64,000 bases of DNA from Phaeacidiphilus oryzae TH49. GTDB taxonomy: Bacteria; Actinomycetota; Actinomycetes; Streptomycetales; Streptomycetaceae. Below the pieces are notes generated by a model. That model had not been told where the DNA came from. It was given only the letters and a program-made list of their open reading frames with translations, and made no database searches. Every line of letters starts with the position of its first letter. The stretch's first letter is position 1. Shown in pieces: positions 1 to 64,000 of this stretch. Made by a program: the position numbers and the translations under genes. The stretch lies in the NCBI RefSeq assembly GCF_000744815.1, contig NZ_JQMQ01000005.1, forward strand, positions 2,426,055 through 2,490,054. Direction: 5' to 3'.

Positions 1-493
1 CGTACTCGCGGTTGGCCCGATAGCCGTCGAAGTAGTGCTCGCAGTCGATGAAGACCCGGCGGCCCTGCGCGCGGAGGAACTCCACGGAGTCGCGGACCAT
101 GGCGAGGTTCTCGTCCAGGGTGGTGCGCAGCGCCAGCTCCACGTGCCGGTCGTGGGACTTGGCGACCAGGGTGACCACCGGGGCGCCCGAGTCGAGGAGC
201 GCCTTGAGCTGCTGGTCCTCGGCGGCGGTGCCGTTGGCGCGGCGGGTGGAGCCGAAGGCGACCAGCTGGGCGTGGGAGAGGTCGAGCTCGGTCGCGGCGC
301 GGGAGAAGAACTCGGTGTCGCGGGGGTTGGCGCCGGGCCAGCCGCCCTCGATGAAGCCGACGCCGAACTCGTCCAGATGGCGGGCGATGGTGAGCTTGTC
401 CGCGACGGTCAGCTTGATGCCTTCGCGCTGGGCGCCGTCTCGGAGGGTGGTGTCGAAGACGTGGAAGGCGTCGGAGGTGGGCTGGGTAGTCAT
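1..493 (-). CDS. cimA: Citramalate synthase, N-terminal part (gene runs off the left edge)
   Basis: About 164 residues are visible. The protein begins with MTTQPTSDAFHVFDTTLRDG, the DTTLRDG signature of the HMGL/isopropylmalate synthase family, followed by GAQREGIKLTVADKL and FIEGGWPGANPRDTEFF, which are typical of the CimA branch (citramalate synthase, TIGR00977) rather than LeuA. The family condenses pyruvate and acetyl-CoA to citramalate, opening a threonine-independent route to 2-oxobutyrate and isoleucine. The start is ATG at 491-493. The C-terminal LeuA-type allosteric domain lies outside the window. An attenuator (530-563) and an Ile-containing leader peptide (601-651) lie just upstream, so expression is probably tuned by charged tRNA-Ile. 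The neighbours ilvE and leuB fit branched-chain amino acid synthesis. Confidence 0.9.
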   Translation of the reverse strand, partial: MTTQPTSDAFHVFDTTLRDGAQREGIKLTVADKLTIARHLDEFGVGFIEGGWPGANPRDTEFFSRAATELDLSHAQLVAFGSTRRANGTAAEDQQLKALLDSGAPVVTLVAKSHDRHVELALRTTLDENLAMVRDSVEFLRAQGRRVFIDCEHYFDGYRANREY

Positions 494-529
494 CGGGGTG
501 CTCCTGTCTCCTGTGCGGAGGGGTGGCCC

Positions 530-563
530 AAAACAAAAGACCCCTCGCGGGTGCGAGAGGTCT
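530..563 (-). terminator. Intrinsic terminator of the cimA attenuator
   Basis: On the minus strand, 553-563 pairs with 538-548 (11 positions, one mismatch) around a 4-nt loop and is followed by a T-rich run (complement of 530-538). It lies between the stop of the leader peptide (601) and the cimA ATG (493), the usual place for an attenuation terminator. T-tracts after hairpins are rare in this very GC-rich window, which makes the call stronger. Confidence 0.8.
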
Positions 564-600
564 GCGCGCGGGTCTGGGACGCGGTGGGCGGACGGGGTCG

Positions 601-651
601 TCACCGCGGACCGGCGCGCCTGGCGGTAATAATGCTGAGCCGCTCGGGCAT
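601..651 (-). CDS. Leader peptide of the cimA attenuator (16 aa)
   Basis: The short ORF reads MPERLSIITARRAGPR and stops 38 nt before the attenuator hairpin. It has two adjacent isoleucine codons, both ATT, which is rare in this genome where ATC dominates. This is what is expected of a leader peptide on which ribosomes stall when Ile-tRNA is scarce. No strong Shine-Dalgarno sequence precedes the ATG (649-651), so translation may be leaderless or weak. The role is inferred from the layout peptide - hairpin with T-tract - isoleucine biosynthetic gene. Confidence 0.7.
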   Translation of the reverse strand: MPERLSIITARRAGPR

Positions 652-732
652 GTTCGGCAGTTTGCCACAGCGCGGCGCGCACGGGGACGCGGTCTCAGTA
701 TCCGGTCACCGTGGCGGACGGCCGCCGCAGTT

Positions 733-779
733 CCCCGCGCCCCTGGATCCGCCCTTCGGGCCGCATCCGGGGCGCGGGG
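733..779 (-). terminator. GC-rich hairpin downstream of ilvE
   Basis: CCCCGCGCCCCTGGAT (733-748) faces ATCCGGGGCGCGGGG (765-779) with one bulged base, and a small GCCCTTCGGGC hairpin (751-761) lies in the loop. It follows the ilvE stop on the minus strand, so it probably ends the ilvE transcript. The arms share the core CCCCGCGCCCC with the larger repeats at 12605, 26029 and 57529. Confidence 0.5.
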
Positions 780-792
780 GCCGCCGCGGGCG

Positions 793-1872
793 TCAGGCGA
801 TCGGGTGGCGCCAGCCGTGGGGGTCCTCGGCGTTGCCGGTCTGCAGGGAGAGCAGCGCCTCGCGGAGCCGGAGGGTGACCGGCCCGGGCTCGCCGGAGCC
901 CTGCGTCCAGGCGGCGCCCTTGGTCTTCACCTCGCCGACGGGGGTGATGACGGCGGCCGTGCCGCACGCGAAGACCTCGGTGAGGCTGCCGTTCGCGGTG
1001 TCCTCGCGCCACTGGTCGACGGAGATCCGGGCCTCCTCGGACTCGTAGCCGAGGTCGCGGGCGAGGGTGAGGAGGGAGTCGCGGGTCACGCCCTCCAGGA
1101 GGGAGCCGGTGAGGGCGGGGGTGACGATCCGGTCCCCGTACACGAAGTACAGGTTCATCCCGCCGAGCTCCTCGACCCACCGGCGCTCGACCGCGTCCAG
1201 GTAGGCGACCTGCGCGCAGCCCTGTTCGGCCGCCTCGGCCTGGGCCAGCAGGGAGGCCGCGTAGTTGCCGCCGGTCTTGGCGTCGCCCATGCCGCCGGGG
1301 ACGGCGCGGACGCGGTCCTGGGAGATCCAGATGGAGACCGGCTTGACCCCGCCCGGGAAGTACGGGCCGGCCGGCGAGGCGATCACCAGGAAGAGGTACT
1401 CGTTGGCCGGCTTCACGCCGAGCCCGACCTCGGACGCGATCATGAACGGGCGGAGGTAGAGGGAGGCCTCGCCGCCGTGCGGGGGGACCCACTCCACGTC
1501 CTGCGCGACCAGCGCGTCGCAGGCCTCGATGAAGGTCTCGACCGGGAGCTCCGGCATCGCCAGGGTGCGCGCCGAGTGCTGGAAGCGGAGCGCGTTGCGC
1601 TCGGGACGGAAGAGGGCGACGCCGCCGTCCGGCTGCCGGTACGCCTTCAGGCCCTCGAAGATCTCCTGCGCGTAGTGGAGGGTCATGTTCGCCGGGTCCA
1701 TCTCCAGCGGTCCGTACGGGACCAGCTGGGCGTCGTGCCAGCCGCGGCCCTCGGTCCACCGGATGGTCACCATGTTGTCGGTGAAGTAGCGGCCGAACCC
1801 GGGGGCGGCCAGGCGGGCTTCGCGCTCGGCGGCGGGAAGCGGGTGGGCGGAGGGCTTGAGTTCGATCTGCAT
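793..1872 (-). CDS. ilvE: Branched-chain amino acid aminotransferase
   Basis: 359 residues, a normal length for a fold-type IV, class IIIb BCAT. It transfers the amino group of glutamate to the 2-keto acids of valine, leucine and isoleucine, the last step of those pathways. The PLP lysine is K199 in GDAKTGGNYAASL. YAQEIFEGLKAYR near residues 68-79 and the phosphate-binding region near VFACGTAAVITPV are typical. It is transcribed away from leuB, with a likely leuB terminator (2097-2190) between them, so it probably has its own promoter in 1873-2096. I saw no leader peptide with branched-chain codons there. Downstream lies the cimA attenuator. Confidence 0.95.
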   Translation of the reverse strand: MQIELKPSAHPLPAAEREARLAAPGFGRYFTDNMVTIRWTEGRGWHDAQLVPYGPLEMDPANMTLHYAQEIFEGLKAYRQPDGGVALFRPERNALRFQHSARTLAMPELPVETFIEACDALVAQDVEWVPPHGGEASLYLRPFMIASEVGLGVKPANEYLFLVIASPAGPYFPGGVKPVSIWISQDRVRAVPGGMGDAKTGGNYAASLLAQAEAAEQGCAQVAYLDAVERRWVEELGGMNLYFVYGDRIVTPALTGSLLEGVTRDSLLTLARDLGYESEEARISVDQWREDTANGSLTEVFACGTAAVITPVGEVKTKGAAWTQGSGEPGPVTLRLREALLSLQTGNAEDPHGWRHPIA

Positions 1873-2096
1873 GTTCGGGTTCGTCCTTCACCTGTCGTCG
1901 TGACGGGACGTGCGCCTGCCGGGGTTTCACCGCACTCGCGCGGGGGCTGGCTGAAACTCTCGGTACTCGGACGTCCCAGTATCCAGGGTCGCATCCCCGG
2001 GCGGCAGCCGAACAGCCTCCCCGCCCCGTGGGGACGGCGGAGGAAAGCACGGAGCGGCCCGGAGCGCGGGTCCGGGGAGCCGGGGTCGTGGGATGT

Positions 2097-2190
2097 GCTG
2101 ACCAGCCGGTTCGGCCTGCGTAGCTCCGGGCCGCTCGTGGCGGACCCGTGGGGAGGGGATCCCCCCCTCTGCGTGGGCCGGCTGGTCAGC
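2097..2190 (-). terminator. Long inverted repeat overlapping the leuB stop
   Basis: GCTGACCAGCCGG (2097-2109) and its exact complement CCGGCTGGTCAGC (2178-2190) bracket about 70 nt that also contain a GGGGAGGGGATCCCCCCCTC hairpin. The distal arm covers the leuB stop codon (2186-2188). As a stem with internal structure it is a plausible 3' end for the leuB mRNA. No T-tract is present. The rest of the ilvE-leuB interval, 1873-2096, shows nothing else I can name. Confidence 0.5.
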
Positions 2191-3226
2191 CGGCTACTCG
2201 GGCGGCGAGCGCGTCGCCGATCTCGGTGGTGGAACGGGCGGCGGCGCCGCGCTCGGCGAGGTCCGCGGCGACCGCGTTCTCGACCTTCCGGGCCTCCTCC
2301 TCCAGGCCGAGGTGCTGGAGGAGCATCGCGACGGAGAGGACGGTGGCGGTCGGGTCGGCCTTGCCCTGGCCGGCGATGTCCGGCGCGGAGCCGTGCACCG
2401 GCTCGAACATGGACGGGAACTCACCGGTGGGGTTGATGTTGCCGCTGGCGGCGAGGCCGATGCCGCCGGTGACCGCGGCGGCCAGGTCGGTGATGATGTC
2501 GCCGAAGAGGTTGTCGGTGACCACCACGTCGAAGCGCTCGGGCTGGGTGGTGAAGAAGATGGTGGCCGCGTCGACGTGCAGGTAGTCGGTGGTGACCTCG
2601 GGGTACTCCTGGCCGACCTGGTCGAAGATCCGCTTCCACAGCCCGCCGGCGTGCACCAGCACGTTGGTCTTGTGGACCAGCGTCAGCTTCTTGCGCGGAC
2701 GCGCCTGGGCGCGGGCGTAGGCGTCCCGGACGACCCGCTCGATGCCGACGGCGGTGTTGAGCGAGACCTCGGTGGCGACCTCGTTGGGGGTGCCGCCGCG
2801 GAGGGTGCCGCCGTTGCCGGTGTACGGGCCCTCGGTGCCCTCGCGGACCACCACGAAGTCGATCTCCGGCTGGCCGGCCAGCGGGGACTTCACCCCGGGG
2901 AAGAGCTTGCCGGGACGGAGGTTGACGAAGTGCTCGAAGGCGAAGCGGAGCTTGAGCAGCATCCCGCGCTCCAGCACGCCGGACGGCACCGAGGGGTCGC
3001 CGATCGCGCCGAGGAGGATCGCGTCGTAGCCCTTGAGCTCGTCGAGGGTCTCGTCGGGGAGGGTCTCGCCGGTGCGGTGGTAGCGGCGGGCGCCGAGGTC
3101 GTACTCGTTGGTCTCGAGCTTGGCGTCCTCCGGGAGGGCTGCGCTGAGGACCTTGAGGCCTTCGGCCACGACCTCCTGGCCGATTCCGTCACCGGGGATC
3201 ACTGCGAGGCGAATGGTGCGCGACAT
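2186..3226 (-). CDS. leuB: 3-isopropylmalate dehydrogenase
   Basis: 346 residues starting [21 protein letters not shown] longer in-frame extension exists, but the family motif GDGIG falls at the normal distance from this ATG, which has a GGGGAG-type ribosome site upstream. The enzyme oxidises and decarboxylates 3-isopropylmalate to 2-oxoisocaproate with NAD in leucine synthesis. Metal and substrate residues are visible in [19 protein letters not shown] and [15 protein letters not shown], and the NAD loop in [18 protein letters not shown]. The length matches the shorter actinobacterial LeuB type. It stands alone, back-to-back with the PIG-L gene across 322 bp. Confidence 0.95.
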
Positions 3227-3548
3227 GGCGGCGAGCCTACTCCCCGTCCCACTTTCTGACATCGCCGGTCCAGCATGCGGACGACCGTTTCGGGCCGCGA
3301 AGTCACCCGCCGCACCCGGGTTTTGCACAGGAACCGTACAGGCGGGGTGGGCGTCCGGTAAGTACGGGGATCTGACGCCTGCCTAACTCGTGAGCAATGC
3401 GTGAACTGCTCTTACCGCTGCGAGGAACGCGCCGCTCTATCCTTCTTCGGCATCGACCTCTCGTCTCGGGGCAAACCGGGATGTTTCAGGAGGCGCTTGC
3501 CCCATGTGGGTGTAACGGGTGTGGGTTCTCTTGGAACGGGGGGGCGGA
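3227..3548. other. Divergent intergenic region leuB / PIG-L gene
   Basis: It must hold the leuB promoter (minus) and the promoter of the glycan island (plus), but I cannot place either with confidence. A strong Shine-Dalgarno sequence AGGAGG (3489-3494) precedes the three-codon ORF ATG-TGG-GTG-TAA (3504-3515), which ends 33 nt before the ATG chosen for the PIG-L gene. Confidence 0.4.
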
Positions 3549-5815
3549 ATGGCGGGACTGTCAGGTCCGCTGACACGGCGTCAGGCGATACGGCTGGGGG
3601 GTGGCGCGGCCGCGGCGGCGGCCTGCGCGGGGGGCGCCTGGGCCCTGGTGTCGAACGCCCTCTCCGGGGGCGGCGGGGCGACCGCCGGGTCCGACGGAAC
3701 CCGGCCTCCGGTGCTGGCCACCGGGGCCCTGGCGGCCGACGGGCGGCACTCCTACGTCCATGTCATCGCCCACGCCGACGACGGCCTCTACTTCCAGAAC
3801 CCCGAGCTCGAACTGGCGCTGCGCAGCGGCCGGCCGACCGTGACCCTCTGCCTGACCGGCGGCGAGTCCAACGGCATCAACGCCCCGGACCGCCCCGGCG
3901 GCCGCCGCCCGCTGGGGGTGCGGGGCAACCGCCAGGCCTTCGTCCGGGCCCGGATGAACGGCATGCGGCGGGCCTTCGCCTGGATGGCCACGGGGGACGA
4001 GAACAGTCCCTGGAGCATCGAGACGATCTCGCTGATACCCGGCTTCGAGGCGGAGCTGAACACCCTGCGGGCGGCCCCGCACATCCAGGCGATCTGGCTC
4101 CAGCTCTGCGAGGCGCGGGCGGTGGCGGTGCCCAACCCGTTCTCGCTGAAGTCCCTCTGGGTCGGCGAGGAGAACCGGCTGCCGACCCTGCCGCCGGAGG
4201 AGAGCCCCGTCCAGCGGGTGCAGTTCTACCGGCGCGAGGACGTGGTGGCCTCGATACGGGCGGTGCTGGACGAGTACCGGCCGACGGTCGTCCGCACCCT
4301 CGACCCCAACCCCGAGCACAAGCTGCGGCAGCCGGCCGACTGGGCCGCCCCGCACCACCGCCAGGTGCCGCCGCTGCTGCGGCTGCCGGTCTACCTCGAC
4401 CACCAGGACCACCAGTACTCCGCCTACTTCGCCCAGGAGGCGCTGGCCGGCTACTGGTCCACCCCGCAGGCCCCGCCCGGGACGGTGGAGCACTACCTCG
4501 GCTACGTCAACGGCATCCTCCCGTTCAACCAGGACGCGCCGACCACCCTCCACAAGGAGGGGGTGATGGAGGTCTACGGCTGGGCGGACGGCCACGGCTG
4601 CGGAGACCCGGCGGGCTGCGGGGACCGCAAGGTCGGCGTCCGGGGCGCGAAGGGCCCCTGGGCCCGGTCGATCCGCTACCGCGCCCCCGGGTCCAACGGC
4701 TGGGTGCGCCGGCTGCGGGACCGCAGGCTGGCGGCGTTCGCGCTGGTCAGCGGGGCCCCCGCGTGCTGGACCGAGACGGCGCCCGGCAGCGGGCGGTGGA
4801 CCGGCCCGCACCGGCTGCGCGGACCGGCCGGCCCCGGCGGCGGGGCCCTGGAGGGCCAGCTGTTCGCGCTCGCCCAGCCAGACGGCCGGCTGCGGCTCTT
4901 CGGGGTGCGCACCGTGCTGGCCGCGGCCACCGCGGAGCACCGCAGGGAGGTGGTCACCGCGCTCCAGACGACCACCCAGAAGCCCGGCGGCCCCCCGGAG
5001 TTCGGTCCTTGGACCGGCCTCGGCGCCCCCGACGACGTGATCGGGGGCGAGGCCGCCGCGGTCAAGTCGATGGAGATGGGCTACCCGGTGGCGATCCTCG
5101 ACGGACGGCACCGGATCCGGCTCTTCGCCAGGAACTGGGAGGGCGGGGTCTCCACCCGCACCGGAACCATCGCCCCCGCAAGCGGAGCGGCCACCTGGGG
5201 CCCGTGGACCGCGCTGGCCACCGTCCACCAGCACCGGGCACTCACCGGGGTGATGGACGGCCTGGGTGTCGCCCGGGGCGGCGACGGGCGGCTGCACGTG
5301 CTGGCCGCGGGCGCGCGGGGGGTCGTCCACTGGGCCTCCGTGCTGCCGGACGGCCCCTGCGGCCCCAGCCGACGACCGGCCTGCCGGTCTCCGCCGGGCC
5401 GATGAACGCCGTCACCCTCTCGGACGGGACCGTCCGTGTGACCTACCGCGAACCGCTGAGTGCCCGAATCGTGATGGGCGACATCGGTCCCGGCAGCAAC
5501 GGCTGGCGCGTCACCGACGTCTCAGAGGTGGGCGGGTTCGGTCTGGTGGCCGCCGGAGCGGCCGGCCGCAGGACGGTGCTCGCCGCCCGGGACGACCAGG
5601 GACTGGTCGCCTTCGGGGCGGGTACCGGCTGGGTTCAGGGGGGTGTGCCGCTGGTCCACACGCCGGGGCTGGCCGAGGACGCGCAGGGCCGGTTCACCGT
5701 GCTGGCGCTCGGCCCGGACGGTGTGCTCTACACGGCACGGCAGACGGCCTCCCGGCCGGACGCACCGCTCGGCGCCTGGAGCGCGGCCGCGGTGGCCGCC
5801 CGGCTGCCTGGCTGA
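3549..5815 (+). pseudogene. Tat-exported PIG-L family deacetylase with propeller-like C-terminus, frameshifted
   Basis: The N-terminus LTRRQAIRLGGG followed by an Ala-rich stretch is a twin-arginine signal. Residues about 60-330 are a PIG-L (GlcNAc-PI deacetylase-like) domain: HVIAHADDGLYF replaces the usual AHPDDE zinc motif, with LDPNPEH and APHHRQV later. The family removes N-acetyl groups from glycans or small glycoconjugates. After that come beta-propeller-like repeats (GPWTGLGAPDDV, LHVLAAGARGVVHW). The frame opened at 3549 stops at 5405, but the next repeats (TTGLPVSAGPMNAVTLSDG, then DGVLYTARQT) continue in another frame to 5815. One missing base near 5355-5365, in the C-run of GGCCCCAG, would explain it and restore about 755 residues. 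A sequencing error and a real mutation are both possible. The first part alone is an intact 618-residue ORF containing the whole deacetylase domain. Confidence 0.7.
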
Positions 5816-5975
5816 TTTCGGTCCCGTCCAGCACCAGAAGGCACGCCGCGCCACGGAATGGGGGAACGGGCGCGCGGTCGGGGAGCCGAACGGGTCAATC
5901 TCACGTGACCGGCGGCACATTCGGGACACCCAGATGAAAATGCGTCAAGGGGCTTGAGGAGAAGGGGGCCTACGA

Positions 5976-6080
5976 GTGAACGGCTCACAACCGGCTTTTA
6001 CTCGAAGAGTGGACGATGTCCGGCGGCACCCGGCCGTGGAGGCGTCCGGTGCCCCGGAGAAGCAGGAGTACGGGTTGTGA
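5976..6080 (+). CDS. Small ORF (34 aa) coupled to the YfhO-like gene
   Basis: A GTG start at 5976 follows a purine-rich ribosome site (GGAGAAGGGGG), and the TGA stop overlaps the GTG start of the next gene (GTGA, 6077-6080), the classic arrangement for translational coupling. The peptide begins MNGSQPAFTRRVDDV and ends EKQEYGL. It has no membrane segment, and I recognise no family. The first codons are AT-richer than usual, but the last 20 follow normal Streptomyces codon use. It could be a real small protein or a translational relay for the downstream gene. Confidence 0.45.
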   Translation: MNGSQPAFTRRVDDVRRHPAVEASGAPEKQEYGL

Positions 6081-8830
6081 GCACGACCGCGCAAGGGCGC
6101 ACGAGCAGCAGCAGCGGCCCCCACCCGGCCGGCCCTTCGGCCGCGCCCGGGGTGCGGGTGCGCCGCCTCGGCCTGCGCCGCCCCGGTGCGGAGTCCGCCG
6201 CCGCCCTCCTCGCCGCGCTGGCGGCGATGGCCGCGTTCTGCATCGGCACCGCCAAGCTGAACACCTACCCGTTCGGCTCGCGCGGGCGGGCGATCAACGA
6301 CCTGGGCAACCAGTTCGTGCCGTTCCACGCCCATCTCTGGGACCTGATGCACGGCGCGCCCGGCGCGGGCGACCTCCTCTTCAACTGGAACAGCGGCTAC
6401 GGAGTCCCCTTCCTCGGGGACTTCCTCACCTACCTGGCCAACCCCTTCTCCTGGCTGACCTACTTCTTCCCGCGCGACGAGGTCGACCTCCCGGTCTTCC
6501 TCACCACCCTCCTCTCGATCGGCCTGGCCGCCGCGGTGATGACCGCGTTCCTGCGCCGGCTGCACCCGGGCTCGCCCTGGCTGCGGGCGCTCCTCGGCAC
6601 CGGTTACGGCACCTGCGCCTGGGCCCTCAACGACGCCTCCGCGGACCCGATGTGGCTCTGGGGCCTGGTCGCCATCCCCATGCTGGGGATCGTCCTGGAC
6701 CGGGCGCTGCGCGGGCCGCTCCGCCCGGGTGGGTGGATCGGCGGGTCGCTGCTGGTGGCGCTGGCCTGGTTCGGCAACTTCTACACCGCCTCGATGGCCT
6801 CGCTCTGCGCGGTGCTGGTGTTCCTGGTGCGGCTGTGGCTGGCGGGCGGTGACCGGAGGGAGAAGTTCCGGGCACTGCTGCGGGCCGCCGCCCTGATGGC
6901 CACCGGACTGGTGCTGGCACTGCCGGTGCTGCTGGTCTGCCTGAAGTCCAGCCGGCTGGCGGTGCCGGGCGGGGTCACCGGCTACAAGATCCTCAACCCC
7001 CTGGACTTCGCGGGCCAGTTGCTGCCGGGGACCCGGGCCACGTACGGGGTGCCGTATGTGGCGATCGGGATGCTCGGACTGGTCCTGATCCTGGCCTTCC
7101 CGTTCATGCGGCGGATCCGCGGACTCGAGCGGACGCTGTGGTGCGGGCTGCTGCTGGTGGTGGCGGCCTCCTTCGTCTGGAAGCCGACCATCCTCCTCTG
7201 GCAGGGCTTCGCCATCCCCAACGGCAGCCCCTACCGGGAGGCGTTCGTCCTCAGCGCGCTGGGCACGATGGTCGCCTGGCTGGCGCTGGCCCGCCGGCCG
7301 CGCCCCCTCGAACTCCTCGGCGGGGCCGTGCTCACCGCCGTGGTCGCGCTGGTCGCCGCCACCCGGCCGGACACCAACAAGTACAGCTGGACGGCGGTGC
7401 TCGGCTTCGGCACCCTCACCCTGCTGGCGCTGCTCGCCCTCCATCTGGCCCGCGGGCTGCGCTCGCCGCGGCGCCGGCGCTGGGCGCTGCGCGGGACCGG
7501 CGCGGTGCTCGGGGTGCTGGTACTGGGCTGCTCCACCCTGTCGGTGTACGGGATCAACGCGCTGCGGAACCGGGTGCCCTTCTTCGCCCCGCACGTCACC
7601 ATGGACGCCGCCAGCGAGGCGGCCCACAGGTCGCTGCTGGCCACCGACACCTGGCCGAAGGCCCGCACCGAGTCCGGCCCGCATCTGTTCGCGGACAACG
7701 ACCCGCTGCTGCTCGGCGGCGAGGGCGGCGCCTACTACAGCTCCTATGTGCCGGACGTGACCGCCCAGACCTTCTACGACCTGGGCATGGGCTGGTACAT
7801 GAACGGGCGTCACCTGCTGAGCCCGACCGACCCCGGCTCCCGGGCGATCTTCGGGGTCTCGCACGCCCTCTACTCCCACGGGACCGCGAAGGAGACCGTG
7901 CAGAAGGCCGTCGGCGCTTACTCCCCGCTGGTCACCGTCCACCACGGCGGGGACACCGCCCGGCTGCGGATGGACGACCCGTTCGCGCTGCAGAACCTCC
8001 TCCTCGGCAAGGCGGTCTGGCGCGCCCCGGCGGTGGTCCCGACTCCGTCGGCGCCCAAGACCCCCTCGGCCGCCTCGGCGCCCACCGCCACCCGGCTGGC
8101 GAACGGCGAGTGGTCGGTGCCGAGCCACCCGGCGGGCGGGCCCTGGGTCCGCTTCAGCGGCTCCTGCGCCGCGGGCGACGGCATCTACGTCAACGCGCCC
8201 TGGTACCGCGGGGCCGCGACGGCCAAGTCCACCGCGGGCCGCGTCCTCGGCGAGACCGCGCTGAACGGCCGCGCGCCGCGGATGACCGCCAATCCGCTCC
8301 GCCGGATCGGCACCGTGCCGGCGAACGGGCGGTTCACCGTCGCCTTCGGCTCCAACCGGGCGCAGACGGTGCCGGCCCAGCCGGTCGGCTGCCTCTCCCC
8401 GCGCGCGCTGTCCGCCGCGACCGCCGCCCAGCACGCGACCGGGGCCACCCAGGTCACCGCGGGCGGCCACGGCATCGCCGCCGAGCTGCCCGCGCACAGC
8501 ACCGGCACCGCCGTCTTCGCCACCACCGCCGTCACCGGCTGGAACTGCACCACGACCGCCGACGACGGCCGCCGGACGACCCGTCCCGGGGCCTCCTACC
8601 ACGGCCTGCTGGCGGCCCCCCTGGGCGCCGGCTCGAACGCGGTCTCCTGCTCCTACACACCGCCCGGTCTCCGCACCGGGCTCGCCGGGACCGGGGCCGC
8701 GCTGGCCGCCCTGGTCCTGGTCCCGGTCGGCGCGGGACTGCGCCGGCGTCGCGGCGCCGGATCCCCCGGCGCCGCCGCCACCCCCGACTCCGCCGACGCC
8801 GCAGCCGCCGGCCCGGCCCCGAAGAAGTGA
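6077..8830 (+). CDS. YfhO-like polytopic membrane glycosyltransferase (GT-C type)
   Basis: 917 residues from the GTG at 6077, preceded by AGGAG, which I prefer to an upstream in-frame ATG because of the coupling to the small ORF. A short Ser/Pro-rich cytoplasmic start is followed by a first membrane span, then INDLGNQFVPFHAHLWDLM and FNWNSGYGVPFLGDF, typical of YfhO proteins, whose acidic residues in the first outer loop are proposed to act in catalysis. About a dozen spans follow, then a large outer domain (about 510-870) and a last span near the C-terminus ending in basic residues. In Bacillus and Listeria three-component systems, YfhO-type proteins take a sugar from undecaprenyl phosphate and add it to a wall polymer outside the membrane. 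The two genes after it supply the other parts. The acceptor is unknown. Confidence 0.8.
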   Translation: MSTTAQGRTSSSSGPHPAGPSAAPGVRVRRLGLRRPGAESAAALLAALAAMAAFCIGTAKLNTYPFGSRGRAINDLGNQFVPFHAHLWDLMHGAPGAGDLLFNWNSGYGVPFLGDFLTYLANPFSWLTYFFPRDEVDLPVFLTTLLSIGLAAAVMTAFLRRLHPGSPWLRALLGTGYGTCAWALNDASADPMWLWGLVAIPMLGIVLDRALRGPLRPGGWIGGSLLVALAWFGNFYTASMASLCAVLVFLVRLWLAGGDRREKFRALLRAAALMATGLVLALPVLLVCLKSSRLAVPGGVTGYKILNPLDFAGQLLPGTRATYGVPYVAIGMLGLVLILAFPFMRRIRGLERTLWCGLLLVVAASFVWKPTILLWQGFAIPNGSPYREAFVLSALGTMVAWLALARRPRPLELLGGAVLTAVVALVAATRPDTNKYSWTAVLGFGTLTLLALLALHLARGLRSPRRRRWALRGTGAVLGVLVLGCSTLSVYGINALRNRVPFFAPHVTMDAASEAAHRSLLATDTWPKARTESGPHLFADNDPLLLGGEGGAYYSSYVPDVTAQTFYDLGMGWYMNGRHLLSPTDPGSRAIFGVSHALYSHGTAKETVQKAVGAYSPLVTVHHGGDTARLRMDDPFALQNLLLGKAVWRAPAVVPTPSAPKTPSAASAPTATRLANGEWSVPSHPAGGPWVRFSGSCAAGDGIYVNAPWYRGAATAKSTAGRVLGETALNGRAPRMTANPLRRIGTVPANGRFTVAFGSNRAQTVPAQPVGCLSPRALSAATAAQHATGATQVTAGGHGIAAELPAHSTGTAVFATTAVTGWNCTTTADDGRRTTRPGASYHGLLAAPLGAGSNAVSCSYTPPGLRTGLAGTGAALAALVLVPVGAGLRRRRGAGSPGAAATPDSADAAAAGPAPKK

Positions 8831-8838
8831 CGTCGCCC

Positions 8839-9855
8839 ATGAGCATGAGACTCTCCATCGTCGTCCCCTGCTACAACGAGGAAGCGGTCGTCGAGCTCTT
8901 CGACGCCAGGATCCGCGAGACCCTCGCCGACCTCGACGTCGACTACGAGCTCTGCTACGTCGACGACGGCAGCCGGGACGGGACCCTGGACCGGCTGCGC
9001 GCCCTCGCCAAGGCCAGCCCGGACGACACCCGGTACGTCTCCTTCAGCCGCAACTTCGGCAAGGAGGCCGGGATGCTGGCCGGCCTCCGCGAGGCCACCG
9101 GCGACGCGGTGGTGCTGATGGACGCCGACCTCCAGCACCCGCCGCACCTGATCGGCCGGATGCTGGAGCTCTACTCCCTCGGCCACGACCAGGTGATAGC
9201 CAGGCGGACCCGGGACGGCGACAAGCGGGTCCGCAGCGCCCTCAGCAGGCTCTACTACCGGATGGTCAACCGGGTGGTGGACGTCGAACTGGAGGACGGG
9301 GTGGGCGACTTCCGCCTCCTCTCCCGGCCGGCCGTGGACGCCCTGCTGTCCATGCCGGAGTACAACCGCTTCTCCAAGGGGCTGTTCTCCTGGATCGGCT
9401 TCGACACCGTCACCTTCGACTACCAGAACGCCCAGCGCGAGGCCGGCGAGACGAAGTGGCGCTTCGGCTCCCTCCTCAACTACGGCCTGGACGGGCTGAT
9501 CTCGTTCAACAGCCGCCCGCTGCGGCTGGGCATCTACCTCGGCCTGACGCTGGCCTCGATCGCGGTGGCCTACGCCGTGGTGATCACCGCGCTGGCGATC
9601 GTCAACGGGCCCACCGCGCCCGGCTACGTCACCCTGCTGGTGGCCGTGGTCGGACTGGGCGGGCTCCAGATGGTGATGCTCGGACTGGTCGGCGAGTACA
9701 TCGGCCGGATCTACTACGAGAGCAAGCGCAGGCCGCACTTCCTGGTCAAGGAGACCAACGTGCCGCGCTCGGTCTTCCCGGCCGGGAACCGGGTGGATAC
9801 TCGTGCGGGCGCCCTGCTCCAGCAGGGCGAGGAGACCGGGCGGGGAGAGCGCTGA
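8839..9855 (+). CDS. Family 2 glycosyltransferase, polyprenyl-phosphate type (CsbB/GtrB-like)
   Basis: 338 residues. The N-terminal GT-A domain has VVPCYNEE (about 8-15), VDDGSRDGT (about 39-47) and the metal-binding DADLQHPP (about 94-101). Two membrane spans near 230-300 are followed by GLVGEYIGRIYYESKRRPHF, the usual tail of DPM1/CsbB/GtrB proteins. These enzymes load a sugar from a nucleotide donor onto undecaprenyl phosphate on the inner leaflet. The gene begins 8 nt after the YfhO gene and ends 2 nt before the GtrA gene, so the three are one operon. ATG 8839 is taken as start; a second ATG at 8845 is possible. Confidence 0.88.
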   Translation: MSMRLSIVVPCYNEEAVVELFDARIRETLADLDVDYELCYVDDGSRDGTLDRLRALAKASPDDTRYVSFSRNFGKEAGMLAGLREATGDAVVLMDADLQHPPHLIGRMLELYSLGHDQVIARRTRDGDKRVRSALSRLYYRMVNRVVDVELEDGVGDFRLLSRPAVDALLSMPEYNRFSKGLFSWIGFDTVTFDYQNAQREAGETKWRFGSLLNYGLDGLISFNSRPLRLGIYLGLTLASIAVAYAVVITALAIVNGPTAPGYVTLLVAVVGLGGLQMVMLGLVGEYIGRIYYESKRRPHFLVKETNVPRSVFPAGNRVDTRAGALLQQGEETGRGER

Positions 9856-9857
9856 GG

Positions 9858-10403
9858 ATGCCGACGACCGTGCAGAGGCTGCGCCCGCAACTGGCGCAGA
9901 TCGTCCGTTTCGCCCTGGTCGGCGGGGTGAACACCGGGACGTTCTACGTCGGCTACCGGCTGCTGCTGCACACCGGGATGCCGTACTTCATCGCGTACAC
10001 GCTGGCGTTCATCATCAGCATGGTCGGGTCGTTCTTCATGAACACCTACTTCACCTACCGCACCAGGCCGACCTGGCGGAAGTTCCTCTTCTTCCCGCTG
10101 ACCAACCTGACCAACTACGTGGTCACCAGCGTGGGGACGCTGGTGCTGGTCAACGGGCTCGGCCTGGACAAGCGGTACGCGCCGCTGCTGGCCGCGGTGG
10201 CCGCGATCCCCTTCACCTACCTGCTGTCGAAGCGGATCCTGCTGCGCGGCCACACCGACCCGGCCACGCCGGCCGAGGGCGCCGGCCCGCCGGCCACGGT
10301 CGCGGGGGCCACCGCCTCGGCGGCCGCCCCTTCCGCGCCTTCCGCGCCCTCTTCGCCTTCCGCGCCCTCCGCAGCCAAGACCAGGGCGTCTACTCAGCCC
10401 TGA
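9858..10403 (+). CDS. GtrA-like flippase protein
   Basis: 181 residues with four membrane spans. FALVGGVNTGTFYVGYRLL and FIISMVGSFFMNTYFTYR are hallmarks of the GtrA family (PF04138), proposed to flip the undecaprenyl-phosphate sugar outward. A non-conserved Ala/Ser/Pro tail of about 50 residues follows the last span. It starts 2 nt after the GT2 stop. It forms the middle step of the YfhO-GT2-GtrA cassette. Its 3' end overlaps by 10 nt the end of a small convergent gene. Confidence 0.88.
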   Translation: MPTTVQRLRPQLAQIVRFALVGGVNTGTFYVGYRLLLHTGMPYFIAYTLAFIISMVGSFFMNTYFTYRTRPTWRKFLFFPLTNLTNYVVTSVGTLVLVNGLGLDKRYAPLLAAVAAIPFTYLLSKRILLRGHTDPATPAEGAGPPATVAGATASAAAPSAPSAPSSPSAPSAAKTRASTQP

Positions 10404-10528
10404 TCCTCCGGGGCGCCGTTGTCCCTGCGGTCGAGGGCGCGCTGGAGGGCGGCGGCGGCGTTGCGGCGGGCCTCGGCGGCATCGGCCCGGCGCTGGTCGT
10501 CTGCGTGGTAACGGTAGGGCTTGTGCAT
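10394..10528 (-). CDS. Small hypothetical protein (44 aa)
   Basis: ATG at 10526-10528 with the ribosome site GAGGGGAG. The product starts MHKPYRYHADDQRRADAAEA and is very rich in Arg, Ala and Asp, with a helical, charged pattern and no membrane segment. It looks like the short conserved proteins common in Streptomyces, but I cannot name a family. It is convergent with gtrA and overlaps its end by 10 nt. The long upstream extension of the same frame lacks a good start. Confidence 0.6.
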   Translation of the reverse strand: MHKPYRYHADDQRRADAAEARRNAAAALQRALDRRDNGAPEDQG

Positions 10529-10770
10529 GACACGGCTCCCCTCGCGACAAGGCGAAAAAGCGCATCTGCGCGCTGCTGGCGGGAACTGCTGGTGGAGACC
10601 GGGTGCGAGGGTGGGCACCGGGAAGCGCCGGATCGCGCCTGTGCGGCGGGCAGCAGGGATCGCCTGCGCGGCATCGCCTGACGGCGTCGGCTTCGCTTTT
10701 CTCACGGTACGACGGCGGGCCGTCGCTGTCTGCACAATTACTCGGACTTCCTACTATCCGAGACGGCAAT

Positions 10771-10805
10771 CACCCGGACGGGGCGTGCGGCGCCCCGTCC
10801 GGGTG
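10771..10805 (-). terminator. Strong hairpin terminator after serA
   Basis: A perfect 15-bp stem, CACCCGGACGGGGCG (10771-10785) with CGCCCCGTCCGGGTG (10791-10805), has the 5-nt loop TGCGG. It lies 38 nt after the serA stop on the minus strand. The remaining 10529-10770 holds a short inverted repeat CTCGGA/TCCGAG (10741-10762) in an AT-richer stretch that may include the promoter of the 44-aa gene. I see nothing else in it. Confidence 0.75.
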
Positions 10806-10843
10806 AGTTGAGCGTGCGGCGGACCGGCCGGCTCAGGGCCGGC

Positions 10844-12430
10844 TCAGTTGGCCAGGTCGACCGAGCGGGCGAACTTGGCGCCGATCTCGCCGACGATCTC
10901 GGCCAGCACCGGCTGCGGGATCTCCCGGTCGACGGTCAGCGAGACCAGCGCGTCACCGCTCTCGGTGTCCGGGGAGACCTGCATCCCCTCGATGTTGATC
11001 TCGGCGTCGCCGAGGATCCGGCCCAGGGTGCCGACCACTCCCGGCCGGTCCTGGTAGCGGAAGAAGGCCATGTGGTCGGTGAGGATCACGTCCACGTCGA
11101 AGCTGTCCACGCCGACGATCTTCTGGATCCGCTTCGGGCCGGAGAGGGTGCCGGAGACCGAGACGGTCCGGCCGTCGTTCAGGGTGCCGCGGACGCTGAT
11201 CACGTTGCGGTGGTCCGGGGACTCGGAGGTGGTGGTCAGCCGGACCTCCAGGCCGCGCTCCTGGGCGAAGAGCGGCGCGTTGACGTAGGAGACCGTCTCG
11301 GCGACGACGTCCTCGAAGACGCCCTTCAGCGCGGAGAGTTCGAGGACCTTGACGTCGTGCTGGGTGATCTCGCCGCGGACCTCCACGTCCAGGCGGACGG
11401 CGACCTCGCCCGCGAGGGCGGTGAAGATCCGGCCTAGGCGCTCGGCGAGCGGGAGGCCGGGGCGGACGTCCTCGGCGATGACCCCGCCCTGGACGTTGAC
11501 CGCGTCCGGGACCAGCTCGCCGGCCAGGGCCAGGCGGACCGACTTGGCCACCGCGATGCCGGCCTTCTCCTGGGCCTCGTCGGTGGAGGCGCCGAGGTGC
11601 GGGGTGCAGACCACGTTGTCGAAGCCGAAGAGCGGCGAGTCGGTGCAGGGCTCCGAGGAGTAGACGTCCAGGCCGGCGCCGGCCACCCGGCCGTCCTTCA
11701 GCGCGGAGATCAGGGCCCCCTCGTCCACGATCCCGCCGCGGGCGGCGTTCACGATCCGGACGGTGGGCTTGACCTTGTGGAGGGCCTCGTCGCCGATCAG
11801 GCCCAGGGTCTCCGGGGTCTTCGGGAGGTGGACCGTGATGAAGTCGGACACCTCGAGCAGTTCGTCGAGGGAGAGCAGCTTGACGCCCATCTGGGCGGCG
11901 CGGGCGGCCTGGATGTAGGGGTCGTAGGCGACCACCTTCATGCCGAAGGCCGACATCCGCTGGGCGACCAGGACGCCGATCCGGCCGAGGCCGACCACCC
12001 CGAGGGTCTTCTCGGCGAGCTCGACGCCGGTGTACTTGCTGCGCTTCCACTCGCCCTGCTTCAGGGCGGCGGTGGCGGCCGGGATGTGACGGGCCGTCGA
12101 GATCAGGAGGCCGCAGGCGAGTTCGGCGGCGGTGACGATGTTGGAGGTGGGGGCGTTCACCACCATCACACCGGCCTTGGTGGCGGCCTGGACGTCCACG
12201 TTGTCCAGGCCGACGCCGGCGCGGGCGATCACCTTGAGGTTCTGCGCCGCCGCGATGGCCTCGGCGTCCATCTTGGTCGCGGAGCGGATCAGGACGGCGT
12301 CCACCTCGGCGAGGGCGGGGAGGAGCTGGGCGCGGTCCGCGCCGTTGCAGGTGCGGATCTCGAAGTCGGGGCCGAGGGCGTCGACGGTCGCGGGGGAGAG
12401 CTCTTCTGCGATGAGAACGACAGGCTTCAA
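10844..12430 (-). CDS. serA: D-3-phosphoglycerate dehydrogenase
   Basis: 528 residues. It catalyses the first step of serine synthesis, oxidising 3-phosphoglycerate with NAD. There is no ATG or GTG near the conserved start KPVVLIAEELSPATVDAL. A TTG at 12428-12430 preceded by AGGA gives the usual length, so TTG is the likely start. The NAD site is GLGRIG near 146-151, the catalytic Arg is in NAARGGIVDE, the Glu in GLDVYSSEP and the His in TPHLGAST. After the catalytic core come the allosteric substrate-binding domain and a C-terminal ACT domain (RPGVVGTLGRIL), the long type found in actinobacteria. It lies downstream of ilvC across a long inverted repeat. Confidence 0.93.
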   Translation of the reverse strand: MKPVVLIAEELSPATVDALGPDFEIRTCNGADRAQLLPALAEVDAVLIRSATKMDAEAIAAAQNLKVIARAGVGLDNVDVQAATKAGVMVVNAPTSNIVTAAELACGLLISTARHIPAATAALKQGEWKRSKYTGVELAEKTLGVVGLGRIGVLVAQRMSAFGMKVVAYDPYIQAARAAQMGVKLLSLDELLEVSDFITVHLPKTPETLGLIGDEALHKVKPTVRIVNAARGGIVDEGALISALKDGRVAGAGLDVYSSEPCTDSPLFGFDNVVCTPHLGASTDEAQEKAGIAVAKSVRLALAGELVPDAVNVQGGVIAEDVRPGLPLAERLGRIFTALAGEVAVRLDVEVRGEITQHDVKVLELSALKGVFEDVVAETVSYVNAPLFAQERGLEVRLTTTSESPDHRNVISVRGTLNDGRTVSVSGTLSGPKRIQKIVGVDSFDVDVILTDHMAFFRYQDRPGVVGTLGRILGDAEINIEGMQVSPDTESGDALVSLTVDREIPQPVLAEIVGEIGAKFARSVDLAN

Positions 12431-12604
12431 CGGTGGTCCTAACCTCGCGGGCGGGTTCTCGCGGTGCGCGCTTCGCCGAGCGCGTACCGCCACAGTAGCC
12501 ACGAGGGGTGGAACGCTTTTCGCCTGTTTGGCAGGTGCGGAGGGGACGGCCCTGCCGGACTGGACAATCCGCCCCGGCCCCCGGAGGTCAGTGGCCTGCC
12601 GAAG

Positions 12605-12684
12605 CGCGCGGTTCCCCGCGCCCCTTTCCGGCCCTTCGGGCCGCTGCGCCCAAGGCGCAGAAAAGGGGCGCGGGGAACCGCGCG
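12605..12684 (-). repeat. Inverted repeat between ilvC and serA
   Basis: Arms of 23 nt pair exactly (12605-12627 with 12662-12684) and share the core TTCCCCGCGCCCC with the repeats at 733, 26029 and 57529. The loop holds two further hairpins, GGCCCTTCGGGCC (12630-12642) and CTGCGCCCAAGGCGCAG (12644-12660). It sits downstream of ilvC and may end or process that transcript. The rest of 12431-12735 shows no gene. Confidence 0.7.
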
Positions 12685-12735
12685 GCCAGCCCGCTACGGC
12701 GGGAGAGCGGCCGACGAGCGGTCAGTCGACGCCCG

Positions 12736-13983
<1,248 letters not shown>

Positions 13984-13984
<1 letters not shown>

Positions 13985-14508
13985 TACGCGCTGCGGTCCA
14001 GCGCCCGGAGGGAGCGGTCGGTGATGGAGCGGGCTCCGCGGCCGATGGCGACCATGCCGGACTGGACGAGCTCCTTGATGCCGAAGGGCTCCAGCATCCG
14101 GAGCATCGCCTCCAGCTTGTCCGAGCTGCCGGTGGCCTCGATGGTGACGGCGTCCGGGGAGACGTCGACCGTCTTGGCGCGGAACAGCTGCACGATCTCG
14201 ACGATCTGCGAGCGGGTCTCGTTGTCCGCCCGGACCTTCGCCAGGACCAGTTCGCGACGGACCGCCTGCTCGGGGTCGAGCTCGACGATCTTTATCACGT
14301 TGACCAGCTTGTTGAGCTGCTTGGTGACCTGCTCCAGCGGCAGGTCCTCCACCGCGACGACGATGGTCATCCGGGAGATGTCGGGGTGCTCGGTCGGTCC
14401 GACGGCCAGCGATTCGATGTTGAATCCGCGGCGGGAGAACAGGGCCGCGATCCGGGCCAGCACGCCGGGCTTGTTCTCGACCAGGACGGAGAGGGTGTGC
14501 TTGGACAT
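13984..14508 (-). CDS. ilvN: Acetolactate synthase small (regulatory) subunit
   Basis: 174 residues. The N-terminal ACT domain starts SKHTLSVLVENKPGVLARIAAL and contains RRGFNIESLAVGPTE, the valine-sensing region. The C-terminal domain contains QAVRRELVLAKV. It partners IlvB and makes the enzyme sensitive to valine. The gene starts 14 nt after ilvB, so the two are cotranscribed. Mass and motifs are standard for the ilvN/ilvH family. Confidence 0.95.
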
Positions 14509-14522
14509 GTTCTGACGCTCTC

Positions 14523-16379
14523 TCACTCTTCGTTGTCGCCGAAGTCGGGGCGGACGTCGCGGGCGGCCATGATCTCGTCGTTGTTGGTGCCGGCGGCGAC
14601 CATCGGCCAGACCATCGCGTCCTGGTGGACGATGAAGTCGATGACCACCGGGGCGTCGTTCAGCGAACGCGCCTGCTCGATCACCGCGTCCAGCTGGTCC
14701 GGGGACTCGCAGCGCAGCCCGTGGCAGCCCATCGCCTCGGCGAGCTTCACGAAGTCCGGGATCCGGGTGCCCTGGGCCGGCTGCTCCTTGCCGTCGTGCC
14801 CGGGGCCGGAGTGGAGCACGGTGTTGGAGTAGCGCTCGTTGTAGAAGAGGGTCTGCCACTGCCGCACCATGCCGAGCGAGCCGTTGTTGATCACGGCCAC
14901 CTTGATCGGGATGTTGTTCAGCGCGCAGGTGACCAGCTCCTGGTTGGTCATCTGGAAGCAGCCGTCGCCGTCGATCGCCCACACCTCGGTGCCGGGCTGA
15001 CCCGCCTTGGCGCCCATCGCCGCCGGGACGGCGTAGCCCATGGTGCCGGCGCCGCCGGAGTTCAGCCAGGTCGCGGGGTGCTCGAACTGGATGAACTGGG
15101 AGGCCCACATCTGGTGCTGGCCCACGCCGGCCGCGTAGATCGCGTCCGGGCCGACCAGCTGCCCGATCCGCTCGATCACCTGCTGCGGCGTCAGCAGACC
15201 GTCCGGAGCCGGGTCCCAGCCCAGGGGGTAGGTCTTCCGCCAGCCGCCCAGCTGCTCCCACCAGGCGGTGTAGTCGCAGGCGCCGGGGGTGTGGTCGAGC
15301 TCGTTCTGGACCGCGACGATCAGGTCGGCCAGCACCTCGCGGGCGTCGCCGACGATCGGCACGTCCGCGGCCCGGTTCTTGCCGATCTCCGCCGGGTCGA
15401 TGTCCGCGTGGACGATGGTCGCGTACGGGGCGAAGCCGTCCAGCTTGCCGGTCACCCGGTCGTCGAAGCGGGCGCCCAGGGCGATGATCAGGTCGGCCTT
15501 CTGCAGCGAGGTGACGGCGGCCACCGTGCCGTGCATCCCGGGCATCCCCAGGTGCTGCGGGTGGGAGTCGGGGAAGGCGCCGATGCCCATCAGGGTGGTG
15601 GTCACCGGGGCCTTGGTCAGCTCGGCCAGGATCTTCAGCTCGGCCGTGGCCCGGGCCTTGAGCACGCCGCCGCCGACGTACAGCACCGGGCGCCTGGCCT
15701 GCGCCAGCAGCCGGGCGGCCTCCCGGATCTGCTTGCCGTGCGGGCGGGTCACCGGGCGGTAGCCGGGCAGCTGGTGCTCGACCGGCCAGCGGAACACGGT
15801 CTGCTTCTGCATCGCGTCCTTGGCGACGTCCACCAGCACCGGGCCGGGACGGCCGGTGGCCGCGATGTGGAAGGCCTCCGAGATCACCCGCGGGATGTCC
15901 GCCGCGTCGGTGACCAGGAAGTTGTGCTTGGTGATCGGCATCGTGATGCCGCAGATGTCCGCCTCCTGGAAGGCGTCCGTGCCGATCGAGGTGGAGGCCA
16001 CCTGGCCGGTGATGGCGACCATCGGCACCGAGTCCATGTAGGCGTCGGCGATCGGGGTGACCAGGTTGGTCGCGCCCGGGCCCGAGGTCGCCATGCACAC
16101 CCCGACCTTGCCGGTGGCCTGCGCGTACCCGGTGGCGGCGTGGCCGGCGCCCTGCTCGTGGCGGACCAGCACGTGCCGCAGCTTCTCGGAGTCCATCAGC
16201 GGGTCGTAGGCCGGGAGGATCGCGCCGCCCGGGAGGCCGAAGACGGTGTCGACGCCGACCGCTTCGAGGGAGCGGATGAGGGACTGTGCGCCGGACATGG
16301 TCTCGGCGACGGTCGGTTGGGCGGCGCCGGCGTCTGCCGATGCCTCCCCGCGATGGTGGGCGGCGGCCTGCTCAGTCAT
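14523..16379 (-). CDS. ilvB: Acetolactate synthase large (catalytic) subunit
   Basis: 618 residues from ATG 16379. It joins two pyruvates, or pyruvate and 2-oxobutyrate, using thiamine diphosphate. The N-terminal ThDP domain has [16 protein letters not shown] and the catalytic Glu in [18 protein letters not shown]. The ThDP/Mg motif is [19 protein letters not shown]. The first 65 residues before [15 protein letters not shown] are poorly conserved, so a later start is possible. The attenuator upstream, with the leader peptide containing Ile-Leu-Val-Leu, indicates control by branched-chain tRNA charging. It is first gene of ilvBN, possibly ilvBNC. Confidence 0.95.
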
Positions 16380-16494
16380 CTGCCTGTCTCTTCTCGGCTG
16401 AGGGTGGCGGGTTCGAGAGGGGGGTGCTGGGGGCTGGGGCCCCGTCGGGATCCGAGCGGTCCGAGCGGCGAGGCTGCGAACCCGTTGGAGCAAC

Positions 16495-16527
16495 AAAAAA
16501 CCCCTCGTGCCTGAGGCATGCGAGGGG
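16495..16527 (-). terminator. Intrinsic terminator of the ilvB attenuator
   Basis: On the minus strand CCCCTCG-CA-TGCC-TCA-GGCA-CGAGGGG forms an 11-bp stem with a 2-nt bulge, followed by TTTTTTG (complement of 16494-16500). A second 9-bp hairpin just before it pairs CCGACGCGC with GCGCGTCGG (16529-16537 with 16552-16560) and covers the end of the leader peptide. The two hairpins form the 1:2 and 3:4 pair of a classical attenuator. Confidence 0.85.
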
Positions 16528-16547
16528 GGCGCGTCGGTGGGTGGTGG

Positions 16548-16589
16548 TCAGCCGACGCGCTTGCCAAGTACGAGAATTCGGGTGCGCAT
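16548..16589 (-). CDS. Leader peptide of the ilvB attenuator (13 aa)
   Basis: The ORF reads MRTRILVLGKRVG and follows a strong ribosome site, AGGAGG. It contains Ile-Leu-Val-Leu in a row, the three amino acids made by the ilv/leu pathway, using the locally rare ATT, GTA and CTT codons. It ends 20 nt before the terminator stem. Leader-peptide attenuation of ilvBNC is established in Corynebacterium glutamicum, and this layout is equivalent. Confidence 0.9.
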   Translation of the reverse strand: MRTRILVLGKRVG

Positions 16590-16768
16590 GGCCTTGACCT
16601 TCCTCCTGGCCCCTGGTCGCTGTCAAGCTCATGGGACGCGGATCTCACCATTCGGACCAGTGCGGGGGCAGCGGGGAAGCCCGCGTCCGGGCAGGCGTCT
16701 GCGCAGCTCGGCGCAGTGATGAAGGGCACTTTCCGGGGTCTCTCCGCGGGGTCGGCGGGCGGCGCGTC

Positions 16769-19700
16769 TCACACCCCGTCAGGCGCGGGCGCCGGCCGCG
16801 GGGGGCCGGCCGGCCCGCCGGGGTCCACCGCGGGTGCCGCGCGTCCGGGGCTCGCCGTCTCGGGGCTGGCCGTCTCGGGGCCGGCCGATTCGGGGCTCGC
16901 CGCTGCGGGGCTCGGCGATCGGGGGCTGGGCGGCCCCGGGTCGGCCGGATCCGCCGGGCCCGCGGGTGGCTCCGCGGCCGACCGGGTCGCCGGGGCTGCC
17001 GGGGTCGCCGGAGCAGCCGGCGTTCCGGACGGTGCCGGGGCCCCGTCGGGCTCGCAGGCCGGGAGGGGGAACGGGCGGCCGACCACCGCGGCCAGCCGCG
17101 CGTCGTCCAGCGTCCCGGCGAAGAGCCGGCCGGTGCCGCGGGCGCAGCCGGCCGCGCGCAGCACCGCCGCCTGCTCCGGCAGGTCCACCCCGTCCGCGAC
17201 CGTGGTGAGCCCCAGCTCCCGGCCGAGGCCGAGCAGCGAGCCGGCCAGGCTCCGCAGGAAGCCGGACTCGGCGATCCCCTCCACCACCCCGCGGTCCAGG
17301 GTGAGCTGGTCGAGCGGCAGCCGGCGCAGCCCGCTCAGCGGGGCCGCGCCGCCGCCGATGCCGTCCAGCGACAGGCCGACGCCGAGCCGCTTGAGCGCCA
17401 GCATCCGGCGCACCAGCTGGTCGAAGTCGCCGACGCCGGGCTCCCCCGGCTCGTTGCCGGTGAGGGCGAGGACCAGGGTGCGCGGGGGCAGCGCGTGCCG
17501 GCGCAGCGCCTCCGCCACGGTCTCGACCAGGCCGGGCCCGGCCAGCCGGTAGCCGGGCAGCCGCACGGTCACCGGGTACGGCCGGCCGTCTCGGCGGCGG
17601 GCCCGGGCAGCCGCCCTGGCCACCGCCTGCTCGACGCTCCACCGGGCCAGCCGGGCCGCCCGCTCCCCGCCGCCCGCCGTGCGGAGGAACTCGGCCGGGG
17701 TGATCAGGCCGCCCTGGGCGGTGCGCCAGCGGGGCTGCGCGGTGAGGCCGGTGACCTCCCCGGTCGCCAGGTCCACCACCGGCTGGTGGAGGAGGGCGAA
17801 CTCGCCCTCCCGCACGGCCGCCCGCAGCCGCTGCTCCCGCTCGGCGCGGCGGACCAGCTCGGCCCTCAGCTCCGGGGTGTAGACGTGGACCCGGCCCTTG
17901 CCGTTGCGTTTCGCCCGGTACATCGCCAGGTCGGCGTTGCGTACCAGGTCGGCGGGCTCGATGCCGCGCTCGGCGTAGGCGATGCCGATGCTCGCGGCCA
18001 CTCCGCGCTCCTCCCCCGCGATCCAGTACGGGGCGGAGACGGCGGTGCGCAGCCGGTCGGCGATGTCCCGGACCTGCTCCCGGGTGACCCGGCCGCCGAT
18101 CAGCGCGGCGAACTCGTCCCCGCCGAGGCGGGCGACCGTGTCGCCGGCGCGGACCGTCTCCTGGAGCCGGCGGGCGGCGTGCACCAGCAGCTCGTCGCCG
18201 ACCTGGTGGCCGGCGGTGTCGTTGACCGCCTTGAAGCCGTCCAGGTCGAGGTAGAGGACGGCGGTCGCCCCGGCGGCGTCCGCCGGGTCGCCGCCCTCGG
18301 CGGCACGGATCGCCTCGGCGGCCTCGGCGGCCGGCCGGTCGTCGGCGCGGCGGCCCTTGAGGGCGGCCCGCACCCGCTCGGTGAACAGGGCCCGGTTGGG
18401 CAGGTCGGTGAGCGGGTCGTGGTACGCGTTGTGCTGCAACTGGGCCTGCAGCCGCACCCGTTCGGTGACGTCCCGGCTGTTGAAGATCAGGCCGTCCTGG
18501 TAGCGGTTGACGGTGGACTCGACGTGCAGCCAGTCCCCGGTCCCGGAACGGATCCGGCACTCGATGCGGGCGGTGGGCTCGTCCTCCGGTCGCTTGGCGA
18601 GGTAGCGCTGCACCTCCCACAGCACATGGCCCCGGTCGTCCTGGTGGATCAGGTCGGTGAGCTGGGTGCCGACCAGCTGGCCGGCGTCCCGGCCGTAGAC
18701 GCCGGTGGCGGCGGCGGAGACGTAGTGGAGGACGCCGTCCGGTCCTGCGATCATGATGACGTCCGACGAGCCCTGCACCAGGGACCTGAAGTGCCGCTCC
18801 TGGGTGGCGAGTTCACGGGCCAGGTGGAGGTTCTCCAGCAGCACCACCCCCTGGCGGACCAGCAGCGCGAAGACCACGGTGCAGCCGCAGACCAGCACGA
18901 AGCGGTCCATCGGGTGGTCGCCGAGGGCGTTGAACAGCAGCCCGACGGTGCAGACCGCGGCGGCGAGGTACGGGGTCAGCGCACTGAAAACGGTCGCCAC
19001 CCGCCGACGCGGGGGGAGACCGTCCGACCCGTTCCCGCTGTCCGCGGGATCCGCCGCGGCAGCGGGGCCGGCGGCCCAGGGAACCCCGCGGCCGGCCCAG
19101 GGGGCGCGCGCCAGCAGCATGCTGCCGGCGAACCAGCCGGCGTCCAGCAGATGCCCGGAGTGGTACGAGCCGTTCACGGTGGCGTTGGTGAACAGCCCGT
19201 CGCAGAGGACGGTCACCGCCAGCGCCAGCGCGACGGTGTGCACCGCGGCCCGGTTGCCGTCCCGGCTGCGGAAGCGCAGCCCGAGGACCATGCTGATCAG
19301 CAGGATGTCCAGCACCGGGTAGGCCAGCGCCAGGGCGACATGGAGGGTGTTGCCTGCGCCCGCGGCGGCCCGGGACAGGGCCAGACTCCAGGAGAGGGTC
19401 AGCAGCGATCCGGCGATCAGCCAGCCGTCCAGCAGCAGGCAGAGCCAACCGGCGGCGCTCCGCGGCCGGTTGGCCAGCAGAAGGAGGCCGAGGATGGCCG
19501 GCGGCGCGAAGAACAGGAAGGCGAAGTCGGCCAGCGACGGGGTGGGGACGGAGACCCGCAGCACCACCTCGTACCAGCCCCAGGCGCCGTTGCCGACGGC
19601 GACCATCAGGGACGAGAAGCCGAAGCAGAGCCAGGCCGCGCGGGCCCTGGCGCGCGGCAGGCAGCCGTACGCCAGGCAGGACAGGGCCGCGATCAGGGCG

Positions 19701-20350
19701 CCCGCGGACAGCCCGAAGTCGCCCATGAAGTCGGCGAGTTCGAGATGGCGGCCCCAGTCCGTGGCGGAGCCGAGGCCGTAGCCCAGGCAGATCAGGAACA
19801 GCGCCAGCACGGGCAGGCCGGGGGCTCTGGACGACAGTCGGCCGGCGGGTCCGCGTGGGCGGCGGGACGGGCGGCGGCCGGGGCCGGCGGGGACGGCCGT
19901 GCCCAGGACCTGGTCCTGGGCCTGCCCCCGGGCACGGTCCCGGACCTGGTCCTGGCCTTGGGCGGCCGGGGCGTCGGCCGGGTCGCCCAGATAGTCCGGA
20001 CAGCCGGAGCGGAGCGCGGCGCTGGGCAGCGCGTAGGCGTCCGCGCGCTCCCCCGGAGCCGGGCCGGCCTCGGCGGCGTAGGGCGCCCGCGGGCCGTCGG
20101 CGGCGCCGTAGGACTCGGCAGGCGAGGCCGAGCGGGCGGCGGGGACGGCGGGGACGGCGGCGGTCGTGGTCGCTGCGCTGTTCGTCGGGGTTGCTGGGGT
20201 CGTCTGTCCGGCCTGCCGGCCGGTGAGACGGCTTGTCGGTCGGCTCGTCGGGACCGTCTCCGCGGCGACACGGCGTTCCCGCCGGGTCTCCCGACGGGAA
20301 CGGTCGTCGCGGCGAGTCGCGGCGGTCAGCACTGCGTCAGTGGTAGTCAC
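16769..20350 (-). CDS. Membrane PAS-GGDEF-EAL protein: probable diguanylate cyclase with degenerate EAL domain
   Basis: 1193 residues from the GTG at 20348-20350, which has a good GGAGGGGGAGA site. The order is a disordered Ala/Pro/Gln-rich start (1-175), about nine membrane spans (180-505), a PAS domain (about 520-632), a GGDEF domain (about 640-800, motif GGDEF at 743-747) with an upstream inhibitory-site RAGD (734-737), then an EAL-like domain (about 825-1080) and a Pro/Ser tail. In the EAL half, GLTAQPRW replaces [16 protein letters not shown] replaces LEITES, LDGIGGG replaces DDFGTG, and the LKID lysine is missing, so c-di-GMP hydrolysis is unlikely. The position beside ilvB matches S. 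coelicolor SCO5511 from memory. Two BldD-like sites upstream fit control by the c-di-GMP-dependent regulator BldD. Confidence 0.85.
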   Translation of the reverse strand: MTTTDAVLTAATRRDDRSRRETRRERRVAAETVPTSRPTSRLTGRQAGQTTPATPTNSAATTTAAVPAVPAARSASPAESYGAADGPRAPYAAEAGPAPGERADAYALPSAALRSGCPDYLGDPADAPAAQGQDQVRDRARGQAQDQVLGTAVPAGPGRRPSRRPRGPAGRLSSRAPGLPVLALFLICLGYGLGSATDWGRHLELADFMGDFGLSAGALIAALSCLAYGCLPRARARAAWLCFGFSSLMVAVGNGAWGWYEVVLRVSVPTPSLADFAFLFFAPPAILGLLLLANRPRSAAGWLCLLLDGWLIAGSLLTLSWSLALSRAAAGAGNTLHVALALAYPVLDILLISMVLGLRFRSRDGNRAAVHTVALALAVTVLCDGLFTNATVNGSYHSGHLLDAGWFAGSMLLARAPWAGRGVPWAAGPAAAADPADSGNGSDGLPPRRRVATVFSALTPYLAAAVCTVGLLFNALGDHPMDRFVLVCGCTVVFALLVRQGVVLLENLHLARELATQERHFRSLVQGSSDVIMIAGPDGVLHYVSAAATGVYGRDAGQLVGTQLTDLIHQDDRGHVLWEVQRYLAKRPEDEPTARIECRIRSGTGDWLHVESTVNRYQDGLIFNSRDVTERVRLQAQLQHNAYHDPLTDLPNRALFTERVRAALKGRRADDRPAAEAAEAIRAAEGGDPADAAGATAVLYLDLDGFKAVNDTAGHQVGDELLVHAARRLQETVRAGDTVARLGGDEFAALIGGRVTREQVRDIADRLRTAVSAPYWIAGEERGVAASIGIAYAERGIEPADLVRNADLAMYRAKRNGKGRVHVYTPELRAELVRRAEREQRLRAAVREGEFALLHQPVVDLATGEVTGLTAQPRWRTAQGGLITPAEFLRTAGGGERAARLARWSVEQAVARAAARARRRDGRPYPVTVRLPGYRLAGPGLVETVAEALRRHALPPRTLVLALTGNEPGEPGVGDFDQLVRRMLALKRLGVGLSLDGIGGGAAPLSGLRRLPLDQLTLDRGVVEGIAESGFLRSLAGSLLGLGRELGLTTVADGVDLPEQAAVLRAAGCARGTGRLFAGTLDDARLAAVVGRPFPLPACEPDGAPAPSGTPAAPATPAAPATRSAAEPPAGPADPADPGPPSPRSPSPAAASPESAGPETASPETASPGRAAPAVDPGGPAGPPRPAPAPDGV

Positions 20351-20541
20351 CCGGGATCTCCCCCTCCGGCCCGGGTGTTCGCGGCGCAGGGGACACCGAG
20401 AATCCCGGGCCACACTCCTGCGGCCCCTCCTGCGATTGCTCCCCCCGAAGTACGCCTGGCTACGTGCGTTTCGGGCGTGACGCGCGCGACGGATGCGCCG
20501 GGCGTGCCTCGTGCTCCGGGGTTGGACGATACACCACAATC

Positions 20542-20577
20542 GTCACTCAGCGACATGCACACTCAACTCAGAGTAAT
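20542..20577. promoter_or_regulatory. Two BldD-box-like sites upstream of the GGDEF/EAL gene
   Basis: The published BldD box is nTnACnC(A/T)GnGTnAn. GTCACTCAGCGACAT (20542-20556) and TCAACTCAGAGTAAT (20563-20577) each match 8 of the 9 fixed positions, and their centres are 21 bp apart, two helical turns. They lie about 190-230 bp before the GGDEF gene start and after the end of the dehydrogenase gene. BldD is the c-di-GMP-binding master repressor of Streptomyces development, and several c-di-GMP genes are known targets. Confidence 0.55.
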
Positions 20578-20620
20578 GGGTAGGTGCACGGGCGCGTCGA
20601 CCGATCCGGAAAGCGCCGGT

Positions 20621-21562
20621 TCACCCCCTGGCGACGAGGCCGGGCGGCTCCTCCCCCGCCTGATAGCAGAGCACCTGACGGCGCAGCAGGCGCAGCGCCC
20701 GCGGCAGGAAGGCCGAACTGGGGCCCCCGACATGGGGGGTGATCAGCACACCGGGCGCCTGCCACAGCGGGTGGCCGGCCGGCAGCGGCTCGGGGTCGGT
20801 GACGTCCAGGGCGGCGCGGAGCCGGCCCGACTCCAGCTCCGCGAGCAGCGCCTTGGTGTCCACGATCGGGCCGCGGGCGACGTTGACCAGCAGCGCCCCG
20901 TCCTTCATCGCGGCCAGGAACTCGGCGTCGACGAGGCCGCGGGACTGGTCGGTGAGGGGCAGCACCAGGATCACCAGGTCGGCGTCCGGCAGCAGTCCGG
21001 GGAGCTCGGAGATCGCGTGCACGCGCCCTGCGGGTGCTTCGCGCGCGGAGCGTGCGACGCGGACGATCTCCGCGCATTCGAAGGGGCGGAGCCGGTCCTC
21101 GATCGCGGTGCCGATCGATCCGTAGCCGACGATGAGCACCCGGCGGTCCGCGAGGGAGGGGTGGAACTCCTGCTTCCACAGGCCCTGTGCCTGGTTGCGG
21201 ACGAACTGCGGGACGCCGCGGAGGGAGGCGAGGGCGAGGGTCACGGCGAGCTCTGCGGTGCTGGCGTCGTGGAGGCCGCGGGCGTTGCAGGCGGCTACGC
21301 CGGGGGGCAGGTGCGGGAGGAGGTCGTCGACGCCGGCGGTGAGGGTCTGCACCAGGCGCAGGGCCGGGAGTCGGGTGAGGAGGGGGACGGCCTTCGCCGT
21401 CCTGAGATAGGGCAGGCAGAAGAACTCGACGTGGGCGAGGGCCTCCGGGGCGGGGGGCGGGGTGCTGCCGTCCCATACGGCGACGGGGAGTTCCGGCGGG
21501 AGGCCGCCGATCTCCTCGGGAGGGTAGGGGAGAAGGTAGCGGGCAGGTTGATCGGTCGTCAT
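20621..21562 (-). CDS. D-isomer-specific 2-hydroxyacid dehydrogenase
   Basis: 313 residues. The NAD-binding motif is VGYGSIGTAIEDRL (about 145-158). The catalytic triad is visible as Arg in NVARGPIVD, Glu in DVTDPEPLP and His in ITPHVGGPS. The N-terminal half, with LVQTLTAGVDDLL, is typical of the glyoxylate/hydroxypyruvate and phosphonate-type branches. The substrate cannot be told from the sequence. There is no ACT domain, so it is not a second SerA. It lies between the GGDEF/EAL gene and a methyltransferase, all on the minus strand with gaps over 100 bp. Confidence 0.85.
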   Translation of the reverse strand: MTTDQPARYLLPYPPEEIGGLPPELPVAVWDGSTPPPAPEALAHVEFFCLPYLRTAKAVPLLTRLPALRLVQTLTAGVDDLLPHLPPGVAACNARGLHDASTAELAVTLALASLRGVPQFVRNQAQGLWKQEFHPSLADRRVLIVGYGSIGTAIEDRLRPFECAEIVRVARSAREAPAGRVHAISELPGLLPDADLVILVLPLTDQSRGLVDAEFLAAMKDGALLVNVARGPIVDTKALLAELESGRLRAALDVTDPEPLPAGHPLWQAPGVLITPHVGGPSSAFLPRALRLLRRQVLCYQAGEEPPGLVARG

Positions 21563-21670
21563 GGGTTCGACTGTAGGACTGCGGCGTGCCGGGTGTTCCT
21601 CTTCGCCCCCGTCCCGCCCCGGGTCCTGCGCCGGGCCCCGGCGAGCCCGAGGGGCCCACCGGGGCGGGGT

Positions 21671-22522
21671 TCAGCGCTTGACGGCGAGGACGCCGTGCAG
21701 CGGGAGCGGGGACGTGGGTGTCGGCGCGAGGTCCGGGCGCCACTTCCCGACCGGGACCAGGCCGGGGGCCACCGGGACGCAGCCGGCCAGCAGCGCCAGG
21801 ACCTCGGTGGGGGTCCGGGGGTGGACGCCGCCGGTCGACGGCCGGTAGATCTCATCGGCCACCGCCGCGGCGGCGGACCGGGGTTCGCCGTCCGGACCGT
21901 CCCGGACGCCGTGGCTCAGGACGATCACGCTGCCCCGGGCCAGCGGCCGCAGCAGCCGCTCGACGATCCGGCGAGGCTGCGCCTCGTCCTCCACGAAGTG
22001 GAGGACGGCGCAGAGCACCAGCGCGACCGGCCGGCCGAGGTCGATCACCCGGGCCAGCTCCTCCGCGGCGAGGATCTTCTCGGGGTCCCGGAGATCCGCC
22101 TGGAGCACCCCGAGCCGCCCGCGCTCCGCGGCGGCCGGCAGCGCCCGGGCGTGCACCGGGACGATCGGGTCGTTGTCGACGTAGAGCACCCGGGCCGCCG
22201 GTTCCACGGCCTGGGCGATCTCGTGGGTATGTCCGGCCGTGGGGATGCCGGTGCCGATGTCGAGAAACTGACGAACCCCCAACTCCTCGGCGGCGTAGCG
22301 GACCGCGCGCTGCATGAAGGCCCGGTTGGCCACCGCCACCGAGCGCACCTCCGGCTCCGCGGCGAGCAGTCGCTCGGCCGCCGCGCGGTCCACCGGGAAG
22401 TTGTCCTTGCCGCCGAGCAGGTAGTCGTAGACGCGCGCCGGGTGGGGGATGTCGGCGCGCAGTTCTGCGGAGGGAGCGGGCCCCGGGAATTCTCCGGAGA
22501 CCCGCATCCAATCAGTCGACAT
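21671..22522 (-). CDS. SAM-dependent methyltransferase, actinobacterial DUF574 family
   Basis: 283 residues. HPARVYDYLLGGKDNFPVDR (27-46) is the signature of PF04672, a large actinobacterial family. The SAM site is FLDIGTGIPTAG (87-98), followed by VLYVDNDPIV, a motif II-like acidic loop, and VLCAVLHFVEDE. Substrates are unknown in almost all members. The ATG at 22520-22522 gives the usual N-terminus. It lies just downstream of the LAL regulator (71 bp), so readthrough is possible. Confidence 0.85.
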   Translation of the reverse strand: MSTDWMRVSGEFPGPAPSAELRADIPHPARVYDYLLGGKDNFPVDRAAAERLLAAEPEVRSVAVANRAFMQRAVRYAAEELGVRQFLDIGTGIPTAGHTHEIAQAVEPAARVLYVDNDPIVPVHARALPAAAERGRLGVLQADLRDPEKILAAEELARVIDLGRPVALVLCAVLHFVEDEAQPRRIVERLLRPLARGSVIVLSHGVRDGPDGEPRSAAAAVADEIYRPSTGGVHPRTPTEVLALLAGCVPVAPGLVPVGKWRPDLAPTPTSPLPLHGVLAVKR

Positions 22523-22593
22523 GTCGGGATCGTAGGGCGAAGCCTTCACAGCAGTGACGACTTCGCGCAAATACCGAGAAGAAGCGGTCGGGA

Positions 22594-25500
22594 TCAGCCA
22601 GGAAGCAATCGCAGCCGGTGTGCCAGCGCCGCGGCCTCGCCCCTGCTGCCCACGGCCAGCTTGCCGAGGATGTGGGAGACGTGGACGCTCGCCGTCTTGG
22701 GCGAGATGTACAGCTCCTCGGCGATCCCGCGGTTGGACCGGCCCTCGACCACCAGCCGCAGCACGTCCCGTTCCCGGCGGGTGAGGCCGTACCCGTCCAA
22801 CGGGTCCGCGTCGGCGGCCTCCTGGCGCTCCGCCGGCTTCGGCTGCTGCTCCTCCAGCGGCAGCCGGGTGCGGCCGGCCAGCAGGAGGATCTCGCCCTGG
22901 AGGTGGAGGTCCCCGCGCCGGCGCGCGACCTCGTCCGCCCGGCGCAGCAGCCGCGCGGCCTCCTCCCGCCGCTCCTGCCCGGCCGCGGCCTCCGCCTCCG
23001 CCGCCCGGTAGAGGGCCTCGCAGAGGGGGTAGAGGAGCCCGGTGGCCTCCAGCAGCTCCACCGCCCGGTGGTAGAGCCCCGGCTCCGACGCGCCTTCCGC
23101 GCGGGCGAGTTCGGCGGTCAGCAGCGCCGACCAGGCGACCGTGACCGGCCCGTGCACCGGCTGCGCGGCGGCCGCCTCCCGGATGCGCTCCAGCAGCACG
23201 GCCCGCTCCGCCGGTCCGCCCTCGGCGCCGGGCAGGCCCCGGGCGTCGGCCAGCGAGGTGGCGCCGTGCACCAGCAGCGGCCAGGTGTAACGGGCCTGGC
23301 GGCCGCGCGGGGCGTAGTCCAGCGCGCGCTCCAGCTCGCCCCGCGCCTCGGCGTACCGGCCCTGGCGGGTGTGCAGCCGGACGGCGACGTCGAACAGCGG
23401 CAGCAGATACTGCGCCTGTTGCAGGACCACCGACTCGCGGGCCCGGCAGAGCGCCGCCGCGGCCTCCTCGACGTCGCCGCGCAGCAGCGCCAGCTCGGCG
23501 CGCAGCCGCTCGGGGAAGGTGGTGTGCTTCCGCGGGCCGGCCGGGACCTCGTCGCGCGCCCTCTCCAGCAGCACCGCCGCCTCCTCCACCCGGCCCAGGC
23601 TCAGCAGCGACTCGGCCTGGTTGCCGAGGAGCACCAGCAGGTCGGGGCTGGACCGGCCGAAGGCGGCGACGTACGCGGCCCCCTCGGCGGCCAGCCTGGC
23701 CGCGTCCTCGGAGCGGCCCAGCCCCTCGTAGACGTCGGAGAAGTTGACGTACGCCCTGCTGACCACGTCCGGGTCGGTGGACTCGCGGGCCCGGCCGAGG
23801 ACCCCGACCAGGTCGTCGAAGCCCTGCACGGCCTGCCCGAAGTGGGTGCGCAGCACGGCCAGGGTGATCCGGGCGTGCAGCTCGGCGCGCTCGTCCCCCA
23901 CCTCGCGGGCGATCTCCACCGCCCGCTCCGCCGTGACCAGGTCCTCCTCGTTCGGCGCGTCCACCATCTCGCAGGCGGCCAGCCGGCTCAGCACCTCGGA
24001 CTGGACGGCGCTCGGCGGCAGCGCCGCCAGCAGGGCGCGGGCGCGCTGGAGTTCGGGGCGGCCGTCGCTGCGGCCGGTGGAGCCGGCCATCCGGGAGCGC
24101 TGGTACCAGAACCAGGCCGCGCGGACCGGGTCCTCCCGCTCGTCGACCAGCCGCAGGCCCTCCTTGGTCAGCACGTAGCCGCGTTCGCGCTCGCCGGAGA
24201 GCCGGGCGGCGACCACGGCCTCGGCGAGGGCGTCCAGGTAGTTGAGGGCGGAGTGGTCGTGCGACGGGTCCTCGCAGGCGCAGGCCGGGTACGACTCGGC
24301 GTAGTCGATGTCGCGGAGGCCGGCCAGCACCTCGTCGGGCACCAGGTGCCACAGTTCGAGGGCGCGGCCGAGCATCTGGAACTGCTCGGCGAAGGCGTTG
24401 CGGCGGCGGGCCGCGCGGGCCGCGTGGAGGGCGTGCGGAAGGGCGCGCGAGGGGTCGCCGGCGCAGGTCCAGTAGCGGGTGAGCCGGGCGGCCCGGGCGT
24501 CGGCGGGGACCAGCGACGGGTCGGCCTCGATCGCCTCCGCGTAGCGCCGGTTGAAGCGGCCGGACTCGCCGGGCAGCAGATCGTCCGCCACGGCCTCGCG
24601 GACCAGGGCGTGCCGGAAGCGGTAGCCGGCCCAGTCGTCGGTGGGCCGGATGATGTTGGCGTCCACCGCGCTCCGCAGCGCGGCCGCGAGCCGGTCCTCG
24701 GAGAGGTCGTCGAGGACGGCGGCGAGCAGCGCGTACTCCACCGAGGAGCCGCCCTCGGCGAGCACCCGCAGCATCCGCTGGGTGTCCTCGGGCAGCCCCT
24801 CGACGCGGACCAGCAGCAGGTCGCGGAGGGAGTCGGTGAGGCCCGATGTGCAGCCCTGCTGGTGGCTGACGGCGAGCTCCTCGACGAAGAACGGGATGCC
24901 GTCGGAGCGGCGGTGGATCCTGGCGGCGAGGGGCGCGTCCGGGGCGCTGCCAAGGATGCCGGCGAGCTGGGCGGCGACCTCGGCCCGGCCCAGCCGCGGC
25001 AGTTCGAGCCGCTGGACGGTGCGCAGCCGCTCCAGCTCGGCGAGGAACGGGCGGAGCGGATGGCGGCGGTGGAGGTCGTCGGTGCGGTAGGTGCCGACGA
25101 TGACCAGGCGGTAGCCGGTGCGGATGGAGCGGATGAGGTAGAGGAGGGTCTCCCGGGTCGAGCGGTCGGCCCAGTGGAGGTCCTCCACCGCCAGGACCAC
25201 CGTGCGGTCGGCGGTGATCCGCTCGAAGAGGCGGGCCAGGTGGTCGAAGAGCCTGGCCCGGCCGTACTGGTCGTGCGGTTCGGCGACCGCCTCGCCCAGC
25301 TCCGGGAGGAGGCGGGCGAGATGGCCCTCGCTGCCGGAGAGCGCGGCGTCCAGCTCCGGGCCGAGCGCGCGGTGGAGCGCCCGCAGGGCGGTGACCAGCG
25401 GTGCGTAGGGCAGGCCCTCGGCGCCGATCTCGACGCAGCCGCCGAGGGCGACGAACGCTCCCTCGGCGGCTGCCCGGGCGGTGAACTCCTCCAGCACCCT

Positions 25501-25686
25501 GGTCTTGCCGACGCCGGCGTCCCCGCCGATCAGCAGCGCCTGCGGCTCGCCGGCGGAGGCGCGCTCGCGGGCGGCCTCCAGCGCGGCGAGTTCCGCCGAG
25601 CGGCCGACGAAGACGGGGCTGACCGGTATGCGCTCCACGTTCTGGAGCATGCCATACGGGTCCGACAGGGCTCGACGCGTTTTCAC
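22594..25686 (-). CDS. LAL-type (large ATP-binding LuxR) transcriptional regulator
   Basis: 1030 residues from a GTG that overlaps the stop of the preceding 61-aa ORF (GTGA). An N-terminal AAA/NACHT-like ATPase has Walker A GGDAGVGKT (54-62) and Walker B VVLAVEDLHWAD. A long middle of TPR-like helices follows, and a C-terminal LuxR helix-turn-helix (LTRRERDVLRLVVEGRSNRG and ISPKTASVHVSHILGKL) occupies the last 65 residues. LAL proteins (MalT relatives) switch on carbon or antibiotic genes after binding an effector and ATP. The target here is unknown. The nearest candidate downstream is the DUF574 methyltransferase. Confidence 0.9.
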   Translation of the reverse strand: MKTRRALSDPYGMLQNVERIPVSPVFVGRSAELAALEAARERASAGEPQALLIGGDAGVGKTRVLEEFTARAAAEGAFVALGGCVEIGAEGLPYAPLVTALRALHRALGPELDAALSGSEGHLARLLPELGEAVAEPHDQYGRARLFDHLARLFERITADRTVVLAVEDLHWADRSTRETLLYLIRSIRTGYRLVIVGTYRTDDLHRRHPLRPFLAELERLRTVQRLELPRLGRAEVAAQLAGILGSAPDAPLAARIHRRSDGIPFFVEELAVSHQQGCTSGLTDSLRDLLLVRVEGLPEDTQRMLRVLAEGGSSVEYALLAAVLDDLSEDRLAAALRSAVDANIIRPTDDWAGYRFRHALVREAVADDLLPGESGRFNRRYAEAIEADPSLVPADARAARLTRYWTCAGDPSRALPHALHAARAARRRNAFAEQFQMLGRALELWHLVPDEVLAGLRDIDYAESYPACACEDPSHDHSALNYLDALAEAVVAARLSGERERGYVLTKEGLRLVDEREDPVRAAWFWYQRSRMAGSTGRSDGRPELQRARALLAALPPSAVQSEVLSRLAACEMVDAPNEEDLVTAERAVEIAREVGDERAELHARITLAVLRTHFGQAVQGFDDLVGVLGRARESTDPDVVSRAYVNFSDVYEGLGRSEDAARLAAEGAAYVAAFGRSSPDLLVLLGNQAESLLSLGRVEEAAVLLERARDEVPAGPRKHTTFPERLRAELALLRGDVEEAAAALCRARESVVLQQAQYLLPLFDVAVRLHTRQGRYAEARGELERALDYAPRGRQARYTWPLLVHGATSLADARGLPGAEGGPAERAVLLERIREAAAAQPVHGPVTVAWSALLTAELARAEGASEPGLYHRAVELLEATGLLYPLCEALYRAAEAEAAAGQERREEAARLLRRADEVARRRGDLHLQGEILLLAGRTRLPLEEQQPKPAERQEAADADPLDGYGLTRRERDVLRLVVEGRSNRGIAEELYISPKTASVHVSHILGKLAVGSRGEAAALAHRLRLLPG

Positions 25687-25868
25687 GCCCGCAGCCACCT
25701 GCGCAGCAGGGGGCGGTGGGAGGGATCCGGTTGGGACTCCGCCGGGGCGCTCCTGACGGGCCGTACGGGGGTCGTGCGGGCCTCGGCGAGGCGGCGGGCC
25801 TGCTCGGCGCGGGCGCGGAGCTCGGCTTCCCGCATCCGGAAGTACATGATGTCTGCGGCGACGCTCAT
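25683..25868 (-). CDS. Small hypothetical protein (61 aa) coupled to the LAL regulator
   Basis: It begins MSVAADIMYFRMREAELRAR. The first half is a charged amphipathic helix and the C-terminus is basic (LLRRWLRA). There is no membrane segment or known motif. A Shine-Dalgarno AAGGAG lies 14 nt before the ATG. The TGA overlaps the GTG of the LAL regulator by 4 nt, which implies translational coupling. A small partner or sensor peptide for the regulator is possible but unproven. Confidence 0.65.
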   Translation of the reverse strand: MSVAADIMYFRMREAELRARAEQARRLAEARTTPVRPVRSAPAESQPDPSHRPLLRRWLRA

Positions 25869-26028
25869 GGTGTGGGGTCAACTCCTTGGTCGGTGTCTGG
25901 AGTTGATCCTGCTCGCTGAGGTGGGGCCGGCGGATCGGGCGAGATCCCTAAGTTCCCCCCGCGGGGGGCCTTATTCCCCGGGCCCGCCCCTTCCCGAGAC
26001 CGGGGGGAGGCCCCCCGGACCCCCTTAG

Positions 26029-26206
26029 GCCCCGGGATCTGCGCAGCAGATCAGGGGCGCGGGGAACTGCGCGGCCCGCGCGCAACGGCGCCGCAGCCGG
26101 CGACGGGGGCCGGGTCGCAACCCGTGGTCCGTTGCCGAGTGCGGCGCCGTAGGTATCCGGGCGCGCAGTTCCCCGCGCCCCTGATCTGCTGCGCAGATCC
26201 CGGGGC
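26029..26206. repeat. Large inverted repeat containing 129-bp dispersed element, copy A
   Basis: Arms of 45 nt pair perfectly (26029-26073 with 26162-26206). The inner 129 bp (26054-26182) is the same length as, and strongly similar to, 57530-57658, and the first 42 bases are identical. It begins 10 nt downstream of gatB on its strand, so it may serve as the 3' end of the gat operon. Between it and the 61-aa gene are two more GC palindromes: C6-GC-G6 (25955-25968) and CCGGGGGG-AGG-CCCCCCGG (26000-26018). No gene is seen in 25869-26215. Confidence 0.85.
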
Positions 26207-26215
26207 GGGTGCGGG

Positions 26216-27718
26216 CTAGACGCCGAGCTTCTCGAGGATCAGCTCCTTGACCCGGGCCGCGTCCGCCTGGCCGCGGGTGGCCTTCATCACGGCGCCCACC
26301 AGCGCGCCCGCCGCGGCGACCTTGCCGCCGCGGATCTTCTCGGCGACGCCGGGGTTGGCGGCGATGGCCTCCTCGACGGCGGTGGTCAGCGCGCCCTCGT
26401 CGGAGACGACCGCGAGGCCGCGCTTCTCGACGACCTCGTCCGGCTCGCCCTCGCCCTTCAGCACGCCGTCGATGACCTGGCGGGCCAGCTTGTCGTTGAG
26501 CTTGCCCTCCTTGACCAGGGCGGAGACCCGCGCCACCTGGGCCGGGGTGATGGGCAGGGCGGCCAGCTCGCGCTGGGTCTCGTTGGCGGTCCTGGACAGC
26601 TCGCCCAGCCACCACTTGCGGGCCTGGTCGGCCGGCGCGCCCTCGGCGATGGTCGCCTCGATGAGGTCGACCGCGCCCGCGTTCACCGCGGCCTGCATGT
26701 CCTTGTCGGAGAGGCCCCACTCGGCCTGCAGCCGGGCGCGGCGCACCCGGGGCAGCTCGGGGAGGCCGGCGCGCAGCTCCTCGACCCACTCACGCGAGGG
26801 CGCGACCGGGACCAGGTCGGGCTCAGGGAAGTAGCGGTAGTCCTCCGCCTCCTCCTTCACCCGGCCGGAGGTGGTGGTGCCGTCGTCCTCGTGGAAGTGC
26901 CGGGTCTCCTGGACGATCGTCCCGCCCTCGTCGAGGACGGCGGCGTGCCGCTCGATCTCGTACCGGACCGCCCGCTCGACGCTGCGCAGCGAGTTGACGT
27001 TCTTGGTCTCCGAGCGGGTGCCGAACTTCTCCCGGCCGATGGGGCGGAGGGAGAGGTTGACGTCGCAGCGCATCTGGCCCTGCTCCATCCGCGCCTCGGA
27101 GACGCCCAGCGCGCGGATCAGCTCGCGCAGCTCCGCGACGTACGCCCGGGCGACCTCGGGGGCCCGGCGGCCGGCGCCCTCGATCGGCTTGGTGACGATC
27201 TCGATCAGCGGGATGCCCGCCCGGTTGTAGTCCAGGAGGGAGTGGGAGGCGCCGTGGATCCGGCCGGTGGCACCGCCGACGTGGGTCGACTTGCCGGTGT
27301 CCTCCTCCATGTGGGCGCGCTCGATCTCGACCCGGAAGACCTCGCCGTCCTCCAGCTGGACGTCCAGGTAGCCGTTGAAGGCGATCGGCTCGTCGTACTG
27401 GGAGGTCTGGAAGTTCTTCGGCATGTCCGGATAGAAGTAGTTCTTCCGGGCGAACCGGCACCACTCCGCGATCTCGCAGTTGAGCGCCAGGCCGATCTTG
27501 ATCGCGGACTCCACGCCGGTGGCGTTGACCACCGGCAGCGCGCCCGGGAGGCCCAGGCAGGTCGGGCAGACCTGCGAGTTGGGGGCCGCGCCGAGCTCGG
27601 TCGAGCAGCCGCAGAACATCTTGGTGCGGGTGCCCAGCTCGACGTGGACCTCCAGGCCCATCACCGGGTCGTAGGTCGCCAACGCGTCGTCGAACGACAC
27701 CAGGTCGACGGTACTCAC
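26216..27718 (-). CDS. gatB: Aspartyl/glutamyl-tRNA amidotransferase subunit B
   Basis: 500 residues. GatB phosphorylates and amidates the misacylated Glu-tRNA(Gln) or Asp-tRNA(Asn) using ammonia from GatA. The start is GTG at 27716-27718, with GGAG upstream. The N-terminal catalytic cradle has [10 protein letters not shown] and a zinc-type cluster CGC and CPTCLG, plus [16 protein letters not shown] and FPEPDLVPV. The C-terminal YqeY-like tail domain, which contacts tRNA, ends [11 protein letters not shown]. It is last in the gatC-gatA-small membrane protein-gatB operon. Confidence 0.96.
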
Positions 27719-27764
27719 AGGAAGTGCAACTCCTTCAGATCCTTAGGAGCGGGCTGACGACGGG

Positions 27765-28082
27765 TCAGTCGGCCAGGATGTCGTCGTTGTTGAGGTTGCG
27801 GAGCTCGCGGATCACCAGCAGCGAGCCGGTGATCAGGGCCGCGGCGCCGACCACCGCGTTGATCAGCTTGAGGGTGTCCCGCTCCGACTTCGCCCGGCGG
27901 ATCTCCTGGGTCGCCTTGAACCCGCTGAAGGCGCTGCCGCCGAGGGAGAGCAGCAGGCCCGGCTTGGAGTGCTTGAAGCCCTTCAGCGCCTGGGCCTTGC
28001 CGCCGCTCCTGGAGCCGGAGCCGGCCTTCTCGATGTCGGCGGTGCTGCCGCTGCCGTTGAACTCGCTGTGCTCGCTCTTCAC
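27765..28082 (-). CDS. Small membrane protein inside the gat operon (105 aa)
   Basis: GTG start with a strong GAGGAGG site, overlapping the gatA stop by 4 nt (28079-28082), and 46 nt before gatB. The first 35 residues are Ser/Gly-rich and polar. The second half has one clear membrane span ([18 protein letters not shown], about 74-91) followed by [11 protein letters not shown] know no function. The position, coupled to gatA and ahead of gatB, suggests only cotranscription. No enzymatic motif is visible. Confidence 0.8.
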
Positions 28083-29578
28083 AGTGCCGGTGCCTCCTCA
28101 AGCAGGGGGTGTCCCCACTTCTCGGTGAACGCTCGTTCCACCGCCGCACCTACCCGGTACAGGCGGTCGTCGGCCATCGCCGGGGCGATGATCTGAAGGC
28201 CGACCGGGAGATTGTCCTCCGGCGCCAGGCCGCAGGGCACGGACATCGCCGCGTTGCCCGCCAGGTTCGACGGAATGGTGCAGAGGTCCGCCAGGTACAT
28301 CGCCATCGGGTCGTCGGCGCGCTCGCCGATCGGGAAGGCGGTGGTCGGGGTGGTCGGCGAGATCAGCACGTCCACGTCGGCGAAGGCGCGGTCGAAGTCG
28401 CGGGTGATGAGGGTGCGGACCTTCTGCGCGCTGCCGTAGTAGGCGTCGTAGTACCCGGAGGAGAGGGCGTAGGTGCCCAGCATGATCCGGCGCTTCACCT
28501 CGGGGCCGAAGCCGGCCTCGCGGGTGAGGGCGGTGACGTCCTCGGCGGAGCGCGTGCCGTCGTCGCCGACCCGGAGGCCGTAGCGCATGGCGTCGAACCG
28601 GGCCAGGTTGGACGAGCACTCGGAGGGGGCGATCAGGTAGTACGCCGGGAGGGCGTAGGTGAAGGAGGGACAGGAGACCTCGACCACCTCGGCGCCCAGC
28701 TCGCGGAGGAGCTCCACCGACTCGTTGAAGCGCTGCATGACTCCGGGCTGGTAGCCCTCGCCGCCGAACTCCTTGACGACGCCGATCCGCATGCCGTCCA
28801 CGCTGCCGTTGCGGGCGGCCTCGACCACCGGCGGGACCGGGGCGTCGATGGAGGTGGAGTCCAGCGGGTCGTGGCCGGCGATCGCCTCGTGGAGGAGGGC
28901 CGCGTCCAGCACCGTGCGGGCGCAGGGGCCGCCCTGGTCCAGGGAGGAGGAGAAGGCGATCAGGCCGTAGCGGGAGACCGCGCCGTAGGTCGGCTTCACC
29001 CCGACGGTGCCGGTGACGGCGCCGGGCTGGCGGATCGAGCCGCCGGTGTCGGTGCCGATCGCGAGGGGGGCCTCGTAGGCGGCGAGGGCCGCGGCCGAGC
29101 CGCCGCCGGAGCCGCCGGGGATCCGGGCCAGGTCCCAGGGGTTGCCGGTGGGGCCGTAGGCGGAGTTCTCGGTGGAGGAGCCCATCGCGAACTCGTCCAT
29201 GTTGGTCTTGCCGAGGATGACCACGTCGGCGTCCTTGAGACGCTTGGTCAGCGTGGCGTCGTAGGGCGGGATCCAGCCCTCGAGGATCTTGGATCCGGCG
29301 GTCGTCGGGATGCCCTCGGTGGTGAAGACGTCCTTGAGGGCGAGCGGGACGCCGGCCAGGGGGCCGAGCTTCTCGCCGGCCTCCCGCTTGGCGTCCACGG
29401 CGCGGGCCTGGGCGAGGGCGCCGTCCGCGTCCACGTGGAGGAAGGCGTGCACCTTGCCGTCGACCGCGGCGATCCGGTCCAGGTGGGCCTGGGTGACCTC
29501 GACCGCGGTGACCTTGCCGGCGGCGACGGCCTCGGCGGTCTCGGCCGCGGTCCAGCGGGTGATGTCGGTGGCGGGCAT
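28079..29578 (-). CDS. gatA: Aspartyl/glutamyl-tRNA amidotransferase subunit A
   Basis: 499 residues, an amidase-signature enzyme that hydrolyses glutamine and feeds ammonia to GatB. The catalytic Lys-Ser-Ser triad is K82 (ALKDVF), S157 ([11 protein letters not shown]) and S181 ([13 protein letters not shown]). [19 protein letters not shown] is the standard GatA loop. It starts 6 nt after gatC and overlaps the following small gene by 4 nt. Streptomycetes lack GlnRS, so this pathway should be essential for Gln-tRNA. Confidence 0.96.
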
Positions 29579-29584
29579 CGGGTG

Positions 29585-29881
29585 TCAGTCCTCCCCGAGG
29601 ATCTGGGGCACGCGGAAACGCTCTTCCTCCTGGGCGGGGGCTCCGGAGAGCGCCTGCTGCGGCGTCAGCGAAGGACGCACCTCGTCCTTCCGCCAGACGT
29701 TGGTGAGCGGGAGGGGGTGCGAGGTCGGCGGGACGTCTTCTGCGGCGATCTCGCTGACGCGGGCTACCGCGTCGACGATGTCGTTGAGCTGGTCGGCGAA
29801 GTGGTCGAGCTCTTCGCTCTTCAGCTCCAGACGCGACAGCCGGGCGAGGTGGGCGACCTCCTCGCGCGTGATGCCAGGCAT
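29585..29881 (-). CDS. gatC: Aspartyl/glutamyl-tRNA amidotransferase subunit C
   Basis: 98 residues. [20 protein letters not shown] and [10 protein letters not shown] are the conserved N-terminal helices of GatC, which wraps between GatA and GatB and stabilises the complex. The C-terminus ends [10 protein letters not shown], the typical carboxyl tail. It is first gene of the gat operon, 128 bp from the RmdB-type gene upstream, so the operon promoter probably lies in 29882-30009. Confidence 0.95.
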
Positions 29882-30009
29882 GCGGCGATTCCTCAGGGTG
29901 AGATCTCGGGTGTGGTCCGGCCCCCATCCTACGGACCCGCGGGGGCGGGCTGCGCGGGGCTTTCCCGGGGGTGCCCCGGATGACGCCCGACGGGCGAACC
30001 GGCGGCGCC

Positions 30010-31566
30010 CTACGGGCTCATCGGCGCGCTGTTCGCGCGCACCCGGAGCCAGGCCGTCGCCTGGTCGGCCGGCAGCGCCGCGGAGACCAGCCAGCCCTGG
30101 ACCGCGTCGCAGCCCATCGCGCTGAGCCGGTCCCAGGTCTCGTCGTCCTCGACGCCCTCGGCGACCACCGTGAGCCCCAGCGAGTGCGCCAGCTGCACCG
30201 AGCAGCGGACCACCGCCGCGTCGTGGTCGTCGGCGACCATCCGGGAGACGAAGGAGCGGTCTATCTTCAGCTCGCCCACCGGCAGCCTGCGCAGCCGGAC
30301 CAGCGAGGAGTACCCGGTGCCGAAGTCGTCCAGGGACATCCCGATCCCGTGCCGGCGGAGCTCCTCCAGGGTGTCGGAGGCGAGTTGCCCGTCCTCCAGC
30401 AGGAGCCGCTCGGTGATCTCCAGGAGGAGGGCGCACGGCGGGAGCCCGTAGCGGGCGAGGCGGTCGGCGACCGAGGCCGCGAAACCCGGACGGAGCATGT
30501 CGCGCGGTGAGACGTTGACGGCGACCTGGATCGGCAGGCCCTGGCCGTGCCAGTCGGCGAGCTGCCGGACGGCGGCGTCCAGCACGTAGTCGGTGAGGTG
30601 CGGCATCAGGCCGCTGGACTCGGCGAGGCCGACGAACTCCTCGGGGCTGACCGGGCCGCGCCCGGCCCGGTCCCAGCGGACCAGCGCCTCCAGGCCGACG
30701 ACCTGGCCGTCGAAGGCCACCTTCGGCTGGTAGTGGAGCTCGACCTCCGCGGTGTCCAGCGCCCGGCGGAGGTCGCCGAGGAGGCCGAGCCGGAGCGGCG
30801 TCTCGGCGTCCCGCTCGGGGGCGTAGCACTCGACGCCGCTGCGGGCGCGCTGCGCCTGGCCCATGGCCACGTCCGCGCGGCGGATCAGGGTCTCGGCGTT
30901 CTCGGCGTGGTCCGGCCAGGCGGCGACGCCGGCGCTGGTCTCGATCACCAGGTGCAGCCCGTCCAGGCTGAGCGGGGCGGCGAGTTCGGTGGAGAGCGCC
31001 CGGGCGGTGGCCTCCAGGGCCGGCAGGTCGGGGACGTCCGGCAGCAGGACGGCGAACTCGTCGCCGCCGAGCCGGGCGGTGAGCGCGCCGGGGCCGACCG
31101 CCTGTCGCAGCCGCTCGCCGATCCTGACCAGCAGCCGGTCGCCGGCCGCGTGGCCGAGGGTGTCGTTGAGGGCGCGGAAGCGGTCGACGTCGAGGAGGAT
31201 CAGCCCGACCCGCTCGTCCTCCCGTTCCCGCGCCTTGGCGCGGGCCAGCGCACCGCGCACGGCGGCCAGCATCGCCTGGCGGTTGGGCAGCCCCGTGAGC
31301 GGATCGGTGAGCTGGTCGCGCGCCCGGCCGCGGGCGATCCACCAGGCGGTGACCAGCACCGCCAGCGGTACCGCGAAGAGCGGCAGCAGGCCCGGCGCCG
31401 AGGCGCCGACCACGAGCCCCAGCGGGATCAGCGGCGCCCCGCCGAGCACCAGCACCAGCGCTCCCAGCAGAAGCGGCCCGGTCGCCGTCCCGTCTCCCAC
31501 ACCGTGCACCAGCCACAGCGTCGCCGCCCGGGCCCTTTCCCCGGCAGCCCCCCGAAGTCGCCGCAT
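30010..31566 (-). CDS. rmdB: Membrane GGDEF-EAL protein, RmdB-type c-di-GMP phosphodiesterase
   Basis: 518 residues from ATG 31566, with GGAGG 7 nt upstream. Two membrane spans (about 30-75) precede a GGDEF domain (motif intact at 167-171, no RxxD inhibitory site) and an EAL domain with its catalytic set intact: EAL 293-295, N351, E383, DD 413-414, K434, E470 and Q490. The position between gatC and ligA matches S. coelicolor SCO5495 (RmdB), reported as a c-di-GMP phosphodiesterase affecting aerial mycelium formation. Both motifs are intact, so dual activity cannot be excluded. This is the second c-di-GMP enzyme in 15 kb. Confidence 0.85.
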
Positions 31567-31983
31567 CCACTGCCTCCGTCCGCCCCCTGCAGCACGCCGC
31601 CGTGTCGCCGGGCGCAGCGACGGCTCAGCTGCGCGGCATGCAGCCAGCAGCCGCGCACCGCCCCGTGGGGGCAGGCGACCGAGGACGCCCGGCGGGCGGC
31701 GGACGGACCTCGCGGGAGCCGACCGGCCTGCCGGGCACCCGCCGTACTGAGGAGTCCCCGCGCCGGTCCGCACAGCCCGGCGTCAGCCCGCTCGCGACGG
31801 GCTGTCTTCAAGCGTAAAGCCGCACTCCCCCGCTGCGCCCCGAATCGGACAGACGCGTCCGAGCGCTGACGCTACCGGCCAGTCGGTCGTAGGATGCGCA
31901 CCCCACGCGCCCATTTGCCCAGAGGGCGCGCGAAGCAGCGGACGCGGAAGGGGAACTGACGGTTCCTCACCGCGGCCGGGGCG
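31567..31983. other. Non-coding interval ligA / rmdB
   Basis: No convincing gene. It has a short hairpin CAGCCCG/CGGGCTG (31784-31804), a plus-strand promoter-like sequence (31866-31895), and a GCGCCC/GGGCGC hairpin (about 31907-31929) that may be the 3' end of the ligA mRNA or of a short plus-strand RNA. Confidence 0.4.
31866..31895 (+). promoter_or_regulatory. Orphan vegetative promoter-like sequence
   Basis: CTGACG (31866-31871), an 18-bp spacer and TAGGAT (31890-31895) fit the HrdB-type pattern of Streptomyces. It points toward the 3' end of ligA on the opposite strand, where there is no plus-strand gene for over 4 kb, so any product would be a small or antisense RNA. Sequence match only. 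Confidence 0.3.
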
Positions 31984-35333
<3,350 letters not shown>

Positions 35334-35365
35334 ACCGGCAGCCTACGGGAACGACCGGCGCCGGC

Positions 35366-36058
35366 TCAGCGGCCGGGGCGGACGGTGAGGTCGGTGACCT
35401 CGGCGTCGCGCGGCAGGTCGAGCGCGGTGAGGACGGTGGTGGCCACCGACTCCGGGTCGATCCAGGCCTCCGGGTCGTACGAGGAGCCCTCCTGGGCGTG
35501 CACCTTCTCCTGCATCGGGGTGGCGGTCCGGCCGGGGTAGACCGAGGTGACCCGGACGCCGTTGCCGTGCTCCTCCGCGCGCAGCGCGTCGGCCAGCGCC
35601 CGCAGCCCGTGCTTGGAGGCCGCGTACGCCGCCCAGTCGGGGTTGGCGCGCAGCCCGGCGCCGGAGTTGACGAAGAGGACCTGGCCGCAGGCGGCGCGCA
35701 GGGCCGGCAGGAAGAGCCTGGTCAGCTCGGCGGGGGCGACCAGGTTGGCGGCGAGGGTCTCGTTCCACACCTTGGGGGTGAGGTCGCCGACCGGGCCCAG
35801 CTCCACCACCCCCGCGACGTGCAGCAGGGAGTCCAGCTCGACCGGCTGCTCGGGCTGCTGGCCGAGGGCCCAGGAGAGGCGCTCGGGCTGGGCCAGGTCT
35901 CCGACCAGGGTCCGGGCGCCGGGGAAGCGCTCGCGGAGCTCCGCCGCGCGGGCCGCGGAGCGGGCGAGCAGCCAGAGCTGGTCGCCGCGCTGGGACAGCC
36001 GCCGCGCCACGGCCGCGCCGATGCCGGAGCCCGCGCCGGTGATGAGGTGGTTCGCCAT
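35366..36058 (-). CDS. Short-chain dehydrogenase/reductase
   Basis: 230 residues. The cofactor motif is TGAGSGIGAAVARRL (7-21) and the active site is Ser in FVNSGAG with Tyr and Lys in YAASKHG. It is a classical SDR of unknown substrate. The longer frame upstream of the ATG (36056-36058) overlaps the start of the divergent RCK gene, so the short form is preferred, with GAGGA upstream. It lies 32 bp upstream of the MetE-like gene and may share its transcript. Confidence 0.88.
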   Translation of the reverse strand: MANHLITGAGSGIGAAVARRLSQRGDQLWLLARSAARAAELRERFPGARTLVGDLAQPERLSWALGQQPEQPVELDSLLHVAGVVELGPVGDLTPKVWNETLAANLVAPAELTRLFLPALRAACGQVLFVNSGAGLRANPDWAAYAASKHGLRALADALRAEEHGNGVRVTSVYPGRTATPMQEKVHAQEGSSYDPEAWIDPESVATTVLTALDLPRDAEVTDLTVRPGR

Positions 36059-36189
36059 GGGGAAGATCCTCGCACGCCCGGTGGGGTACGCGGGGCTGCC
36101 GGGTGCGGCGTGGGAGGGGGCTGCGCACGGTGGGGGCGCACCACTAACCTGACAGCGCGTCAACCTAACGATCGCAGGGGGAACTTCAC

Positions 36190-39015
36190 GTGACCGCGCC
36201 CACCGGACACATGATCGTCTGCGGAAACGATCCCCTGACCCATCGCCTCGCCCTCGACCTGGTGCACCTCTACAACGAGCGGGTCGTGCTGATCGTCCCC
36301 GCGCCGGAGTCGCTGCACGGGCCCCAGCTGATCCAGCTCGCCGACGAGAACCCGGACACCGTCCGGGTCGTGGAGGGCCGCGCGCCCGACGAGGAGGCGC
36401 TGAAGGCGGCCGGCATCGCCTCCGCCGCCGCACTGGCCCTCACCATGGACGACGACCAGGAGACCATCCACGCGGCGCTCCTCGCCCGCGGCCTCAACCC
36501 GCGGATCCGGCTGGTCCTGCAGATCTTCGACCGCACCCTCGGCCGCCGGGTCAAGTCGCTGCTGGACCGCGCGGCCGAGCGCACCCTCCACCTGCCGCCG
36601 GTGGGCACGCCGGGGGCGGCCGCGGCCGGCCTGGACGGACCGGACGCCTACCCGTCCACCGCCATCCTCTCCGCCTCGGCCACCGCCGCCCCGGCCCTGG
36701 TCGCCGCCGCGCTGCCGCGGCACCGGCATCTGATCCCGGTGGACGGCGGGATGCTGACGGTCAACCAGTTCCACCCCGGCGAGCGGCCGCCCCCGCGCGA
36801 CCAGACGATCGCCCTGCTGCTCTCCCGCCCGCACGCCGACTCGGCCACCCCCGCCCCCCGCCTCCTGCCGGACGACGACGAGGCCCGCGAGGCCCTGCGG
36901 GCCGGCAGCGCCGTCCGGGCCGCGCTCACCGTCTCCCACTCTGCCACCGCCCAGCCGCCGCGCGGCCGGCTCGCCTTCCCGCTCGGTGCCCTCTTCCCGC
37001 GCCGGCTGCGGCTGGCCGCGGCCGCCTTCGCGGTCGTGGTGGTGGTGCTGGCGGCGGCCAACTGGCTGTTCGCCGGGGCCTCGCCGGGCGGCGCGCTGTA
37101 CCGGGTGCTGATGGACGTCGCCGACATGAGCAATCCGGAGAACGGCGCCTCCCCGGCCCGCAAGCTCCTCCAACTCCTCGCCGCCTACACCGGGATGGCG
37201 ATCACCCCGCTGATCCTCGCCCTGGTGCTGGACGCGCTGGGCGCCCTCGGCACCACCTTCCGCCACCCGCCGCGCCGGATGACCGGCCACGTCATCCTGA
37301 TCGGCCTCGGCAAGATCGGCACCCGGGTGCTGGACCGGCTCACCAGCCTCGGCGTCCCCGTCGTCTGCATCGAGCGCGACCCCAAGGCGCGCGGGCTCCA
37401 GCTGGCCCGCCGGCGGCAGGTGCCGGTGGTGGTCGGCGACGTCTCCTTCCCCGAGGTGTACGAGCAGGCCCGGATCGGCCGCAGCAGCACGGTGCTCGCG
37501 CTGACCAGCGACGACCGGGTCAACCTGGAGGCCGTGCTGTACGCCAGGGACCGGCATCCGGCGGTGGGAGTGGTGCTGCGGCTCTTCGACGACGAGTTCG
37601 CCAGCACGGTGTACCGCGCACTGCGGGCCGGTGACCCGCCGCAGCTGGCGGCGGTCCAGCGGGAGGACCGGCCGACGGTCAGCCGCAGCGTCTCCTTCCT
37701 GGCGGCCCCCGCGTTCTCGGCGGCGATGCTGGGGCGCCAGGTGCTGGCCTCGATCCCGGTCGAGCGGCAGGTGCTGCTGGTCGCGGTGGTGGACGTGCAC
37801 GGGCAGCCGGAGCTGGGCGGCCGTACCGTACGGCAGGCGTTCCGGCCCGGGGGCTGGCGGGTGATCGGCATCGTCAGCGGCTCGGACCGGCGCCGGCCGC
37901 TGGACGGCTCCGGCCCCGAGGCCGAGGGCGACACCCTCGGCCGTGGGGTGGCGCTGCGCCGCCGCCGGCGGCGGAGCCTCCTCCCGGCGGGCCTCCGCCG
38001 CGCGCAGGGGGCGGGGGCGGCCCCGGGGCCCGAGGAGCCGGGGGCCGAGGAGGGGCGGCCGGTCGTCGACTGGCAGCCCTCGCCGGACGAGCGGCTCCAG
38101 GAGGACCAGCGGGTCGTGGTCATCGCCACCCGCGAGGGCCTCGGGCATCTGCTGCAGCGCCGCGGGGCGGACGGCCGGACCACGGCCCCGTCGGCGACGC
38201 CGCCGCAGCCGGCGTCCTCGGAGCGGGCCCCGGCGCCCGAGCAGGCCCCGGTCCCAGAGCAGCCCGGGCCCGCTGCGGAGCCGGTACCGGCGACCACCGC
38301 CGCCGTCGCTCCGGCGACGGGCGCGGCATCGGAGCGGGCGCCGGAGCGGGCGCCGACGGCGCCGGTGGTGGCGGCGCCCGCGGCGGTGTCGGATCCCCGG
38401 CTCGGGGCGTGGGGGGCCGGTCCTGGCCCGGGCGCCCGCACCAGTCCCACCCAGCCGCTGGGCGGCGCCGGAGCGGGCACCGGGGCCAGGACCGGCGCCC
38501 CACGCCCCGAGCCGGACGCGGAATCGGCCCCGGCCTCCGCGGCCGCCCAGGCCCCCGCCGCAGCCCCGGCCTCCGCGGCGCAGCAGCCGCGGCCCGCACG
38601 GCGGTCCCGGTTCCGGCACTCCGAGGGGAGCAGCGCGGTCCTGTCCGGGGGCCGGCAGTCGCAGCGGCCGCCGCAGCCGCAGCCTCGGCCGCAGGCCGCC
38701 GAGGCGGAGCACGCGCAGCCCTCGGACGCGGTACCGGCGGCCTTCGCCGGGGCGCCTTCGCGCGCGGAGCGGGAGGAGATCGGCGACCAGCCGACCGTGC
38801 CGCTGCCGCAGGCCCCGCGGGCGCTGCCGAGTGCCCCGTACCGGCCGGGCGAGCGCCTCCGCCGGGCGCGGCGGCGGGCGCCGGAGGACGCGGAGCATCC
38901 GTTCGCCGCGGCGGAGGCGGAGGAGGAGCAGACGGCGACGGCACCGCCGCCGCCCTCCGACGCGGAGCCGGGCGGCGCCCGGGGCGAGGACCGGCCGGAG
39001 GCGGCCGCGCCCTAG
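36190..39015 (+). CDS. Membrane protein with two RCK (TrkA-N) domains and a long disordered tail
   Basis: 941 residues, GTG start with a purine-rich site 8 nt upstream. The first RCK-like domain (about 5-130) has the degenerate nucleotide motif VCGNDPLTHRL. Two membrane spans (about 277-300 and 335-355) flank a loop resembling a pore region. The second RCK domain (about 365-500) has the intact motif ILIGLGKIGTRVLDRL and the acidic CIERD. Residues about 650-941 are a Pro/Ala/Gln/Glu-rich, low-complexity tail with near repeats (LGAWGAGPGPGAR, LGGAGAGTGAR). The layout recalls CASTOR/POLLUX-like ligand-gated cation channels, so ion transport is the best guess. The tail is not part of that family. 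Confidence 0.75.
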   Translation: MTAPTGHMIVCGNDPLTHRLALDLVHLYNERVVLIVPAPESLHGPQLIQLADENPDTVRVVEGRAPDEEALKAAGIASAAALALTMDDDQETIHAALLARGLNPRIRLVLQIFDRTLGRRVKSLLDRAAERTLHLPPVGTPGAAAAGLDGPDAYPSTAILSASATAAPALVAAALPRHRHLIPVDGGMLTVNQFHPGERPPPRDQTIALLLSRPHADSATPAPRLLPDDDEAREALRAGSAVRAALTVSHSATAQPPRGRLAFPLGALFPRRLRLAAAAFAVVVVVLAAANWLFAGASPGGALYRVLMDVADMSNPENGASPARKLLQLLAAYTGMAITPLILALVLDALGALGTTFRHPPRRMTGHVILIGLGKIGTRVLDRLTSLGVPVVCIERDPKARGLQLARRRQVPVVVGDVSFPEVYEQARIGRSSTVLALTSDDRVNLEAVLYARDRHPAVGVVLRLFDDEFASTVYRALRAGDPPQLAAVQREDRPTVSRSVSFLAAPAFSAAMLGRQVLASIPVERQVLLVAVVDVHGQPELGGRTVRQAFRPGGWRVIGIVSGSDRRRPLDGSGPEAEGDTLGRGVALRRRRRRSLLPAGLRRAQGAGAAPGPEEPGAEEGRPVVDWQPSPDERLQEDQRVVVIATREGLGHLLQRRGADGRTTAPSATPPQPASSERAPAPEQAPVPEQPGPAAEPVPATTAAVAPATGAASERAPERAPTAPVVAAPAAVSDPRLGAWGAGPGPGARTSPTQPLGGAGAGTGARTGAPRPEPDAESAPASAAAQAPAAAPASAAQQPRPARRSRFRHSEGSSAVLSGGRQSQRPPQPQPRPQAAEAEHAQPSDAVPAAFAGAPSRAEREEIGDQPTVPLPQAPRALPSAPYRPGERLRRARRRAPEDAEHPFAAAEAEEEQTATAPPPPSDAEPGGARGEDRPEAAAP

Positions 39016-39061
39016 CGGGCTCGGCGCGCGGTCCCCGCCCCAGAGCTCAGCCCGAGGGCGC

Positions 39062-39592
39062 TCAGCCCGCCGGCGTCAGCAGGTCCAGGACCTCGGCGGG
39101 GTCGGAGGTGAAGGCCGCCAGCTGCGCGGACGGTATGGGGAGGAAGCCGTCCACGTCCATCCGCCGGAGCTGGGCGCGCAGGCCGTCGTAGAAGCCCTCG
39201 GTGTCCAGGAAGACGATCGGCTTGGCGTGGTGGCCGTGCTTCTTGAGCTCCAGGATCTCGGTGACCTCGTCCAGCGTCCCCATCCCGCCGACCAGCACCA
39301 CGATCGCGTCCCCGCGCCCCAGCAGCTGGCCCTTGCGCGCCCCCAGGTTCGGCGTCACCACCATCTCGTCCGCGCCTTCGAAGGCCTTGTGCGCGAGGAA
39401 CTCCACCGTGATCCCGACCAGTTTTCCGCCGGCCCCGCGCACCCCCCGGGCGAGATCGCCCATCAGGCCCGAGTCGGACCCGCCCCACACCAGGGTGTGG
39501 CCGCCCGCGCCCAGGAGCCGGGCGAACTCCAGCGCCGGCCGGGTGTAGCGCTCCTCGATCTCGTTGGCGGCACAGAAAACGGTGATGTTCAT
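39062..39592 (-). CDS. LOG family protein (TIGR00730, cytokinin-activation-like)
   Basis: 176 residues. VWGGSDSGLMGDLARG and the loop VGGMGTLDEVTEILEL correspond to the LOG motifs GGGxxGLM and PGGxGTxxE. The first Pro is Val here. Members release the base from nucleoside monophosphates (phosphoribohydrolase), the step that activates cytokinins in plants. The bacterial role is often nucleotide clean-up. The gene ends 46 bp from the end of the convergent RCK gene and lies 33 bp after mnmA, so it may be cotranscribed with the thiolation genes. Confidence 0.85.
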   Translation of the reverse strand: MNITVFCAANEIEERYTRPALEFARLLGAGGHTLVWGGSDSGLMGDLARGVRGAGGKLVGITVEFLAHKAFEGADEMVVTPNLGARKGQLLGRGDAIVVLVGGMGTLDEVTEILELKKHGHHAKPIVFLDTEGFYDGLRAQLRRMDVDGFLPIPSAQLAAFTSDPAEVLDLLTPAG

Positions 39593-39625
39593 GGCACCAC
39601 CATGCCCTACCGGTCCGACGGGCCC

Positions 39626-40750
39626 CTAGGCGGGCGCCGGCGAGGCCGTGCGCCCGGTGCTCGCGATGGTGGCCGAGCCGACCACCCGGGTGCCGTCGTA
39701 GAGCACCACCGCCTGCCCCGGTGCGATCCCCCGCGCGGGGCTCTCCAGACGGACCGTCAGTTCGCCGCCGTCGGCCGAGAGTTCGGCGCTGACCGGGATC
39801 TCCGCGCCATGCGCGCGCAGCTGTGCCCCGTACCGCCCGGCCGAGCCGGCCGCCGGCGCAGAACCGCACCAGCGGGGCTTGATGCCGGTGAGGAGGTTCA
39901 CATCCAGCTCCTCGGCCGGGCCGACCGTGACCCGGTTGTCGACCACCGAGACGTCCAGCACGAACCGCGGCTTGCCGTCCGCCGCCGGGCGGCCGAGCCG
40001 CAGCCCCTTGCGCTGGCCGACGGTGAACGCATACGCGCCCTCGTGCTCGCCGAGGACGTTGCCCTCGGTGTCGACGATCTCGCCCTTCTCGGTGCCGAGC
40101 CGCTCGGCCAGGAAGGCCCGGGTGTCGCCGTCGGCGATGAAGCAGATGTCGTGGCTGTCCGGCTTGCGGGCGACGGCGAGGCCGCGCCGTTCCGCCTCGG
40201 CCCGCACCTCCTCCTTGGGGGTGTCGCCGAGCGGGAAGAGGGAGTGCGCCAGCTGGTCCTCGTCCAGCACCCCGAGGACGTAGGACTGGTCCTTGGCGGG
40301 GTCCGCGGAGCGGTGCAACTCGCGGCTGCCGTCCGGGAGTTCGACGACCCGGGCGTAGTGGCCCGTGCAGACCGCGTCGAAGCCCAGGGCACGGGCCCGG
40401 TCCAGCAGCGCGGCGAACTTGATCTTCTCGTTGCAGCGCAGGCAGGGGTTGGGGGTGCGGCCGGCCGCATACTCCGCCACGAAGTCGTCGACGACGTCCT
40501 CGCGGAACCGCTCGGCCAGGTCCCAGACGTAGAAGGGGATGCCGATCACGTCCGCCGCCCGCCGGGCGTCCCGGGAGTCCTCCAGGGTGCAGCAGCCCCG
40601 GGCGCCGGTGCGGAAGGACTGCGGGTTGCTGGAGAGGGCGAGGTGGACGCCGGTGACGTCGTGGCCGGCTTCGGCGGCGCGCGCGGCGGCCACCGCGGAG
40701 TCGACGCCCCCGGACATGGCCGCGAGCACGCGGAGCGGTTCAGTATGCAT
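39626..40750 (-). CDS. mnmA: tRNA-specific 2-thiouridylase
   Basis: 374 residues. The ATP pyrophosphatase loop is SGGVDS (13-18). The catalytic cysteine pair is C103 ([12 protein letters not shown]) and C203 ([11 protein letters not shown]), with GHYARV and the central QSYVLG motif. It thiolates U34 of tRNA Lys, Glu and Gln using sulfur relayed from a cysteine desulfurase, encoded directly upstream. Good site GGGAGG before the ATG. The preceding 107-bp gap holds no gene. Confidence 0.95.
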
Positions 40751-40857
40751 GGCGCCTCCCAGGGTACGGGTTCGGCCGCCGACCGCCGCGGGCGGCCGCG
40801 TCCTACCGCTGTCCGCCCAGGTACGCCCGGGCCCGCCCAGGGACGCTCGCGCCCGCC

Positions 40858-42039
40858 CTACCGCCGGGCCGAGGCGTACCCCGCCGCGCGGGCCCGCTCG
40901 ACCGCCGCGGGCAGCGCCGCCAGCAACGCGTCCACGTCCGAGTCGACCGAGGTGTGGCCGAGTGAGAAGCGCAGCGAGGAGCGCGCCGACCTCGCGTCCC
41001 GGCCCATCGCCAGCAGGACGTGGCTGGGCTGCGGGACCCCGGCCGAGCAGGCCGAGCCGGTGGAGCACTCGATGCCCTGGGCGTCCAGCAGCATCAGCAG
41101 GGCGTCGCCCTCGCAGCCGGGGAAGGAGAAGTGGGCGTTGGCCGCCAGCCGGCCCTCGGCGGCCGGGTCGCCGTTGAGCACCGCGTCCGGCACGGCCGCC
41201 AGCACCCCGGCCACCAGCCGGTCGCGCAGCGCGGCGACGGCCCGCACATGCTCGGCCCGGCGGGCCGCGACCGCCTCGGCGGCGGCGGCGAAGGCGGCGG
41301 TGCCCGGCACGTCCAGGGTGCCCGAGCGGACGTCCCGCTCCTGCCCGCCGCCGTGCAGCAGCGGCACCGGGTTCACCCCGCGCCCCAGCAGCAGGGCGCC
41401 CACCCCGTACGGGCCGCCGATCTTGTGCGCGGTGACGGTGAGGGCGTCCACCCGGCTCTCCGCGAAGTCCACCGGCAGCTGGCCGAAGGCCTGCACCGCG
41501 TCGGAGTGCACGGGGATGCCGAACTCCGCTGCCACGGCGGCGAGTTCCGCCACCGGCTGGACGGTGCCCACCTCGTTGTTCGCCCACATCACGGTGACCA
41601 GGGCGACCGTCTCCGGCGAGTCGCCGATGACGGCGCGCAGCGCCTCGGGGTGCACCCGGCCGAGCCCGTCCACCGGCAGCCACTCCACCCGGGCGCCCTC
41701 GTGGGCGGCCAGCCATTCCACCGCGTCCAGCACGGCGTGGTGCTCGACCGGGGAGCAGAGCACCCGGACCCGGGCCGGGTCGGCGTCCCGCCGGGCCCAG
41801 TACAGGCCCTTGACGGCCAGGTTGTCGGATTCCGTGCCGCCGCCGGTGAAGACGATCTCGCTCGGACGGGCGCCGAGGGCGGCGGCCAGGGTCTCCCTGG
41901 ACTCCTCGACGACGCGGCGCGCCCGCCGGCCGGCGGCGTGGAGGGAGGAGGCGTTGCCGGTGCTGCCGAGGTGGGCGGTCATCGCGTTGACCGCCTCGGG
42001 CAGCATCGGGGTGGTGGCCGCATGGTCGAAGTAGGGCAT
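40858..42039 (-). CDS. Cysteine desulfurase (IscS/NifS type)
   Basis: 393 residues, PLP-dependent class V fold. The PLP lysine is K206 ([10 protein letters not shown]), the His that stacks on PLP lies in [10 protein letters not shown], and the persulfide cysteine is C331 in STGSACSAG. It makes alanine and an enzyme persulfide from cysteine. It is adjacent to mnmA and on the same strand, so tRNA thiolation is the likely main use. Fe-S assembly in streptomycetes usually depends on a separate SufS. The start [12 protein letters not shown] is the family N-terminus. Confidence 0.93.
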
Positions 42040-42136
42040 GGCGCGGCAATTCTATGGTCCGGGCGGCCTCCTTCCCCACCGGCGTCCGCCCCCGGTGCGG
42101 ACGATCTTCCCAAGGACCGTTGTCCCGGCGTGCGGA

Positions 42137-42149
42137 GATCCTTAGGATC
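42137..42149. promoter_or_regulatory. Palindrome in the iclR / cysteine desulfurase divergent promoter region
   Basis: GATCC-TTA-GGATC is a perfect interrupted palindrome 34 bp before the iclR ATG. IclR proteins bind short palindromes and often repress themselves, so this is a candidate operator. No other evidence. Confidence 0.3.
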
Positions 42150-42183
42150 CGCTCAACGCGGGGGGTCGGAGGGGGGCCGAAGG

Positions 42184-42945
42184 ATGTCGCAGACGGTGGA
42201 CCGGGCGCTGACCGTGCTGGCCTCGCTGGCCGAGGGTCCCGCCTCGCTGGAGGACGCCGCCCGGCGGATCGGCGTCCACAAGTCCACCGCGCTGCGGCTG
42301 CTGCGCACGCTGGAGGAGCACGGGCTCGTCCACCGCCAGCCGGACTACCGGTACCGGCTGGGCGGGCGGCTCTTCGCGCTGGCCCAGGCCGCGCTGGAGA
42401 ACCTGGACGTCCGGCAGGTGGCGGCCCCCCACCTGGCCGCGCTGAACGAGCGCTGCGGGCACGCCGTCCACCTGGCCGCCTTCGACGCCGACTCCGGGGA
42501 GATCCGGTACGTGGACAAGCTGGAGGGGCACTATCCGGAGCGGCTGCCGACCCGGATCGGCCGGCCGGCCCCACCGACTGCCACCGCCGTCGGCAAGGTG
42601 CTGATGGCCGACCGCACGGCGGAGCTCACCGGGCCGGCCCGGCGGCTGCTGGCCGAGCGGCTGGAGTACCCCGCGTACACCGCCCGCTCGGTGCGCACCG
42701 CCGACGAGTACCTCGCCGAGCTGGACCGGGTGCGGGCCCGCGGCTGGGCCGCGGACCGCGCCGAGCACGAGGAGGCGGTGCACTGCGTGGCGGCGCCGAT
42801 CCTGGGCACGGACGGCAGGGCCATCGCCGCCTGCTCGGTCTCCGCGCCGGCCGTGGCCGCGTCCATGGACGAGCTCCGGGAGCAGGTCCCGGAGCTGCTC
42901 AGGACCACGGCCGCGGTCTCGGCGGAGTACGGGGCGGACGGCTGA
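42184..42945 (+). CDS. IclR-family transcriptional regulator
   Basis: 253 residues. The N-terminal winged helix-turn-helix ([20 protein letters not shown] and [19 protein letters not shown]) is followed by the IclR effector domain with [19 protein letters not shown] and [17 protein letters not shown]. It is divergent from the cysteine desulfurase gene and convergent with the peptide transporter operon, so the target is not obvious. Catabolic genes for an aromatic or other acid are usual partners, but none is adjacent. Confidence 0.88.
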
Positions 42946-42967
42946 CGGCCGGCCGGGTGGCCGGCCG
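42946..42967. terminator. Hairpin between convergent iclR and dppA1
   Basis: CGGCCGGCC (42946-42954), loop GGGT, GGCCGGCCG (42959-42967). It sits in the 31 bp between the two stop codons and can work for both strands. Confidence 0.55.
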
Positions 42968-42976
42968 GCAGGCTGG

Positions 42977-44740
42977 CTACTTCTCGACGCCCATGCCGGT
43001 GATCGAGACCCGGGCCCAGCCGCGGCTGTAGAAGACGTTGGTGAGCCGGGGGTTGAAGTAGTTGAAGTTCTGCTCGTCCACCTCGGGGATGTAGACCGCC
43101 TGGTCCATCACGATGTGGTCGATCTGCTGGTAGTCGGCGGCGACCTTGGCCGGGTCGGTCTGCCCGCTGGCGTCGTCGATCAGCGAGTTGATCTTCGGGT
43201 CGTTGATCTCGGCGCCGTTGTAGTTGCCGCTGGGCAGGATCTCCCGGCCGTCCACGATCGGCCGCAGGAAGCCGGACGGGGTCTGGTAGTCCGCGCCCCA
43301 GCCGCTGATCTGCAGCCCCCAGCCGTGGGCGCGGACGTAGGCGGGCGTGCCGACGGTGCCGGCCTCCTGCGCCTGGTCGTACTCGTCGACCTGGGCCTTG
43401 ATGCCGACCGCCTTGAGCGAGGACTGCAGGGCGACCGCGCTGTTGATGCTCTTCTGCTTGTTGTTGCCGGTGACGATCGTCGTGCTGAAGCCGTTCGGCT
43501 TGCCGCAGAGCTTCAGCTCCTGCTTGGCCTTGGCCACCTGGGGGTGCCCCTGCTTGAGGTCGTAGGGGTCGTAGGCGTCGTGGCCGGAGAGGGTGCGCGG
43601 GAGCATCTCCTGCTCCAGGGCGCCGCCGCCGAGGGGGCCGCCGCGGGCGGTCTGCATGGCGGTCGGGTCCATCGCGTAGGCGACCGCGCGCCGGCAGTGG
43701 ATGTTGTTGAAGGGCGCCACCGTCTCGTCGATGGTGAGGAAGCGGATGACGCCGGTCGGCACGTCCAGGGTGTTCCGCTTCAGCGCCGGGTTGCTGATCG
43801 CCTTGGCCTGGCTGTCCTGCTGCAGGCCGACCTGGCCGATGTCCAGGTCCGCGCTGTTGCTCAGCAGCTGCGAGTCCAGCATGTTGTCGTTGCTGGTGAC
43901 GGTGAAGTCGATCTCGTTGGGCAGCGCCGGGTGCTCCGGGTCGTCGGCCGCGTTCCACTGGGTGTTGCGGACCATCACCGCGCCCTTGCCGGGCGTGATC
44001 GACTTGAACTTGTACGGGCCGCTGGACTCGGGGTGGAGGGCGTACTTCGCCCCGGTGTCCATCTTCGGCTCCACGGGGGCGGACGGACCCATCGTCAGGT
44101 AGTACGGGAAGTCCGCGTCCGGCTTGGCGAGGTTGAAGACGATGGTCTGGGCGTTCGGGGTCTGGACCGACTTCAGACCCATCTTGTTCGGGTCCTTGTC
44201 CTTGTACGGACCCTGGTACTTCTGGCCCTCGTCCAGCGCCTGCACCAGGTAGACCGGGCCGCCCGGCAGCACATCCTGGGCGAACAGCCGCTCGATCCCG
44301 TACTTCACGTCCTGCGAGGTGATCGGATCACCGTTCTCGAACCGCTCACCGGACTTCAGATGGAAGGTGTACGTCTTGTTGCCGTTGCTGATCACCGGCA
44401 TCGCGGAGGCCAACTCCGGCACCAGCTTGTTGCCCGCCGCGCCGGGGAGGTTGGGGTAGGTCACCAGGGTCTGGGTGAACTGGTGCTCCAGGTCCCAGGC
44501 GAAGCCGTAGTAGGAACGGGCCGGGTCCCAGGAGTCGACGTCCTGGTTGGACCAGAGATCGAGCGTTCCCCCCTTCTTGGTCGAAGGGTTGACGATGCTT
44601 GTGGATGCCGCCGCCATCGCCTGGCCGCCGGCCGCAGTGCCGCTCGAACCGCCGCTCTTGCTGCTGCAGCCGGCCGTCAGCGCCAGTGCGCCGACGGCCG
44701 CCGCCGCGAGCACCGCCCGGGATCTCGTTCTGTCGTGCAT
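42977..44740 (-). CDS. Peptide ABC transporter substrate-binding lipoprotein 1
   Basis: 587 residues, family 5 extracellular solute-binding protein (SBP_bac_5). The signal peptide ends in a lipobox LTAGC, so C25 is lipidated and the protein is anchored outside the membrane. Features include GGTLDLWSNQDVDSWDPARSYY, DPITSQDVKYGIERL and FNNIHCRRAVAYAMDP. It is the last gene of the operon and a paralogue of the receptor at 48900-50651, sharing for example KYQGPYKDKDPNKMGLKSV. A hairpin just before its start could set its own translation level. Confidence 0.9.
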   Translation of the reverse strand: MHDRTRSRAVLAAAAVGALALTAGCSSKSGGSSGTAAGGQAMAAASTSIVNPSTKKGGTLDLWSNQDVDSWDPARSYYGFAWDLEHQFTQTLVTYPNLPGAAGNKLVPELASAMPVISNGNKTYTFHLKSGERFENGDPITSQDVKYGIERLFAQDVLPGGPVYLVQALDEGQKYQGPYKDKDPNKMGLKSVQTPNAQTIVFNLAKPDADFPYYLTMGPSAPVEPKMDTGAKYALHPESSGPYKFKSITPGKGAVMVRNTQWNAADDPEHPALPNEIDFTVTSNDNMLDSQLLSNSADLDIGQVGLQQDSQAKAISNPALKRNTLDVPTGVIRFLTIDETVAPFNNIHCRRAVAYAMDPTAMQTARGGPLGGGALEQEMLPRTLSGHDAYDPYDLKQGHPQVAKAKQELKLCGKPNGFSTTIVTGNNKQKSINSAVALQSSLKAVGIKAQVDEYDQAQEAGTVGTPAYVRAHGWGLQISGWGADYQTPSGFLRPIVDGREILPSGNYNGAEINDPKINSLIDDASGQTDPAKVAADYQQIDHIVMDQAVYIPEVDEQNFNYFNPRLTNVFYSRGWARVSITGMGVEK

Positions 44741-44753
44741 AGCTGGAACGCAC

Positions 44754-44781
44754 CTCCGACAACGTTGTTCTGTTGTCGGAG
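44754..44781 (-). promoter_or_regulatory. Hairpin before dppA1 start
   Basis: CTCCGACAAC (44754-44763) pairs exactly with GTTGTCGGAG (44772-44781) around an 8-nt loop. On the transcript the 3' arm includes the first bases of the Shine-Dalgarno sequence GGAGG, so the stem could partly mask the ribosome site of dppA1, or protect the 5' end of a processed receptor mRNA. Confidence 0.5.
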
Positions 44782-44831
44782 ACTGTCTCTCACCGCTGTG
44801 ATCGCGAAAAGACCTCGGACGTTAAGACTTT

Positions 44832-45953
44832 TCACTCCTGTCCCGCGGCCACCGTCTCCGTCTTCGCCGCCGACGCCGGGGCGTCGGTGTTCTCCGGGAA
44901 GTGGCAGGCCACCTGATGGCCCGTCCGAAGCGCCACCAGCGGCGGCTCCTGGGTCTTGCAGACCTCCTGCGCCTTCCAGCAGCGGGTGTGGAAACGGCAG
45001 CCGCTGGGCGGGTTGATCGGGGACGGCACATCGCCCTTGAGCAGGATCCGCTCCCGCTTCTCCCGGCGCTTGACGTCCGGCACCGGCACGGCCGACATCA
45101 GGGCGACCGTGTACGGGTGCATCGGGGCCGCGTAGATGTCCTCGCGCGGGGCGATCTCCACCACCTTGCCGAGGTACATCACCGCCACCCGGTCCGAGAC
45201 GTGCCGCACCACCGAGAGGTCGTGGGCGATGATGACGTAGGTCAGGCCGAACTCGTTCTGCAGGTCGTCCAGCAGGTTGACCACCTGCGCCTGGATCGAC
45301 ACGTCCAGCGCGGAGACCGGCTCGTCCGCCACGATCATCTTCGGCCGCAGGGCGAGCGCCCGGGCGATGCCGATGCGCTGGCGCTGGCCGCCGGAGAACT
45401 CGTGGGGGTAGCGGTTGTAGTGCTCCGGGCTGAGTCCGCACAGCTCCAGCAGGTCCTGGACGGCCTTCTTGATCCCGCCCTCCGGCTCCACGCCCTGCAG
45501 CCGGAACGGCGCGCCGACGATGGTGCCGACGGTGTGCCGCGGGTTGAGCGAGGAGTACGGGTCCTGGAAGATCATCTGGATGTCGCGCCGCAGCGGCCGC
45601 ATCTGGCCGGTGCTGAGGTGGGTGATGTCCCTGCCCTCGAACTCGACCTTCCCGCCCGTGGGTTCGAGCAGCCGGGTGACCAGCCGGCCCATGGTGGACT
45701 TCCCGCAGCCGGACTCCCCGACGACGCCGAGGGTCTCCCCCGGCATCACCTCGAAGTCGATGCCGTCCACCGCGCGGACGTTGCCGACCTCGCGGCGCAT
45801 CAGGCCCTTGATGATCGGGAAGTGCTTGGTCAGCCCCGTGACCCGGAGCAGCGGCTCGGCTTCGGAGGCCTGCGGGCTCGCCGCCTCGGTCACGTCCGTG
45901 CGCGGCTGCTCCGGCTCCTTGTCCCCAGCCTTGTCGGCGACGTCGTCGGCCAT
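44832..45953 (-). CDS. Peptide ABC transporter ATP-binding protein, DppF/OppF type
   Basis: 373 residues. An acidic Ala/Glu start of about 33 residues precedes the ABC domain: Walker [10 protein letters not shown] (79-87), Q-loop [13 protein letters not shown], signature [17 protein letters not shown], Walker [13 protein letters not shown] and the H-loop IIAHDLS. The oligopeptide/dipeptide C-terminal domain has the Cys cluster [14 protein letters not shown], which binds an Fe-S cluster or metal in some homologues. It pairs with DppD to power import. Confidence 0.93.
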
Positions 45954-46022
45954 GGTTGTTCTCTCGTCTCCTCGACGTGACGTGCTCGTGCGAAGGGCCC
46001 GAGGGCCCGTTGGCCCGCTGGC

Positions 46023-47771
46023 TCAGAGCCGGGGCGCGATCTCCTCGGTGAAGATCTCGTGCCGGGTCTCGGCGGACAGGTGGCAGGCCACCTGGTGGCC
46101 TTCCGCGACGGTCAGCAGCTGCGGGACCTCCGTGCTGGAGGCACCGCCGGTGCGGTCCGCGTACGGGCAGCGCGGATGGAACGCGCAGCCGGACGGCAGG
46201 TTGATCAGGCTCGGCGGAGAGCCCTTGACCGGCATCAGCCGCTCCTGGCGCTCCCGGTCGATCCGCGGCATCGAGCCGAGGAGGCCCCAGGTGTAGGGGT
46301 GCTCGGGCGACTCGAAGATGGTCTTCGCGGAGCCCTTCTCCACGCACTTGCCGCCGTACATCACCAGGATGTCGTCGGCGAGCTCGGCCACCACGCCGAG
46401 GTCGTGGGTGATGATGATGACCGCGGAGCCGAACTCCTCCTGCAGGTCCCGGATCAGGTCCAGGATCTGCGCCTGGACGGTGACGTCCAGGGCGGTGGTC
46501 GGCTCGTCGGCGATCAGCAGCGAGGGGTCGTTGGCCAGGGCCATCGCGATCATCGCGCGCTGCCGCATGCCGCCGGAGAACTGGTGCGGGTAGTCGTCCA
46601 CCCGCCGGTCCGGCTGCGGGATGCCGACGCGGCCGAGGAGGTCGACCGCGTGGGCGCGGGCGGCGCGCTTGGAGGCGTCCGGGTGGTGCACCCGGTAGCC
46701 CTCCATGATCTGCTTGCCGACCGTGTAGAAGGGGTGCATCGCGGTCAACGGGTCCTGGAAGATCATCGCCATCTTCTGGCCGCGGAGCTCGCGCACCCGC
46801 TTGGCGTCGGCGCTGATCAGGTCCTCGCCGTCGAGCCAGATCTCTCCGCTGACGCGGGCGCTGCGCTCACTGCCGAGGCGGTGGAGACCCATGATGGAGA
46901 GCGAGGTGACGGACTTCCCGGAGCCGGACTCGCCGACGATGCCGAGGGTCTTCCCCTTCTCGAGGGTGAAGCTCAGCCCGTCGACGGACTTCACCAGCCC
47001 GTCGTCGGTCGGGAAGTGCACCCGCAGGTCGCGCACCGCGAGGAACTCCCGCGGCGCAACGCCCTTGCCCGCGGCGGCGCCGTCCAGCACCACCTCGCCT
47101 CCGGCCTCGGCCTTCACGGCCTCCGCCGCGCCATCCGCGACACCCTTCCCGGCACCCGCCTGCGCCTCCGCCTTGGCGGCGTCAGCCTTGCCAGAGGCCT
47201 CAGCCTTGACGGCGTCAGCCTGACCGGCGGCCTCAGCCTTGGCGGCCTCAGCCTTGGCGGCGTCAGCCTGACCGGCGGCCTCAGCCTTGGCGGCGTCAGC
47301 CTTGCCCGCAGCCTCCGCCTTGGCGGCGTCAGCCTTGCCCGCGGTCTCAGCCTTCGCGGCGTCAGCCTGGCCAGCGGCCTCAGCCTTCACGGCGTCAGCC
47401 TGACCAGCGGCCTCAGCCTTCACGGCGTCGGCCTTGCCCGCAGCCTCCGCCTTCACGGCGTCAGCCTGGCCAGCGGCCTCAGCCTTGGCGGCGTCAGCCT
47501 GACCGGCGGTCTCAGCCTTGGCGGCGTCGGCCTTGCCCGCAGCCTCCGCCTTGGCGGCGTCAGCCTTGCCCGCAGCCTCAGCCTTCGCGGCATCCGCCTG
47601 ACCCGCCGCCTCAGCCTTGGCGGCGTCAGCGTTGCCCGCCGCCTCAGCCTTCGCAGCGTCAGCCTTGCCGTTCGTGGCGGCCGTTGCGGTGTCCGCCTTG
47701 CCGTTCGTGGCGGCCGTCGCGGCGGCCTTGTCGGTGGTCGCGGGATCGGTCTGGTTCTGGTTCTTGCTCAT
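46023..47771 (-). CDS. Peptide ABC transporter ATP-binding protein, DppD/OppD type, with 11-residue repeat extension
   Basis: 582 residues, where DppD homologues are usually 330-350. Residues 39-197 are about 14 copies of an 11-mer of the type [11 protein letters not shown], flanked by Ala/Thr/Asn and Gly/Ala linkers. The normal ABC domain starts near 243: Walker [10 protein letters not shown] (280-288), Q-loop [11 protein letters not shown], signature [17 protein letters not shown], Walker [13 protein letters not shown], and the C-terminal cluster [15 protein letters not shown]. The start is secure because ATG 47771 overlaps the dppB stop (ATGA). The extension should be one long charged helix on the cytoplasmic side. 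It looks like LEA group 3 repeats, but no function is known. Confidence 0.9.
47181..47657 (-). repeat. 33-bp coding tandem repeat in dppD
   Basis: Fourteen full 33-bp units and one 15-bp partial unit encode AAKAEAAG[Q/K/N]AD, with variants AVKAE and KAETAG. Unit length is a multiple of three, so gain or loss of units keeps the frame. Codons differ between units (GCC/GCG/GCA, GAG/GAA), so the array is not a very recent duplication. Confidence 0.92.
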
Positions 47772-48769
47772 CCCAGCCTCACCCGGGGGTCGACGACGGC
47801 GTACAGCAGGTCAACCACGAGGTTGGCCATGACGATGAAGAACGCGGCGAACAGCGTGACGCCCATGATGGTCGGCACGTCGTTGGTGCTGATGCCCTCC
47901 AGGGCCTCGTACCCGAGTCCGCGGAGGTTGAAGGTCTTCTCGGTGAGGATCGCCCCGCCGAACAGCGCACCGAGGTCCAGGCCGAAGACGGTGAGGATCG
48001 GCGTCATCGTCGAGCGCATCGCGTGCTTGAAGATGACCATCCGCTCGCTCAGCCCCTTGGCCCGGGCGGTCCTGATGTAGTCCTCGCCCATGACTTCGAG
48101 CATGGTGGCCCGGGTGAGCCGCGCATAGGTCGCGGCGTACAGGAACGCGAGGGTGATCCACGGCAGGAGGAGGAACTCCGCCCACTGCGCCGGGTTGTCC
48201 GTGAAGCTCACGTACTGCCCGGACGGCAGCCAGCCGAGGTCGTAGATGAAGATCGCGGAGGCGACCAGACCGGTGAAGTAGATCGGCAGCGAGACGCCGG
48301 CCAGCGCGGTGACCATGCTGATCCGGTCGAAGATGCTGCGCCGGCGCAGCGCGGAGACCACGCCGGTGGCGGTGCCGAAGAGCAGCCAGATCACGGCCGC
48401 GCCGAGGGCCAGCGAACCGGTCACCGGAACGGCGTTGATCAGGGTCGGCCAGACGGGCTGCTCGTTCGCGAACGAGTAGCCCAGGCACGGGGCCGCGCAG
48501 TGGGTGACGTCCGGGCCGTTGTTGTAGTCCCGGCCGGCGAAGATCCCCTTGAGGTACAGCCAGTACTGGTCGGGCACGGAGTGGTTGAAGCCGAGTTTGA
48601 CGCGCAGGCCTTCGATCGCCTGGGGACTCGCGTTCTTCCCGACGTAGAGCATGACGGGATCGGTGCCGCTGATCTTGGGCACCATGAAGAAGATGGCGAA
48701 GGTGACGATCGAGATCACCAACAGCATCACGACGACGTTGGCGAGCCGCCGGAGGATGTAGACGAGCAC
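47768..48769 (-). CDS. Peptide ABC transporter permease, DppB type
   Basis: 333 residues, GTG start. Six membrane spans, the first at MLVYILRRLANVVVMLLVIS. The large outer loop between spans 1 and 2 is typical, and the BPD_transp_1 region has the EAA loop EDYIRTARAKGLSERMVIFKHAMR that docks on the ATPases. The stop overlaps the dppD start by 4 nt. It is transcribed after dppA2. Confidence 0.93.
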   Translation of the reverse strand: MLVYILRRLANVVVMLLVISIVTFAIFFMVPKISGTDPVMLYVGKNASPQAIEGLRVKLGFNHSVPDQYWLYLKGIFAGRDYNNGPDVTHCAAPCLGYSFANEQPVWPTLINAVPVTGSLALGAAVIWLLFGTATGVVSALRRRSIFDRISMVTALAGVSLPIYFTGLVASAIFIYDLGWLPSGQYVSFTDNPAQWAEFLLLPWITLAFLYAATYARLTRATMLEVMGEDYIRTARAKGLSERMVIFKHAMRSTMTPILTVFGLDLGALFGGAILTEKTFNLRGLGYEALEGISTNDVPTIMGVTLFAAFFIVMANLVVDLLYAVVDPRVRLG

Positions 48770-48774
48770 TGCGC

Positions 48775-48845
48775 GCGGTCGGTCCGCGGCCGGCCGCGCT
48801 CCCGGACGACGGGGTTTCCGTCGCCCGGGCGGCGCGGCCGACCGC
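48775..48845 (-). other. Intercistronic hairpin between dppA2 and dppB
   Basis: Outer arms GCGGTCGG/CCGACCGC (48775-48782 with 48838-48845) enclose a stem CCCGG-A-CGACGG / CCGTCG-C-CCGGG (48801-48829). Such structures after a receptor gene commonly stabilise the receptor message and lower expression of the membrane genes. Confidence 0.55.
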
Positions 48846-48899
48846 GACCGGCCTTCACCTGCCCTTCGGACTAACTGTGCTTACGGGGAGGGCGGTTGA

Positions 48900-50651
48900 T
48901 CACTTCTGGACGCCGAGGGCCTGGAAGTCGACCATTCCCAGCTCCTGGATGATGGTGACGTTGGTCAGGCGCGGGTTGCGGTAGTTGAGCGCCTGGTCCC
49001 ACACCGTCGGCACGTACAGCGCGTCATCCATGATCTTGTGGTTGACCTGCTGGTAGAACCCGGCCGCCGCCTGCGGCGAGGTGGCCGCGAGGCCCTCGTC
49101 GAAGAGGTGGTTGATGGTCGGGTCGTTGGTCATCGTGTAGTTGTTGTTGCCCGCCGGCAGGATGAACCGGCCGTCGACCAGCGGCTGCAGGAAGCCGGAG
49201 CCGGACGGGTAGTCCGCGCCCCAACCGAAGACGATCAGGCCGTAGCCCTTCTTCTTCACGGTCGCCGGGGCACCGATGACGCTGGAGGCCTGGGCCCCGT
49301 CGTACTCGTCGATGTTGGCGGTGATCCCGACGGCCTTCAGGGCGGCCTGCTCGGCCTCGGCCGACTTGATCTCCTTGTCCTTGTTGTTGCGGACGGCGAT
49401 CGTCGTCGAGAAGCCGTTCGGCTTCCCGCAGGCCTGGAGCTCCTGCTTGGCCTTGGCGACCTGCTGCTTGCCGGCCGTCAGGTTGTACGGGTCGTAGTTG
49501 TCGTGACCCGGGATGTTCGGCGGCAGCATGTTGCCGGCCAGCGCGCCCGCGGTCGGGCCGCCGCGCGCGGTCTGCAGCGCGGTCGGGTCGGTCGCGTACT
49601 CGATCGCCTTGCGGCAGTGGATGTTGTTGAACGGCGCGACCTGCGGCTGGATCGAGATGTACCGGGTGAAGCCGTCCACCGCGTCGTCGGTGTTGGACTT
49701 CAGGTCCGGGTGGGTCAGGACCTGGGCCTGGGCCTTCTGCTGCACGCCCACCTGGCCGGCGTCGATGTCGATCTGATTGTTGATCAGACGCGAGTCGAGG
49801 TCGTCCTGGTTGGTGGTGACGGTGAAGGTGATCTTGTCCGGCAGCGCCGAGCGGATCGGGTCCGTCGCCTTCGACCAGTTCGGGTTGCGAACCCAGACGG
49901 TCTCCTTGTTGGGCGTGTACGACTGGAACTTGTACGGGCCCGAGGACTCCGGGTGCTTGGTGTAGTTCGCACCGGTGTCCATCTTCGGCTCGACCGGAGC
50001 CGCCCCGCCCATCGCCAGGATGTTCAGGAAGTCCGAGTCCGCCTTCTGCAGGTGGAAGACGATGGTGGAGGAGTCGGGCGTCACCACCGACTTCAGCCCC
50101 ATCTTGTTCGGGTCCTTGTCCTTGTACGGACCCTGGTACTTCTGGCCCTCGTCCAGGATCTGCTGAAGGTAGACCGGACCGCCCGGCAGCACGTCCTGCG
50201 CGAAGACGCGCTCGATGCCGTACTTGATGTCCTGCGAGGTGATCGGGTCGCCGTTCTCGAACTTGATGCCCGAGCGCAGCTTGAAGGTGTAGGTCTTGCC
50301 GCCGTCGGTGACCGTCGGCAGCGCCGTGGCCAGGTCGGGCTGGAGCTTCAGACCCGCCGCACCCGGCTTGCTCGGGTAGGCGACCAGCGTGCGGGTGTAG
50401 AGCCGCTCGAAGTCCCAGACGAACGCGTAGTAGCCGCGCGCCGGGTCCCAGAAGTCGGCGTCCTGGTTGCCCCAGAGGTTGAGCGTTCCGCCCTTCGCGG
50501 TGGACGGATTGACGATCTTGGTGGCCGCGGCGTTGAATCCGGCGCCCTTGCCCGAGGCGCTGTTGCCGTTGTTCCCGCCGCACGCGGTCAGAGCGATCGC
50601 GCTGCAGGCGGCCACGGCCGTCAGGGCCATTGCCTTGCTGCGATGTTTCAC
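48900..50651 (-). CDS. Peptide ABC transporter substrate-binding lipoprotein 2
   Basis: 583 residues from the GTG at 50649-50651, preceded by CGGAGG. The frame extends 44 codons further upstream but without a signal peptide. The lipobox is LTAC with C24. It is an SBP_bac_5 protein, paralogous to the one at the operon end, with the same landmarks DPITSQDIKYGIERV and FNNIHCRKAIEYATDP. Two receptors feeding one permease suggest a widened range of peptides. Confidence 0.9.
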   Translation of the reverse strand: MKHRSKAMALTAVAACSAIALTACGGNNGNSASGKGAGFNAAATKIVNPSTAKGGTLNLWGNQDADFWDPARGYYAFVWDFERLYTRTLVAYPSKPGAAGLKLQPDLATALPTVTDGGKTYTFKLRSGIKFENGDPITSQDIKYGIERVFAQDVLPGGPVYLQQILDEGQKYQGPYKDKDPNKMGLKSVVTPDSSTIVFHLQKADSDFLNILAMGGAAPVEPKMDTGANYTKHPESSGPYKFQSYTPNKETVWVRNPNWSKATDPIRSALPDKITFTVTTNQDDLDSRLINNQIDIDAGQVGVQQKAQAQVLTHPDLKSNTDDAVDGFTRYISIQPQVAPFNNIHCRKAIEYATDPTALQTARGGPTAGALAGNMLPPNIPGHDNYDPYNLTAGKQQVAKAKQELQACGKPNGFSTTIAVRNNKDKEIKSAEAEQAALKAVGITANIDEYDGAQASSVIGAPATVKKKGYGLIVFGWGADYPSGSGFLQPLVDGRFILPAGNNNYTMTNDPTINHLFDEGLAATSPQAAAGFYQQVNHKIMDDALYVPTVWDQALNYRNPRLTNVTIIQELGMVDFQALGVQK

Positions 50652-50754
50652 TTCTCTGTCAACCTCCGAGATAGCCCAGGTCCCCGCGGTCGGGCCCTGG
50701 CAGACGTGGTGTGGACGCCGGACTACGGCTCCACCCGGGTTTTCCGCCGGCCGG

Positions 50755-51750
50755 TCAGCTGCCCTTCGGGTCGAGCGCGTCACGCAGCCCGTCGCCGAAG
50801 AGGTTGAAGGCGAGCACGGTGATGAAGATCGCCACGCCGGGGATGACCATGTAGGCCGGGTCGATCGTGTAGGTCTGCAGGGCGTCCGACAGCATCTGCC
50901 CCCACGACGGAGTCGGCGGCTTGACGCCCACCCCGAGGTAGCTCAGGGCCGCCTCGGTGAGGATGTTGGTCGGGATCATCAGGGTGGTGTAGACGAGGAT
51001 CGGCGCGACCAGGTTCGGCAGCAGCTCCTTGATCAGGATCCGCCCCGGCCGGGCGCCCAGGCTCTTCGCCGCCTCGACGAACTCCCGCTCACGGAGCGAG
51101 AGGGTCTGGCCGCGGACGATGCGCCCGATGTACGGCCAGCCGAAGAAGCCGATCACGACGACCAGCACCCCGATCCGGGGCGCGCTGCCGCTCATCCCGA
51201 AGACCTTGTCCGGGAGCACGGAGATCAGCGCGATGGAGAAGAGCAGCTGCGGGAAGGCCAGCAGCACGTCCATCACCCGGCTGATCACCGCGTCGATCCA
51301 GCCGCCGAAGTACCCGGCGGCGCTGCCCAGCAGCGTGCCGAGGACGACGGCGAGGGCGGCCGCGAGGAAGGCGACCAGCATGGAGACCTGGGCGCCGTAG
51401 ACGATGCGGCTGAACACGTCGCGGCCGAAGGTCGGGTCGACGCCGAGGAGGTGCTTGCCGCTGATCCCGCCCAGTGCCCCCTTCGGAGTGCCCAGGTTCG
51501 GGTCGATCAGTGATCCGTTGGGCTGATCGACCGGGTATCCGAGGAAATGGGTGATCACCGGCGCCAGTACGGCGACCAGGATCAGCAGGATGACCACGGC
51601 GCCGCCGGCGAGGGCGACCTTGTCCCGCTTCAGGCGTTCCCAGGCGATTCGTCCCGGGGATCTGCCCGCGATCTTGACGGCGGCCGGGGCCGGAGCTTCT
51701 ACCGAAGCCTCCAGGGTGGCGCTTCCGCTGTCATGGAGTGGCGCTGTCAT
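50755..51750 (-). CDS. Peptide ABC transporter permease, DppC type
   Basis: 331 residues from ATG 51750. A cytoplasmic start of about 40 residues precedes the first span (LAGGAVVILLILVAVLAPVI). LLGVDPTFGRDVFSRIVYGAQVSML and the EAA loop REFVEAAKSLGARPGRILIKELLPN are typical DppC. It is the first gene of the operon and 103 bp ahead of dppA2. A promoter should lie in the 700-bp region upstream. Confidence 0.93.
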   Translation of the reverse strand: MTAPLHDSGSATLEASVEAPAPAAVKIAGRSPGRIAWERLKRDKVALAGGAVVILLILVAVLAPVITHFLGYPVDQPNGSLIDPNLGTPKGALGGISGKHLLGVDPTFGRDVFSRIVYGAQVSMLVAFLAAALAVVLGTLLGSAAGYFGGWIDAVISRVMDVLLAFPQLLFSIALISVLPDKVFGMSGSAPRIGVLVVVIGFFGWPYIGRIVRGQTLSLREREFVEAAKSLGARPGRILIKELLPNLVAPILVYTTLMIPTNILTEAALSYLGVGVKPPTPSWGQMLSDALQTYTIDPAYMVIPGVAIFITVLAFNLFGDGLRDALDPKGS

Positions 51751-52467
51751 GGTGTTAGACCCCCAAGCCGGCGGTGACCGGCACACGGTGCCCGGCCGCC
51801 CTGCGGTCGGCGTGCCCGGTCGGGCAGCCCGCCGGCGCGCGCAGGTCGCTGTTCACGATTGGTGCCAGGTTCATCGGTGGTGCGGCAGTGCTCTCTGCTC
51901 AGTGCAGTGGTACTCAGTCGTGCGAATGATGCTGCGGTTACGTGCTGGGTACGTGCAGGTTCTGATACTGGATCTGGACTGCTGGTCGAACGTCAACTCT
52001 GCTGGTGATGCTCACCGGTGACGCTCCGCCAACTTCGCCGGAGGCACCGGGCCGCCGACGCGGGTACGGCGAAGAGCCGGGACATTCCGCCCCGGCCACG
52101 CCGGCAGCTCTCTATTGCGCGGTAACTCTTCAACGGGACCGGGGAGCCCCGCCAGTCCTCCCGGGCAAAGGTTGCCCAACCGTGACCTGCCCGATTTCAA
52201 GCCCGCGAGCAGCGAATACCTGCTTTCAGAGCGGGTTCGGCGGCATCTCCCCAGGTGAGGCGCGGTATGCCACCACGGACATGAGTGACAGTCCTCGCCG
52301 AAGCCGGTTACGGCCGGCCCGGAGCCCTTTGTGCGGAGAAGTTCTGCGGTGAATTCAGGTAATCACGTTCCGTGACGAAACGGCTCTCACCGGAGTCTCA
52401 CCCGGCACCGCCGTCCCATCCGGAGGAAAGAATTCCGGCTGCGGCCGGGGACCGTGGAACAGGACTG
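51751..52467. other. Long non-coding interval upstream of the peptide transporter operon
   Basis: It has lower GC than its surroundings near 51890-52010 and 52180-52380, and no frame there looks coding. A TTGACG hexamer reads toward dppC on the minus strand (near 51990), but I see no convincing -10 element at the right spacing. GGGCAA-AGG-TTGCCC (52163-52177) is a 6-bp inverted repeat that could be an operator. The size suggests a complex control region or a small RNA I cannot recognise. Confidence 0.4.
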
Positions 52468-53253
52468 TCACCGGCGGTAGAACGGCGCCGGTCCGGCGGC
52501 CATCCAGAGGGCCACCGAGTCGTCCTCGTCCGGGGCGGCCAGCACCGCCACCCGGCAGTCCGCGGGGGCGGCCTCGGCCAGCGCGCGCCGGACCATCGCC
52601 CGGGCGTCGTCGGCTGAGGCGTGCGGATCGTCCAGTTCGAGGCCGATCGCGAGATACGGCTCCCCCAGAGCGGGGGCCACCCAGGCGCGCCGCAGCGCGC
52701 GCAACCCGGGGACCGCCCGGGCACCGCGCTTCAGCGCCTCGTAGAAGGGCTCGGCCGCGACGGCCGGTTCGGAGATCTCCAGCGGCCCGGCCGGCAGCCG
52801 GTCCAGGCCGAGCGCCACCCTGCGGAGGTCCGCCCAGGGGACGCCGACGCCGCCGCCGGCGGCGTGCGGATCCAGCCACAGGCCCCACCGGCTCGGATAC
52901 AGCACGGCGGCCAACTCCCGCCCCCCGCAGGCCTCGTGGGCCCGCTGCCAGCCGGAGGCGGCCAGCTGGGCCGGGGAGCTGACGGTCGGCACATAGCCGT
53001 AGCCGGCCACCTCCATGCTCCCGTACTGGGCGTCCGGGGAGCCCGGCTCGCCGTGCCAGAGGAGGGCGTAGAGGGTGCCGTCCGCGACGGCGCGCAGCAG
53101 CGTCTCGTACGCCTCCAGGCGGGGGCGTCCGGGAGGGGCGGACCTCAGGGCGTCGACCGCGGCGCCGAGGTCGGCCGCCGCCCGCGGCGGTCCCGGCCGT
53201 TCGTCCGACGCCACGTCGGGGAAGCGGTCGCCTGCTGCGAGGCCGCCGGCCAC
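52468..53253 (-). CDS. SseB-like protein, first of a pair
   Basis: 261 residues, GTG start at 53251-53253. The product resembles the SseB (enhanced serine sensitivity) family: a substrate-free alpha/beta domain with TLYALLWHG and AAVLYPSRWGLWLDPHAAGG, then an SseB C-terminal-like stretch (PYLAIGLELDD, VAVLAAPDEDDSVALWM). No catalytic residues are recognisable. It follows the second SseB-like gene by 75 bp on the same strand. The location beside glycine and serine genes fits the family name but proves nothing. Confidence 0.7.
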   Translation of the reverse strand: MAGGLAAGDRFPDVASDERPGPPRAAADLGAAVDALRSAPPGRPRLEAYETLLRAVADGTLYALLWHGEPGSPDAQYGSMEVAGYGYVPTVSSPAQLAASGWQRAHEACGGRELAAVLYPSRWGLWLDPHAAGGGVGVPWADLRRVALGLDRLPAGPLEISEPAVAAEPFYEALKRGARAVPGLRALRRAWVAPALGEPYLAIGLELDDPHASADDARAMVRRALAEAAPADCRVAVLAAPDEDDSVALWMAAGPAPFYRR

Positions 53254-53328
53254 GGTCGTCCCCTTCCTCTGCGGTGCGCTGATCCTGCCAGCAGGGTAGC
53301 GCCGGGCGAAACCCGGCCCCGGGACCCG

Positions 53329-54189
53329 TCAGCCGCGCGCGAAGAAAGGCGCCACCTCGGCCAGCAGCCAGTCGCCGACCGGGTCCTGGGCCACGTCAAG
53401 CAGCACGATGTTGACCTCCCAGGGCAGCGGGACCGCGCCCAGGGCGCGCCCGAGGGCGAGGGTGGCCGCCTCCTGGTCCGCCGGCTGCCAGCCGTCCAGC
53501 TCCACGCCGACGTACATCTTCTCCGGCTCGCCCTCGGCCGAGGCCAGCGCGCGCCGCGCGGTGAGCACCACCGGGACGCCCGCGAACTCGCTCGCCGCGG
53601 CCGCCAGGAACTCCACCGGGTCCTCGTGCGAGGCGGGCTGCCGCAGCGACACCCGGGAGCCGCCGCCCGCGCCCGGGCGCACCGCACCCTCCGGGTTCTC
53701 GTGCTCCCCGCCGCCGCAGAGCGTCCGCACGCCCTCGGCCGGAATCGGGATGCCGATCACCCCGCCGGGGTTGACCGCGATCCCCACGCCCACCGGCAGC
53801 CCCCGGGCGAACTCCCGCACCGGGGCCACCACGAACGGCATCGACGGATCGGAGCTGCCCGTCCGCAGCTGCGTCTCGGAGCTGAAGACCGGCACGAAGA
53901 GCTGGCCGGCCAGCTCCATGCTCGGCAGGTTCAGCTGGTCGCTGGCCGGGTCGCCGCCGTTCGGCAGCGGCACCCACACCCGGCTGCGGCCGAGCACCTC
54001 GACCACCCGCGGGGTCGCCCCGGGGTCGCCGCTGGCGAGCGAGAGCACCTGCTCCAGCTCGTTCTCCGGCCAGCCGCCGAGGCTGCCGCCGGAAGTGTGG
54101 GAACCCGCGTACGCGCCCGCGGGAGCGGCGTGCTGCTGCCCGGGGATGTGCGCGTGGTCGACGGGCATTCCTTCTGGCGGGTAGGTCAT
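53329..54189 (-). CDS. SseB family protein
   Basis: 286 residues from ATG 54187-54189. A Pro/His/Gly-rich start of about 40 residues is followed by the SseB N-terminal domain (SRVWVPLPNGG, QLFVPVFSSETQL) and an SseB C-terminal domain (KMYVGVELDGW, VNIVLLDVAQDPVGDWLLAEVAPFF). The biochemical function is unknown. The gene is divergent from the glycine riboswitch and gcvT, and the promoters of both lie within about 100 bp. Confidence 0.8.
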   Translation of the reverse strand: MTYPPEGMPVDHAHIPGQQHAAPAGAYAGSHTSGGSLGGWPENELEQVLSLASGDPGATPRVVEVLGRSRVWVPLPNGGDPASDQLNLPSMELAGQLFVPVFSSETQLRTGSSDPSMPFVVAPVREFARGLPVGVGIAVNPGGVIGIPIPAEGVRTLCGGGEHENPEGAVRPGAGGGSRVSLRQPASHEDPVEFLAAAASEFAGVPVVLTARRALASAEGEPEKMYVGVELDGWQPADQEAATLALGRALGAVPLPWEVNIVLLDVAQDPVGDWLLAEVAPFFARG

Positions 54190-54255
54190 AGCGGGCACCC
54201 TAGCCCACGTGCAATCATGAGCGCCGTCTTCAATTTCACATAGGCCGCTCGAACC

Positions 54256-54476
54256 CGTGCGGGAGAGTCCGGACCTCCGCCAGCCCCGCCCGGGGCCGGC
54301 CGCGGCCGGCGCCGAAGGAGCAAGTCCTCCCCGGAATCTCTCAGGCCCACCTACCGCACGGGCGAGGCAGATCTGGAAAGCGGAACCGCCTGCGGTTCCC
54401 ACCCACGGTGCAAGCCCCCGCCCGCCCGGGCGCGCGGTGAAGCTCTCAGGTCGAGACGACAGACGGGGAGCCCCTG
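54256..54476 (+). promoter_or_regulatory. Tandem glycine riboswitch (two aptamers) upstream of gcvT
   Basis: The first aptamer has GCGGGAGAGTCC, GCCGAAGGAGCAAGTCCTCC and AATCTCTCAGGCCCA, closed by GTGCGG/CCGCAC. The second has GGCAGATCTGGAAAGCGG, CCACGGTGCAAGCC, GTGAAGCTCTCAGGTC and GACGACAGACGGGGAG. These are the conserved blocks of the gcvT element (glycine riboswitch), and the two aptamers are nearly contiguous. Binding glycine normally turns expression on, so gcvT and the genes after it respond to excess glycine. The element ends about 50 nt before the gcvT ATG. Confidence 0.95.
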
Positions 54477-54525
54477 CCTACGCATGCCCGGAAACGGCAT
54501 GCCCCGAGACGGGAGCACCGCCCCG

Positions 54526-55650
54526 ATGAGCACCACCCGCCGTACCGCGCTCGACGCCCGCCACCGGGCGCTCGGCGCGACGATGACCGACTTCGCCGGC
54601 TGGGACATGCCGCTGCGCTACGGCAGCGAGCGCGAGGAGCACAACGCGGTCCGCACCCGCGCCGGCCTCTTCGACCTCTCCCACATGGGCGAGATCGCCG
54701 TCGCCGGCCCGCAGGCCGGCGCCCTCCTCGACCACGCCCTGGTCGGCTCGCTCTCCCCGCTGGCCGTGGGCCGCGCCCGGTACACCATGATCTGCCGCGA
54801 GGACGGCGGGATCCTGGACGACCTCATCGTCTACCGCACCGGCGACGAGGAGTACCTGGTCGTCGCCAACGCCTCCAACGCGCAGACCGTGCTGGACGCC
54901 CTCACCGAGCGCGCGGCCGGCTTCGACGCCGAGGTCCGGGACGACCGGGACGCCTACGCGCTGATCGCCGTGCAGGGCCCGGAGGCCGCCGGCATCCTCA
55001 GCGGCCTGACCGGCGCGGACCTGGACGGCCTCAAGTACTACGCCTCCCTCCCGGCCACCGTCGCCGGGATCGAGGCGCTGGTCGCCCGCACCGGCTACAC
55101 CGGCGAGGACGGCTTCGAGCTCTTCGTCGACCCCGCCTCCGCCGAGGCCCTGTGGGACGCCCTGACCGAGGCCGGCCGCGAGGCCGGCCTGGTCCCCTGC
55201 GGTCTGGCCTGCCGGGACACCCTGCGCCTAGAGGCCGGGATGCCGCTCTACGGCCACGAGCTCTCCACCGAGCTGACCCCGTTCGACGCGGGCCTCGGCC
55301 GGGTGGTCAAGTTCGAGAAGACCGCCAACGAGGGCAGGTTCGTCGGCCGGGCCGCGCTGGAGGCGGCGGCCGAGCAGGCCGCGGCCGAGCCGCCGCGGGT
55401 GCTGGTCGGCCTGGTCTCCCCGGGACGGCGGGTGCCGCGGGCCGGCTACTCCGTGGTCACCGCCGAGGACGGCGCGGTGATCGGCTCGGTCACCTCCGGC
55501 GCCCCCTCGCCGACCCTGGGCAAGCCGATCGCCATGGCGTACGTGGACGCCGCGCACGCCGCCGCCGGCACCCAGGTGGCCGTGGACATCCGCGGCAGCC
55601 GGGAGCCGGTCGAGGTCGTGGCGCTCCCCTTCTACAAGCGCGCCCGCTGA
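54526..55650 (+). CDS. gcvT: Glycine cleavage system T protein (aminomethyltransferase)
   Basis: 374 residues. MTDFAGWDMPLRYGSEREEH and RAGLFDLSHMGEI are the N-terminal folate-binding landmarks. EAGMPLYGHELSTELTPFDAGLG and VKFEKTANEGRFVGRAAL are standard. It passes the methylene carbon from the lipoyl arm of GcvH to tetrahydrofolate, releasing ammonia. ATG 54526 is used; an in-frame ATG at 54484 would begin inside the riboswitch 3' flank. gcvP, the decarboxylase, is not in the window, as usual in Streptomyces, where it lies elsewhere. Confidence 0.95.
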   Translation: MSTTRRTALDARHRALGATMTDFAGWDMPLRYGSEREEHNAVRTRAGLFDLSHMGEIAVAGPQAGALLDHALVGSLSPLAVGRARYTMICREDGGILDDLIVYRTGDEEYLVVANASNAQTVLDALTERAAGFDAEVRDDRDAYALIAVQGPEAAGILSGLTGADLDGLKYYASLPATVAGIEALVARTGYTGEDGFELFVDPASAEALWDALTEAGREAGLVPCGLACRDTLRLEAGMPLYGHELSTELTPFDAGLGRVVKFEKTANEGRFVGRAALEAAAEQAAAEPPRVLVGLVSPGRRVPRAGYSVVTAEDGAVIGSVTSGAPSPTLGKPIAMAYVDAAHAAAGTQVAVDIRGSREPVEVVALPFYKRAR

Positions 55651-55785
55651 CAGCTCCGCATCCCGCAGACTGAACCGGGTCGTACCCGCCGGGCCCCGCC
55701 AGCTGACGGGGCGCCATCTCAGGGAGTGGAACACCCCCGCTCCCCGTTTCGTCGTACCCCTCCCCCATCCTGGAGAATTGCCGTC

Positions 55786-56163
55786 ATGAGCAACCCGCAG
55801 CACCTGCAGTACAGCAAGGAACACGAGTGGCTGACCGCCGCCGAGGACGGTGTCTCCACCGTCGGCATCACGGCCTTCGCCGCCGACGCGCTGGGTGATG
55901 TGGTCTACGTCCAGCTGCCCGAGGTCGGGCAGGCCGTGACCGCCGGCGAGAGCTGCGGCGAGCTCGAGTCCACCAAGTCGGTCTCCGACCTCTACTCGCC
56001 GGTCGACGGCGAGGTCACCGAGGTCAACCAGGCCGTCGTGGACGACCCCGCGCTGGTGAACTCCGCCCCCTTCGAGGACGGCTGGCTGTTCAAGGTCCGT
56101 CTGGCGGGCGCCCCCGAGGGCCTGCTCAGCGCGGACGAGTACGCGGCCCACACCGGCAACTGA
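55786..56163 (+). CDS. gcvH: Glycine cleavage system H protein
   Basis: 125 residues, with GGAGA before the ATG. It carries the lipoyl lysine K64 in [20 protein letters not shown], and [20 protein letters not shown] at the start. It shuttles the aminomethyl group between GcvP, GcvT and GcvL. The gap of 135 bp to gcvT contains no second riboswitch, so the operon is probably continuous. Confidence 0.96.
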
Positions 56164-56219
56164 CCCCACAGCCAGCCCCCCGGAGCGCCCGAGCGCACCA
56201 CGGCAGGAGGCCCATCCGC

Positions 56220-57491
56220 ATGTCCGCTTCTTCTTCCCTGCTCAACCAGTCGCTGCACGAGCTCGACCCCGAGGTCGCCACGGCGGTCGACGCCGAGCTG
56301 AACCGCCAGCAGTCCACCCTGGAGATGATCGCCTCCGAGAACTTCGCGCCGGTCGCGGTGCTGGAGGCGCAGGGCTCGGTGCTGACCAACAAGTACGCCG
56401 AGGGCTACCCCGGCCGCCGGTACTACGGCGGCTGCGAGCACGTCGACGTGGTCGAGCAGCTGGCGATCGACCGGGTCAAGGAGCTGTTCGGCGCGGAGGC
56501 CGCCAACGTCCAGCCGCACTCGGGCGCCTCGGCCAACGCGGCCGCGATGTTCGCGCTGCTCAAGCCGGGCGACACCATCCTGGGCCTGGACCTCGCCCAC
56601 GGCGGGCACCTGACCCACGGAATGAAGATCAACTTCTCCGGCAAGCTGTACGACGTGGTCGCCTACCACGTGGACGCGGAGACCTCGCGGGTGGACATGG
56701 CCGAGGTCGAGCGGCTGGCCAAGGAGCACCGGCCGAAGCTGATCGTGGCCGGCTGGTCGGCGTACCCGCGGCAGCTGGACTTCGCCGAGTTCCGGCGGAT
56801 CGCGGACGCGGTGGACGCCTACCTGATGGTGGACATGGCCCACTTCGCCGGGCTGGTCGCGGCGGGCCTCCACCCGAACCCGGTGCCCTTCGCGGACATC
56901 GTCACCACCACCACCCACAAGACCCTCGGCGGTCCGCGCGGCGGCGTGATCCTCTCCACCGCCGAGATCGCCAAGAAGATCAACTCGGCGGTCTTCCCGG
57001 GGCAGCAGGGCGGCCCGCTGGAGCACGTCATCGCGGCGAAGGCGGTCGCCTTCAAGGTCGCGGCGAGCGAGGAGTTCAAGGACCGCCAGCGCCGTACCCT
57101 GGAGGGCGCGAAGCTGCTCGCCGAGCGGCTGTCCGCGGCGGACGCCCGGGAGGCCGGGGTGAAGGTCCTCTCCGGCGGCACCGACGTCCACCTGGTCCTG
57201 GTGGACCTGGTCGACAGCGAGCTGGACGGCAAGCAGGCGGAGGACCGGCTGCACGAGATCGGCATCACCGTCAACCGCAACGCCGTGCCGAACGACCCGC
57301 GTCCGCCGATGGTCACCTCGGGCCTCCGGGTGGGCACGCCCGCGCTGGCCACCCGCGGCTTCGACGCGGAGGACTTCCGCGAGGTCGCCGACGTCATCGC
57401 CGAGGCCCTGAAGCCGAGCTGCGACGTGGCGGCGCTGCGGACCCGCGTCGAGGCGCTGGCCGCGAAGCACCCGCTGTACCCGGGGCTGTAG
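56220..57491 (+). CDS. glyA: Serine hydroxymethyltransferase
   Basis: 423 residues, with AGGAGG upstream. The PLP lysine is K234 in [34 protein letters not shown] and the [13 protein letters not shown] motif are classical. It combines glycine with methylene-THF, the product of GcvT, to make serine. Placed between gcvH and sdaA it converts glycine-derived carbon to serine. The start 56 nt after gcvH implies cotranscription. Confidence 0.96.
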
Positions 57492-57528
57492 GCCCCGCGC
57501 CCCGAGCGCAGCGCCGCAGGCGCGAGCA

Positions 57529-57658
57529 AGGGGCGCGGGGAACTGCGCGGCCCGCGCGCAACGGCGCCGCACCCGGCAGCGGAGTCCGGGTTGCAGCCCG
57601 GTGGCCGCTGCCGGCCGCGACGCCGTACACGGCGGGCCGCGCAGTTCCCCGCGCCCCT
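57529..57658. repeat. 129-bp dispersed element, copy B, between glyA and sdaA
   Basis: The ends AGGGGCGCGGGGAACTGCGC and GCGCAGTTCCCCGCGCCCCT are exact inverted copies. The spacing of the ends equals that of copy A at 26053-26182, and the first 42 bases of the core are identical between copies, while the centre has diverged. It follows glyA and probably affects the end or processing of that transcript. Confidence 0.85.
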
Positions 57659-57706
57659 CACTACGGCCCTCCGGGCCCTCATCTCAACCCACGGGAGGTG
57701 CTGACC

Positions 57707-59077
57707 ATGGCGCTCAGCGTTTTCGATCTCTTCTCCGTCGGCATCGGCCCGTCCAGCTCGCACACCGTCGGCCCGATGCGCGCGGCGCGGATGTTCGCCC
57801 GCCGGCTCAAGTCCGAGGGCCTCCTCGCCGGCACCGCCTCGATCCGCGCCGAGCTCTTCGGCTCCCTCGGGGCCACCGGCCACGGCCACGGCACCCCCAA
57901 GGCCGTCCTCCTCGGCCTGGAGGGCAACTCCCCCCGCACGGTCGACGTCGAGGCGGCCGACGCCGACGCCGAGCGGATCAGGAGCGAGCGCCGCATCCGC
58001 CTCCTCGGCGTCCACGAGATCGACTTCGACCCGGACACCCAGCTGGTACTCCACCGCCGCCGCGCCCTGCCGTACCACCCCAACGGGATGACCGTCTGCG
58101 CCTACGACGCGGCCGGGGTGCCCGTGCTGGAGAAGACCTACTACTCCGTCGGCGGCGGCTTCGTGGTCGACGAGGACGCCATCGACGAGGCCGACCGCAT
58201 CAAGCCGGACGACACCGTCCTCCGCTACCCCTTCCGCACCGGCGAGGAGCTCCTCCGCCTCACCCGGGAGACCGGCCTCTCCGTCTCCTCCCTCATGCTG
58301 GAGAACGAGAAGGCCTGGCGCACCGAGGCGGAGATCCGGGCCGGCCTGCTGGAGATCTGGCGGGTGATGCGGGAGTGCGTCCACGCGGGCCTCAGCCGCG
58401 AGGGCATCCTCCCCGGCGGGCTGAAGGTGCGCCGCCGCGCCGCCACCGCCGCCCGCCAGCTCCGCGCCGAGGGGACCGGGCCGGCGAACGCGATGGAGTG
58501 GGTCACCCTCTACGCGATGGCGGTCAACGAGGAGAACGCCGCCGGCGGGCGGGTGGTCACCGCCCCGACCAACGGCGCGGCCGGCATCATCCCGGCCGTC
58601 CTCCACTACTTCCAGGACTTCGTGCCCGGCGCCGACGACGACGGGGCGGTCCGCTTCCTCCTCGCGGCCGGCGCGATCGGCATGCTCTTCAAGGAGAACG
58701 CCTCGATCTCCGGCGCCGAGGTCGGCTGCCAGGGGGAGGTCGGCTCGGCCTGCTCCATGGCGGCCGGCGGTCTCGCCGAGGTCCTCGGCGGGACGCCGGA
58801 GCAGGTGGAGAACGCGGCCGAGATCGGCATCGAGCACAACCTCGGCCTGACCTGCGACCCGGTCGGCGGCCTGGTCCAGATCCCGTGCATCGAGCGGAAC
58901 GGGATGGCGGCCGTGAAGGCGGTCACCGCCGCCCGGATGTCACTGCGCGGCGACGGCCGGCACACGGTCTCCCTGGACAAGGCGATCAAGACCATGAAGG
59001 AGACCGGCGCCGACATGAAGGTCAAGTACAAGGAGACCTCGCGGGGCGGCCTCGCGGTCAACGTCATCGAGTGCTGA
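57707..59077 (+). CDS. sdaA: L-serine ammonia-lyase (iron-sulfur type)
   Basis: 456 residues, single-chain fusion of beta ([22 protein letters not shown]) and alpha domains. Iron-sulfur cysteines lie at 341 and 349 ([10 protein letters not shown]) and at 383 and 394 ([14 protein letters not shown]). It deaminates serine to pyruvate. ATG 57707 is favoured over a GTG nine bases earlier because GGGAGG is 8 nt upstream. It completes the glycine-to-pyruvate route of this operon region, though the repeat before it may give it separate control. Confidence 0.95.
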
Positions 59078-59218
59078 GCCGGTCGCGGCGGCGGCGCATG
59101 GGCCCTCCGGGCTAGGCCGAACAGGGGGATTTTTCACTTAACCTTCATGTTGTGCCCGGCCCATGACCTTTCGGTGCCCATCATCCGGGGTGTCACCACC
59201 CACCTCGGAGGATGAGGA

Positions 59219-61564
59219 ATGACGAGAATCCCTCGGGCCGGGAGGCCTCGAGAACGAGCTGGCATGCCTGCCCCCCGGCAGCGCCGCCGGCTTTCGATCG
59301 TCGCCGCCGTCGTCGGCGGCGCGCTCGCGATGACCGGGGCCGCGATGCCGGCCCTGGCCGCCACCGGGGGCCACCTCGGTCACACCCGCCCGGCGACGGC
59401 GCACCAGGTCGCCGGCGACACCGCCGCCCACCGGGCGCTGCGCTGCGGACCCGGCTGCGGCGCCGCCGCGCCGGTGCCGATGCCGGTCCCGGTGCCGGCC
59501 TCCGGCTGCACCGCCGGCTGCCCCACCGTGCCACTGCCGCCCCTTCCGGCGCCCACCCTCGCGCCGCCGACGGTCCCGCCGGTCCCCTCCGGATGCGGAG
59601 CCTGCAACCCGGGCACTCCGCCGCCCACCTCGCCGCCGCCGCTCCAGCCGCACCTGCATGTGCACAAGAGCGCCGACCGCACCGTCGCCTTCCAGGGCCA
59701 GGTGGTCACCTACCGGGTGGCGTTCACCAACACGGGGGCGGTTCCGTTCCCGGCCGGGCAGCTGCCGGTGGTCACCGACCACCTCGCGCAGGTGCTGGAC
59801 GACGCCGACCTGATCCCCGGTTCGCTCTCCGCCTCCGTCGGCAGCGCCTCGTACCACGCGGCGGGCCAGGAGATCGTCTGGCGCGGGCAGATCCAGCCCG
59901 CCGAGCAGATCGACTTCACCTACCGGGTGCGGGTGCACAACCCCGACACCGCCGACCTCAGCCTGGACAACGTGGTCGTCGCGCCGCACTCCAACTGCGC
60001 GGCCGGGTCCATGGACGACGAGTGCCGGGTGCACATCCCCGTGCCCACCCCGCGCACGCCGGGGCTGCGCGTCCACAAGCAGGCCGACCGGCCGTACTAC
60101 CTGCCGGGACAGCGCGTCCACTACACGATCACGCTGACCGACACCGGCGCCGCCCCACTGCGGCACGTGGTCGCCACCGACGACCTCACCGGCACCTTCG
60201 ACGACGCGCGCTACGACAACGACGCGAGGGCCACCTCGGGGACCGTCTCCTTCCACCGTCCCCGGCTGACCTGGACCGGTGACATCGCGCCGGGCGCGAC
60301 CGTCACCCTCACCTACAGCGTCACCGCGGACAACCCCGACCGCGGGAACCTGCGGATCGACGACGCGGTGACGGTGCCGCACAGCAACTGCTCGGTGGGC
60401 ACCGCCCCCGGCTGCTCGGTGCACCTCAACTCGCCCCGCTGGGTGGTCGACAAGCGGGAGGACCGGGACGACGTGGTGCCCAACGACGTCATCCACTACA
60501 CCATCACCGCCCACAACACCGGCACGTTCGACTTCACCGGCGCCTACCAGGCGTCCCTGGAGGACGACCTCTCGCAGATCGTGGCCGACTCGAACTCGAT
60601 CTACGACGCGGACGCGACCGCGAGCACCGGCTCGATCAGCACCCACCTGCCGTACGTGGTCTGGCGCGGTGACCTGCCGGCCGGCCACACCGTCACCATC
60701 CACCTCTCGATCCGTGCCGAGGGACTCCACGCGGGCCAGCGCGAGCTGACCAACATCGTCCGCGCCCTCTTCCCGCATCACGGCGGCACCGACCTGAGCC
60801 ACCCGCTTCCGGCACTGGCCGCCTCGACGCGGGCACTGCCGGCCGCCGGCCTCAGGTCCATGCCGCTCGCCGCCGCCCCGAGGGCGGCCGCACCGCGGGC
60901 CGCCACCGAGCCCGGTGCCACCGTCGACCCGGCCAACGGGCAGATCACCGCCTGCAAGGTGGACCCGGTCACGGACAGCTGCTATGTGGACGCCGACGAG
61001 CCGGCCTTCCGGTTCGTGGTCGCCAAGCACGCCGACCGCACCACCGTGCGTCCGGGCGAGACCATCACCTACACGGTGGCCTTCGGCAACACCGGGGTGG
61101 ACCGCTTCCCGGCCGGCGAGCTCCCCGTCCTCACCGACGACCTGAGCGGCACCCTGTCGGGCGGTCGGCTGGTGGCCGGCTCGCTGCACGCCACCACCGG
61201 TGACGTCCACTTCGACGCCGCCGCCCAGGCGATCGTCTGGACCGGGCAGCTCGCCTCGGGCCAGCACGGCAGCTTCACCTACCGGGTGCGGATCGACTCG
61301 CCGTACCACGGGCCCGAGACGCTCAAGGACGTCATCGTCTCGCCCGGGTCCAACTGCCCGGCCGGTTCGATGAGCGGCAGCTGCGTCGTGCGGGTGACGG
61401 TCACCGGTCCCGGTGCGCCGGCCACCGCCGGCCTCTCCGGGCTGCTCGCCCACACCGGCGCCGACGAGCACTTCGGCGCTCTGCTGTGGGCCTCCGGCGC
61501 GCTGACCGCCGCCGGCGGCCTGGCCCTGGCCGGCCGCCGACTCCGGGCCCGCCGCAAGGCCTGA
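59219..61564 (+). CDS. Secreted, sortase-anchored surface protein with four DUF11-like modules
   Basis: 781 residues, with GGAGG just before the ATG. A signal peptide ends near AMPALA-ATGG, then a Cys/Pro-rich stalk (about 75-140). Four Ig-like DUF11/isopeptide-type modules follow at about 142-255, 262-375, 383-500 and 608-725. Each starts like VHKSADRTVAFQGQVVTYRV, and three end with a SNC...C pair (PHSNC, PGSNC). The C-terminus is LAHTG (743-747), a hydrophobic span, then RRLRARRKA. LAXTG is the recognition motif of class E sortases in Streptomyces, so the protein should be linked to the cell wall. The role is unknown; adhesion or a structural coat is likely. An AT-rich patch (59128-59150) may hold its promoter. 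Confidence 0.85.
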   Translation: MTRIPRAGRPRERAGMPAPRQRRRLSIVAAVVGGALAMTGAAMPALAATGGHLGHTRPATAHQVAGDTAAHRALRCGPGCGAAAPVPMPVPVPASGCTAGCPTVPLPPLPAPTLAPPTVPPVPSGCGACNPGTPPPTSPPPLQPHLHVHKSADRTVAFQGQVVTYRVAFTNTGAVPFPAGQLPVVTDHLAQVLDDADLIPGSLSASVGSASYHAAGQEIVWRGQIQPAEQIDFTYRVRVHNPDTADLSLDNVVVAPHSNCAAGSMDDECRVHIPVPTPRTPGLRVHKQADRPYYLPGQRVHYTITLTDTGAAPLRHVVATDDLTGTFDDARYDNDARATSGTVSFHRPRLTWTGDIAPGATVTLTYSVTADNPDRGNLRIDDAVTVPHSNCSVGTAPGCSVHLNSPRWVVDKREDRDDVVPNDVIHYTITAHNTGTFDFTGAYQASLEDDLSQIVADSNSIYDADATASTGSISTHLPYVVWRGDLPAGHTVTIHLSIRAEGLHAGQRELTNIVRALFPHHGGTDLSHPLPALAASTRALPAAGLRSMPLAAAPRAAAPRAATEPGATVDPANGQITACKVDPVTDSCYVDADEPAFRFVVAKHADRTTVRPGETITYTVAFGNTGVDRFPAGELPVLTDDLSGTLSGGRLVAGSLHATTGDVHFDAAAQAIVWTGQLASGQHGSFTYRVRIDSPYHGPETLKDVIVSPGSNCPAGSMSGSCVVRVTVTGPGAPATAGLSGLLAHTGADEHFGALLWASGALTAAGGLALAGRRLRARRKA

Positions 61565-61593
61565 CCAGAGGAGACAGCAGCCGACGCGCAGAA

Positions 61594-61633
61594 CGGCGGG
61601 GCCCCCGGTGGTGATCCACCGGGGGCCCCGCCG
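61594..61633 (+). terminator. Strong hairpin terminator after the surface protein gene
   Basis: A perfect 18-bp stem, CGGCGGGGCCCCCGGTGG (61594-61611) with its complement (61616-61633), and the loop TGAT. It is 30 nt after the stop codon. Confidence 0.85.
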
Positions 61634-61723
61634 TACGCGTCGGCCGGAAGGTAGCGGTGGGGTAAGAGTCACACGTGAACTCCGGGCCGTCGGACCAAGG
61701 TTGGTGTGGCAGCATCCCGCGCC

Positions 61724-62530
61724 ATGACGATCGGGCAGGTGCGGCAGGAGACGGAGGCGCCGGGGCACCCGCGCCACCGGGGGACGAGGGCGGCGGGCGG
61801 CGCGGTGAAGGTGCCCGAGGTGACACCCGCGTTCTGGGTCACCAAGGTGCTGACCACCGGCATGGGCGAGGTCCTCTCGGACTATCTGAACCATGTCCTC
61901 AACCCCTTCGTCGCGGTCGGCCTCGGCTTCCTCGCCTTCGTGGCGGCGCTGGCCGTGCAGTTCCGGTCGCGCCGGTACCGGGCCGTGACCTACTGGTTCG
62001 CGGTGGTCATGGTCAGCGTCTTCGGCACGATGGCGGCGGACGTCCTCCATGTCGTGCTGGGGGTGCCCTACCAGGTGTCGACGCCGTTCTTCGCGGTCGC
62101 GCTCGCGGTGGTGCTGGGGCTGTGGCGGTGGACCGAGGGGACGCTGTCGATCCACAGCGTGGTCTCCGGGCGCCGCGAGGTCTGGTACTGGCTCACGGTG
62201 CTGTGCACGTTCGCCCTGGGGACGGCGGCGGGGGACCTCACCGCGTACACCCTGGGGCTGGGGTACCTGGCCTCCGCGGTGCTGTTCGCGGTGGTGATCG
62301 TGGTTCCGGCCCTCGGGTACGGGGTCTTCCGGCTGAACGCCGTCTTCGCCTTCTGGTTCGCGTATGTGGTGACGCGGCCGCTGGGCGCCTCGCTGGCGGA
62401 CTGGATGGCGGTCTCCAAGGCGCGCGGCGGGCTGGCCTTCGGCCTCGGCGCGACGACGGCGGCCTGGACGGTGGCGATCGTCGCCTTCGTCGGCTATCTG
62501 GCGATGTCCCGCCGCCGCGAGACCGCGTAG
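61724..62530 (+). CDS. COG4705-type polytopic membrane protein
   Basis: 268 residues from ATG 61724. After a basic N-terminus there are about eight spans arranged as similar pairs, with repeated motifs FWVTKVLTTGMGEVLSDYLN, YWFAVVMVSVFGTMAADVLH, YWLTVLCTFALGTAAGDLTA and FWFAYVVTRPLGASLADWMA. Each carries (T/S)xxGxxxxD, suggesting four internal repeats. The family (hypothetical membrane-anchored protein) has no proven function. No good ribosome site precedes the ATG, so the mRNA may be leaderless. Confidence 0.8.
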   Translation: MTIGQVRQETEAPGHPRHRGTRAAGGAVKVPEVTPAFWVTKVLTTGMGEVLSDYLNHVLNPFVAVGLGFLAFVAALAVQFRSRRYRAVTYWFAVVMVSVFGTMAADVLHVVLGVPYQVSTPFFAVALAVVLGLWRWTEGTLSIHSVVSGRREVWYWLTVLCTFALGTAAGDLTAYTLGLGYLASAVLFAVVIVVPALGYGVFRLNAVFAFWFAYVVTRPLGASLADWMAVSKARGGLAFGLGATTAAWTVAIVAFVGYLAMSRRRETA

Positions 62531-62542
62531 CCGCCGGTACCG

Positions 62543-63100
62543 CTACGGCAGTTCGCGGCGCGGGCGCGGTTCGCGCACCCGCAGTTCGAACCAGACGCCC
62601 TTGCCGCGCTGCAGCAGGTCCGCGCCCCAGCGGTCGGAGAGCTGGTCGACCAGGAATAAACCGCGGCCGGCCTCGTCCACCGGTTCCGGCTTGATCAGGC
62701 AGGGCAGCGCCCTGGACGGGTCCCGGACCTCCATCCGCAGCCAGCCGAGCCGGCGGGACAGGCTGAGCACCAGGAAGCGTCCGCCGGTGTGCCGGACCGC
62801 GTTCGCCACCAGCTCGCCGACGAGCTGCTCGGCGACCTCGCCGTGCGACTTCAGCAGCCCCCAGGACTCCAGCGCCTCCAGGGTGATCCCGCGCGCGGTG
62901 GCCGAGGACTCCGGCCGGGCGGCGAGATGGACCTCGCCCACACACGGGCCGTCCCCGTTGAAGACCGCCGGAGGCGCGGTCCGCCAGGCGATCGCCATGC
63001 CCACCGCGACCTCCCTTGCGACCTCCGGCGGGCATACGCCTCCGGCCACTGCGCCGGAGGCCAGGTAACGCTGCTGCTCCGCTTCGCCCCGGCCCGCCAT
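62543..63100 (-). CDS. ATP-binding protein, anti-sigma (RsbW/SpoIIAB-like) HATPase
   Basis: 185 residues. The GHKL ATPase fold has N-box VGELVANAVRHTGGRFLVLS, G1 region EVRDPSRALP and G2 loop EAGRGLFLVDQLSDRWG. These single-domain proteins abound in streptomycetes and usually bind anti-sigma antagonists or act alone in regulation. No sigma factor or antagonist gene is next to it. ATG 63098-63100 has AGGAG unusually close; an internal ATG at 62996-62998 is an alternative. The gene is convergent with the COG4705 gene. Confidence 0.8.
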   Translation of the reverse strand: MAGRGEAEQQRYLASGAVAGGVCPPEVAREVAVGMAIAWRTAPPAVFNGDGPCVGEVHLAARPESSATARGITLEALESWGLLKSHGEVAEQLVGELVANAVRHTGGRFLVLSLSRRLGWLRMEVRDPSRALPCLIKPEPVDEAGRGLFLVDQLSDRWGADLLQRGKGVWFELRVREPRPRRELP

Positions 63101-63213
63101 GCTCCTATCATGGCCGGTTTCCGGGGCCCCGGGGGAGCGAAATCCAAAAGGATCACCCACTCACGTGGCATATGCCGTGTGTCTTCACGGCAAGTTGACG
63201 AACCGTTAGGAGA

Positions 63214-63257
63214 GCACGTGCAGCCGCCCGTTCGAGTGCACGGGCGGCTGCACGTGC
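63214..63257 (-). terminator. Hairpin terminator after the enoyl-CoA hydratase gene
   Basis: GCACGTGCAGCCGCCCG (63214-63230) pairs exactly with CGGGCGGCTGCACGTGC (63241-63257), a 17-bp stem with a 10-nt loop. It lies 55 nt after the hydratase stop and ahead of the anti-sigma-like gene. Between it and that gene is the palindrome GGCATATGCC (63167-63176), a possible control site. Confidence 0.75.
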
Positions 63258-63312
63258 GTGGCGGATCGTCGACGGTCGATCGACGCTCGGTCACGGTTCC
63301 GGCCCCGATGGA

Positions 63313-64000
63313 TCAGCGGAACTTGGCCTTCCCGGGACCCTCCTCGACGAAGGAGCGCATGCCGATCTCACGGTCCTCGGTGGCGAACAGTCCGGCGAAG
63401 TGGTTGCGCTCGATGGCCAGTCCGGTCTCCAGGTCGGCGTCCAGGCCGCGGTCGATGGCCTCCTTGGCCGCGCGGAGGGCGTACGCCGGCCCGGCGGCCA
63501 GGCGCGCCGCGTACGCGTGCGCCGTCCGATAGACCTCCGCCGCCGGGACGACCTGGTCGACCAGGCCGATCCGCAGCGCCTCCTCGGCCTTCACCTGGCG
63601 GCCGGTGTAGATCAGGTCCTTGGCCTTGGAGGGGCCGATCAGCCGGGTCAGCCGCTGGGTGCCGCCGGCGCCCGGGATCAGCCCGAGGAGGATCTCCGGC
63701 TGGCCCAGCCTGGCGTCGTCGGCGGCGATCCGGATGTCCGCGCAGAGCGCCAACTCGCAGCCGCCGCCCAGCGCGTAGCCGGTCACCGCGGCGACCACCG
63801 GCTTGGGGATCCGGGCCACCGCGGTGAACGAGGCCTGGAGCGCCCCGGCGCGCTCGACCATGTCGGTGTACGACATGTCCCGCATCTCCTTGATGTCCGC
63901 CCCCGCGGCGAACACCTTCTCGCCGCCCCAGAGCACCACCGCGCGGATGTCCGGGCGGCCGGTGATCTCCTCGGCGAGGGCCTTCAGCTCGTCCTGGAGG
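63313..64000 (-). CDS. Enoyl-CoA hydratase/isomerase (gene runs off the right edge)
   Basis: About 229 C-terminal residues are visible; the first 25 or so lie beyond the window. The crotonase oxyanion hole is in KVFAAGADIKEM and ALGGGCELALCADIR, and the two catalytic glutamates are present in GGGCELAL and GQPEILLGLIPGAGG. Both are needed for hydratase activity, so beta-oxidation hydration of enoyl-CoA is likely. It is followed by a strong terminator, so it is probably a single gene or the end of an operon. Confidence 0.92.
   Translation of the reverse strand, partial: LQDELKALAEEITGRPDIRAVVLWGGEKVFAAGADIKEMRDMSYTDMVERAGALQASFTAVARIPKPVVAAVTGYALGGGCELALCADIRIAADDARLGQPEILLGLIPGAGGTQRLTRLIGPSKAKDLIYTGRQVKAEEALRIGLVDQVVPAAEVYRTAHAYAARLAAGPAYALRAAKEAIDRGLDADLETGLAIERNHFAGLFATEDREIGMRSFVEEGPGKAKFR

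Follow-up and report, generated by a model that had tools for sequence, protein, structure and literature searches.

A YfhO, GT2 and GtrA gene set beside leuB, joined to an exported PIG-L family protein with a lectin-like propeller in Phaeacidiphilus oryzae

What does an exported deacetylase do beside a set of genes for glycosylation outside the cell membrane? The question is raised by positions 3549-10403 of the window, the whole 64,000-nucleotide stretch of Phaeacidiphilus oryzae TH49 DNA analysed here, where genes for an exported PIG-L deacetylase, a YfhO protein, a GT2 glycosyltransferase and a GtrA protein lie between leuB (2186..3226, minus strand) and serA (10844..12430, minus strand), conserved neighbours that recur in relatives. 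A genome search finds a single match to the window PIG-L protein and a single YfhO gene in this genome.

The sequence-only reading assigned a three-component glycosylation set to 6077-10403, and Pfam confirms all three members, each on the plus strand. The YfhO family GT-C protein (6077..8830; 917 aa, GTG start) matches PF09586 at 202.8 bits (cut-off 28.5). The polyprenyl-phosphate glycosyltransferase, a GT2 enzyme of the GtrB/PgfS kind (8839..9855), matches Glycos_transf_2 at 108.5 bits (cut-off 23.3); it aligns with Synechocystis GtrB over residues 2-304 at 259 bits and retains the DAD (9121-9129), GDFRL and TKW motifs. The GtrA family membrane protein (9858..10403), a putative flippase, matches PF04138 at 75.4 bits (cut-off 26.1).

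The YfhO protein has no match at E 1 in a PDB sequence search. Its predicted structure (mean pLDDT 70.9) shows the GT-C fold, with Z 16.4 over 511 residues to AftD and Z 12-16 to STT3, PglB and ArnT; Foldseek finds AftD and ArnT at E 1e-5 to 7e-4. Hydrophobicity and the model place a large outer domain, residues 499-864 (7571..8668, plus strand), between the last two membrane helices. Within it, residues 646-775 of the model resemble carbohydrate-binding modules (Z 9.0 to a porphyran-binding module, 7-8 to CBM4/CBM6 modules). Acidic residues, whose conservation the earlier reading had proposed to check, are indeed conserved across 48 actinobacterial rows, in an alignment made without B. subtilis YfhO: D75 and D89 in 48/48 and D115 in 45/48. 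By analogy with GT-C enzymes, D75 (6299..6301, plus strand), past the first membrane helix, is the likely catalytic acid.

These three protein families are shared with the CsbB/GtcA/YfhO system of B. subtilis, Listeria and S. aureus, whose GT-C outer domain likewise lies between the last two helices. According to the relevant parts of two papers, CsbB/YfhO of B. subtilis puts GlcNAc onto lipoteichoic acid and the Listeria relatives put it onto wall teichoic acid (PMC5836110, PMC8035078). Unlike that system, the present locus is actinobacterial, has the three genes adjacent in one run and comes with an exported PIG-L deacetylase, a partner of which those parts make no mention. By family, the GT2 would load a sugar onto undecaprenyl phosphate, probably N-acetylglucosamine or N-acetylgalactosamine; GtrA would flip the lipid-sugar to the outer face; and YfhO, a GT-C enzyme with the carbohydrate-binding-like module in its outer domain, would move the sugar onto a polymer of the wall, wall teichoic acid being the likeliest one. 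Sequence and fold show the parts for these three steps; the reactions we infer from the families.

The fourth gene (3549..5405, plus strand) encodes a PIG-L family protein with a Tat-type signal, a PIG-L domain (Pfam residues 72-257) and the initial part of a beta-propeller, after which the frame terminates early; alignment with homologues traces the propeller onward in a different frame (5402..5815, plus strand). An exported PIG-L protein with a propeller just upstream of the trio, as first proposed, is borne out by an N-terminal twin-arginine motif with a hydrophobic stretch after it and by fold comparison of the intact ortholog L043. PF02585 matches the window protein at 27.7 bits (E 4.3e-6), slightly below the cut-off of 28.2; among five homologues, L043, L033, L049 and L074 exceed it (36-48 bits) and L045 falls under it (17.0). 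PIG-L/LmbE zinc de-N-acetylases include PIG-L, MshB and BshB, and the window protein carries the HxDD and DH metal-binding motifs of this family. In the H75-A-D77-D78 motif (3771..3782, plus strand), which presumably supplies metal ligands and the catalytic base, H75, D77 and D78 are identical in 48/48 homologues. In D284-H285-Q-D287-H288 (4398..4412, plus strand), which we take to be the second metal-ligand motif, D284 and H288 are identical in 48/48 and H285 and D287 in 47/48. The window protein is thus a putative de-N-acetylase, sharing the domain match, HxDD and DHxDH with known family members and differing in being exported with a lectin-like propeller.

The propeller part of L043 resembles the seven-bladed PLL/PHL lectins of Photorhabdus. 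Foldseek gives E 2e-14, a TM-score on target of 0.43-0.57 and 16-20% identity, from a model with mean pLDDT of 47.5; its N-terminal half is poor (pLDDT below 50), and the N-terminal domain model is too weak for use. Here, unlike in those lectins, the propeller is fused to a deacetylase, and the window copy is frame-broken. A PDB sequence search with the intact ortholog returned one match only, at E 0.42. In a class-level search that scored only three first-look candidates per genome, 13 of 295 genomes match the PIG-L protein at E ≤1e-30, all from the window's own family; with so few candidates scored, absence outside that family is not firm.

The fourth step would follow from this architecture: the Tat-exported PIG-L, anchored on the polymer through its lectin-like propeller, could strip the N-acetyl group, leaving a positively charged hexosamine on an anionic polymer. 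The reading we tentatively prefer, with almost as much to be said for it as against it, is that, outside the membrane, a CsbB/GtcA/YfhO-type system decorates wall teichoic acid with an N-acetylhexosamine, which the lectin-armed PIG-L then de-N-acetylates. Gene association and enzyme family are what suggest the deacetylation step, the identity of the sugar and the acceptor. Rather doubtful is the proposal of a write-and-edit system in which YfhO adds the sugar to wall teichoic acid and a dedicated, lectin-armed PIG-L turns it into a free amine, so that the wall polymer becomes zwitterionic. If true, such editing would amount to a charge switch comparable to D-alanylation, and it could shield the sugar against phages or the lectin-guided toxins of competing Streptomyces.

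The association itself is not one of random neighbours, a point the earlier reading had proposed to check. Among 67 PIG-L places, 16/18 of those above 400 bits have a YfhO gene within 8 kb, compared with 1/49 of the weaker ones; both the split and the distance limit were chosen after viewing the list (PIG-L scores drop from 446 to 299 bits). The count compares 67 PIG-L rows (approximately at least 185 bits) with 75 YfhO rows (approximately at least 146 bits), with distances taken between match starts; for PIG-L the scoring took in no more than 8 first-look candidates per genome, so some places may be missing. Against the preferred reading, the close PIG-L orthologs L046 and L048 have no YfhO within the 20 kb examined, and PIG-L is absent from the stretch examined for the trios L002, L039 and L040.

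In the order PIG-L, YfhO, GT2, GtrA, the same gene set adjoins leuB in 11 relatives from two other genera and is therefore not a strain-specific island; the suggestion that it may be accessory is rejected. Since all eleven keep one site beside leuB, they are not independent, and this shared site is what would be expected if the genes had simply been inherited side by side at a stable place in the chromosome, with no common pathway. That explanation is very improbable, as the YfhO-PIG-L pair also occurs away from leuB in differing orientations: convergent in L033, L034 and L036, on the same strand in L049 and L050, and divergent in L052.

Another reading, fairly unlikely, is that PIG-L acts not on the YfhO sugar but on GlcNAc elsewhere in the wall (in peptidoglycan, in the linkage unit of teichoic acid, or in teichulosonic or teichuronic acid-like chains), the genes being co-located since both serve wall building. 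Wider PIG-L homologues do adjoin TagF genes or hydrolases of the wall where no YfhO is close: among 26 PIG-L loci with no YfhO nearby, three (L061, L063 and L074) carry TagF-GT2 and GT4, and some others adjoin peptidoglycan hydrolases, so a different polymer may be the substrate of the wider family. Against this, the YfhO-linked PIG-L proteins belong mainly to one fully supported clade, in which 19/21 rows are YfhO-linked. In addition, L032, L035 and L109, three related genomes, lack both GT2 and PIG-L at the leuB locus, the only locus considered there, and retain YfhO. The trees are quick ones with SH-aLRT support only. L069 and L071 were omitted from the PIG-L tree and the gene-neighbourhood comparison as repeats of L043 and L044, and a partial YfhO of L052, together with L108, whose contig is as long as that of L035, from the YfhO tree; L090-L107 were picked for having no PIG-L within 8 kb, and so their lack of it, the 0/17 side of the YfhO tree and the shuffles are partly choice, not evidence.

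Which acceptor would the preferred system serve? Six loci carry YfhO and PIG-L away from leuB (L033, L034, L036, L049, L050 and L052). TagF-GT2, GT4 and GalE genes are present at five of them, close copies of about two arrangements and thus about two independent placements; L052 has GalE and a GT2-type relative. In the window and the 11 relatives the genes at leuB stand outside any teichoic cluster; the window's genome carries TagF-GT2 (61% identical to that of L033), GT4 (54%) and GalE (68%) together near 4.15 Mb of contig G000:C5. Gene neighbourhoods thus favour wall teichoic acid as the most likely acceptor. Streptomyces walls are described, in the pertinent part of one source, as carrying mainly teichulosonic acid, often GlcNAc-substituted, and poly(diglycosyl 1-phosphate) (PMC11481543), so either of these could be the acceptor instead.

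A protein acceptor is also conceivable: like the Pgf system of Streptococcus mutans, the same machine would glycosylate exported proteins, and PIG-L would trim the glycans on them. The top NCBIfam matches are PgfS for the GT2 (386.5 bits) and PgfM2/PgfM1 for YfhO (77.9 and 55.1 bits), and at the Kitasatospora-type leuB locus an S8 subtilase gene adjoins the gene group; Pgf acceptors are proteins, Cnm and WapA being named in the part of the source concerned (PMC5856776). However, all three scores fall under the equivalog cut-offs (500 for PgfS; 1500 and 1400 for PgfM2 and PgfM1), and TagF-type genes surround five of the six copies away from leuB. A protein acceptor is judged quite unlikely. The window also differs from the Pgf operon in having no adjacent epimerase gene.

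It is in Firmicutes that YfhO systems and their glycosylation at the outer face have been studied. A review names neither Streptomyces nor Actinobacteria in its main text (PMC8035078), and another paper remarks only that some YfhO family members occur in Actinobacteria (PMC5836110). The version described here adds candidates for both an editing enzyme and an acceptor and, if the preferred reading is right, would open the free hexosamine of actinobacterial walls to genetic study. Two papers mention both YfhO and Streptomyces, neither with a title about Streptomyces. Searches of one literature collection found no paper joining YfhO and PIG-L, PIG-L with teichoic acid in Streptomyces, or a secreted PIG-L deacetylase with N-acetylglucosamine and teichoic acid. 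The Streptomyces utr genes likewise serve sugar decoration of wall teichoic acid, with a TarS-type glycosyltransferase and an epimerase; their teichuronic acid-like decoration depends on different genes, and the main text never mentions "deacetyl" or "PIG-L" (PMC13274773). The same paper gives a receptor of the antibacterial umbrella toxins as a sugar polymer attached to Streptomyces wall teichoic acid, so wall-sugar changes could decide who is attacked (PMC13274773).

The window copy of PIG-L has a feature of its own. Its frame stops at 5405 and homologous sequence runs on in another frame to 5815, whereas relatives have one continuous frame. When aligned with 12 homologous rows of unbroken frame, taken from 10 loci, the gene shows the break in a C-rich run (5354..5366, plus strand), and the offset is consistent with one base missing from the run at about 5354-5357. 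Since the frame is broken downstream of the active-site motifs, the deacetylase may be truncated; the break may equally be an assembly error rather than a true mutation. A programmed frameshift was considered and thought unlikely: on reading the sequence there is no usual slippery heptamer in frame, and the relatives are single-frame. The frame break does not appear in the sequence-only reading.

Near the start of the window (GC of the first 12 kb, 69-77%; genome size 7.8 Mb), four plus-strand genes lie between two minus-strand genes, leuB on the left (2186-3226) and serA on the right (10844-12430). They encode a PIG-L deacetylase (3549-5405, with a continuation to 5815), the GT-C protein YfhO (6077-8830), a GT2 polyprenyl-phosphate glycosyltransferase (8839-9855) and the putative flippase GtrA (9858-10403). 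Gaps within the YfhO-GT2-GtrA run are at most 8 bases each, and 261 bases separate the PIG-L continuation from YfhO. A 44-codon minus-strand frame (10394-10528), called coding by a codon-usage gene caller, lies over the 3′ end of GtrA.

The sequence-only reading had linked PIG-L to the other three genes, and the neighbourhoods support that link. Queried with the window's PIG-L, 67 of 150 family genomes give matches; the YfhO family is present in 78 of 150, 76 of them above the cut-off. Among 67 PIG-L rows compared, a YfhO match lies within 8 kb of 16 of the 18 rows above 400 bits versus 1 of the 49 weaker ones, a count that is not a probability because the rows share descent and both cut-offs were chosen after the list was seen. 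The 18 rows take in the window itself, and two of the genomes contribute a pair of rows; counted by genome, the figure is 14 of 16. In a 49-row PIG-L tree, YfhO linkage needs three changes (shuffled mean, 15.7), and one clade with 100% support holds 19 linked rows out of 21. In a 48-row YfhO tree, a branch with full support separates 31 rows, among them all 20 that are PIG-L-linked, from 17 others; the latter were selected as unlinked, and their lack of PIG-L is no evidence. That YfhO and PIG-L are merely co-located is unlikely, as they are found together in several different arrangements.

The three-component part (GT2, GtrA and YfhO) belongs to an already known type of system. The YfhO model shows a GT-C fold, matching AftD with Z 16.4 across 511 residues and STT3, PglB and ArnT with Z 12-16; the structure-comparison tool warns that helical models without a true relative can score up to Z 14, so the clear match to the GT-C set outweighs any single value. 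Residues 646-775 are modelled as a module resembling carbohydrate-binding modules (Z 9.0 and lower). The outer domain sits between the last two helices, the same placement as in B. subtilis YfhO (PMC5836110). D75 and D89 are invariant in 48/48 actinobacterial rows and D115 is present in 45/48. GtrA is assigned by a Pfam match, and GT2 matches Synechocystis GtrB and the PgfS model. The latter match makes a Pgf-like glycosylation of proteins, the system of Streptococcus mutans outlined in PMC5856776, a possible alternative to modification of a wall polymer.

The window's PIG-L scores 27.7 bits against a Pfam cut-off of 28.2, and four of five homologues scanned reach 36-48 bits (17 in the fifth). 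H75, D77, D78 and H288 are identical in all 48 homologues. In a set of 49 rows that includes the window, 46 have an RR pair ahead of the HxDD motif, by a loose test that also counted RR outside a signal; in the YfhO-linked clade the pair is followed by a hydrophobic stretch, judged by eye. For the ortholog in Kitasatospora sp. DSM 101779 (locus L043), whose model has a mean pLDDT of 47.5 overall with the propeller as the better modelled half, the best structural match of the propeller is to PLL/PHL lectins (E 2e-14, TM on target 0.43-0.57). The window's frame stops at 5405, and sequence alignable to relatives continues in a different frame to 5815; the called homologues measure 463-780 aa, at least 672 aa in 45 of 48. 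The offset would fit the loss of a single C from a run of that base near 5354-5357, through either an assembly error or a mutation. Because the break lies 3′ of the expected active-site motifs, the catalytic domain is predicted still to be made, with a shortened propeller. Nine other genomes (loci L053-L060 and L064) have a weaker homologue of the PIG-L-propeller protein next to, or not far from, members of one gene family, represented in L054 by glnE (glutamine synthetase adenylyltransferase).

The same four genes adjoin leuB in 11 relatives of two genus codes, g3 and g13 (L043, L044, L045, L047, L065-L068, L070, L072, L073), with serA in the fetched stretch at 10 of these loci. Given this recurrence, the group is old in the family, and the suggestion of an accessory strain island falls. 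L045 and L047 carry an extra YfhO and PIG-L in between, with two PIG-L genes in tandem and single GT2 and GtrA genes. YfhO is retained at leuB without GT2 and PIG-L in L032, L035 and L109, and GtrA is retained in L032 and L109. At eight Kitasatospora-type loci (L032, L035, L043, L044, L067, L070, L072, L073), a protein of 989-1132 aa lies between the glycosylation genes and serA; the L043 copy (12923-15892) is an S8 subtilase with a PA domain, and the window has no room for such a gene. Three g3 genomes have a gene directly 3′ of GtrA (L047, L068 and L065, 15134-16735), in L065 encoding a PMT_2 protein. A single lipid-sugar may thus serve two GT-C enzymes, as has been proposed for PgfM1 and PgfM2.

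Away from leuB, PIG-L is convergent with the YfhO-GT2-GtrA run in three Streptomyces loci (L033, L034, L036), stands with YfhO in L049 and L050, where the stretch holds no GT2 or GtrA, and in L052 is divergent from YfhO and has GT2 and GtrA following it. The first five of these loci, close copies representing about two arrangements, neighbour a fusion of GT2 and CDP-glycerol glycerophosphotransferase (PF04464, 322 bits in L033), a GT4 gene and an epimerase, which are genes of wall teichoic acid type; beside L052 lie the epimerase and a relative of GT2 type. Of 26 fetched PIG-L loci that lack a nearby YfhO, 3 (L061, L063, L074) also have this polymerase and GT4, and at 18 comparison YfhO loci (L090-L107, one of just 8 kb) no match to polymerase, GT4 or epimerase reaches 55 bits. 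PF04464 has three matches in the genome of the window, one of them clustered with GT4 and GalE on contig C5 near 4.15 Mb; these three genes are 61, 54 and 68% identical to those of L033. The genome thus contains the gene group that houses the YfhO/PIG-L pair in some relatives.

The substrates of known PIG-L enzymes are N-acetylated amino sugars, and the transferred sugar should therefore be GlcNAc or GalNAc. GT2 would load it onto undecaprenyl phosphate, GtrA would flip the lipid-sugar, YfhO would pass the sugar to a wall polymer, and PIG-L would remove the N-acetyl group outside the cell, so that an uncharged sugar on an anionic chain would become cationic. The analysis establishes the parts, their folds, the conserved residues and the association; sugar, acceptor, deacetylation and step order are inferred. 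GlcNAc addition is known for CsbB/YfhO systems, as PMC8035078 and PMC5836110 describe. Going by gene neighbourhoods, the acceptor is most likely wall teichoic acid, which in S. griseus carries a sugar modification (PMC13274773). It counts against this choice that Streptomyces walls reportedly contain mainly teichulosonic acid, often GlcNAc-substituted, and poly(diglycosyl 1-phosphate) (PMC11481543); either wall teichoic acid or these polymers could serve. PIG-L may instead target peptidoglycan or a different wall sugar, given that more distant members of its family neighbour wall hydrolases in some genomes. For the favoured reading, deacetylation of the sugar that YfhO transfers, no description of a YfhO system tied to an exported, lectin-armed PIG-L enzyme was found in the literature searched.

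YfhO also occurs in other settings. In two Paractinoplanes loci (L038, L041) it has no close GT2, GtrA or PIG-L matches nearby and is followed by a shared gene family, c79, of about 320-360 aa. On a 639 kb Streptomyces plasmid (L002), a YfhO-GT2-GtrA trio (12470-16439) has no PIG-L in the 31 kb covered, and its YfhO is the sister row to that of the window in the tree.
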